DNA of 35,425 bases from an uncultured Candidatus Saccharibacteria bacterium (GTDB taxonomy: Bacteria > Patescibacteriota > Saccharimonadia > Saccharimonadales > UBA4665): assembly GCA_903840315.1 (NCBI GenBank), contig CAIMFK010000014.1:1-35425 (forward strand), read 5' to 3'. Each line of letters opens with the position of its first letter. The first letter of the stretch is position 1. The notes beneath the pieces are model-generated. The model made no database searches and was not told the DNA's origin. It saw only the letters and a list, made by a program, of their open reading frames with translations. Positions 1 through 35,425 of this stretch are shown one piece after another. The position numbers and the translations under genes are program-made.

Positions 1-1
1 A

Positions 2-361
2 GTACCAGATGAAGAAAAAGAACACCTATTCACTAAATTCTTCAGAGCTGACAACGCCCGTAAAGAAAGCCCTAACGGAACAGGCATTGGTCTATACCTA
101 GTCAAACGAGTCATAACTGACCAGCATGGTAAGTTGATATTCTCATCTCAAGTAGGAAAAGGATCAGTATTTGGCTTTAGCCTACCTATAAGTGGCATTA
201 ATGTTCCTAATTCACCAGCTGATATTTCCACACATAAAGAAGTAGTTATACCAATGAGTGATGACGAAAAATTGGTTAACTATGGTTCACAAAAACCAGT
301 TGAAGAATCCATTGCTACGCAAAATCCTAGCGAAAAAGATACAAATATAGATATAAAATAA
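2..361 (+). CDS. Sensor histidine kinase, C-terminal fragment (5' end outside window)
   Basis: The reading frame is open from base 2 to the TAA at 359-361. It encodes the last part of a HATPase_c domain: a FTKFFRADNAR F-box is followed by GTGIGLYLVKRV (G2 box, ATP lid) and a final beta strand GSVFGFSLP. After the kinase core comes an acidic, Ser/Thr-rich tail of about 55 residues with no recognisable domain. This identifies the ATP-binding end of a two-component sensor kinase; the sensor and phospho-accepting His parts lie upstream. No response regulator follows it. The next gene starts 30 nt downstream with its own strong ribosome site, so the two may be cotranscribed. Confidence 0.85.
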   Translation, partial: VPDEEKEHLFTKFFRADNARKESPNGTGIGLYLVKRVITDQHGKLIFSSQVGKGSVFGFSLPISGINVPNSPADISTHKEVVIPMSDDEKLVNYGSQKPVEESIATQNPSEKDTNIDIK

Positions 362-391
362 TGTATACTAGTCATCTAGTGTTAGGAGGAT

Positions 392-1297
392 TTGACAATA
401 GAACGATTAAGTAACTCAGACTACAATCTCTTGAACGAATTAAGAGAACCTACAGAAAAACTTTTAAATAATCATCTTGAAAATGCTAAGCTCTGGTATC
501 CTCATGAAGAAGTACCATTTACAGGAGCAATAAGTTTCGATTCAAATAATCCATGGTTACCCGATCAATACCCCTTATCCGAAGGAGTACGTAGTGCTAT
601 TTTTGTAAACTTATTAACTGAAGACAACCTACCTTATTACTCTAATACCCTACTGAGTCACTCGATTCCAAATCATCCATTACGTGATTGGAACCATCAA
701 TGGACTATGGAAGAATGGAAACACTCAGCTGTAATTAGAGACTGGGTTTTGACAACACGCGCTATTGATCCTGTCATGCTTGAAGATGGCAGACGAGTTC
801 AAATGAAACTTGGCGAGGTGCCTGAGCCTGAGAGTCTGCCTGATCTCATTGTTTATACGAGCTTTCAGGAGCTAGCTACACAAGTTGCACATAGAAACAC
901 TGGTAAGGAACTAGATAAAGATAAACTTGGCAAACGTGTCATGGCTTTAGTTGCTGGGGATGAAAAACTACATCATGAGTTCTATGTGAATCTATCTAAG
1001 AGCGCATTTGAAGTAGAGCCATCTAGAATGGTTATCTCGGCTTTGAAGCAATTAAAGGGTTTCAAGATGCCAGGAACTGGAATACCAGACTTTGCAGCTC
1101 ATTCTAGAAAAATTGAAAAATCCGGAATTTATAATATTCCTCAGTTCTATGATAACGTGGTAATTCCAACGCTTTCCAGATGGGATATAGATAATATAGA
1201 AAGTCTTACAGATGAAGCAAAAGTAGCTAGGGATAAACTAAATAGATATGTAACTATGTTATCTAAGATAGCAATTAGACAGTCGCAAAATAATTAA
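392..1297 (+). CDS. Acyl-ACP desaturase (DesA-like, ferritin-fold diiron enzyme)
   Basis: A 301-residue soluble desaturase of the fatty acid desaturase type 2 family, which uses a diiron centre to insert a double bond into ACP-bound acyl chains. Iron-ligand motifs are visible: E77 in LLTEDNLPYY, E108 and H111 in EEWKH, E160, and E191 and H194 in GDEKLHHEFY, giving two ExxH motifs on a helical bundle. The length matches the mycobacterial DesA1/DesA2 branch better than the longer plant stearoyl-ACP desaturases. The start is TTG at 392, chosen because AGGAGGA (384-390) sits just upstream and no better start exists. A small inverted repeat (ACTAG/CTAGT, 367-380) precedes the ribosome site. It ends one base from the convergent neighbour. 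The desaturation position cannot be read from sequence, and no electron-donor partner is nearby. Confidence 0.85.
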   Translation: MTIERLSNSDYNLLNELREPTEKLLNNHLENAKLWYPHEEVPFTGAISFDSNNPWLPDQYPLSEGVRSAIFVNLLTEDNLPYYSNTLLSHSIPNHPLRDWNHQWTMEEWKHSAVIRDWVLTTRAIDPVMLEDGRRVQMKLGEVPEPESLPDLIVYTSFQELATQVAHRNTGKELDKDKLGKRVMALVAGDEKLHHEFYVNLSKSAFEVEPSRMVISALKQLKGFKMPGTGIPDFAAHSRKIEKSGIYNIPQFYDNVVIPTLSRWDIDNIESLTDEAKVARDKLNRYVTMLSKIAIRQSQNN

Positions 1298-1298
1298 A

Positions 1299-1712
1299 TT
1301 ATCTATTTTCGTTATCTAGTAAGTTTGGAAGTGATTTCTGCATTGAGTAGCTAGTTATGGCTCCAATAATGAAGTCGTCTAAGGTAATACCAATATCGCT
1401 GGCACCTACTGCAGCAATTTTTCTCTCAGCACAATAGTTGAAGTAATTAGTGAAATAATTAAGCGATGTCTTTGCAAGATAGTAGTCAGATTTTGATGCT
1501 AATACCTTAACTCCTTTATCTAAATCTTTGAGCAGTTCATCCGCAATGAGATAACCTTGGAGAAATTCAATACTTCTTACTTTAAGTGAGTCGTCAGTTC
1601 TTAGTAGTACACCACTTATAAATGTTTTGATAGATAGTTTTAACGTATCAACTTCAATATCTTTATCGAGTTCATAGCCAGTTGTAGCATTATTTTCTTT
1701 AATTTCTTTCAT
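1299..1712 (-). CDS. Hypothetical 137-residue protein
   Basis: I do not recognise this family. The protein is predicted soluble and mostly helical, with a charged N-terminus, then alternating hydrophobic stretches such as TFISGVLL and DFIIGAITSY. It has no signal peptide or long membrane segment. It lies immediately downstream of kup (22 nt from the kup stop) but has what looks like its own promoter inside the 3' end of kup. The ATG has no Shine-Dalgarno sequence; a GATAAT -10 sits 8 nt before it, suggesting leaderless translation. It ends one base from the convergent desaturase gene. Confidence 0.6.
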   Translation of the reverse strand: MKEIKENNATTGYELDKDIEVDTLKLSIKTFISGVLLRTDDSLKVRSIEFLQGYLIADELLKDLDKGVKVLASKSDYYLAKTSLNYFTNYFNYCAERKIAAVGASDIGITLDDFIIGAITSYSMQKSLPNLLDNENR

Positions 1713-1720
1713 CTCTATCT

Positions 1721-1749
1721 ATTATCGCAGTAATCTACAGAGATATCAA
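1721..1749 (-). promoter_or_regulatory. Promoter of the 1299-1712 gene (leaderless type)
   Basis: On the minus strand TTGATA (1744-1749) and GATAAT (1721-1726) are separated by exactly 17 bp, each 5/6 to the sigma-70 consensus. The -10 box ends 8 nt before the ATG at 1712, so transcription would start at or within 2 nt of the start codon. The promoter overlaps the last codons of kup. Confidence 0.55.
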
Positions 1750-3621
1750 AGTCGTAAACTCATTTGTTCGATCAACTGGGAGCTTATAGAAATCAGGATC
1801 AGATAATTCGTTTTTCGACATTAAGAGATATATTGTTTTTCTCCAGCCTGACATGGTAGACTTCCTGCTCCTTATTACCTTATCTTTTGATATGTAATAA
1901 ATGGTTTTATCTAAATCAAAGTTTAACTCCCTAGACTTCATTTTTAGCGATTTAAGCGCTTTAGGAATATTTATATTATCCTTATAGCCATATGTTAATT
2001 CAACCTTCACAATGCCGTCCCTAAGCTTCATTTCGTCAATTTTAGCACGCTTGGATGGAAGTACGTGGGAACTATTCGAAGTTTCAACATGTAAGATAAC
2101 TAAATGTTCAGGTATATCTTTGAACTGTTTTGTGTTATCAACAAGAGCCGTTGGAATTTTATCTATATGTTGAGTTATGTAAATAGCCGAGCCACTAGAT
2201 CTTATTATTGATTGATTTGATGATTTAAGCGAAGACATGAATTTACTTATTGATTCTTCTGATGAGAACCTATCATCTGCAACTATTTGCTCACCCTTAG
2301 TCCATGTTTTTATTAATATGAATGCTATTATTGCGAATACTAATGGATAAATTGCACCGTGCAGTATCTTCTGTAAGTTAGATAGAATGAATAATATATC
2401 AAGCGGCAATAGTACGCAGGTACAAAGAGTTAGAATAGCCAGCTTATCTCTGAAAATATATTTAACTAGATAGCTAAATAGGATAAGATCAATTGTTATT
2501 GTACCGCTTACTGCAATGCCATATGCCAGTGCAAGGTGTGTTGATGAGCCGAATATTAGCACTAATGACGAAACTGCTACGTAAAGCAATATATTAACAA
2601 CTGGAATATAAATCTGTCCGGATTCTGAATTAGAAGTATGGATGATATTTATTTTCGGAAGAAAGTCTAGCTGCACAGCTTGTTTAGTTAGTGAGAATAA
2701 GCCGGAAATTACAGCTTGTGATGCAATTATTGTAGCTAGAGTTGCTAACAGTAAAATAGGTAACTGGAGATACGTCGGGAAAAGTCTTAAGAGAAGGTTT
2801 GAAATATTCCCTGTATTATTCAAAAGTAATGCGCCTTGTCCTATATAACAGAGTATTAGTGAAGGAAAAACAATATAGTACCAAGATCGCTTTATTGGTT
2901 CCCTGCCAAAATGTCCTAGATCCGCATACAGGGCTTCTACGCCGGTTATTGCTAGCACTACTGCTGAAAGGGTCAGAAATGCTGTTAATGGACTGTTATA
3001 TATGAAGTCTACGGCTGTAAGTGGAGAAAGTGCAACCAGTGATGACGGATGTTGAATTATTTGATAAAGTCCACCACCACCAATTGTTATAAACCAAAGT
3101 AACATTACGGGACCGAATAAGTAGCCAACTGTTGCTGTGCCATATTTTTGTAACAAAAACAGTACTGCGATTAAAAATAGTGTGATGGGAATGATGAGAT
3201 TATTCAATTCTGGTGAAATAACCTTAAGGCCTTCCACTGCTGAAAGTACTGAAATAGCTGGAGTGATAACTCCGTCACCGTAAAATAAACAAACGCCAAT
3301 CGTACCAAACAGAATAAGAGCGAATTGAATTTTTTTATCAAGAATATTTTTCCTAACCAGGGCGACTAGAGCCATTATTCCACCCTCACCATTGTTGTTG
3401 GCTTTCATAATGAGAGATAGAAATTCAACAGAAACTACTAACAGTATCGCATATATTATAAGCGATATAATTCCGTAGACATTGCTCGCCGATCTTACGA
3501 TGTTGTGGCCAGAAACTGAAAAAGCTGCTTGGAGTGCATATAGTGGACTTGTTCCAATGTCACCAAAAACAATACCCAATGCACCAAGGGATAATAAGGC
3601 CAGCCCTTTCCTTTTCAACAT
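1735..3621 (-). CDS. kup: Kup-type potassium uptake permease
   Basis: A member of the KUP/HAK/KT family of K+ symporters in the cytoplasmic membrane. The N-terminal core starts with the family signature SLGALGIVFGDIGTSPLYAL and has about twelve hydrophobic segments. Further family landmarks are NNNGEGGIMALVAL, FYGDGVITPAISVLSAVEG and GVEALYADLGHFG. A cytoplasmic C-terminal domain of roughly 180 residues follows, with the motif LVILHVETSNSSHV. The length (628 residues) is normal. An ATG at 3627 is also possible, but the one at 3621 lies 7 nt after a perfect TATAAT, matching the leaderless pattern seen elsewhere here, and starts directly at the conserved region. No regulator is adjacent. Family assignment is secure; coupling ion and affinity are not shown. 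Confidence 0.95.
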   Translation of the reverse strand: MLKRKGLALLSLGALGIVFGDIGTSPLYALQAAFSVSGHNIVRSASNVYGIISLIIYAILLVVSVEFLSLIMKANNNGEGGIMALVALVRKNILDKKIQFALILFGTIGVCLFYGDGVITPAISVLSAVEGLKVISPELNNLIIPITLFLIAVLFLLQKYGTATVGYLFGPVMLLWFITIGGGGLYQIIQHPSSLVALSPLTAVDFIYNSPLTAFLTLSAVVLAITGVEALYADLGHFGREPIKRSWYYIVFPSLILCYIGQGALLLNNTGNISNLLLRLFPTYLQLPILLLATLATIIASQAVISGLFSLTKQAVQLDFLPKINIIHTSNSESGQIYIPVVNILLYVAVSSLVLIFGSSTHLALAYGIAVSGTITIDLILFSYLVKYIFRDKLAILTLCTCVLLPLDILFILSNLQKILHGAIYPLVFAIIAFILIKTWTKGEQIVADDRFSSEESISKFMSSLKSSNQSIIRSSGSAIYITQHIDKIPTALVDNTKQFKDIPEHLVILHVETSNSSHVLPSKRAKIDEMKLRDGIVKVELTYGYKDNINIPKALKSLKMKSRELNFDLDKTIYYISKDKVIRSRKSTMSGWRKTIYLLMSKNELSDPDFYKLPVDRTNEFTTLISL

Positions 3622-3628
3622 AAGCATT

Positions 3629-3634
3629 ATTATA
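3629..3634 (-). promoter_or_regulatory. -10 box of kup
   Basis: Perfect TATAAT on the minus strand, 7 nt before the ATG at 3621. The -35 region is weak. It overlaps the alternative upstream ATG (3627) so closely that the upstream start would not be transcribed, supporting the inner start. Confidence 0.45.
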
Positions 3635-3646
3635 GCTTATTCTATA

Positions 3647-5182
3647 TCAATTGAAGAACCATCTATCCGAATAATATACTTTATTCCCGTGATCTATTAT
3701 TGGTTGAGTAATTTTTCTAGCAGTATTGTTAAGTCGTCTCACTGTTTTATTTGGAACATCCCAGCTATCATCGCTGCGATCAATAAACGTTAATAACCCA
3801 CCACCTTCGATGAAAAGTATAATGATGCATAAAGCTAAAATGTATTTAATTTTTAAATATCTATTAAAAGAATAGCTAAATCCTAAAGAAAGTATTGCTG
3901 CTAAAGGAATTAAAACAGGAATCAGATATCTTCCATTCATATTCTCTAATACATTAGTGTATTTATATGTGCTAAATCCCTGCAAAAATAGAGCTATTAC
4001 ATAAAAAGAGCTAATCAAAATGAGAAAAATAATCTTTGGGTTATGAGTCAATATTTTTTTGAAGTTAATAGCAAATAGGATGATTCCAGTCAAGAATATT
4101 CCAAGTGCTGCAGCGCATGGAAGAGGCAACGGCGGATAGTTTGTGTAAGTAGAATTTGGACCGTTAATTGCAAAGAATAATCTAAACCACATCCAGTAAA
4201 GCCACTGTTTGAAGAAATATCCTATTCCCCTAATTGGATTATGTCCCTTTATTTGTGAGCTTACGAGTTCATTATGACTCACATAATTAAATTTCCAGGG
4301 TCCGTACTTACTACAGTGATCTACTGTCATTATGGTAGAGCATTGAGGCATTACATTCTTATATTTAATGAGGTTTAAGACATCTCGTTGCAAGAACATT
4401 GAAGAGAAAATGATAATTAAGCCTATGAATAAGGCCTTAATTAAGGCCGACTCTTTGGTAAAGGATGATTTCAAATTAAATAAATTATCCTTGAATTTAT
4501 TCTTGTAGATGAAGGTATAACAAATAAAAAATAATAACATTCCAAGTAGAAGTGGCAGGAAAACATATTTTGTGAGACACGCAAGAAGTGAGTAGATAAT
4601 AAATTGTCCCAAATCTCTGAATTTCAAAACTCCTTTGCTTAAGGATTCAATTATTTTAAATGAATAGAAGGCCGAGAGAGCGGTCAGTGGAAAGAGTAAG
4701 TTGTCGTAATTTATTTGAGCTGCCAATTGAGGAACAATTGGAATTAAAACAAAGAGAAGCAGAATTGCATTACTCATTGCCTGCGATATCCTCGCTCTTA
4801 CTAACACTTTTTTGAAAAATATTAATCCTATGAGGAATAGAAATATATTTACGGATCTCAATATGATTACCTGTAATAAAACATTTTCAGTAAATATCCT
4901 TATTAATCTATATATAAAACTTAGGAGGTATTGATATAAAAATGACGGATCTCTAAAAACTGCTCCATATCTATCTGCTGATAATGGCTGTGAACTTAAA
5001 ACTGGATTTAAATGATTCGAATAAAATTGAATAAGACCAAAATGAAAATCCTCATCAAATGCCTGAGGATAGGCCGCTGAAATTGCTATCCATAGTGATT
5101 CGAAAACGAAAAATATCAGAATAAATATTAATAATTTTCTTGAATTTAATATCTTAGTAAGTAATCTGATAAATTTATTCAT
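3647..5182 (-). CDS. Polytopic membrane protein, probable GT-C glycosyltransferase
   Basis: A 511-residue integral membrane protein with about ten to twelve hydrophobic segments. After the first membrane helix comes a short extracytoplasmic loop containing FDEDFHFGLI, the position where GT-C (PMT/GT39- and GT83-like) enzymes carry catalytic acidic residues. Such enzymes transfer sugars from polyprenyl-phosphate carriers outside the membrane. The frame stays open for 78 codons upstream, but that part overlaps the divergent phosphatidyltransferase gene and is not hydrophobic. I therefore placed the start at the ATG at 5182, followed by MNKFIRLLTKIL and a membrane helix, with TATACT 8 nt upstream. 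Substrate unknown. It is separated from kup by only about 25 nt. Confidence 0.7.
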   Translation of the reverse strand: MNKFIRLLTKILNSRKLLIFILIFFVFESLWIAISAAYPQAFDEDFHFGLIQFYSNHLNPVLSSQPLSADRYGAVFRDPSFLYQYLLSFIYRLIRIFTENVLLQVIILRSVNIFLFLIGLIFFKKVLVRARISQAMSNAILLLFVLIPIVPQLAAQINYDNLLFPLTALSAFYSFKIIESLSKGVLKFRDLGQFIIYSLLACLTKYVFLPLLLGMLLFFICYTFIYKNKFKDNLFNLKSSFTKESALIKALFIGLIIIFSSMFLQRDVLNLIKYKNVMPQCSTIMTVDHCSKYGPWKFNYVSHNELVSSQIKGHNPIRGIGYFFKQWLYWMWFRLFFAINGPNSTYTNYPPLPLPCAAALGIFLTGIILFAINFKKILTHNPKIIFLILISSFYVIALFLQGFSTYKYTNVLENMNGRYLIPVLIPLAAILSLGFSYSFNRYLKIKYILALCIIILFIEGGGLLTFIDRSDDSWDVPNKTVRRLNNTARKITQPIIDHGNKVYYSDRWFFN

Positions 5183-5190
5183 TATTTTAG

Positions 5191-5220
5191 AGTATATTAT
5201 ATATAGTTGCTGTGAGTTAA
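5191..5220 (-). promoter_or_regulatory. Promoter of the GT-C membrane protein gene
   Basis: TATACT (minus strand, 5191-5196) lies 8 nt before the ATG at 5182. TTAACT (5215-5220) sits 18 bp further upstream, 4/6 to the -35 consensus. This supports the short form of the protein and a leaderless transcript. Confidence 0.4.
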
Positions 5221-5228
5221 CTGAATTA

Positions 5229-5930
5229 ATGGGAAAAATAATGGGAATATACAGAAACATAATTTCCTCAACTAATAATCCATCAGAAATTCCGTCACCT
5301 AGATCTGATAAATATATAACTCCTGCTAATGCGATGACTTTATCTCGGCCGGTGTTTGCTGGTATTGCTGCGAATATGTTAATTTCTGGAGAAACTGGTG
5401 TTACTCCGTGGGTCATTGCTATGGGTCTCTCGGATGCTGAGGGTAATGTAGCGAGATCAATTGATAGGTACTTCCCTGACTCGAATCGAGGCTCAAGTAC
5501 AAAAGGCGCAAGATGGGATCCAATTGCTGATACGGCATCTCTTTTGATAATTTGCGCGGGTGGCTTATTTGCACCTAAAATTCCTATTACCGGAAAAATT
5601 GCTATTGCAAGCGTACTCGGTCATGAGGGTGTTAAATCAGTTTGGGCAGCAAGGAAGAATATTTTATATATGAATGCAACAGGACAGCAATTGGAGATAC
5701 CTCCCACCCTACAAGGAAAAGAATCAATGGCTGAAAAATTCACAGCTGTAACGTTAGCCGTGATAACGAATGACATAGATCACGAGCAAACTAAGCAAAT
5801 TATTGGTTTAGGAGCATTGGGATTTGCGATTACTGGTTCGTTGCGTGGCGAAATACAAAGAAGAATCTATGCGAAGAAGGCCAACGATTTAATAAAAAAT
5901 CACTCGAGAGATAATAATGAATCAAGATAA
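5229..5930 (+). CDS. Divergent CDP-alcohol phosphatidyltransferase family protein
   Basis: A 233-residue membrane protein with the CDP-OH phosphatidyltransferase signature in altered form. The family pattern is DxxDGxxAR...GxxxDxxxD. Here DAEGNVAR is followed by GARWDPIAD with about 16 residues between AR and the second glycine instead of the usual 8-9. The last two aspartates (GxxxDxxxD) are intact, while D2 is replaced by Glu and D1 is not clearly present. Family members use CDP-diacylglycerol or CDP-alcohols to make phospholipid head groups. NAMTLSRPVFAGIAANM precedes it, as in phosphatidylglycerophosphate synthases (TxxR near the first helix). The start could be 5229 or the ATG at 5241; neither has a convincing ribosome site. 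The 3' end overlaps the next gene by 14 nt, so they are probably cotranscribed. Function at the level of substrate is open. Confidence 0.7.
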   Translation: MGKIMGIYRNIISSTNNPSEIPSPRSDKYITPANAMTLSRPVFAGIAANMLISGETGVTPWVIAMGLSDAEGNVARSIDRYFPDSNRGSSTKGARWDPIADTASLLIICAGGLFAPKIPITGKIAIASVLGHEGVKSVWAARKNILYMNATGQQLEIPPTLQGKESMAEKFTAVTLAVITNDIDHEQTKQIIGLGALGFAITGSLRGEIQRRIYAKKANDLIKNHSRDNNESR

Positions 5931-6738
5931 GTTATTTGTAGACTTTAGTACCTCAATTGACCGCACTGATCCAAAACTGAATCAAAGAGCATTAGAGGCA
6001 GCATCAAGGAGAAAGAAACGTATAGGACAGTATGCACTTGGGATGCGTGGAAAAGGCTTTAGTAAATCTATTAAAAATCTATGGATACCTTATTCAGGCA
6101 CAGAGAATACTGCTGTCATACAAGCTCCTGAACCAAAAATAGTTAGAGAAAAATATGCAACTGAACGTAGGGTTAAAGAAAAATATGCCGACACTGATTT
6201 TAGTGAAAAAGCAGTGAAGAATTGGGCCAGGTTTGCATCGATGAATACTGAACAAGAACTTAGAAAAAAATTTCGTAGTTTCTTGTTCGACTCTAATTAC
6301 CAAATTGCGAATCTTTCGGATGCACTTTCAAAAGATGATTCATCATATAGCTTCGATAGCATAACTGGGAGTGATCTTGCCATAGGAGCGATGAGTAAAT
6401 ACTTAATTAGCCTAAAAAGCTTTGCAGGCATTGATGAAAATGGTGAATTCCTAGTAAAGAGGAGATGGATACAGGAGCGTTGGACAAAAGTATTGGCTGA
6501 AGAGAAAAATGAGGCTATTAATTATATTGAGAAACAAAATAACGAATCACTATTTTATCTTTATGAAGAAGCCTACTTTAACAATTGGTGCCGTCAGAAA
6601 TACTGGGCTAATGTTGAGATTGATTACAGGAATTATGTGAATAAAGCACGAAATATTGAACCTGAAATAATTGAGGTGCCACTTGAAACATATGAAGATT
6701 CACCCTATCTTTGGGATGAATCTATTGACTTTGAATAG
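5917..6738 (+). CDS. Hypothetical 273-residue protein
   Basis: I do not recognise the family. The N-terminal third is basic (ASRRKKRIGQ), followed by a charged helical region with two nearly repeated segments, VREKYATERR and VKEKYADTDF. The C-terminal half is rich in Trp, Tyr and acidic residues. It is predicted soluble, with no signal peptide. The ATG lies inside the last codons of the phosphatidyltransferase gene (14-nt overlap), which implies translational coupling and perhaps a related role. An apparently untranslated leader and terminator follow before the PLP enzyme. Confidence 0.6.
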   Translation: MNQDKLFVDFSTSIDRTDPKLNQRALEAASRRKKRIGQYALGMRGKGFSKSIKNLWIPYSGTENTAVIQAPEPKIVREKYATERRVKEKYADTDFSEKAVKNWARFASMNTEQELRKKFRSFLFDSNYQIANLSDALSKDDSSYSFDSITGSDLAIGAMSKYLISLKSFAGIDENGEFLVKRRWIQERWTKVLAEEKNEAINYIEKQNNESLFYLYEEAYFNNWCRQKYWANVEIDYRNYVNKARNIEPEIIEVPLETYEDSPYLWDESIDFE

Positions 6739-6760
6739 GCTTCGTGGAATGATACAGTCA

Positions 6761-6814
6761 ATGGCAAATTATAGAATTATTGAAGGAATGATTATTATCC
6801 CAGCAGCTGGGTAG
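6761..6814 (+). CDS. Putative isoleucine-rich leader peptide (17 codons)
   Basis: A short frame ATG...TAG reads MANYRIIEGMIIIPAAG, with five Ile codons among 17, two in a row and then three in a row. It lies in the leader of a threonine-dehydratase-like gene and is followed 27 nt later by an intrinsic terminator. Its C-terminal IIIPAAG resembles, perhaps by chance, the IIIPPCGAA stretch I recall in the E. coli ilv leader. The ribosome site is weak (GTGGAA about 11 nt upstream). The call rests on position and codon content only. Confidence 0.35.
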   Translation: MANYRIIEGMIIIPAAG

Positions 6815-6817
6815 TAT

Positions 6818-6829
6818 TTGGTATACCAA
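6818..6829. repeat. 12-bp perfect palindrome TTGGTATACCAA
   Basis: Perfect dyad between the leader peptide stop codon and the terminator. It could be an operator for a dimeric regulator or simply part of the leader RNA; nothing decides between these. Confidence 0.35.
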
Positions 6830-6841
6830 TAAATATCAATC

Positions 6842-6873
6842 AGACTCCCGGCAAAACCAGGAGTCTTTTTTTT
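6842..6873 (+). terminator. Intrinsic terminator ahead of the PLP enzyme (probable attenuator)
   Basis: Stem AGACTCC (6842-6848) pairs with GGAGTCT (6860-6866) around an 11-nt loop, with eight T at 6866-6873. The next gene's ATG is only 16 nt further on, so no promoter fits in between and transcripts for that gene must read through. A competing pairing is possible: ACTCCC of the 5' arm with GGG(T)AGT at 6809-6815, which overlaps the leader peptide stop. Confidence 0.7.
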
Positions 6874-6889
6874 AATCAAAGTAATTATT

Positions 6890-7912
6890 ATGAAACAAGA
6901 AACAACTGAACCTAAGCCGATCGACATTTATGGAATAAGTGATATTGCCACTATGGCTTATGACGCTTCATTGATGCTGCCCTACTATATTAGTAAATCC
7001 CCACTGATTGAATATACTTATATCTACGAAGACGGATCAGAGAAGTTAATATTTGTTAAAGATGAATCAGTGCAACCAGGAAATTCATTCAAAGATCGAG
7101 GCTCTGCATATGCAATTGGCAGATATGTAATGAAAGGTGTTGATTCGGTAATTACCGCAAGTGCAGGTAATCACGGACTAGGTGTTGCTAGGGCAGCACA
7201 ATATTATAATATCGAATCAACTGTCGTTATACCCGAGAACTCAGAACAGGTTAAAAAAGATCTAATAAGAGAATTAGGCGCTAAAGTTATTGAAATAAGT
7301 GGCGATTTTTCTGATGCCGAATTTTTAGCTAAATCTATTGCGAATGAAGGCAAAAGCAAGTTAATACATCCCTTCGCCGATCCATATGTGGCTGCCGGTC
7401 AAGGCAGTATTGCAGTTGAGCTACTGGATCAATTGTCTGGCAATATTAGATCATTTATACCGGTTGGAGGTGGCGGATTACTACTAGGTTTTGGAAGTGT
7501 TATGAAATCATATTCAAAATTGAATGAGATAATTAGTTGTCAGCCAAATAGTGCTAATACATTTACGAAATCATATGTGAATGGATCAATCACACCTAGT
7601 CGTGACGTTGATATGGAATTTGGTGGTCTCGCCGTTCGAACACTCGATCCTCAAACATACTCTTTAGGAAGTGTTGTGAATGATCGTTGTAAAATTTTGA
7701 AACCACTTCAGGTCTTCAGAGCTATCCATGATTGGAGAATATTGACTGGTACTTTTCTGGAGCCTGCGGCTGCTGTTGGTCTAGCGGCATGTCTCTTGTC
7801 TAATAATGATGCAAGGAGTGATTATGCTGAAGTTGCAATCGTAACCGGATCGAATAGTTCAAATGAAATCAGAAAAAAGGTTGATAGATTAGCGATTGAA
7901 AATAGATGGTAG
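6890..7912 (+). CDS. Threonine dehydratase-like PLP-dependent enzyme
   Basis: A 340-residue fold-type II PLP enzyme. The Schiff-base lysine is K68 in NSFKDRGSAYAI, the phosphate-side motif is ASAGNHGLGVARAA (90-103), and the PLP-phosphate-binding loop is VGGGGLLLG (around 192-200). The block HPFADPYVAAGQGSIAVELL is typical of threonine dehydratases and serine racemases, which deaminate Thr or Ser to a 2-oxo acid and ammonia; SFKDRG is closer to threonine synthases. There is no C-terminal ACT-like regulatory domain, so it resembles the short catabolic form. No other isoleucine-synthesis gene is in the window. Expression is probably controlled by the terminator 16 nt upstream. Exact substrate is uncertain. 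Confidence 0.8.
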   Translation: MKQETTEPKPIDIYGISDIATMAYDASLMLPYYISKSPLIEYTYIYEDGSEKLIFVKDESVQPGNSFKDRGSAYAIGRYVMKGVDSVITASAGNHGLGVARAAQYYNIESTVVIPENSEQVKKDLIRELGAKVIEISGDFSDAEFLAKSIANEGKSKLIHPFADPYVAAGQGSIAVELLDQLSGNIRSFIPVGGGGLLLGFGSVMKSYSKLNEIISCQPNSANTFTKSYVNGSITPSRDVDMEFGGLAVRTLDPQTYSLGSVVNDRCKILKPLQVFRAIHDWRILTGTFLEPAAAVGLAACLLSNNDARSDYAEVAIVTGSNSSNEIRKKVDRLAIENRW

Positions 7913-7913
7913 T

Positions 7914-8171
7914 TTATTCAGCTTCTGTTTGTTTGAATTTATCATAAACTGCCATTAAAATCAGAGGAGCTACACCTATGACTGATGTTAGTACCGCTAG
8001 TTTTGCCATTGATTCTGTAAGAGGTGTTTTAGATATTTCATAAGTTGTGACAGTTAACGTATCAAGAACCGCATAGCCCATGATCGCAACTTTACCAATT
8101 AATTCATTATATCGCTCATATTGGATATCTTGAATTGATTCTTGATTGATTCCGATTCTTGTTTCAGACAT
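7914..8171 (-). CDS. Small putative membrane protein
   Basis: An 85-residue unknown. A hydrophilic N-terminal third is followed by moderately hydrophobic helices VAIMGYAVLDTLTV and MAKLAVLTSVIGVAPLILMAVYD, with a charged end, suggesting one or two membrane passes. It starts with ATG after GGAGAA (minus strand), a good ribosome site, 24 nt downstream of the guaB1 stop, so it may be the second gene of that transcript. Function unknown. Confidence 0.6.
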   Translation of the reverse strand: MSETRIGINQESIQDIQYERYNELIGKVAIMGYAVLDTLTVTTYEISKTPLTESMAKLAVLTSVIGVAPLILMAVYDKFKQTEAE

Positions 8172-8195
8172 TTTATTCTCCTTATTAATTAATTA

Positions 8196-9632
8196 CTACC
8201 AACTTGAATGTAGTGGCATTCCCTCTTGATAACCCGATACTGATTGAAGACCAATAACTGCTTTATCATAAAGCTCATCTATATTTGAAGCCCCTGAATA
8301 TGTGCAAGCGCTCCTAACACCAGCTACGATTTGATCGATAATATCCTCAACGCCAGGTTTCTTGTTATCGATATAGAATTTTGACGTACTGATTCCCTCT
8401 TCAAATAATTCCTTTCTAGCTTTATCAATTCCATTCTCTGATTTATTTCTATTCTTAACAGCTCTATTCGATGCCATGCCAAAACTTTCTTTATACTTTC
8501 TGCCCTGCTCATCTTTCATTAGATCGGCTGCGCTCTCATATGTACCTGCCAGCCACGAAGCGAACATAACATTACTGGCTCCGGCTGCAAAAGCTAGGGC
8601 AACGTCTCTTGGGTGACGTATACCTCCATCAGCCCAAACATGTGCACCCATCTTTCTGGCTTGAACAGAACATTCATGTACTGCTGTGAATTGTGGACGC
8701 CCAACACCAGTCATCATTCTAGTGGTACACATAGCTCCTGGGCCGATACCTACTTTAACAATATTTGCCCCAGCTTCTATTAGGTCTTTAGTGGCTTCTC
8801 TCGTGGCAACATTTCCGGCAACCAGTATTAAGTCTTTGTTTAAAGCTCTCACTACTTTTATTGAATCAATCATTTTCTGTTGATGGCCATGTGCTGTATC
8901 TAGAACTAGAATCTCAATACCAAGTTTGATTAGTTTCTCAGCTTTAGATTTAACATCGCCATTTATACCTATTGCAGCTGCGACTCTCAACTTGCCAGAT
9001 TTGTCTGTATTGGGTGAATATATCTCGCTCCTAAGACAAGATTTAGGTGTCATTACTCCTACAAGAATTCCTTTATTATCGATGACAGGAGCAACGGAGA
9101 GTCGATTTTTAACTAGAAAATCATGCATTTCTGGTAATGATTGAGTTTTTTGTAGGCATAAAATTTCCTCCGACATCACTTGATCTAGCGAAGAAAAACG
9201 GTCAAAACCATCGGCATCCTTCTCGGTGAATATACCAATTGGCTTTTTCATATCATCAACGATTATGATTGCTCCATGAGATCTTTTATTTATGAGATTC
9301 AGAGCATCAGAAATAGTAGATTTTGGGCTTAGTGTTATTGGTGTCTCAAAAACCTTATCTGCTTCAGCTACATATTTAATTATTTCTTCGAGAATCTCAA
9401 TGGGTACGTCTTGGGGGATAACTGCTATGCCTCCACGCCTAGCAACAGTTTCAGCCATTCTTTTACCTGCAACTGCAGTCATGTTAGCTACAACTAGTGG
9501 AATGCTTCCAACCTGATCTGGAGTTTTTAAAATTACATCAAATCTGGATGTTATTTTTGTTTTATTTGGAGCTAAAAACACATCACTATATGTCAAGTCA
9601 TATTGAGGTATGACCGAATTTAAATATTTCAT
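8196..9632 (-). CDS. guaB1: GuaB1-type IMPDH-family protein, probable GMP reductase with CBS domains
   Basis: A 478-residue TIM-barrel enzyme of the IMPDH/GMP reductase family. A Bateman module (two CBS domains, about residues 95-200) is inserted after the first barrel strands. The nucleotide-binding catalytic loop is [15 protein letters not shown], with the thioimidate Cys at 302, followed by [17 protein letters not shown]. The spelling [32 protein letters not shown] and the missing Arg/Tyr flap of true IMPDH match the actinobacterial GuaB1 branch. As I recall, its mycobacterial member was shown to be a GMP reductase converting GMP to IMP with NADPH. A purine-salvage role is therefore likelier than de novo GMP synthesis. 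AGAGGG precedes the ATG, and a good promoter lies upstream. Confidence 0.85.
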
Positions 9633-9651
9633 TTACCCTCTTTCATAGATA

Positions 9652-9680
9652 AATCTATTCTTTATTCAAATCAAAGTCAA
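9652..9680 (-). promoter_or_regulatory. Promoter of guaB1
   Basis: TTGACT (9675-9680) and TAGATT (9652-9657) on the minus strand with a 17-bp spacer. The start codon is about 20 nt from the -10, with a Shine-Dalgarno sequence in between, so this is a conventional leadered promoter. Confidence 0.5.
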
Positions 9681-9705
9681 TAACATTATCAAAGGTGACT
9701 ATCCC

Positions 9706-10008
9706 ATGACAGCAAGTAAACGGATTAAAGCCCGTGAGAGCTTAAGCAAACAGAATAATCCTCCAACTCCTAATGACTTATTAGAAATAAATAGTCAATT
9801 CATCACAACCTTATATTCGATTTCAGATACTTATCTAGCCATATCAACTCAGCAAAATAATGACACCACTGTTCAGGCTAATCGTGCTAAATTCAGTCAA
9901 TTTGTTAATGATTTCAATAAAGAAATTTCTGATATCAACAAAATAACCAGCAGTAAAATTCCAGTTACGAGATCTATGCTTTTAGATTTAAGAAAAACTG
10001 TCAATTAA
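9706..10008 (+). CDS. Hypothetical 100-residue protein
   Basis: Unknown family. A basic, disordered N-terminus (MTASKRIKARESLSKQ) is followed by a long polar helical part with regularly spaced hydrophobics, suggesting a helical hairpin or coiled coil. It has no Cys, no signal and no membrane segment. A strong ribosome site AAAGGTGA lies 7 nt before the ATG. Its stop codon shares the TTAA with the stop of the convergent gene at 10005. Confidence 0.55.
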   Translation: MTASKRIKARESLSKQNNPPTPNDLLEINSQFITTLYSISDTYLAISTQQNNDTTVQANRAKFSQFVNDFNKEISDINKITSSKIPVTRSMLLDLRKTVN

Positions 10009-10427
10009 GCATCAACGTCATCAGTTTGTTGAACTATATAGTAATCTAATAATTTTGAGTTAATCTTATGCAGAAATTCAAGGACAAGTGTTTTATTTAA
10101 TGATTCTGCAGGAATTACAAAAACAGGTTCATCTTTTTCTAAATCTTCTTCCTGTGAATTTATTGCTCTGTCATTGTCTCTAATTGATTCAATATAATTC
10201 TTCAATGTTGAGAAATAGATAGTAAATGATTTTTCATTCGAATCACAAAATAAAATAGACATTGCCCCGATGTTACCGTCACTATCTTCTGTTTTACTTA
10301 TTAGAGTTTCATCGCGTATCGGAGCTGAAACCGATGATGATGAAATGCCTGATTCTTTCATTATTTGAAATGCGGCCGCATCAATAATTTTTGAATTTAT
10401 TTCTGATTCTGGTTTCATTTCACTCAT
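10005..10427 (-). CDS. Hypothetical acidic protein, second gene of a pair
   Basis: A 140-residue unknown. The first 50 residues are Ser- and Glu-rich. A predicted alpha/beta part follows, containing GAMSILFCDSNEKSFTIYF and LVLEFLHKINSKLLDYYIV. It has a predicted soluble, very acidic composition. The ATG overlaps the stop codon of the upstream gene (4 nt shared at 10424-10427), so the two are translationally coupled and probably act together. Confidence 0.6.
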   Translation of the reverse strand: MSEMKPESEINSKIIDAAAFQIMKESGISSSSVSAPIRDETLISKTEDSDGNIGAMSILFCDSNEKSFTIYFSTLKNYIESIRDNDRAINSQEEDLEKDEPVFVIPAESLNKTLVLEFLHKINSKLLDYYIVQQTDDVDA

Positions 10428-10960
10428 TTTGATCCTCTCATCTTATTTCTAATTTGATTACCGGATGATCCACTTAATACTTTCATGACAGTCATTTGAT
10501 GATTCTTGTCGCAAGCTGCTAAGCGCAATATTGTTGGGCCATATTGTTCCTCCTCAGGCAAGCCTAAAATAACCCTAGCAAAGTATACTCTTTGACCGCT
10601 TTTATTGCGCATAACTTTAATTGGAAAATCTGTGATGGATTCATCTAATGTATCTACATTCGAGCTAGAACCGGTCTCTAAGAAACCCGGTAGTCTTGAG
10701 TAAAACATATTGTTAGTAACCTCGCTTTGGTGATCTGACATTCCGCTAGCTGCTTGAATGAGGTTCTTATTCGAGCCAATTACGCTTGCAATTAGAAAAG
10801 GCTTTGAACCTGTTACATCCATTCTGCTCACATGTATTTGAAATTTTTCATTAGATTCAAGCCAAGGTAGAACCGAGGCATTAACACTCAAATCTGAACC
10901 TAGATACTCTGAGCTGTCATATCCTGATGGTACTCCCTCACTTTGTGATTTTGGTGGCAT
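10424..10960 (-). CDS. Hypothetical 178-residue protein, first gene of a pair
   Basis: Unknown family. A disordered Ser/Gly-rich start is followed by a predicted beta-rich domain (KFQIHVSRMDV, KPFLIASVIGSN, RVYFARVILGLPEEE) and a basic C-terminus. It has no signal peptide or membrane helix. It is coupled to the 10005-10427 gene. The pattern of short beta strands and the two-gene arrangement suggest a small complex, but I cannot name one. Confidence 0.6.
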   Translation of the reverse strand: MPPKSQSEGVPSGYDSSEYLGSDLSVNASVLPWLESNEKFQIHVSRMDVTGSKPFLIASVIGSNKNLIQAASGMSDHQSEVTNNMFYSRLPGFLETGSSSNVDTLDESITDFPIKVMRNKSGQRVYFARVILGLPEEEQYGPTILRLAACDKNHQMTVMKVLSGSSGNQIRNKMRGSK

Positions 10961-11033
10961 AATTTAAATATACTAATAAAAAAATATAGTCAATCGGCGG
11001 AAACCATTACTTATTCCAAATTCTAGCTGATTC

Positions 11034-11042
11034 TGATATAAT
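11034..11042 (+). promoter_or_regulatory. Extended -10 promoter of the Ddl-like gene
   Basis: TGATATAAT gives a perfect TATAAT (11037-11042) with the TGn extension; the -35 is weak (TTCCAA, 17 bp upstream). Transcription would begin near 11049, leaving an 80-100 nt leader. Confidence 0.5.
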
Positions 11043-11044
11043 AT

Positions 11045-11079
11045 AGATAACAAGTATTCACAAAGTCTCTCCGTTATCT
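11045..11079 (+). other. Hairpin at the 5' end of the Ddl-like leader
   Basis: AGATAAC (11045-11051) pairs perfectly with GTTATCT (11073-11079) around a 21-nt loop. The predicted transcript would start at or inside the 5' arm. No T-run follows, so it is not a terminator. It might stabilise the RNA or regulate the gene. Confidence 0.3.
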
Positions 11080-11129
11080 TATTTAAACAATAATTTCTAT
11101 CTCGGTCTGTTCATCCGTGATAATAGTAT

Positions 11130-12200
11130 TTGTTTTTGAGGATTAACATTAAAAAACAAAATCTACATATCGAAATAATAAGATCTTCAATTTCTGAACT
11201 TAGTTCTATGAGTCAAAAATCATCTGACTCAATTAAGGTTGTTCTTAAAAAGCATTTTGCTCAAATTAATGTATCTATTGTTAATAATATTTCAGATATT
11301 GAAGCTGTGGTTGCTATGAAACCTGATCTCATTTTTATGGGTCTGAAGTTTGTGCCAACAAATGAATCGTTGGGCAGAAATGATCCTGAGAAAATTTGGC
11401 TATCCAAATATCTCGATGATAATGGTATTAGATATACAGGTTCGGATGAATTTGCATTAAATTGTGAATTGAATAAAGAAGTAGCCAAGGCAAGAATTAA
11501 ATCGATGGGAATAAGCACTTCCCCATTTTTTGTTACAATCGAAGGTCAGAAAATTTTGGAAGAAAACATAATTTTAAATTACCCTCTATTTGTAAAACCT
11601 TCAGACAGAGGTGGGGGGTTGGGAATTGATGAAAACTCAGTCGTACATAATTTCGTCGATCTATTAAAGAAAGTTGATAATATTTCAAAAATTCACAGCT
11701 CTAATTCTCTCGTTGAGGAATATCTCCCCGGTCGCGAATTCAGTGTAGCGATAATGAAAAACTCTATAGATGGAGAGTATATACAAATGCCAATTGAGAT
11801 AATCGCAGAACCCGATAATAAAGGAAATACAGTTCTAAGCAGTGCAACTAAAGCTCTAAATGAGGAAGTTGTTGTTATTGTCAAAGATCTTTGTATGAAT
11901 AGGTTGATTTCAGAATTTGCTCAAAATGTATTCAATGCACTGGGTGCTGAGGACTATGGGAGGATTGACATAAGACTAGATGTTCATGGAAGACCTATGT
12001 TTTTAGAAGCTAATTTATTACCAAGCCTCTTATCAAACTATGGAAATTTTCCTAAGGCATGTTCTCTTTACTTGGGAATGAATCATGAAGCTATGATATT
12101 AGAAATAGTTAAGCTAGGTTTGGGTAAAGAAATATTGCCTGTTTACTCTAAATATAATGATTTTCAACCTGTTATTGAAGAGCTATTATTACCCATATAA
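11130..12200 (+). CDS. D-alanine-D-alanine ligase-like ATP-grasp enzyme
   Basis: ATP-grasp protein of about 350 residues. The ATP-binding strand LFVKPSDRGGGLGI, the hinge SLVEEYLPGREFSVAI and the metal-binding end DYGRIDIRLD...GRPMFLEANLLPSL are those of D-Ala-D-Ala ligases, which make the dipeptide for peptidoglycan. The N-terminal domain is less conserved: the usual GGxSxE start is missing. No ATG start is available. TTG at 11130 or 11136 is in frame; GAGGA (11138-11142) followed by ATT at 11148 is another possibility, so the exact start is unsure. It stands alone, not in a mur cluster, so another dipeptide or peptide ligase role is possible. Confidence 0.75.
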   Translation: MFLRINIKKQNLHIEIIRSSISELSSMSQKSSDSIKVVLKKHFAQINVSIVNNISDIEAVVAMKPDLIFMGLKFVPTNESLGRNDPEKIWLSKYLDDNGIRYTGSDEFALNCELNKEVAKARIKSMGISTSPFFVTIEGQKILEENIILNYPLFVKPSDRGGGLGIDENSVVHNFVDLLKKVDNISKIHSSNSLVEEYLPGREFSVAIMKNSIDGEYIQMPIEIIAEPDNKGNTVLSSATKALNEEVVVIVKDLCMNRLISEFAQNVFNALGAEDYGRIDIRLDVHGRPMFLEANLLPSLLSNYGNFPKACSLYLGMNHEAMILEIVKLGLGKEILPVYSKYNDFQPVIEELLLPI

Positions 12201-12272
12201 ATTATTTAGTATTATTTATTTCAAAATAATTATTATGGTTGTATATTATCATTATAAATAAAAGAAAACGAT

Positions 12273-12671
12273 ATGAATCTATATAATAAGATTATGTTTA
12301 AGAAAAAATCGAAAACAATCAGAACAGATCCTGAGTTATGGGAAGATTGCAAAATTGAAGCTATTGAGAAAATGGATGGTAAGTTTTCGGCTCGTGCAAT
12401 GCAATACGCTGTAAAGCTCTACAAAGATAGAGGCGGTGGATATTTGGGCGATAAAGATCCGGATAATTCATTAAAAAAATGGACTGACGAAAAATGGGAT
12501 TATGTAGGTGAACCAAAGCATAGTAGGTATTTGCCCGCTAAAGCTAGAAGAGCATTGTCACCAGGAGAAAAAGCTGCAACATCAAGAGCAAAGAATAAGG
12601 GTACGGAATTGGGTCACCAGTGGGTTCCTCAGCCAAAAACTATATCTGAAAAAATACGAAGATACCTTTGA
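12273..12671 (+). CDS. DUF5872 domain protein
   Basis: A 132-residue basic protein. The central and C-terminal part (GGGYLGDKDPDNSLKKWTDE, then RYLPAKARRALSPGEKAATS, then WVPQP) matches what I know as DUF5872, a small domain found in scattered bacteria and in large DNA viruses, with no established function. The domain has many Lys, Arg and Trp residues and could bind nucleic acid. There is no clear ribosome site. It ends with TGA, confirming the standard code. Downstream is a convergent unknown gene 19 nt away. Confidence 0.7.
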   Translation: MNLYNKIMFKKKSKTIRTDPELWEDCKIEAIEKMDGKFSARAMQYAVKLYKDRGGGYLGDKDPDNSLKKWTDEKWDYVGEPKHSRYLPAKARRALSPGEKAATSRAKNKGTELGHQWVPQPKTISEKIRRYL

Positions 12672-12690
12672 TTACTGAAATAGTATTTTG

Positions 12691-13251
12691 TCAATCATTT
12701 GGTATAGCTAAAAAATTAGCAGTTGAGTATGGGTGTTCAAAAACTCTACTTTCTTCCGTCTGAGCTAGTCTTGTTGCTAGTTTTGATAAAGATATGACCC
12801 CTTTTATGCTAGCCGGAATATGAGTACTCAATAAGAATACATGATCTGAATCCAGAGGAACTATTCCAACGGTATGGACACTTCTCCTAGTATTAGTACC
12901 GTACTTCACGTCAACGACAATTCTATGATCATCAGAATATTGATTCATCGCTCTTTTGAGACCAATTTCTGTGGTAATTGTTTTCATAAATATGTCAGAC
13001 AAGGCCATGCCGCCTAAAGGTTTGAGTAAATATTCAACCATATCTTCTGATTCTTCCAAAACTGCCCTACTCTTCAATTGCTCGGTAGTCAAACTGTCTA
13101 AATATTCAGTGAAATCTCTATAGTTCCTATAGATACTGGTACGATATCCATGTTTCGGTGAAACTTGCTCTAGTGATGCGGGAAAACAAACAGGAAGACT
13201 GGGTCCTGCAACATTTCTCTCTACATTTTTTCTGTAACTCTTAATACTCAT
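12691..13251 (-). CDS. Hypothetical 186-residue protein
   Basis: Unknown family. The sequence looks globular alpha/beta, with strands HRIVVDVKYG, HTVGIVPLDSDHVFLLSTH and a helix GVISLSKLATRLAQTEE; no signal or membrane helix. The ATG at 13251 is preferred. The frame continues to a TTG at 13287, but the added residues are a Lys/Arg-rich stretch. The start of the protein (SLPVCFPASLEQVSPKHGYR) looks conserved-like but I cannot link it to a family. Confidence 0.55.
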   Translation of the reverse strand: MSIKSYRKNVERNVAGPSLPVCFPASLEQVSPKHGYRTSIYRNYRDFTEYLDSLTTEQLKSRAVLEESEDMVEYLLKPLGGMALSDIFMKTITTEIGLKRAMNQYSDDHRIVVDVKYGTNTRRSVHTVGIVPLDSDHVFLLSTHIPASIKGVISLSKLATRLAQTEESRVFEHPYSTANFLAIPND

Positions 13252-13417
13252 ATATATTATTCTTGAATAAATTTTCTTCCTTTTCAAGTGTAGTTATAAT
13301 ACATTAGCTCAATAAAGCTTTCGTTAATTACCAAGTCAAACAGTTTCGCGTTACGACCAAATTACAGTTGATCCTCGTTATGGTGGCTACAGTGATATTA
13401 GGCTTTGGCCATGCTAC

Positions 13418-13768
13418 ATGGCGTTTAGCAGTTTAATCCTGTTTCTAGCACCGCAGATCGGGATGTTACTTGCTATTGTGCTTGTAGGTGTTCCGTCCTT
13501 CGTAATCGCCAAAAAGGTAGCTGATAAAAGTGCTGCCAACGAACCAATTGTCAGATACAATATCGATCAGTGGGTTGACGATATGATGGCGGCAGAAGCT
13601 AAAGGGTTACCTATGCCTGAAATGGAAGCCTATGTAGTTGTAGAGCCCAAGATTGAAAAACAAAGGGTCGCCAAACACTCGGGAAAAGCACGTTCGAATC
13701 CTAAATTCAGACAGATAGGACTACCTTTCAGGTCTGGTACCAAAAAACCGACTTTGCAGTCGGTTTGA
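13418..13768 (+). CDS. Small single-pass membrane protein, start uncertain
   Basis: The frame encodes a strongly hydrophobic segment (SSLILFLAPQIGMLLAIVLVG) and then a basic/acidic cytoplasmic-type tail of about 85 residues. The ATG at 13418 has no ribosome site. The same frame is open back to 13328 with protein-like content (VDPRYGGYSDIRLWPCY) but no ATG, GTG or TTG before 13418. A second frame, 13308-13436, also reads like a membrane helix. The gene may therefore start at a rare codon, depend on a frameshift, or be coupled to a short upstream frame. The stop overlaps a minus-strand terminator hairpin. Confidence 0.45.
   Translation: MAFSSLILFLAPQIGMLLAIVLVGVPSFVIAKKVADKSAANEPIVRYNIDQWVDDMMAAEAKGLPMPEMEAYVVVEPKIEKQRVAKHSGKARSNPKFRQIGLPFRSGTKKPTLQSV
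13742..13766 (-). terminator. Intrinsic terminator of tRNA-Gln
   Basis: On the minus strand AAACCGACT and AGTCGGTTT form a perfect 9-bp stem with a 4-nt loop (13745-13766), followed by a T-run (13742-13747). It lies about 80 nt beyond the tRNA and overlaps the last codons of the opposing gene. Confidence 0.8.
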
Positions 13769-13802
13769 TGTTCACTGAGACTTATACCAAAACAGATTGA
13801 TT

Positions 13803-13817
13803 TTGCATACTATGCAA
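13803..13817. repeat. 15-bp inverted repeat TTGCATA-C-TATGCAA
   Basis: Seven-base perfect arms around one base, between tRNA-Gln and its terminator. It could be a protein-binding site or form a small hairpin in the tRNA precursor tail. Confidence 0.3.
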
Positions 13818-13843
13818 TACGGTCTTGTTTGGTGCAAGTCATG

Positions 13844-13917
13844 GCTGGGGATGAGGGATTCGAACCCCCGAATGCCAGTACCAAAAACTGGTGCCTTACC
13901 GCTTGGCCAATCCCCAG
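13844..13917 (-). tRNA. tRNA-Gln (anticodon TTG)
   Basis: Minus-strand cloverleaf. The acceptor stem CTGGGGA/TCCCCAG and D-arm GCCAAGCGGTAAGGC are followed by anticodon stem CCAGT/ACTGG with loop TTTTGGT, so the anticodon is TTG. The T-arm is GGGGG-TTCGAAT-CCCTC with one G-U pair. The 3' CCA is not encoded. It has its own promoter 10 nt upstream and its own terminator. Confidence 0.93.
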
Positions 13918-13927
13918 TAACTAAATA

Positions 13928-13956
13928 ATTTTATCTTAATTAAGACTGTTTAACAA
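13928..13956 (-). promoter_or_regulatory. Promoter of tRNA-Gln
   Basis: TTGTTA (13951-13956) and TAAAAT (13928-13933) on the minus strand, 17 bp apart. The start of transcription would fall a few nt before the mature tRNA 5' end. Confidence 0.55.
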
Positions 13957-14008
13957 CCTCTGATGTATTGTAATATCTTTTATATTATTTTTATATATGT
14001 TTTTAATT

Positions 14009-14014
14009 TATAAT
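14009..14014 (+). promoter_or_regulatory. -10 box of the 14023 gene
   Basis: Perfect TATAAT ending 8 nt before the ATG at 14023, without a clear -35. AAGG lies 4 nt before the ATG, too close for a good ribosome site, so leaderless initiation is likelier. Confidence 0.4.
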
Positions 14015-14022
14015 AAGGCTAA

Positions 14023-14916
14023 ATGAAGCTAAAATTTTCAAGAGTACCAAATAAATATAAAAATCCTTTTATAATTAATGGCTTAAAGGGTGACATCTTA
14101 ATTGCAAAAAGTGCTAAACAGCAGAACATATTATATGTAGGAAACTTAGTCACAGGATTTGGTTTGAGTTGGCGTTTAATTAACTATCTCCAATCATTCG
14201 GCACAGTAACCTCAATTGACTTGCCTGGCATAGGAGGCATGGATAGTTTCCAATCGATCGATAAAAAGATTAGTCTCAATAATTATGCCGACTTTTTAGT
14301 GTCAGTTATAAAATCAAGATATAAGAATAAAAAATTCATAATTTTCGCAGATGGTTTTGGACTTGTTCTAATAACAAAACTCCTTTTGAAATATCCAAAG
14401 ATTTCTTCCCAGATAAAAATAATTATTTGTATAAATGGTATATTGTCTGGTGATTTGTACAATAAGCCTAGTTTTTCGAGTAATATATATGGAAATTATT
14501 TTCAAATGAAAAAAATGTTTATTAATCAATCAACCCATTCATCATTCAATAAAATCTACAGATTGTATCCTTACTATAATCTTGATATTAATGACCCAGC
14601 TCTGAATTTATATAAATCAGATAAAAAATATATCAAGCGATACATAGAGAGTAATGATTTCTATACGAATCTCTTAATAAATAAACAATTAGCGAATCTA
14701 GATTTAAATGGAAGGATCGAAAACGTTCAATTATGGAATATTCAATTAAAGAATTCCTCCATTGACATATTAAAGACAGATGAATCAATCAGAAATATAT
14801 ATTCAAAATACAATAAGTCATCCCCGAAACTAAACATGATTGATATTATTTTTGATACCAACATTTCAATATCAAATCTATTCACATTAAGATTAAGAAA
14901 AAAACTCTCAAAATAA
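14023..14916 (+). CDS. Degenerate alpha/beta-hydrolase-like protein
   Basis: A 297-residue, Lys/Ile/Asn-rich protein. The first half resembles an alpha/beta hydrolase: strand ILYVGNLVTGFGLSW, then VTSIDLPGIGGMDSF, a helix with YADFLVSVIKSRY, and the strand-turn KFIIFADGFGLVLITKLLL at the nucleophile elbow. The elbow normally reads GxSxG; here it is ADGFG, so the nucleophile Ser is replaced by Gly (or Asp, if shifted by one). The second half shows no clear catalytic Asp/His. It may be a non-catalytic member or use an unusual nucleophile. It is followed 40 nt later by the AI-2E permease gene. Confidence 0.5.
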   Translation: MKLKFSRVPNKYKNPFIINGLKGDILIAKSAKQQNILYVGNLVTGFGLSWRLINYLQSFGTVTSIDLPGIGGMDSFQSIDKKISLNNYADFLVSVIKSRYKNKKFIIFADGFGLVLITKLLLKYPKISSQIKIIICINGILSGDLYNKPSFSSNIYGNYFQMKKMFINQSTHSSFNKIYRLYPYYNLDINDPALNLYKSDKKYIKRYIESNDFYTNLLINKQLANLDLNGRIENVQLWNIQLKNSSIDILKTDESIRNIYSKYNKSSPKLNMIDIIFDTNISISNLFTLRLRKKLSK

Positions 14917-14922
14917 ATAATC

Positions 14923-14950
14923 TTGCTTAGGTTGAGAATAATGAGATAAT
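14923..14950 (+). promoter_or_regulatory. Possible promoter of the AI-2E permease gene
   Basis: TTGCTT (14923-14928) and GATAAT (14945-14950), 16 bp apart. The -10 ends 6 nt before the ATG, and no ribosome site is present. Confidence 0.35.
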
Positions 14951-14956
14951 TAGATT

Positions 14957-16045
14957 ATGTTTAACTTTTTCAAAAAAAATGAAAAAAAGAGCGAAACTTT
15001 TGTAAATATTTCTAACCGAAATGTTGCTAGGATTGTCATAATTGTAGTTATTTCCTATATATTCCTTATCGGACTAAGGAAGATTGCAAACCCAATAAAA
15101 CTAATCCTAATAAGTATTTTCTTATCTTTAGCTATTAATGCGCCTGTTCATAAATTAAGCCACCTGTTACCTGGAAAGTTAAGAGGCAACAGAATCATGG
15201 GAATTACTATTTCTCTCGTTATAGTGCTTGGAATTTTTACTATTTTTATAGCCAGCATTCTCCCACCACTTATTAATCAAACAGAGAATTTCATCCGTGT
15301 CGCACCTAACCTTGTTCAGGATTTGCATAATCAGGACAGCACTATAGGTAGATTTATAAATAACTATCACCTAACCGGTCAAATTGATTCAATTTCTGCG
15401 CAACTTGGAAATAGTTTGAAATCTATCAGTGTGCGTTCATTTTCAACAATAACTGATATTTCTTCAAGTATTTTTTCTGTGCTTACTGTTCTAGTTTTAA
15501 CATCCATGATTTTAATTGAGGGGCCGCGTTGGCTGTCTTACATCCACTATTTAATTGATGATTCACGGAAGGAATTCGCTACAAGAGTTTCCAATGATAT
15601 GTATTCTGTAATAAAGGGTTATGTTAATGGACAGGTGTTGATGGCATTCATAGCCTCTCTCATTATTGTCATTCCACTTCTTATTCTCAACGTTAGCTAT
15701 CCGATGGCACTGCTTGTCCTAGTATTTATCTGCGCACTCATACCAATGGTCGGACATACGCTAGGCTTTGTAATTGTTACTACTGTTTCACTATTTCATT
15801 CACCTATCGCCGCGCTTATAGTAGCTATTTACTATATTTTATATATGCAAATAGAGTCATATGTGATCCAGCCTAAAATTCAATCAAGCAAAACAAACCT
15901 TACACCTCTTATGGTATTTGTATCACTGCTAATAGGACTAAGTTTAGATGGATTAATCGGTGGTTTAATGGCAATTCCAATCGCAGGATGCATGAAGGTT
16001 TTAGTCGAAGAATACCTAATAGCTCGTGGCTATAAAGTTAAATAG
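14957..16045 (+). CDS. AI-2E family transporter (PerM/YhhT-like membrane protein)
   Basis: A 362-residue membrane protein of the AI-2E transporter family (PF01594). It has the typical order: two N-terminal hydrophobic segments, a soluble helical part of about 100 residues (FIRVAPNLVQDLHNQ), and then a cluster of C-terminal membrane helices. The conserved motifs are VIKGYVNGQVLMAFIAS, ALIPMVGHTLGFVIV and YVIQPKIQSSKTNLTPLMVF. Members range from autoinducer exporters to Na+/H+ antiporters, so substrate is not inferred. The 3' end overlaps the convergent cysS by 8 nt. Confidence 0.85.
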   Translation: MFNFFKKNEKKSETFVNISNRNVARIVIIVVISYIFLIGLRKIANPIKLILISIFLSLAINAPVHKLSHLLPGKLRGNRIMGITISLVIVLGIFTIFIASILPPLINQTENFIRVAPNLVQDLHNQDSTIGRFINNYHLTGQIDSISAQLGNSLKSISVRSFSTITDISSSIFSVLTVLVLTSMILIEGPRWLSYIHYLIDDSRKEFATRVSNDMYSVIKGYVNGQVLMAFIASLIIVIPLLILNVSYPMALLVLVFICALIPMVGHTLGFVIVTTVSLFHSPIAALIVAIYYILYMQIESYVIQPKIQSSKTNLTPLMVFVSLLIGLSLDGLIGGLMAIPIAGCMKVLVEEYLIARGYKVK

Positions 16046-17453
16046 GGTACCAGAGAGTACTATTGGGAATATCTCTTAATCCAATCCCGAGATCACTTAA
16101 TTCATTTCTCAATATATCGGCTTTTTTCCAGTCTTTGTTCCTTCGTGCTTCATCTCTATTAGATATAAGCTCAGATTCTTTTTCGGTTAATTCTCTTTTT
16201 AAAACTAAATTGACTCCAAATAAGTCTATTATATATTTATTAAATGATTCCAAAGCTTTTAATTCTTCAATACTAATATTGGTAAGCTTGCCAAATACAG
16301 AACTCATTTTATGTATATGTTTAAGTGATTCAGCTGTATTTAAATTGTCTGAGATATTAGCTATTATAAGTTTTTTTGCCTCCTCAATCATTGAACAAAT
16401 ATTTTCACCTGATTCAATGAATTCATTGAGCGAATAAACCCATGAAAAACTCTCCCTTAGGTTTTTGAGTGTATTATGTACAGTTTGCAGTATATCGAAG
16501 CTAAAATTCGCTTGAGTATAATAATTTGATTGGAGAACTAATAGCCTGATAGAGTCAACTTCGAAGCCTTTTTCTAAGATTTCTTCAAGTCTTATCCCGT
16601 TACCCAAACTCTTTGAAATTTTCTCACCATTAATCATAAGATGGTTGACATGAAACCAATACTGAACATACTTAACTCCATTAGCTGCCTCACTTTGAGC
16701 GAGTTCATTAGTATGATGGACTGGAATGTGCTCGATACCTCCAGCGTGAATATCAATGGTAGGGCCAAGATATTTTAGAGCCATAGCAGAACATTCGATA
16801 TGCCAACCTGGAAAACCAATTCCCCAAGGACTTTCCCATTCCATGTCCCTTTTTCCTTTTTTGATATCACTGAATTTCCATAATGCGAAATCTGAAGGAT
16901 TTTTTTTCTCTGGATTTACCTCAACTCTAGCTCCCTCTTCTAATTCATCAAGTTTCAATTTAGCCAATTTTGTATATCGATAAAATTTAGATGTATCAAA
17001 ATATACACCATCACTTATTTGGTACGTATACCCCTTCTCTTCAAGAACTTTGATCATATCAATTTGCTCTTGTATGTGCTCGGTAGCCTTCGGAATGGCA
17101 AATGGTTGCAAAATCTTAAGAGTATTTAAGGCACTTATAAAATAATCAGAATAGTGTTTAGCAATAGTCCAGGCATCCTTGTTTTCTTTAGATGCTTTTG
17201 ACTGAATCTTATCATCCCCTTCGTCTGCGTCACTAACTAAATGTCCAACATCAGTTATATTAAGGATCCATTTTGGATTATATCCAGTAATTTTTAAGCT
17301 TCTCACCAGAATGTCATACCTTATAAAAGTAAACCAATTACCAATGTGTGGATAGTCATAAACAGTAGGCCCACACGTGTATATTGTTACTTGATTGGGA
17401 TCAAGAGGCACAATCTCATTGATTTTTCTCGAGATAGTATTATATATTTTCAT
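16038..17453 (-). CDS. cysS: Cysteinyl-tRNA synthetase
   Basis: Class I aminoacyl-tRNA synthetase that charges tRNA-Cys. The HIGH-type motif is PTVYDYPHIGNW near the N-terminus, and the KMSKS motif is KISKSLGN. The zinc-binding residues of the family are kept: the Cys in IYTCGPT, the Cys in WHIECSAMA and the His/Glu in HHTNELAQSEA. The C-terminal DALR-like helical domain is present, and the length (471) is normal. It is the last gene of the ybaB-recR-DHH-cysS run, overlapping the DHH gene by 14 nt. Mycothiol ligase MshC is a related alternative, but length and C-terminal domain favour CysS. Confidence 0.95.
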   Translation of the reverse strand: MKIYNTISRKINEIVPLDPNQVTIYTCGPTVYDYPHIGNWFTFIRYDILVRSLKITGYNPKWILNITDVGHLVSDADEGDDKIQSKASKENKDAWTIAKHYSDYFISALNTLKILQPFAIPKATEHIQEQIDMIKVLEEKGYTYQISDGVYFDTSKFYRYTKLAKLKLDELEEGARVEVNPEKKNPSDFALWKFSDIKKGKRDMEWESPWGIGFPGWHIECSAMALKYLGPTIDIHAGGIEHIPVHHTNELAQSEAANGVKYVQYWFHVNHLMINGEKISKSLGNGIRLEEILEKGFEVDSIRLLVLQSNYYTQANFSFDILQTVHNTLKNLRESFSWVYSLNEFIESGENICSMIEEAKKLIIANISDNLNTAESLKHIHKMSSVFGKLTNISIEELKALESFNKYIIDLFGVNLVLKRELTEKESELISNRDEARRNKDWKKADILRNELSDLGIGLRDIPNSTLWYPI

Positions 17454-18441
17454 TTAATAATTGCTCAGCAAAGTTAATAATATCTACAATTTTAGCATTA
17501 ATATCAGAAACATCTTCAATTTTAAATCCACTTGCGTATTTATGGCCACCGCCTCCGAATTTTTCTGCTAGCTTGTCTGCAATTGGATGACCATAATTAG
17601 CTCTAATTTTTCCAGTTAATCTGCCCTGCTTATATGATTTAAATGCAATGACAGCTTCTACGCCTTCAACTTGTCTCATTTCATCAATGACAAGCATAGA
17701 TGGATTATATTCATTTGAATAGGTCTCTATCTCTTCCCAAGGAATATGAATATATGCAATTCTACCATCTTCAGAATAGTTAATCCTTTCAATCAGTTTA
17801 GCCTTATATTCAAGGATTCTAGGGCTTTTCTTCATTAGTTCACGCCTTTTTTCTTCGATTTCAGGAATGCTAACCCCATCTTTAACTAATTCTGCAACAA
17901 TCTCTATGGATCTATAAGTTGTAGATTCTGTAGTGAGCCCTAGGGAGTCAGACATAATTGAGCTCAATATTTGATTTTTTGCATTATGATTTAATCCCCA
18001 GTTAAATTCTTTGCTAAGTTCATAAATTAGCTCACCGGACGAAACAGTTTGGACCACACAGCTATATTCACTAGTTAGAGTAGCTTCGGTTATATGATGG
18101 TCTAGAATAATAAGAGGTTTTTTCATAATAGATGAATAAACTTGATTATTCTTCAGATTATCAAGTAGTGATTCAGCGCTGCAGTCTACCAAAATCGACA
18201 CATCAAAATGTGATGGAAAATCAGTACTTACTCTATCCCAGCCATTGAGATATCTAAGATATTTAGGCATTTCTATACTGCAATACATATAAGTATTTTT
18301 TCCTAAATCACTCAAAATCTGTTCGAGAGCCAGTGAACTAGCAAGACTATCTGCATCCGGATTATCTGCCTGTAATATAAGTATATTTGTCGAGCGATCA
18401 ATTAATGATTTTATATGATCAAATTTACCATAATCTATCAT
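17440..18441 (-). CDS. DHH/DHHA1 phosphoesterase (NrnA-like)
   Basis: A 333-residue member of the DHH superfamily, related to NrnA, which degrades short oligoribonucleotides and dephosphorylates pAp with Mn2+. Visible motifs: motif I NPDADSLAS, motif II Asp in LVDCSAE, motif III LDHH, motif IV MSDSLGLTT, and the DHHA1 substrate-binding end GGGGHKYASGF. In motif I the usual leading His (HxNPDxD) is Ala, so one metal ligand may be lost. It overlaps recR by 4 nt and cysS by 14 nt, so translation is coupled. Cytoplasmic RNA turnover is the likely role. Confidence 0.85.
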   Translation of the reverse strand: MIDYGKFDHIKSLIDRSTNILILQADNPDADSLASSLALEQILSDLGKNTYMYCSIEMPKYLRYLNGWDRVSTDFPSHFDVSILVDCSAESLLDNLKNNQVYSSIMKKPLIILDHHITEATLTSEYSCVVQTVSSGELIYELSKEFNWGLNHNAKNQILSSIMSDSLGLTTESTTYRSIEIVAELVKDGVSIPEIEEKRRELMKKSPRILEYKAKLIERINYSEDGRIAYIHIPWEEIETYSNEYNPSMLVIDEMRQVEGVEAVIAFKSYKQGRLTGKIRANYGHPIADKLAEKFGGGGHKYASGFKIEDVSDINAKIVDIINFAEQLLNENI

Positions 18442-19043
18442 AAGGTAGTCCTACCTTCCATTGCCCGTCCTAAAGTAATTTGATCGGCATATTCTAAATC
18501 AATTCCAATAGGTAGCCCTCTAGCAAGTCGAGTAACCTTCACTCCTGTATCTTGCAAGGCCTGATTAATATAAAGCGAAGTCGTTTCACCTTCAACACTA
18601 GCATTGGTAGCTAATATGATTTCCTTAACGGAATCATTTTTAATTCTATTTAATAATTCATTTATATGGAGCTGCTCAGGGCCAATTCCGTCGATTGGCG
18701 ACACAAGACCTCCAAGTACGTGATATGTGCCCTCAAACGACCCTATACGTTCAATAGCGAGAATATCAAAGGGTGAAGCAACAACAGCAATAATCTGCTT
18801 GTTCCTATTAGGATCAGAGTAAAGAGGAGAGAACTCCTGACTAGCGTCAATTAATGCATACGTAATTGGGCACAGTTTAATTGAATCATGAATATTAGAT
18901 AATGATTTTTCTAGTTTTTTGGAAATACTTCTATCATGCTGGACAATGAAATAAGCGTATCTTTCAGCTGTTCTTGGACCGACACCAGGCAACCCTTCAA
19001 GTGAATATATGAGATCAGTCAAAGCCTTCGGCAATACGCTCAT
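18438..19043 (-). CDS. recR: Recombination protein RecR, lacking the zinc-finger cysteines
   Basis: RecR acts with RecO (and RecF) to load RecA on gapped DNA. The HhH motif (LPGVGPRTAERYA, 18-30), the Toprim domain (83-160, VLGGLVSPIDGIGPEQL) and a Walker-B-like C-terminus (LARGLPIGIDLEYAD) are all present, and the length of 201 is normal. The central zinc finger is degenerate: of CxxC...CxxC only C58 remains, and the others read Thr, Ser/Phe and Tyr. It lies in the conserved ybaB-recR pair, 3 nt from ybaB. The fold may persist without zinc. Confidence 0.92.
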   Translation of the reverse strand: MSVLPKALTDLIYSLEGLPGVGPRTAERYAYFIVQHDRSISKKLEKSLSNIHDSIKLCPITYALIDASQEFSPLYSDPNRNKQIIAVVASPFDILAIERIGSFEGTYHVLGGLVSPIDGIGPEQLHINELLNRIKNDSVKEIILATNASVEGETTSLYINQALQDTGVKVTRLARGLPIGIDLEYADQITLGRAMEGRTTL

Positions 19044-19046
19044 TAT

Positions 19047-19340
19047 TTATAGCCCTAAATCACCCAAAGCACCCATGAATGGTTGCATTTTTTCTGCAGC
19101 AATTTTTTGGCTTTGAGATAATGCGTCTTTAATTGCGTCTTCAATCCAATGTTCAAGTTGGGATATATCATCCAAATCAATCATCTCGGGATCAATTTTT
19201 ACATGCTTAATTTTTTGCTCACCAGTTATTTCAACTTTAACGGCACCATCGCCTTTATCAACAGTAATAATTTCTCGTTGGAGCTCTTTCTGTACTTTTT
19301 TAACTTTCATTAACATTTTAGCTTGATCAAATCTACTCAT
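19047..19340 (-). CDS. ybaB: YbaB/EbfC family nucleoid-associated protein
   Basis: A 97-residue DNA-binding protein that forms a dimer with helical ends gripping DNA. Family features are the N-terminal KMLMKVKKVQKELQ helix, the strand VEITGEQKIKHVKI and the acidic C-terminal helix. It has a good ribosome site (AAAGGAGA) and a promoter inside the gap after the GT-C gene. It lies next to recR, as in most bacteria. Confidence 0.92.
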   Translation of the reverse strand: MSRFDQAKMLMKVKKVQKELQREIITVDKGDGAVKVEITGEQKIKHVKIDPEMIDLDDISQLEHWIEDAIKDALSQSQKIAAEKMQPFMGALGDLGL

Positions 19341-19361
19341 CTTATCTCCTTTAGTAAATAC

Positions 19362-19390
19362 ATTATACCAAGAATTAACTGTTTAGATAA
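19362..19390 (-). promoter_or_regulatory. Internal promoter for ybaB-recR-DHH-cysS
   Basis: Extended -10 TGGTATAAT with TATAAT at 19362-19367 and a weak -35 (TTATCT, 19385-19390), 17-bp spacer. It falls in the gap between the GT-C gene and ybaB. Confidence 0.5.
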
Positions 19391-20572
19391 CTATGGTATG
19401 TTGGTGTAATATTGAGTAGTCTTTGAGTTATTTGGCCAGGCTATGAAATAGCTTCTAGTATTGTATATAACTGACACAAATAGAGCTAAGACAATAAGAA
19501 TAGATCCAAGTAATCTGGGAATTGGATTTCTTGGGAAAACTTTAAACCATTTAGTGATTAAATATGATAGGCCGGTGGCTGCAATTAGGTATAGTGGAAT
19601 GATTATCAAAGTTAAGCTTACAGGGCCACAAAGTGAATAGAGTATAAATGAAACTAGTAATGTGGTTAATATGATTTTTATATAATTATTTGGCCATTCT
19701 CTGATATAACGATATAGGCCAATTAATATAAGACTGGAAGTGAAAAAATCTAGCAGAGGTGTAGCACCCAACCAAAGGATAGGATTCATTGGCATGCTTA
19801 CTAAGACAAAATATGGGAGCCGTAAAAATGTCTCAAAAATTGTTAACAAGTTTGGTCTTGAATCTGGCAAACCTAAAATAGTAAGTAAGTGTGACGGATG
19901 ATTAACTGTTGAAAAAATAAGTGGGATGGTAAGAATAATTCCATAAGTTCCTATAAGAATTAAAATTTTTCTATCTAGCCTACTAAGTAATTCTCTTATT
20001 ACTTTACGTTGCCATAGTATACCAATGAGTCCAATCCAAATCATGCCTGGCGTGTAGAGATAAAAAACAATTATCGAAACCAAAATCAAAAAAATTCGAT
20101 TGATGTTTTTGTTAACTCTTAAATAATCTCGAAACCAAAAAATAAGCACAGTAGAGAGATACATAACATCTGGAACTGCAGTTCTTGAAATATGTAGCAC
20201 CCAGGCAGAGCACATTAATAAAATAGCTAATATTGTTGCTATGTTTGGCCCAAATTTTTTCTTTATTACTAAATAGAATAAGTAGATGAAAATGAGAGCC
20301 CAAATCACACTAGTAAATCTGTATACAAAAATATGATGGGCATAAATAATATTAAATAAATAAATAAATACTTTAAATGGGAGATTAATCGAATTGCTAA
20401 GTAATGTATTTATACTGGAAGATGAATTAATTAATGATATTTCAGATTTATTCATTCCAACGTTCAGAGAAGATAATCTGAATGTAAATAGAAATAGAAC
20501 GAAAAAAGCACCAAGTCCAAGAAAATAGTAATAAAATAGCTCCTTTTTAAAAAATCTATTAATGAATTTCAT
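19391..20572 (-). CDS. Polytopic membrane protein, possible GT-C glycosyltransferase
   Basis: A 393-residue integral membrane protein with about nine to ten hydrophobic segments. The arrangement (first helix, polar loop, then VYRFTSVIWALIFIYLFYLV and PNIATILAILLMCSAWVLHISRTAVPDVMYL) resembles GT39-type dolichyl/undecaprenyl-phosphate sugar transferases. The first loop carries GMNKSEISL in the place where an acidic pair is usual, so the catalytic Asp may be missing. It lies between dnaB (17 nt) and ybaB in the same direction, an odd location for an envelope gene. Substrate unknown. Confidence 0.6.
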   Translation of the reverse strand: MKFINRFFKKELFYYYFLGLGAFFVLFLFTFRLSSLNVGMNKSEISLINSSSSINTLLSNSINLPFKVFIYLFNIIYAHHIFVYRFTSVIWALIFIYLFYLVIKKKFGPNIATILAILLMCSAWVLHISRTAVPDVMYLSTVLIFWFRDYLRVNKNINRIFLILVSIIVFYLYTPGMIWIGLIGILWQRKVIRELLSRLDRKILILIGTYGIILTIPLIFSTVNHPSHLLTILGLPDSRPNLLTIFETFLRLPYFVLVSMPMNPILWLGATPLLDFFTSSLILIGLYRYIREWPNNYIKIILTTLLVSFILYSLCGPVSLTLIIIPLYLIAATGLSYLITKWFKVFPRNPIPRLLGSILIVLALFVSVIYNTRSYFIAWPNNSKTTQYYTNIP

Positions 20573-20589
20573 TTATCAAATTATATCAC

Positions 20590-21945
20590 TTATTCAGAAG
20601 CATTATTACTATGACGCGAATCAATAGATCTAAATCTTTGTTTCTGACGGTCAAAATACAGCTCAACAGCCCCGGTAGGGCCATTTCGATGTTTCTTAAT
20701 AAACACGTCAATAATATTTTTTCTATCGGTTTCGGGATTATAGTAATCTTCTCTATATAAGAACGCTACAACATCAGCATCCTGTTCAATTGATCCAGAC
20801 TCTCTCAAATCAGATAATTGAGGAATCTGAGGTGATCTTGATTCAACAGATCTACTCAGCTGACTCAAGGCAATCAGCGGAACATTAAGCTCCCTTGCAA
20901 TTCCTTTCAGGCCTCTGGAAATTTCTGATATTTCTTGAACCCTATTTCCGTCACCTGATGCACGGCTTCCACTCATAAGCTGAAGATAATCAACAATAAT
21001 TAGGCCTAATGGTCTCAGATGAGCCTCTCTTCGAGCTCTTGTTCTTAAATCGCTAACAGTTATTCCTGGAGTGTCGTCAATATATATGGGGGCTTCACTC
21101 AAGGTACCCATTGCTTTTCCAATTTTTTCAAAGTCAGCATCGGTCAAATTACCTGTTCTCAAGTTCCATGCATCTACTCCTGATTCTGTAGATAATAATC
21201 TATCTACGAGCTGTTCTTTGCTCATCTCAAGACTGAAAAGTAACACCGTTTGTTCTGCTTTAACTGCTACGTTATGAGCAAGACCCAACGAAAAAGCAGT
21301 TTTACCCATGCTTGGTCTAGCTGCGAGTATAAATAAATCTGATTTCTGTAGACCGGCTAAAATATTATCCAAGTCCTTAAAGCCTGTCGGCACTCCTCTA
21401 AGCTTATTCTTGTCTTTATGTAAGTCATCTAATCGGTCAAAACTTTCGGCTAGGATTGTTTCAAGACTAACTACGCTTTGTTTTATGTGTTGTTGACTAA
21501 CGTTGAAAATATTCAATTCAGCTTCTTCAATAAGATTTTGAAGTGCTTTAGTCTCATCAAATCCAAGATTCGCTATATTTTGAGAAGCCTTAATTAGCCT
21601 TCTTCTAAGAGCTTTTTGAGAAACAATTTCTGCATATTGTTCAATATGTGATGCTGTAGGCACATAGTTGGTAAGTTCAGTAATGTAGCCTGCGCCACCG
21701 GCTGCATCGAGTAGTCCATTATTTTTTATTTGGTCAGTAATTGTTAAAACATCTATTGCGTAGTGTTTTTCATATAGCTGATGAATTGCGTCATAGATTT
21801 TTTGATGTCTTGGATCGTAAAAATCTTCAGAGTGGATAGAATCGGCAATTTTAACCAACGAATCACTATCAATTAGAATAGAGCCGAGTAATGATGCCTC
21901 AGCTTCAATATTTTGGGGTGGAATATTAACTTGTTGATTGTCCAT
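20590..21945 (-). CDS. dnaB: Replicative DNA helicase DnaB
   Basis: Hexameric helicase that unwinds the replication fork and recruits primase. The N-terminal domain (PPQNIEAEASLLGSIL, 9-24) and RecA-like ATPase core are both complete. Walker A is ARPSMGKTAF with K215, Walker B is GLIIVDYLQLM, and the arginine-finger and DNA-loop regions (QLSRSVESR, LRESGSIEQDADV) are intact. The 451-residue length is standard, with no intein. AGAGGG precedes the ATG. It follows dnaX by 23 nt, so leading-strand helicase and clamp loader are cotranscribed. Confidence 0.97.
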   Translation of the reverse strand: MDNQQVNIPPQNIEAEASLLGSILIDSDSLVKIADSIHSEDFYDPRHQKIYDAIHQLYEKHYAIDVLTITDQIKNNGLLDAAGGAGYITELTNYVPTASHIEQYAEIVSQKALRRRLIKASQNIANLGFDETKALQNLIEEAELNIFNVSQQHIKQSVVSLETILAESFDRLDDLHKDKNKLRGVPTGFKDLDNILAGLQKSDLFILAARPSMGKTAFSLGLAHNVAVKAEQTVLLFSLEMSKEQLVDRLLSTESGVDAWNLRTGNLTDADFEKIGKAMGTLSEAPIYIDDTPGITVSDLRTRARREAHLRPLGLIIVDYLQLMSGSRASGDGNRVQEISEISRGLKGIARELNVPLIALSQLSRSVESRSPQIPQLSDLRESGSIEQDADVVAFLYREDYYNPETDRKNIIDVFIKKHRNGPTGAVELYFDRQKQRFRSIDSRHSNNASE

Positions 21946-21968
21946 AATACCCTCTTAGAGATAACTTT

Positions 21969-23411
21969 CTATGATTGTAGCACCTCAGCACCATCAAAAA
22001 TATTGCTTATGTTATTTAAATCTTTGTTTTCCTTTTCAGTATCGGCTGTTTTAAGTTCTGGCACATAATTTGCTGATATATCTATATCATGGCCGGTCAA
22101 TTCTTTGAACTTCATTGTGACAATATCTTTGTTCTTAATGTCATTTATTTTTTTCTGATAGAAAATATGGCCAAAATCAAGATTCAAAGTACCATTAATC
22201 ATTTTCGGTCTTGCCATCATCAATAGACCATAAAGGGTGTTATTGGTTTTTTTAACAATATTCAACAAATCCTTCCAAATCAGCTTATCGAATTCAACAT
22301 TTTCAGTAAAAGTTTTTTTGGGTTCATTAATATTCTCTGATTGCTTTACTTTATCTAGGTCTTTTGGACTTTTGTTTTTCTTATCAATTGGAATTATTGC
22401 TTTTTCTGAACGCATCACAGGAGGTTTATCAATTTTGGCATTTATCGATGGAATATTTTTGTTTGAGCAATATTTATATAGAAGAACTTCAAGATATGCA
22501 TCAGGATCATATTTTGAAGGAACATCAATAAGATCAGACATAAGCGATAAATAATCAAACGACACATTGTCTCCATTAATCAAAACATCACTTCTTATTT
22601 GACTAAGTAATTGCTTGGATATTAGAGCTGAGCCATAGCCATTGTTAAACAATTCGGTTAATTGATTTACAATATTACCTTTTGACCCTTCATCCAGCGT
22701 TATTATAAGAGCTGATATGGCTTGCATTGGCGGCAATCCCAGACTTTCATTGACGATATCGACAGTTATCTTCCCATCCCTATTTCTAAGTTGGTCAAGA
22801 ATACTTATGCTATCACGAAATGAACCACTTCCATGATTTGCAATCAATTCAAGCGCATTATCATCAATTTCAATTTTTTCACTTTTAGAAATTAATTTAA
22901 GATGTTTCACTAAATTGTTTTGATCAATTGGCCTAAAACTATATCTCTGGGTTCTACTAACTATTGTGTCGGGTAATTTGTGTGATTCAGTTGTAGCTAA
23001 TATAAAAATAACATGTGCTGGGGGCTCCTCTAAAGTCTTCAATAAAGCATTGAAAGCCTCTTTGGTGAGCATGTGAACTTCATCAATTATATAAACCTTA
23101 TACTTTGAATTTGTTGGTGCAACATTCACTTTATCTCGAAGATCTCTAATTTCATCAATTCGTCTATTACTTGCAGCATCAATTTCTATAATGTCTAATT
23201 GTGTAGAATCTGAATCATTTATGCCATTAACAGACCGTGCTAGTATTCGAGCAACAGAAGTCTTACCTACACCTCGGGGACCAGTAAATAAATAGGCGTG
23301 AGCAATTTTATTATTTTTGATTGCATTATTAAGAGATGAAGTAATATAGTCCTGACCAATTACTTCGGCAAAATTTTTCGAACGATATTTGTTGTATAAT
23401 ACCTGACCCAT
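21969..23411 (-). CDS. dnaX: DNA polymerase III subunit gamma/tau, lacking the zinc module
   Basis: Clamp-loader ATPase. Walker A is GPRGVGKTS (44-52), Walker B and the DEVHMLTKEAFNALLKTLEE segment follow, then the sensor SRTQRYSF. Domain III and a short charged C-terminal region are present; at 480 residues it is a short tau or a gamma-like form. The usual four-cysteine zinc module after the first P-loop helix is absent: residues 61-75 (NGINDSDSTQLD) go straight to IIEIDAASNRRIDEIR. I see no slippery A-run at the usual gamma frameshift site. It heads the dnaX-dnaB run, with a TATAAT 8 nt before the ATG. Confidence 0.95.
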   Translation of the reverse strand: MGQVLYNKYRSKNFAEVIGQDYITSSLNNAIKNNKIAHAYLFTGPRGVGKTSVARILARSVNGINDSDSTQLDIIEIDAASNRRIDEIRDLRDKVNVAPTNSKYKVYIIDEVHMLTKEAFNALLKTLEEPPAHVIFILATTESHKLPDTIVSRTQRYSFRPIDQNNLVKHLKLISKSEKIEIDDNALELIANHGSGSFRDSISILDQLRNRDGKITVDIVNESLGLPPMQAISALIITLDEGSKGNIVNQLTELFNNGYGSALISKQLLSQIRSDVLINGDNVSFDYLSLMSDLIDVPSKYDPDAYLEVLLYKYCSNKNIPSINAKIDKPPVMRSEKAIIPIDKKNKSPKDLDKVKQSENINEPKKTFTENVEFDKLIWKDLLNIVKKTNNTLYGLLMMARPKMINGTLNLDFGHIFYQKKINDIKNKDIVTMKFKELTGHDIDISANYVPELKTADTEKENKDLNNISNIFDGAEVLQS

Positions 23412-23419
23412 TTCTAGAT

Positions 23420-23425
23420 ATTATA
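23420..23425 (-). promoter_or_regulatory. -10 box of dnaX
   Basis: Perfect TATAAT on the minus strand, ending 8 nt before the ATG. The -35 is not evident and no ribosome site exists, so a leaderless transcript is suggested. Confidence 0.45.
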
Positions 23426-23459
23426 CGCTAAGGAAGGTATGTTATGTTAGAAAAAATAA

Positions 23460-23969
23460 CTAAAGTGCAGCTTCTAACGCAGCCCACTCAGTGCTGTCAT
23501 CATCTTCCGGCACATTTATACTAACCTGATCACCAGGCTTTGCCTTGAAATAAGTAACACTAGCCAATAAAACACGGTAATTCTTTGAGCCTACCTCAAC
23601 AAAGTAATGGCCTGACTCAAGCTTAAGAGTTCCTACAAGTTGTTTGCGAGGAATTGGACCAATTTGTTTGTACAGAAAAGCTCCATCATCAGCAATTGTA
23701 AGCTTTAATATGTCTCCCTGAACTAGTTTGGATTTGCTTGCATAGTTTGCTGGAACAGGATATGTTTTTGCATCGCTGCCAACCATATTTTGCCCATCAA
23801 ATACACCTTCAATAACCTTACCTAGGGATACTTCCTTGACTGAATTTGTCGCAGCAATATCGCTGCCAACTAAACTTAGAATGAGCTCACTTGCTGCTGC
23901 GAGGTTTGTTTCTGCTTCTTGTATTAGGGCTCTAAGCCTTTTGATTTGTTTGTCTGGTACTTCTGCCAT
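23460..23969 (-). CDS. Hypothetical 169-residue protein between rplL and dnaX
   Basis: Unknown family. The N-terminal 45 residues form a likely coiled coil (KQIKRLRALIQEAETNLAAA). The rest looks like a small beta-barrel: VIEGVFDGQNMVG, KLVQGDILKLTIADDG, FLYKQIGPIPRKQLVGTL, HYFVEVGSKNYRVLLASV and KPGDQVSINVP. The coiled-coil-plus-barrel layout recalls transcription or ribosome-associated factors, but I have no family match. It has its own promoter (TTGACA-17-TACTTT) and a short leader. The strong promoter suggests abundant expression. Confidence 0.65.
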   Translation of the reverse strand: MAEVPDKQIKRLRALIQEAETNLAAASELILSLVGSDIAATNSVKEVSLGKVIEGVFDGQNMVGSDAKTYPVPANYASKSKLVQGDILKLTIADDGAFLYKQIGPIPRKQLVGTLKLESGHYFVEVGSKNYRVLLASVTYFKAKPGDQVSINVPEDDDSTEWAALEAAL

Positions 23970-24020
23970 GTTTGTCTCTCAAATTTTTTAAAGTGTTTTT
24001 TTAACCACACACTTAAACTA

Positions 24021-24049
24021 AAAGTATCATTTATCATTTTATATGTCAA
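24021..24049 (-). promoter_or_regulatory. Promoter of the 23460-23969 gene
   Basis: TTGACA (24044-24049, perfect) and TACTTT (24021-24026) on the minus strand, 17-bp spacer. This gives a leader of about 45 nt. The layout closely resembles the rplJ promoter. Confidence 0.6.
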
Positions 24050-24077
24050 AAAAATACAATAGTTCTGTGGATAAGTA

Positions 24078-24479
24078 CTAGGCAAGCTCTACTGTAGCGC
24101 CGGCTTCTTCTAGAGATTTCTTGGCTGATTCAGCGTCATCTTTCTTAGCCTTCTCAAGAATAGTCTTTGGGGCTCCATCAACTAATGCTTTAGCTTCGCC
24201 AAGGCCAAGACCTGTTAATTCCTTAACAGCTTTAATTACAGCTACCTTTTGTGATCCAGCGTCCTTCAATACTACGTCATACTCTGACTTTTCTTCTGCT
24301 GCTGGTGCAGCATCTGCTGCTACGGCTGCTACGGCTACTGCTGGTGCAGCTGCACTAACGCCCCAATACTCTTCTAGGAATTTAACAAATTTGCTAATTT
24401 CTAGAGCGCTCATTTTATCTAGTTCTGCAACAATCTTTTCAAACTCTTTTGGAACTACTACTTTATTCTCTTCTGCCAT
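24078..24479 (-). CDS. rplL: Ribosomal protein L7/L12
   Basis: The flexible stalk protein that recruits translation GTPases. N-terminal dimer helix ([18 protein letters not shown]), an Ala-rich hinge (about 43-65), and the C-terminal domain with the [20 protein letters not shown] motif that contacts elongation factors. Length 133 is near normal. The ribosome site AAGGAAGGAT is strong. It follows rplJ by 25 nt in the usual order. Confidence 0.97.
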
Positions 24480-24504
24480 AATAATTTATCCTTCCTTATT
24501 ATTC

Positions 24505-25038
24505 TTAATTATTTAATGTATCAGCTCTGGCATTCAAAACGTTCATAACGCCTCGTATGTTTCCAGCTAATACGTTGACAAAACCACTTAATGGGGCTGA
24601 TATTGTGCCGACCAACTGACCTCTTAACTGATCCTTGGTTGGTAACTGTGATAGAGCAGTTACATCAGCTGCACTTATAAAATTGCCATCTGCAGTTAAG
24701 GCTCCAACAAATTCAATAGTAGGAGCTTGCTTAGCGAATTGCGCTAAGTCCTTTGCAGGAGCAACTTCGTCGATAGAGTTAAATGCATAAAGTAACTGGC
24801 CTTTTATTTCAGTCTTATCTGCATCGCTAAACTTATCACTTGCTGACAAGGCTTTAATGATTAATCGGTTTTTTATAACCTTAATAGAAGTACCATTTTC
24901 CTCAGCACTTTCTCTTAATGACTGAATCTCTTTAACAGAGGTACCAGTATATTTAGCGAGAACAGTTAATTTAGATTCTTCAAGTAGAGTGGTTACTTCT
25001 TGAATGATATCTTCTTTTTTCTGTCTAGTTAAAGCCAT
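24505..25038 (-). CDS. rplJ: Ribosomal protein L10
   Basis: The stalk base protein that anchors L7/L12 dimers on 23S rRNA. The N-terminus (MALTRQKKEDIIQEVTTLLE) and the block TSVKEIQSLRE...IKVIKNRLIIKAL are typical; the C-terminal helix binds L12. Length 177 is normal. AAGGAT precedes the ATG. It is preceded by an L10-type leader with a terminator, so the rplJ-rplL transcript is likely autoregulated. Confidence 0.96.
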   Translation of the reverse strand: MALTRQKKEDIIQEVTTLLEESKLTVLAKYTGTSVKEIQSLRESAEENGTSIKVIKNRLIIKALSASDKFSDADKTEIKGQLLYAFNSIDEVAPAKDLAQFAKQAPTIEFVGALTADGNFISAADVTALSQLPTKDQLRGQLVGTISAPLSGFVNVLAGNIRGVMNVLNARADTLNN

Positions 25039-25055
25039 ATTTTATCCTTTTAATT

Positions 25056-25146
25056 AAAAAAACTTTGGCGAACCAAAGACTTGTTGCAGTAAATTTATTA
25101 ATGCCTAGGTAGCATATTAAGTATTTCTACAGCTACTGTCTTTGGT
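25056..25146 (-). promoter_or_regulatory. L10 leader with competing terminator and antiterminator
   Basis: On the minus strand, CTTTGG-TTCG-CCAAAG (25063-25078) followed by seven T (25056-25062) forms an intrinsic terminator 17 nt before the rplJ start codon. Its 5' part, GTCTTTGGT (25072-25080), is also perfectly complementary over 9 nt to ACCAAAGAC (25138-25146) at the very start of the transcript, giving an alternative closing stem. Between them a GTAGC/GCTAC hairpin (25132-25136 with 25109-25113) sits in the interior. This is the expected layout of an L10(L12)-sensing attenuator. Binding itself is inferred from the family. Confidence 0.8.
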
Positions 25147-25156
25147 CGATATACTT

Positions 25157-25185
25157 ACTTTATCAATTTATCACTTTTATGTCAA
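25157..25185 (-). promoter_or_regulatory. Promoter of rplJ-rplL
   Basis: Perfect TTGACA (25180-25185) and TAAAGT (25157-25162) on the minus strand, 17-bp spacer. The predicted start near 25150 places the antiterminator strand at the transcript 5' end. Confidence 0.7.
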
Positions 25186-25211
25186 TATTTTAAAGTGTTA
25201 TTTTATTTCTA

Positions 25212-25240
25212 TTGACATTATTAAATGCTAGAAGTATATT
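25212..25240 (+). promoter_or_regulatory. Promoter of the 25274 small gene
   Basis: Perfect TTGACA (25212-25217) and TATATT (25235-25240) with a 17-bp spacer. Transcription would start near 25247, after the upstream ATG at 25244, which favours a later start codon. Confidence 0.6.
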
Positions 25241-25273
25241 TAGATGCGTTTGATAAAAAATATGGAGAAAAAA

Positions 25274-25444
25274 GTGTCAACTGAACGTTTTGAAACCCCC
25301 GAAAGTAATGATGGCCCGAAAGAGGTAAATACTCCAATTTACGAAGATTTAACTGTCGAGCAAAGAAGAGCAATGTTCAATGATATAGATGCACACGAAA
25401 TTCTAATTCAAAGTTGGTTGAAAAGGCGTACTTCAGGCCAATAA
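25274..25444 (+). CDS. Small acidic hypothetical protein (56 residues)
   Basis: Unknown family, hydrophilic and acidic (RFETPESNDGPKEVNTPIYE), then a helix EQRRAMFNDIDAHEILIQSW. I prefer GTG at 25274, 6 nt after GGAG (25264-25267). An ATG at 25244 lies upstream of the predicted transcription start and one at 25262 lacks a ribosome site. The gene ends one base from the convergent thyX fusion. No function can be assigned. Confidence 0.5.
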   Translation: MSTERFETPESNDGPKEVNTPIYEDLTVEQRRAMFNDIDAHEILIQSWLKRRTSGQ

Positions 25445-25445
25445 T

Positions 25446-27737
25446 TCAAACATTATTGTCAAGTTTTTTCAATTTATATGCAGTATATCTTTCTGCAGCT
25501 AGCCTACTGAGTTCTGGATCTTCATCCTTATTCACAAAAATCATCGACGATGCAAGTACAGGATGAACATCATAAAGAATGTCATACATTTTCTTTGCTA
25601 TTTTTCTGTAACCAGGATGCCCTTGAGGACTAGTTCTAAGTTCAATGAAGTGGATTATTTCACGCGCGTTCATTGTAACTTTCCAGCGCATTCTATGACC
25701 CATCAATGTCGCGTATTGAGACTCAATAATGTAGCCTTTTTCATTTAATGAACTGTGTAATGCTAGACTCATATCAAAACATTCTTCGTATAGATCGGTT
25801 AGCCCAGCCTGATCAATAACTTCTGGACAATCATAGCCATAACGAGGAGTTAGTTCTTGCCATTCTAAATCATCAACAATTCGGTGCCTTTGCAAATCCC
25901 TGAATATTCCATAGTCACAAACTATATCCCATGAATAATGTATTTTTTCAAGTGCACGGCCTGGTTTATGTCGCCTATTCATCCTCTCACCAATATATGT
26001 CTCGAAAACTTTTAACTTTCTTTCATAAGACCATGCATTAACTTCATGTCTAATTTCTGCTAAAGAAAGGCTACTATTTTCATATAGCATATCTGGCACA
26101 ATATCTAATTCATTAAGAGGCCAATGATCGGTTAGTGTTACATCATTGGTTTCCATCGAATAAGCCTTGGGCAAATATTTTTTAGTCAATCTTTTAAGTG
26201 ATCTATTCGTCATGGACCTGTACATAGTATATGCTCCACCCCTATCGGGCATATCAGCTCTCTCTAAGAATACGGGAATAGTTTTTCGAGCTTCGTCAAG
26301 AATTGACTGTCCAGCTTGATTTGACTCCTCAAGGTTATCAGCGATTAAATTCATTATTAAACTTTCCAATGCTTGTCCTGAAGCAAAAATACCAACTGTA
26401 GAAGTAGTACTCACTGGTAATACTAGTCTGGCTGCATCACATGCCTGTGCTCTTATTGCATTCTTCCAAGCAAAATCTCTATCTTTCTCAGGAACGGACG
26501 AATTATTACCTATATAATCTGTTAATTCATGAACAATCTTGGAATAATTATCAAAGATCTTATTCATAGTATTTTTATATTTGTCTTCTGTTTCAGCATC
26601 TAATTTATTTGGCGTGTGATATTTATATTCACCATTTTCATCTTTTTTATCATAGTAAATATACCTCGTAGATTGCTCAAGGTAGGCTGCTAAACGACCT
26701 CGCTCCAATTTCTTGGTTAACAAATTAGAGGCTTTTTCAACAACAATATGCTGACCAACCAATTGCTGTACTGAATCATCACCATATGCAGATATTACTC
26801 TTCTCAAAAGGTCTTCATCTTTAGTATCGTTATTCAAAAATTCGTCTTTGAGAATTGTTCTCATATCATCACCCCTACGAGACAATCTAGCCATTGCTGC
26901 AGCTATTGTAACGGGATCAATCTTCTCTGTGAACGCGTATATATTTAGGTCAGTATTAGTTACCATATCATCTATCTTAGATATTTCTGGATGCGCATTT
27001 TTATCATCAGGTTCGTCCAGTACTCCGCCAATATTCTCTCTTAGACTAATAGTTTTGTTAGATATTATTTCCGCGACTGAAGTTGCCAATTTTACTTCAT
27101 GATCTGAAATTTCTTGATTCAATTCTTTTTCGACCAGTTCCCATATTTGATCTGCTATTGCATTAGAATTACCTACTGAGTAAATGACTGGTAATTTTCT
27201 TTTTTTAGCTTCAATTAGATAGCCAGCTCTAACTCTTTCAAGAAAATCTGTATCAAGATTGTCAAAACGATCCCCTTGGTATCTTTTACTGACACGTTCC
27301 TTGAGTATATCGACAGAAGCATCCAGCACAATCATAAGGTCGGGAACCATTTCACCAACAGCAAACTCAATTATATCGTTCATTTTTTTATAATCATTTA
27401 TGTCATTCCGAGCATAATACTGAATTGCGAGGGTAGTTAAATAGCTACGGTCCACTAAACATGTAATGCCCTGATCTATACATTGTCTAATAAATCCAAG
27501 GGATTGACTCCTGGCAGCGTTATATAACAGCACTTCAGTTTTAGTATTCATGGGATATCTAGGGTCTTGAGTTAATCTTCTAATAGCTCTTGCTGTCACA
27601 TCATTCTGACTATCAGGTTCTCTCATTATTTTATAAGGTATATTTTGCTGTGCTAATTTATCGGCTAATAGTTTAACCTGTGTTGTCTTGCCAACACCCT
27701 CCGCACCCTCAATTACAATGTATCTGCCCTTATTCAT
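25446..27737 (-). CDS. Fused thymidylate kinase and tandem flavin-dependent thymidylate synthase
   Basis: A 763-residue three-part protein. Residues 1-208 are a dTMP kinase with P-loop GAEGVGKTTQ (11-20), DRSYLTTLA (96-104) and the LID-region KRYQGDRFD (151-159). After a linker come two ThyX-like halves (about 265-490 and 540-735). The ThyX motif RHRxxSxNExSxRY is split. Half 1 has RGRLAAYLEQSTRY (346-359), keeping EQSxRY but losing His, Ser and Asn. Half 2 has RHR (617-619) and a Q..TPRY end at 627-633 with three extra residues between. Half 2 also has NAREIIHFIELR. The enzyme would make dTMP from dUMP with methylene-THF, FAD and NADPH, then phosphorylate it to dTDP. The start overlaps the dcd stop by 8 nt. 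Catalytic competence of each half is not certain. Confidence 0.85.
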   Translation of the reverse strand: MNKGRYIVIEGAEGVGKTTQVKLLADKLAQQNIPYKIMREPDSQNDVTARAIRRLTQDPRYPMNTKTEVLLYNAARSQSLGFIRQCIDQGITCLVDRSYLTTLAIQYYARNDINDYKKMNDIIEFAVGEMVPDLMIVLDASVDILKERVSKRYQGDRFDNLDTDFLERVRAGYLIEAKKRKLPVIYSVGNSNAIADQIWELVEKELNQEISDHEVKLATSVAEIISNKTISLRENIGGVLDEPDDKNAHPEISKIDDMVTNTDLNIYAFTEKIDPVTIAAAMARLSRRGDDMRTILKDEFLNNDTKDEDLLRRVISAYGDDSVQQLVGQHIVVEKASNLLTKKLERGRLAAYLEQSTRYIYYDKKDENGEYKYHTPNKLDAETEDKYKNTMNKIFDNYSKIVHELTDYIGNNSSVPEKDRDFAWKNAIRAQACDAARLVLPVSTTSTVGIFASGQALESLIMNLIADNLEESNQAGQSILDEARKTIPVFLERADMPDRGGAYTMYRSMTNRSLKRLTKKYLPKAYSMETNDVTLTDHWPLNELDIVPDMLYENSSLSLAEIRHEVNAWSYERKLKVFETYIGERMNRRHKPGRALEKIHYSWDIVCDYGIFRDLQRHRIVDDLEWQELTPRYGYDCPEVIDQAGLTDLYEECFDMSLALHSSLNEKGYIIESQYATLMGHRMRWKVTMNAREIIHFIELRTSPQGHPGYRKIAKKMYDILYDVHPVLASSMIFVNKDEDPELSRLAAERYTAYKLKKLDNNV

Positions 27738-28443
27738 ATGATAATCCGTCTATTTTTGTTGGCATAACTCTTTTATCGTTATAGGCCTTTGGGAGCATCA
27801 TTTCAGGAGTCCAATTTCTCATCACATGCTCGAGGTCAGTGCCTTGTTGGTATTTACCTGAAAAACCTCGATCTCTACCGGAACCATAATTTCCCTCAAC
27901 CTCATTGGTTTCATGGAAAACTGCTTGAGCAATTCTTTCACCAACTGGCAATAAAACCATTTCCCTATTATTAAGATTAAATATTTCTAAAGTGAGTCGA
28001 TTAATATATCCTGGATCTACCCATCCAGCATCGAAGCAAACTGCAATTCCATTTCTTGCCCAACTCGATCGAGCTTTAAGCTCATAAGCTCCTGGAGGAG
28101 TTATACCAAAAAATTCATGTGTATGAGCTAATATTCTTTCTCCGGGTTTGATTGCAATTACAGGATGGTTTTCTGGAATATTGGCAAGTGGTTTGAACCC
28201 GTATCGATCACACCATTCTTTATGAGGCATTGCCTTGAATGGTCCATCAAAATATCTCTCAACATCTTCCCGGTCTAAGGGATTATAGATAATTCTTTCG
28301 TCATTGTTCTCTATTCTGTAGTAGTAATAGCCAAGGGTAACGTCGAGACTAGCATGAGATACATGCTCGTCAGCATATGGGAAGCATTTAATGTGGCCGT
28401 CCTTGATTGCCTGTCGAATTTGAATATTACTATAAACTCCCAT
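27730..28443 (-). CDS. dcd: dCTP deaminase (Dcd family)
   Basis: A trimeric dUTPase-fold enzyme that deaminates dCTP to dUTP. Family motifs: VSHASLDVTLG, ELKARSSWARNG, DAGWVDPGYINRLTLEIFN with the catalytic Glu of TLE, and LPVGERIAQAVF. I chose the ATG at 28443, since GGAGGA (28447-28452) lies directly upstream; the 16 extra codons before it would be untypical. The 237 residues are somewhat longer than usual because of a C-terminal tail. Some relatives (in Methanocaldococcus and Mycobacterium) go directly to dUMP; I cannot tell here, though no separate dut is in the window. It overlaps the tmk-thyX gene by 8 nt. Confidence 0.9.
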   Translation of the reverse strand: MGVYSNIQIRQAIKDGHIKCFPYADEHVSHASLDVTLGYYYYRIENNDERIIYNPLDREDVERYFDGPFKAMPHKEWCDRYGFKPLANIPENHPVIAIKPGERILAHTHEFFGITPPGAYELKARSSWARNGIAVCFDAGWVDPGYINRLTLEIFNLNNREMVLLPVGERIAQAVFHETNEVEGNYGSGRDRGFSGKYQQGTDLEHVMRNWTPEMMLPKAYNDKRVMPTKIDGLSYE

Positions 28444-28469
28444 TTGTCCTCCGTTTAATCTAATTTTAC

Positions 28470-28484
28470 GATTGATTGATTGAT
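28470..28484. repeat. Short GATT tandem repeat (3.75 copies)
   Basis: GATTGATTGATTGAT in the leader region of dcd. It could vary in length by slippage and alter dcd leader spacing, but it is too short to call a contingency locus. Confidence 0.3.
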
Positions 28485-28500
28485 ATACCAAGCATAAGAT

Positions 28501-28528
28501 TTAACATTCAATATACATTTTCTATACT
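28501..28528 (+). promoter_or_regulatory. Promoter of the MprF-like gene
   Basis: TTAACA (28501-28506) and TATACT (28523-28528), 16-bp spacer, each 5/6 to consensus. The leader to the ATG at 28556 would be about 20 nt and contains AGGTGGAG. Confidence 0.55.
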
Positions 28529-28555
28529 GTGAATATTTTTGTACAATAGGTGGAG

Positions 28556-30238
28556 ATGGTAAATTTAAAAAAATTGAAAAATAATGAGCTCATTGTTAGG
28601 GCTATTTCGCTTATCGTTGCCATCAATGCTCTTTCTGTAATCTTTTCAACACTAATAGATCAGAAAATATTTGAACATGGGATAAGAATCAGCAATATCT
28701 CTGTTTCAATCAAGCTTATAGCTGGCCTAAGTTTACTTTACTTTGCAAGATTATTATCGAGACGAAAACAAACTGCACGAACTATAATTTTAATAATTTA
28801 CTGTCTAATAATATTGAATAATTTGATAGGTTATTTAGCCTATGAGCATTCTTTGAGGCCTTATTTAATTTTTAGAAACTTATTTGTACCAATGTTCATA
28901 ATCTTGGTTCTATTGATTACAAAAGCATTGTTCGTGGTTAAAAGCGACGTAAGAAGCTTTGCCTCGTCGCTTCGATTCATATTTCTATTAATATTATTAA
29001 CTTTCATTTATGGTGTTCTTGGTTTTATGTTAATGGACTTAAAAGATTTCCATCAAGAAATTAATTTTGTTGGCGCAGCTAAAAATACAATTGACCAATT
29101 TAGCTTAGTTGGACAAAACTATATTCCATATACTGCTAGAGCTAGACTTTTCGTTGATTCGCTTTCAGTAGTTAGCACATTTGCGGTATTTTTATCTCTC
29201 ACCTCTCTTTTTCGTCCGATTAAATCCCGTTTAATTGACCAAAATAGAAATAGACAAATAATGCATCAATTACTAATCAATTATCCGGCTTCTAGTGAAG
29301 ATTATTTCAAATTATGGCCTCATGATAAGGATTACTTCATTAATGACACACAGAACGCGGGGATAGCTTACAAAGCACATAATCGACACGCTCTAGTTAT
29401 ATCCGATCCTTCTGGTGATAGTAGAGAATTTCCTAAATTGATCAAAAGCTTTGATGAACTTTGTTATGTGAATGATTGGAGTCCTGTATATATCCATGTA
29501 GACGATACAAACCTAGATCTCTATAAGTCTTCAGGCCTACAAAAACAAAAATTAGGTGAAGAAGCCATTGTTCACATAGAGCACTTTCAAAAGGATGTAC
29601 TGGGCACTAAGTATTTCAGAAATATAGTTAAAAGATTCAATAAAAGTAACTATAGCTACGAATTACTAACTCCACCTCATAGTGCTGTTGTTATGAATTC
29701 ATTGAAGAATATTTCTAAAGAATGGCTGGACTTACCCGGTAGGAGTGAAAGAGGCTTAATTATGGGATATTTCAGCTATGCTTATATGCAGCAATGCAAT
29801 ATTCTAGTAGCAAGAAATGAAAATAATGAAATTGTGGGCTTCATTAATCAGGTGCCTTCTTACGATAAAGAAGAGGGTAATTACGATCTTCTGAGGCATT
29901 CAAAAAAATCACTGGGTAATATAAATGATTTCTTGATGGTTTCATTTATTAATGAGTGTAAAAAACAAGGCTATAAGAGAGTTAATTTAGGGCTTTGTCC
30001 TCTAAGTGGAATAGACACAGAGGACAGTGAAGAATCACAGACTCTCAATAAACTTTTCAGATACATGTTTAAAAACGGAGATAGACTTTATTCTTTTTCT
30101 GGGCTTAGAAAATTCAAGTCTAAATATGAACCCGAGTGGTCTCCAAGATATGTTTGCTACAGAGGAGGGATAATTGACTTCACGAAAGCTCTTAGCTCGT
30201 TAAATAGAAGCTGGAAAGTTCACTCGAGAGAGAACTAA
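28556..30238 (+). CDS. MprF-like membrane protein with phosphatidylglycerol lysyltransferase domain
   Basis: A 560-residue protein with about six hydrophobic N-terminal segments (to about residue 225) and a soluble C-terminal DUF2156 domain of the LPG synthase type (about 230-555). That domain has the double-GNAT layout with HALVISDPSG, GRSERGLIMGYFS, IVGFINQVPSYDKEEGNYD and RVNLGLCPLSGI. MprF-type enzymes transfer Lys or Ala from charged tRNA to phosphatidylglycerol, lowering the surface charge. The membrane part is shorter than the 14 helices of classical MprF and may lack the flippase. The start is ATG at 28556 after AGGTGGAG; GTG at 28550 is also possible. It stops directly against rplA. 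Confidence 0.8.
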   Translation: MVNLKKLKNNELIVRAISLIVAINALSVIFSTLIDQKIFEHGIRISNISVSIKLIAGLSLLYFARLLSRRKQTARTIILIIYCLIILNNLIGYLAYEHSLRPYLIFRNLFVPMFIILVLLITKALFVVKSDVRSFASSLRFIFLLILLTFIYGVLGFMLMDLKDFHQEINFVGAAKNTIDQFSLVGQNYIPYTARARLFVDSLSVVSTFAVFLSLTSLFRPIKSRLIDQNRNRQIMHQLLINYPASSEDYFKLWPHDKDYFINDTQNAGIAYKAHNRHALVISDPSGDSREFPKLIKSFDELCYVNDWSPVYIHVDDTNLDLYKSSGLQKQKLGEEAIVHIEHFQKDVLGTKYFRNIVKRFNKSNYSYELLTPPHSAVVMNSLKNISKEWLDLPGRSERGLIMGYFSYAYMQQCNILVARNENNEIVGFINQVPSYDKEEGNYDLLRHSKKSLGNINDFLMVSFINECKKQGYKRVNLGLCPLSGIDTEDSEESQTLNKLFRYMFKNGDRLYSFSGLRKFKSKYEPEWSPRYVCYRGGIIDFTKALSSLNRSWKVHSREN

Positions 30239-31144
30239 TTATAAGCTAGATAAATCAACTTGAACGCTTGGTCCCATTGATGTTGAAAGGAATAAGCCCT
30301 TGATATAAGCACCTTTAATGGATGTTGGCTTATTTGATTTAATATTAGATACTACCGCGTTAAAGTTATCACGGATCTTAATATCACCAAAACTTACTTT
30401 TCCAATACCTAAGTGAACTATTCCTGTGCTATCAACTCTATACTCAACTTTACCAGCCTTAGACTGGGTGACAGCTTTAGCTACATCCATAGTTACAGTT
30501 CCACTCTTAGGGTTAGGCATTAAACCTTTAGGTCCCAATAGACGAGCATATTTACCAAGTTTAGCCATCAGTGTTGGTGTAGAAATGAGGATATCAAAAT
30601 CTAGTTTTTCTTTATCTAATAATTTAATAAAGTCATCCATTCCTACGATGTCTGCACCAGCTTTTTTAGCCTCTTCAGCTTCTTTACCATCAGCAAACAC
30701 GGCAACCCTAACAGTTTTACCAGTACCTGAAGGGAGGATAATTGAGTCTCTTATATTCTGATCTGCATGCTTAGGGTCTACGTTCAAATTCATGTGGAAT
30801 TCAACTGTTGAATCAAATTTAGTTGCAGATGTTTCGATAACTAATTTAATAGCTTCTTCGATTGGATAAATTTTGTTCTTTTCAATCTTCTCAGCAACCT
30901 TTTTGTAGGTTTTTCCCTTACGTTCAAGCAATGTTCTTGTAGGCTTAACAGATTTATTAGGCTTTTCAGCATTCGCTTCAGCGTTTGCCTTCTTAGTTTC
31001 TTTTATTTTTTTAGCCTTAACTTCTTCTACGGCTTTAGCACTTCTTTTACCAGCTTTGGCAACTACAGTCTTAGTCTTTACAACTTCAACTTCTCCAGGA
31101 ACCTCATTAACTTCCTCGGTTTTCTTAACTTCTTCTTTAGCCAT
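30239..31144 (-). CDS. rplA: Ribosomal protein L1 with a long charged N-terminal extension
   Basis: L1 forms the mobile stalk near the E site and represses its own operon in many bacteria. The core from about residue 75 (RKGKTYKKVAEKI) holds the known motifs, including DDFIKLLDKEKLDFDILIST, GKYARLLGPKGLMPNPKSG and SIKGAYIKGLFLSTSMGP. Ahead of it are about 75 residues very rich in Lys, Glu, Ala and Val with few hydrophobics, absent from standard L1 of about 230 residues. Its ribosome site AAGGATAT favours the full-length start. It is the last gene of secE-nusG-rplK-rplA. Confidence 0.95.
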   Translation of the reverse strand: MAKEEVKKTEEVNEVPGEVEVVKTKTVVAKAGKRSAKAVEEVKAKKIKETKKANAEANAEKPNKSVKPTRTLLERKGKTYKKVAEKIEKNKIYPIEEAIKLVIETSATKFDSTVEFHMNLNVDPKHADQNIRDSIILPSGTGKTVRVAVFADGKEAEEAKKAGADIVGMDDFIKLLDKEKLDFDILISTPTLMAKLGKYARLLGPKGLMPNPKSGTVTMDVAKAVTQSKAGKVEYRVDSTGIVHLGIGKVSFGDIKIRDNFNAVVSNIKSNKPTSIKGAYIKGLFLSTSMGPSVQVDLSSL

Positions 31145-31198
31145 ATATATCCTTTCGTGGTTCGAACGACAATTAGTCTCCCACTACTTAATTAAAAA

Positions 31199-31627
31199 TT
31201 ATTCTACTTCAACACCCATGCTTCTTGCAGTACCAGCAACCATTTTTTTAACTGAATCTATTTTGTTAGTATTCATATCTCGAGCCTTAACTTCAGCAAT
31301 TTCATTCAACTGCGTCTGAGTCAATTTAGTTGCGATCTTTTCGCTATTAGGCTTTCCAGAACCTTTTTTAATACCAAGCTTATCTCGGATTAAATCGTCA
31401 GTAGGTTGACCAACAATTCTGAAGTCCATTGACCTATCATCGTAGATGTTCAAATGAGCAGTAACGGTTACATTACCTAAATCTCGAGTTTGTTCATTAA
31501 AAGGATTAATGAAGTCCATCATATTAACACCATACTGACCCAATGTACTACCTACAGGAGGAGCTGCTGACGCTTTACCTGCTGGGATCTTTAATTTCAA
31601 ACTAGCTTTTACTTGCTTTCCTGCCAT
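31199..31627 (-). CDS. rplK: Ribosomal protein L11
   Basis: L11 binds the GTPase-associated centre of 23S rRNA. The N-terminal domain has the Pro-rich helix PAGKASAAPPVGSTLGQYGV, and the C-terminal RNA-binding domain has KPNSEKIATKLTQTQLNEIA and MVAGTARSMGVEVE. Length 142 is exactly typical. It follows nusG by 12 nt; the gap to rplA is 54 nt. Confidence 0.97.
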   Translation of the reverse strand: MAGKQVKASLKLKIPAGKASAAPPVGSTLGQYGVNMMDFINPFNEQTRDLGNVTVTAHLNIYDDRSMDFRIVGQPTDDLIRDKLGIKKGSGKPNSEKIATKLTQTQLNEIAEVKARDMNTNKIDSVKKMVAGTARSMGVEVE

Positions 31628-31639
31628 AATATGCTCCTA

Positions 31640-32182
31640 TTATACTCTCTTAACCTGTAAACTGTCTAGCTCAACCGGAGTTTCTCTACCAAACATGTTA
31701 ACGAGTACTTTTAATTTGCCTTTTGCTGGATCAATTTCATTAATACTTCCATCAAAACCTTTGAAGGGTCCGTCAGTAATATTAACGACTTCACCAACTT
31801 GATAATCTATCTTGTGCTTAGGTTCATTTCGACCCATTCGCTTCATAATTTTATCAATCTCTTCTTGCTCAACTGGACTTGGTTCACTGCCACTTCCTAC
31901 GAAACCAGTTACACTTGGAGTGTTTCTAACGATGTACCAAGCATCTTCACTCATCTTCATTTCTACAAGTACATACCCTTGGAAGATTTTCTTCTCGACA
32001 ACTTTTCGCTTACCATTCTTAACTTCGATCATTTTTTCTTTTGGTACTAAGACCTGGAATATTTTATCCTTCATGTCGAGGCTATCAGCTCTCTGTCTTA
32101 TAGATTCTGCTACTTTCTCTTCATAGCCAGAATAAGTATGTATTACATACCATTGCTTTGATGTGTCATATCGTTTTGTCAT
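31640..32182 (-). CDS. nusG: Transcription termination/antitermination factor NusG
   Basis: NusG binds RNA polymerase and links it to Rho or the ribosome. The NGN domain begins with KQWYVIHTYSGYEEKVAESI and includes GYVLVEMKMSEDAWYIVRNT and GFVGSG. The C-terminal KOW domain reads YQVGEVVNITDGPFKGFDG. Length 180 is normal. The ATG overlaps the secE stop by 4 nt, so translation is coupled. Confidence 0.97.
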   Translation of the reverse strand: MTKRYDTSKQWYVIHTYSGYEEKVAESIRQRADSLDMKDKIFQVLVPKEKMIEVKNGKRKVVEKKIFQGYVLVEMKMSEDAWYIVRNTPSVTGFVGSGSEPSPVEQEEIDKIMKRMGRNEPKHKIDYQVGEVVNITDGPFKGFDGSINEIDPAKGKLKVLVNMFGRETPVELDSLQVKRV

Positions 32183-32481
32183 TGTTTTAATATCACCTTC
32201 TTAAATACTTTATCTAATCCTAAATCAATTAGGGCAACTATCAAGCTTAGCACTACTGCAAACACAACGACTGCAGAGGTTAGCTGACGTGACTCCTTTT
32301 TGTTGGGCCATGTAACAAGTTTGATTTCCTGAAAACTATTTTTGAAATATTTAGGAACAATCTTATTTCCGAGCCAAATAAAAGGCTTGAATATTGTTTT
32401 AAGAGCTTTTTTAATTTTAGCCAAGAATTTAGCGCTAGATTTTGAACTATTTTTAGCGGTTTTGTTCCTAGTTAATTTCAT
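32179..32481 (-). CDS. secE: Preprotein translocase subunit SecE with basic N-terminal extension
   Basis: SecE clamps SecY in the protein-export channel. The single membrane helix (about 68-88, SAVVVFAVVLSLIVALIDLG) follows the amphipathic helix with the signature EIKLVTWPNKKES. The first 45 residues are very Lys-rich, longer than in the minimal SecE of about 65 residues. It starts the secE-nusG-rplK-rplA group as in most bacteria, with 98 nt of control region upstream. Confidence 0.9.
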   Translation of the reverse strand: MKLTRNKTAKNSSKSSAKFLAKIKKALKTIFKPFIWLGNKIVPKYFKNSFQEIKLVTWPNKKESRQLTSAVVVFAVVLSLIVALIDLGLDKVFKKVILKQ

Positions 32482-32502
32482 AAAAACACTCTACTCCAAA
32501 TT

Positions 32503-32524
32503 AAAAAACCTACTATTTGTAGGT
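32503..32524 (-). terminator. Small intrinsic terminator between the histidine kinase and secE
   Basis: Minus-strand stem ACCTAC/GTAGGT with loop AAATA and a T-run (32503-32508). It may end the histidine kinase transcript. If secE transcription starts upstream of it (TATAAT at 32542-32547), it would instead lie within the secE leader. Confidence 0.5.
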
Positions 32525-32564
32525 CAATGTGTCAATATTACATTATAAGGGGTCAATAGTCAAT
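32523..32564 (-). promoter_or_regulatory. secE control region: -10 flanked by four ATTGAC repeats
   Basis: On the minus strand TATAAT (32542-32547) is flanked upstream by ATTGAC-T-ATTGAC (32564-32552) and downstream by ATTGAC-AC-ATTGAC (32536-32523). Pairs with 1-2 nt spacing on either side of a -10 suggest operator half-sites. An alternative reading uses the third repeat as a -35 (TTGACA, 32530-32535) with a poor -10. Confidence 0.4.
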
Positions 32565-32579
32565 TAGTTTATGTAGTTA

Positions 32580-33674
32580 TCATTGCTTAAGGTCAGGAAT
32601 GAATACGGTGAAGGTAGAACCGTGGTTAATAGTTGAATTTAAAGTAATTTTACCAGACAAGATTTTCGCCAGTTTAGCAGATATATATAATCCTAAGCCC
32701 GTGCCAGACTCTTTGCTTGTGCGATAATCACCAGACCTGAAGAATTTATTAAATACTTTGTCTTCATCAGCTTTACTGATCCCGATACCGTCGTCTGATA
32801 CTGAAAATGAAATACCATTAATCATCATTTTTGCCGTTATTAGTATAGTACCTTTCTCTGAGTATTTAATAGAATTTGTTATAAAGTTTTGTAGTATTTC
32901 CTTCACGTACAATTTCGATGAATTTATCGATTCTAAATTTGGATCTGACTTTGTTTTAATCTGAATGCCTTTGTCGCTAGCTTTAGGCTCATACTCAGAT
33001 GAGAGCTCTTCTATAATTTCATTTGCATTTATTATTTCGGTGCTTGAAATATTTTTGTTATTTTCTGCTCGAGCCAAGTTAGTTAAATCATTGATTAATT
33101 CAGTCAAAAAGATTATTTGCTTATGAGACTGGTCGATTTCATGCCTTATATCATTGGTTAAACTACCCTTATCAATTGAATAAAGAGCGTTTGAAAGATT
33201 TCCTTCGGCTATAGCTATAGGATTTCTAAGCTCATGAGAGACTACACTTATAAACTCGTCTCTTTCATCATCCAATGATTTCTCGAGAGTGATATCTCTC
33301 ATACTAACTACATATCCGCCATTCTTTTTATTAAAGCCGGCATGCACAGGTGCTACCGTTAACTGGATATTGATTGAACTGTTATCGACGTTATAGAGAA
33401 TTTTATAATCTTTCGAATTTATAACTTTCTTTAAATTATTGAATATTTTCTTAACATCAACCTTGTTATCATTTTTATCTATCAAATTTAAAAACTCATA
33501 AATCTTTTTTCCAATTATAGATTTATTACTATCTATCAAATTTAAAGCTGATGCATTGTATAGGGTGACTCTGAAATCTTCATCAAGTGCAATTACAGCA
33601 TCAGACATATTATTAATCAGTGATTCTAGTGTCCCGGCATCAATGGATTTTGTATTAGAACTTTCCTCTAGCAT
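32580..33674 (-). CDS. PAS-domain sensor histidine kinase (soluble)
   Basis: A 364-residue kinase without a membrane segment. A PAS domain (about 18-130, AVIALDEDFRVTLYNASALN) is followed by HisKA with the phospho-accepting H147 in SVVSHELRNPIAIAEG. HATPase_c follows, with N-box LQNFITNSIKYSE, G1 DDGIGISKAD and G2 GTGLGLYISAKL. It probably senses a cytoplasmic signal and passes phosphate to a response regulator, none of which is in the window. TATAAT 7 nt before the ATG suggests leaderless expression. Confidence 0.92.
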   Translation of the reverse strand: MLEESSNTKSIDAGTLESLINNMSDAVIALDEDFRVTLYNASALNLIDSNKSIIGKKIYEFLNLIDKNDNKVDVKKIFNNLKKVINSKDYKILYNVDNSSINIQLTVAPVHAGFNKKNGGYVVSMRDITLEKSLDDERDEFISVVSHELRNPIAIAEGNLSNALYSIDKGSLTNDIRHEIDQSHKQIIFLTELINDLTNLARAENNKNISSTEIINANEIIEELSSEYEPKASDKGIQIKTKSDPNLESINSSKLYVKEILQNFITNSIKYSEKGTILITAKMMINGISFSVSDDGIGISKADEDKVFNKFFRSGDYRTSKESGTGLGLYISAKLAKILSGKITLNSTINHGSTFTVFIPDLKQ

Positions 33675-33681
33675 AAGGATA

Positions 33682-33710
33682 ATTATAGACCATCAAACAT
33701 TTTATATGAA
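33682..33710 (-). promoter_or_regulatory. Promoter of the PAS histidine kinase
   Basis: TTCATA (33705-33710, 4/6) and a perfect TATAAT (33682-33687), 17-bp spacer, with the -10 7 nt before the ATG at 33674. Confidence 0.5.
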
Positions 33711-34418
33711 TTATTCTGTCGTTATAATCGTAGGAGCAAATATTTTCATCTCTTTTCTAAGATTTTTAGGTTGATGTACGTATTTGGATAATTCAGACCA
33801 AAATTCATCACCATGATTCATGTGCATCGTATGGACCAATTCATGGTAAATTACATAGTCAATCAAATTCCAAGGTAATTGTATTAGGTATATATTAAAT
33901 GTTAATTCTTTCCGCTGATTACAGCTTCCCCATCTGCCTTTTAGTGGCTTTACGTGTATGTTGCTGAAGTCAAAGTTATTCTCATTAGCAAGTTGGCTAG
34001 CTCTATCAACAATATATTTTTCGGATTCTTTTTTTAGCGCTTTTTTAGAGGCTTTAAAAGCAGCTAGCTGAACGTCGTTATCGGCGGGCTTTTTATGTAA
34101 GGGATGAAAAATAGTCACATAATTTTCTTTTACTGATGTCCTAATCTTGTCTGAATCATTGCCAACAAATATGATTCTGTGGTCTTTGCCAATATTCTGT
34201 TGGTCATTAATTATTGTTAGATTTTTTTTCTTATTACTATTAACCCATTCCTTATTTTTACGAATGAATTGTATGCCCATCTTATATGTTACCCAAATTG
34301 GCATGGACAGACGGATCGAGCCGTCATTTGAAAGTGATAATTTTAATGTTTTATTTTTTCGATTTTTGTATATCTTTATTCGGCCAATTTCATCGATTAG
34401 AAATTCTCTATAAGCCAT
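33711..34418 (-). CDS. YgjP-like zinc metallopeptidase (DUF45 family)
   Basis: A 235-residue protein of the YgjP/DUF45 family (M48-like zincin). The C-terminal domain has the zinc motif HELVHTMHMNHGDEFW, with two His and Glu in HExxH and a third His downstream. It is preceded by the family strand KPLKGRWGSCNQRKELTFN. The N-terminal part is the beta-rich YgjP arm. Members are predicted intracellular peptidases with poorly known targets. It follows the P-loop kinase gene by 6 nt, so they are cotranscribed. The zinc ligands are intact here, unlike those of RecR and DnaX. Confidence 0.85.
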   Translation of the reverse strand: MAYREFLIDEIGRIKIYKNRKNKTLKLSLSNDGSIRLSMPIWVTYKMGIQFIRKNKEWVNSNKKKNLTIINDQQNIGKDHRIIFVGNDSDKIRTSVKENYVTIFHPLHKKPADNDVQLAAFKASKKALKKESEKYIVDRASQLANENNFDFSNIHVKPLKGRWGSCNQRKELTFNIYLIQLPWNLIDYVIYHELVHTMHMNHGDEFWSELSKYVHQPKNLRKEMKIFAPTIITTE

Positions 34419-34424
34419 AATAAT

Positions 34425-35090
34425 TTATCTAATATTGATGTTACGACGAGTGAGGTCAACTCTACCGCGGGAAGCCGAATTCGGAATTAAATTCACTAGC
34501 TGGGGCTTTTTTACATTGGCTGTCATGTCTTGCATAGATAAAAAGCCAAGATCGTGCATCTTTTTAATAATGGCGCTTTGTTGAGCTTTAAAAGTGTGTT
34601 TACCACTGATGACGATGTACTGATCACTTCTAGATGGATTCTCCATAGACTTAACAAGCTCGTCAAAAGCTTTCTGGCTTATAGACTCAGAGTATTTATC
34701 ATCAATTTTTCTGTGATCACGGTTTGAAGCTCTATAGAAAGCTGATTCCATATCTATTTGAAGCCAAATGAGTAGTGGAGTAGATTTACAGTCTTTGGCT
34801 AACTGGCTGATAATTCTTCTTTTTTTCTGTGAGCTTGCGTTAACATCATAGATAACGCTAAGTCCAGAAGATAAAAATTCTTGTGCCATCAAAATCATTA
34901 TCTTTGAGACTAGATTAATTTCCTGCGTAGATTTAGCTGGTCTACTGAACAAGCTGCCACTTATTTTATCTGAGCTAATGTGTGCGGCTTGCAACTGGCC
35001 GGATAATTCCCTCGAGAAATAAGATTTTCCGGCACCAGGGTAACCATATACCATTATAAGAAGAGGCTTGGTAGGTATTATCTTACTCAT
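34425..35090 (-). CDS. P-loop kinase-like protein (polynucleotide-kinase/zeta-toxin type fold)
   Basis: A 221-residue protein with Walker A GYPGAGKSYFS near residue 17, then a Walker-B-like VIYDVNASSQKKR. A lid with Arg residues (FYRASNRDHRKID) follows, as in AAA_33 family kinases related to T4 polynucleotide kinase, gluconate kinase and zeta toxins. The substrate cannot be told. The last 30 residues are basic. No antitoxin-like partner is adjacent, so a toxin role is unsupported. It leads the pair with the YgjP-like gene. Confidence 0.7.
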   Translation of the reverse strand: MSKIIPTKPLLIMVYGYPGAGKSYFSRELSGQLQAAHISSDKISGSLFSRPAKSTQEINLVSKIMILMAQEFLSSGLSVIYDVNASSQKKRRIISQLAKDCKSTPLLIWLQIDMESAFYRASNRDHRKIDDKYSESISQKAFDELVKSMENPSRSDQYIVISGKHTFKAQQSAIIKKMHDLGFLSMQDMTANVKKPQLVNLIPNSASRGRVDLTRRNINIR

Positions 35091-35145
35091 ATATTATATT
35101 ATTCTATAACATATTAAGGGTAATTACAAAAGATGATTATACTGG

Positions 35146-35174
35146 ATGACAATAGTTGTTTTTTAGATTATTAT
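35146..35174 (+). promoter_or_regulatory. Promoter of tRNA-Trp
   Basis: ATGACA (35146-35151) and TATTAT (35169-35174), 17-bp spacer, each 5/6 to consensus. The start would be about 10 nt before the mature tRNA. Confidence 0.5.
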
Positions 35175-35191
35175 CTATAGAAGGCAGATAT

Positions 35192-35267
35192 AGGAGAGTA
35201 GCTCAGTTGGTAGAGCACTGGTCTCCAAAACCAGGTGTCGCAGGTTCAAGTCCTGTCTCTCCTGCCA
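35192..35267 (+). tRNA. tRNA-Trp (anticodon CCA), 3' CCA encoded
   Basis: Cloverleaf with acceptor AGGAGAG/CTCTCCT, D-arm GCTCAGTTGGTAGAGC and anticodon stem CTGGT/ACCAG. The loop CTCCAAA gives anticodon CCA. The T-arm is GCAGG-TTCAAGT-CCTGT. The discriminator G is at 35264, followed by CCA at 35265-35267. A tRNA-Trp next to secE-nusG is common in bacteria, but here it lies a few genes away and points the other way. Confidence 0.95.
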
Positions 35268-35275
35268 GGTATTGC

Positions 35276-35307
35276 AAATACTAAAACATTATGTCGTAGT
35301 ATTTTTT
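35276..35307 (+). terminator. Intrinsic terminator of tRNA-Trp
   Basis: AAATACTA (35276-35283) pairs with TAGTATTT (35297-35304) around a 13-nt loop, with a T-run at 35302-35307. It also ends right at the convergent partial gene. Confidence 0.65.
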
Positions 35308-35309
35308 AT

Positions 35310-35425
35310 TTATAGATTTTCTAGGGGTATGCCCGTTTTTTCAGATACTTTTCGTGCCCATTCAAGTAGTTTTTCGAATTGATTATCTCTTGCAGCAAGT
35401 TCTGTTTCATATTTATCAATTCTGG
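35310..35425 (-). CDS. Hypothetical protein, C-terminal fragment
   Basis: On the minus strand an open frame runs in from the window edge to a TAA at 35310-35312. It gives 37 residues such as YETELAARDNQFEKLLEWA and KTGIPLENL. It is helical and charged, possibly the end of a coiled coil. Too short to identify. Confidence 0.5.
   Translation of the reverse strand, partial: RIDKYETELAARDNQFEKLLEWARKVSEKTGIPLENL

Follow-up and report, generated by a model that had tools for sequence, protein, structure and literature searches.

A dTMP kinase fused to a double ThyX in Saccharimonadales, with the ThyX active-site residues divided between its two halves

The flavin-dependent thymidylate synthase ThyX is a drug-target enzyme whose active site is assembled between subunits, so that its residues are difficult to study at each site separately. 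The PolB structure has dUMP contacted by R82, H83 and R193 of one monomer together with E94′, S96′, R98′ and R166′ of its neighbour (PMC5003785), and in the ThyX of Mycobacterium tuberculosis the RHR residues and R199 come from subunit A, S105, R107 and Y108 from subunit C, and S71 and R190 from subunit B (PMC6514825). A further form was pointed out by Valas and Bourne in 2009, whose passage on Chloroflexi states that the ThyX there 'contains a domain duplication', a version that 'has not been characterized' (PMC3224940). Both the kinase and the ThyX described below thus belong to known families, and the duplication, which the preliminary description of our locus had guessed might be known in related genomes, has been on record since that passage appeared.

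We analysed a 35,425-nucleotide stretch of DNA (the window) comprising contig CAIMFK010000014.1 of the uncultured Candidatus Saccharibacteria assembly GCA_903840315.1; all features below lie on its minus strand unless another locus is named. A single open reading frame of 763 aa (25446..27737, ATG start, stop codon included), of an architecture shared in the order, had been described as a dTMP kinase fused to two ThyX-like halves, and alignment to PF02223 and PF02511 confirmed this. The Pfam Thymidylate_kin domain spans aa 9-187 (27177..27713; 2.8e-26, 92.8 bits against a cut-off of 27), and Thy1 (PF02511) matches in two stretches (7.8e-39, 133.9 bits against a cut-off of 24.8). The kinase domain matches a Tmk in the PDB (3.1e-19) and contains the Walker A sequence GAEGVGKT (aa 11-18) and a DR pair (aa 96-97), of which G16, K17 and R97 are invariant in 52 fusions; the fusion also passes the TIGR00041 dTMP kinase equivalog (107.1 bits against a cut-off of 83.25). 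ThyX half 1 occupies aa 262-520 (26178..26954) and half 2 aa 528-757 (25467..26156). Neither half holds an intact RHRxxSxNExSxRY motif, the parts of which are divided between them: the two motifs noted earlier were both read in the frame, RGRLAAYLEQSTRY in half 1 (aa 346-359, 26661..26702) and RHRIVDDLEWQELTPRY in half 2 (aa 617-633, 25839..25889), the latter three residues longer than the canonical motif and diverged in the loop beyond RHR.

The double ThyX was modelled with AlphaFold2 from 28 sequences at a pLDDT of 88.9 and a pTM of 0.85, and the best PDB matches listed for this model were all ThyX, at a TMt of about 0.7 and covering one half each. The full-length chain, modelled from 52 sequences, reached a pLDDT of 79.2 with a whole-chain pTM of 0.61, and in this single-chain model the linker of about 42 residues (aa 211-252, 26982..27107) fell below a pLDDT of 50 and is predicted to be disordered.

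Matches to the fusion at E <= 1e-30 were present in 146 of 247 genomes of the same order, and in about 80-84 of the 247 the match was unbroken over the kinase and both halves, up to the end of half 2 (the upper figure of about 84 was counted by hand from the match table, and a few of these genomes were flagged with a stop codon). The preliminary description had proposed looking for the same architecture in other Saccharibacteria; besides these roughly 80 genomes it recurs, equally continuous, in named Saccharibacteria metagenome-assembled genomes (MAGs). This recurrence refutes the reading that an assembly or gene-calling artefact joined separate Tmk and ThyX genes, to which we give virtually no chance.

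The window genome is 98.4% complete, and the fusion is the sole ThyX and the sole Tmk found in it. A search of this genome for ThyA found none, and thymidine kinase gave marginal matches only. DHFR and SHMT are present, the former at G000:C1:18017-18472 even though ThyX is the only thymidylate synthase found. Directly upstream of the fusion, and overlapping its start by 8 nt, lies dcd, encoding a dCTP deaminase of 253 aa (27730..28491; TIGR02274, 94.6 bits against a cut-off of 92.8). Because ThyX and Tmk each occur once, no ThyA was found and dcd is adjacent, this organism probably relies on the fusion for its dTTP. With dcd followed by one two-step enzyme, these small-genome bacteria would have a dTTP pathway that is unusually compact and that they probably cannot do without. 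Among relatives, dcd stands beside the fusion or close to tmk and the double thyX gene (thyXX). One relative has a 369-aa open reading frame in the dcd position (L155:6906-8015, minus strand), longer than the 253-aa deaminase of the window, and in another an additional, free-standing Tmk-like gene separates dcd from the fusion (L147:6548-7153, minus strand).

We next numbered the residues after Thermotoga maritima ThyX, using profiles of the halves aligned with solved ThyX structures, with each other and with single-domain ThyX, and counted them across 128 double ThyX. In these profile alignments, half 1 of the window protein supplies E354, S356, R358, Y359 and R437, equivalent to E86, S88, R90, Y91 and R147, and half 2 supplies R617, H618, R619, N690, R692 and R701, equivalent to R78, H79, R80, N163, R165 and R174. 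Half 1 retains S88, R90, Y91 and R147 in 128 of 128 sequences and E86 in 127; it lacks R174 in all of them (L, M, S or C stands there) and keeps H79 in just 5 and R78 in 21. In relatives this first arginine is mostly replaced by W, D or E, which makes the RGR seen in the window unusual. Half 2 retains R78, R80, N163, R165, R174 and E58 in all 128 and H79, hence an intact RHR, in 127; it never has R147, which is Gln in all Patescibacteria and Q, P, S, A or G elsewhere. In the fused group an LTPRY sequence stands at the far end of the half 2 motif, and its alignment to SxRY is unsure; this PRY is largely restricted to the fused Saccharimonadales and is unlikely to be the original SxRY.

The contacts of PolB and M. 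tuberculosis ThyX map in our alignment to R78, H79 and R174 on one side and E86, S88, R90, Y91 and R147 on the other, and all of these main dUMP-contact residues are present when the halves are pooled, the first set in half 2 and the second in half 1. As aligned, the split follows exactly the subunit boundary of the solved ThyX structures, and chance falls far short of explaining the complementary pattern, since 128 homologues show these residues with little or no variation. The claim that the active-site residues of the two halves complement each other was thereby borne out. That half 1 and half 2 may together build one composite site, which we infer from these residues, is supported because half 1 keeps the site residues of one subunit and half 2 those of its partner. 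The proposal that one half serves dUMP and the other the flavin stood in part: the halves are specialized, but half 2 gives both RHR and the dUMP-activating R174, and half 1 gives the E/S/R/Y loop and R147. Contacts of the third subunit (B) are not cleanly divided, T55 being Ser in half 1 and Arg in half 2. R165, kept in half 2, is Gln in half 1 of the window's group, and H53, a flavin and folate contact in T. maritima ThyX, is replaced by Asp in 125 of the 128 half 1 sequences (aa 320 here, window positions 26776-26778).

The residue split, first described from this fusion, is not specific to it, since every double ThyX shows it, among them unfused ones of other phyla; the same division is present in 49 sequences, mostly from Actinomycetota with some from Chloroflexota. 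Unfused double ThyX at about 37-42% identity were found in Actinomycetota, in Chloroflexota and in single MAGs labelled Acidobacteria and Rokubacteria. Within the phylum, ThyX occurs in 126 of 380 genomes, mostly as open frames that carry two matches and measure about 430-620 aa; some are single canonical ThyX. The double ThyX is older and wider than the kinase fusion. Other arrangements were also seen. Tunturiibacter phage Tunturi_5 has a 482-aa relative, 26% identical over 60% of the fusion (PP885688.1:46531-47976), which is annotated as thymidylate synthase and has a length compatible with a double ThyX. A Rokubacteria-labelled MAG has a 1169-aa open frame in which a Ser/Thr protein kinase precedes the double ThyX (L137:350-3856, plus strand). 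At L157:6631-8577 (plus strand) a 649-aa open reading frame joins Tmk to a part about 30% like half of a double ThyX; it has no Pfam Thy1 match, and a separate double ThyX and dcd lie alongside.

In relatives, dcd, tmk and thyXX are neighbours, often between rplKA and rplJL, and at one locus (L156:4436-6826, minus strand) tmk and the double thyX share one frame with a single TGA between them, plausibly a pre-fusion state. Two types of kinase, about 27% alike, are found in the fusions. The window and 42 further loci have type 1. Type 2, which matches the stand-alone adjacent tmk of unfused relatives, occurs in 13 fusion loci and in most of the unfused neighbouring tmk genes. Loci L149-L153, L091 and others carry the same double ThyX as L003 with a differing Tmk type. 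In trees, the fused double ThyX group together, the exceptions being L158, a long branch that is unfused, and two copies truncated by contig ends. Our first trees interleaved both kinase types, as if the kinase had been swapped many times, and this history was rejected when a tree that kept type 1 together in a single clade proved 38 log-likelihood units better; because that tree is better and is allowed (p-AU 0.901), one kinase switch or two fusions suffice.

At the level of sequence, the locus presents a single open reading frame, a conserved architecture and a segregation of residues between the halves. We think it quite probable that the protein is a bifunctional dTMP synthase-kinase with composite half 1/half 2 ThyX sites and a tethered Tmk. 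The ThyX-ThyX part would convert dUMP to dTMP with FAD, CH2-THF and NADPH, and the tethered kinase would convert dTMP to dTDP. Two chains would form a pseudo-tetramer resembling the ThyX homotetramer, with half 2 in the place of the 'A' subunit, setting RHR on FAD and dUMP and R174 on dUMP, and half 1 in the place of the 'C' subunit, setting the E86-S88-R90-Y91 loop and R147 on dUMP; of the four sites, two would then be intact and the other two degenerate. A different reading, in which half 2 alone is active as half 2-half 2 pairs through RHR, R174 and its own LTPRY loop while half 1 is a structural remnant, draws on the T or S, the R and the mostly Y or F that half 2 of the fused group offers where S88, R90 and Y91 may align. 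We consider it highly improbable: the half 2 position of R147 is Gln, never Arg, R90 and Y91 are mostly absent from half 2 outside the fused group, PRY does not fall on the old motif in the merged alignment, and the E/S/R/Y and R147 of half 1 are invariant or nearly so across phyla, unlike a remnant. The ThyX part might instead have a changed substrate or be an inactive flavoprotein, with thymidine coming from salvage. The change of H53 to Asp, that of T55 to Arg in half 2 and a TIGR02170 thyX equivalog score below the cut-off (73.6 against 87.9 bits) fit such a loss, and members of this bacterial group commonly rely on other cells; against it, every known dUMP contact is kept between the two halves, the gene lies together with dcd and Tmk, and the window genome yielded no ThyA and gave only marginal thymidine kinase matches, so that we regard this as very unlikely.

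Channelling of dTMP to Tmk across a fixed interface with ThyX would add to the composite-site reading and is not an alternative to it. Consecutive pathway steps on one chain, conserved in about 80 genomes, speak for it, and the preliminary description had supposed that dTMP is handed directly to the kinase. That supposition was not supported: the linker is predicted to be disordered and the whole-chain pTM of the single-chain model is modest in value at the 0.61 given above, tmk and thyXX are unfused neighbours in relatives, and two kinase types so little alike at the same place are hard to reconcile with a specific interface. Such channelling is, in our judgement, unlikely, and tethering and co-expression fit better; under the composite-site reading, the fusion may serve co-expression, fixed stoichiometry and proximity. 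More broadly, and only tentatively, we suggest that a widespread class of ThyX could be obligately asymmetric, its pseudo-tetramer having two composite sites, not four, and its gating altered by Asp in place of His53, and that in Saccharimonadales it may have been joined to two different dTMP kinases to make a dUMP-to-dTDP enzyme. Such a natural split would let each side of the site be altered alone and the sites be counted, and it corrects motif-based annotation, by which either half on its own appears broken.

Neither the Tmk-ThyX fusion nor the exact residue split came up in a search of open-access papers, where absence is no proof. Compared with canonical homotetrameric ThyX, or FDTS (PF02511; TM0449 of T. 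maritima, M. tuberculosis ThyX, PolB), the double ThyX has the same fold and, once its halves are pooled, matches the full dUMP contacts and the RHR on FAD; it differs in having two diverged halves per chain with one side of the site each, and Asp for H53 in half 1. The duplicated Chloroflexi ThyX is apparently of the same tandem kind, Chloroflexota homologues (L110, L119) being among our matches, and the passage devoted to it notes the duplication without a residue split or a kinase fusion (PMC3224940). With bacterial Tmk (PF02223, TIGR00041) the fused kinase shares the P-loop and DR motifs and a dTMP kinase score, but here it is an N-terminal domain of a fusion and not a separate enzyme. The bifunctional DHFR-TS enzymes of protozoa, which likewise carry neighbouring steps of the dTMP pathway on one chain, are alike in idea; their thymidylate synthase is unrelated, and in the Saccharimonadales protein it is the next downstream step, not the folate step, that has been joined.
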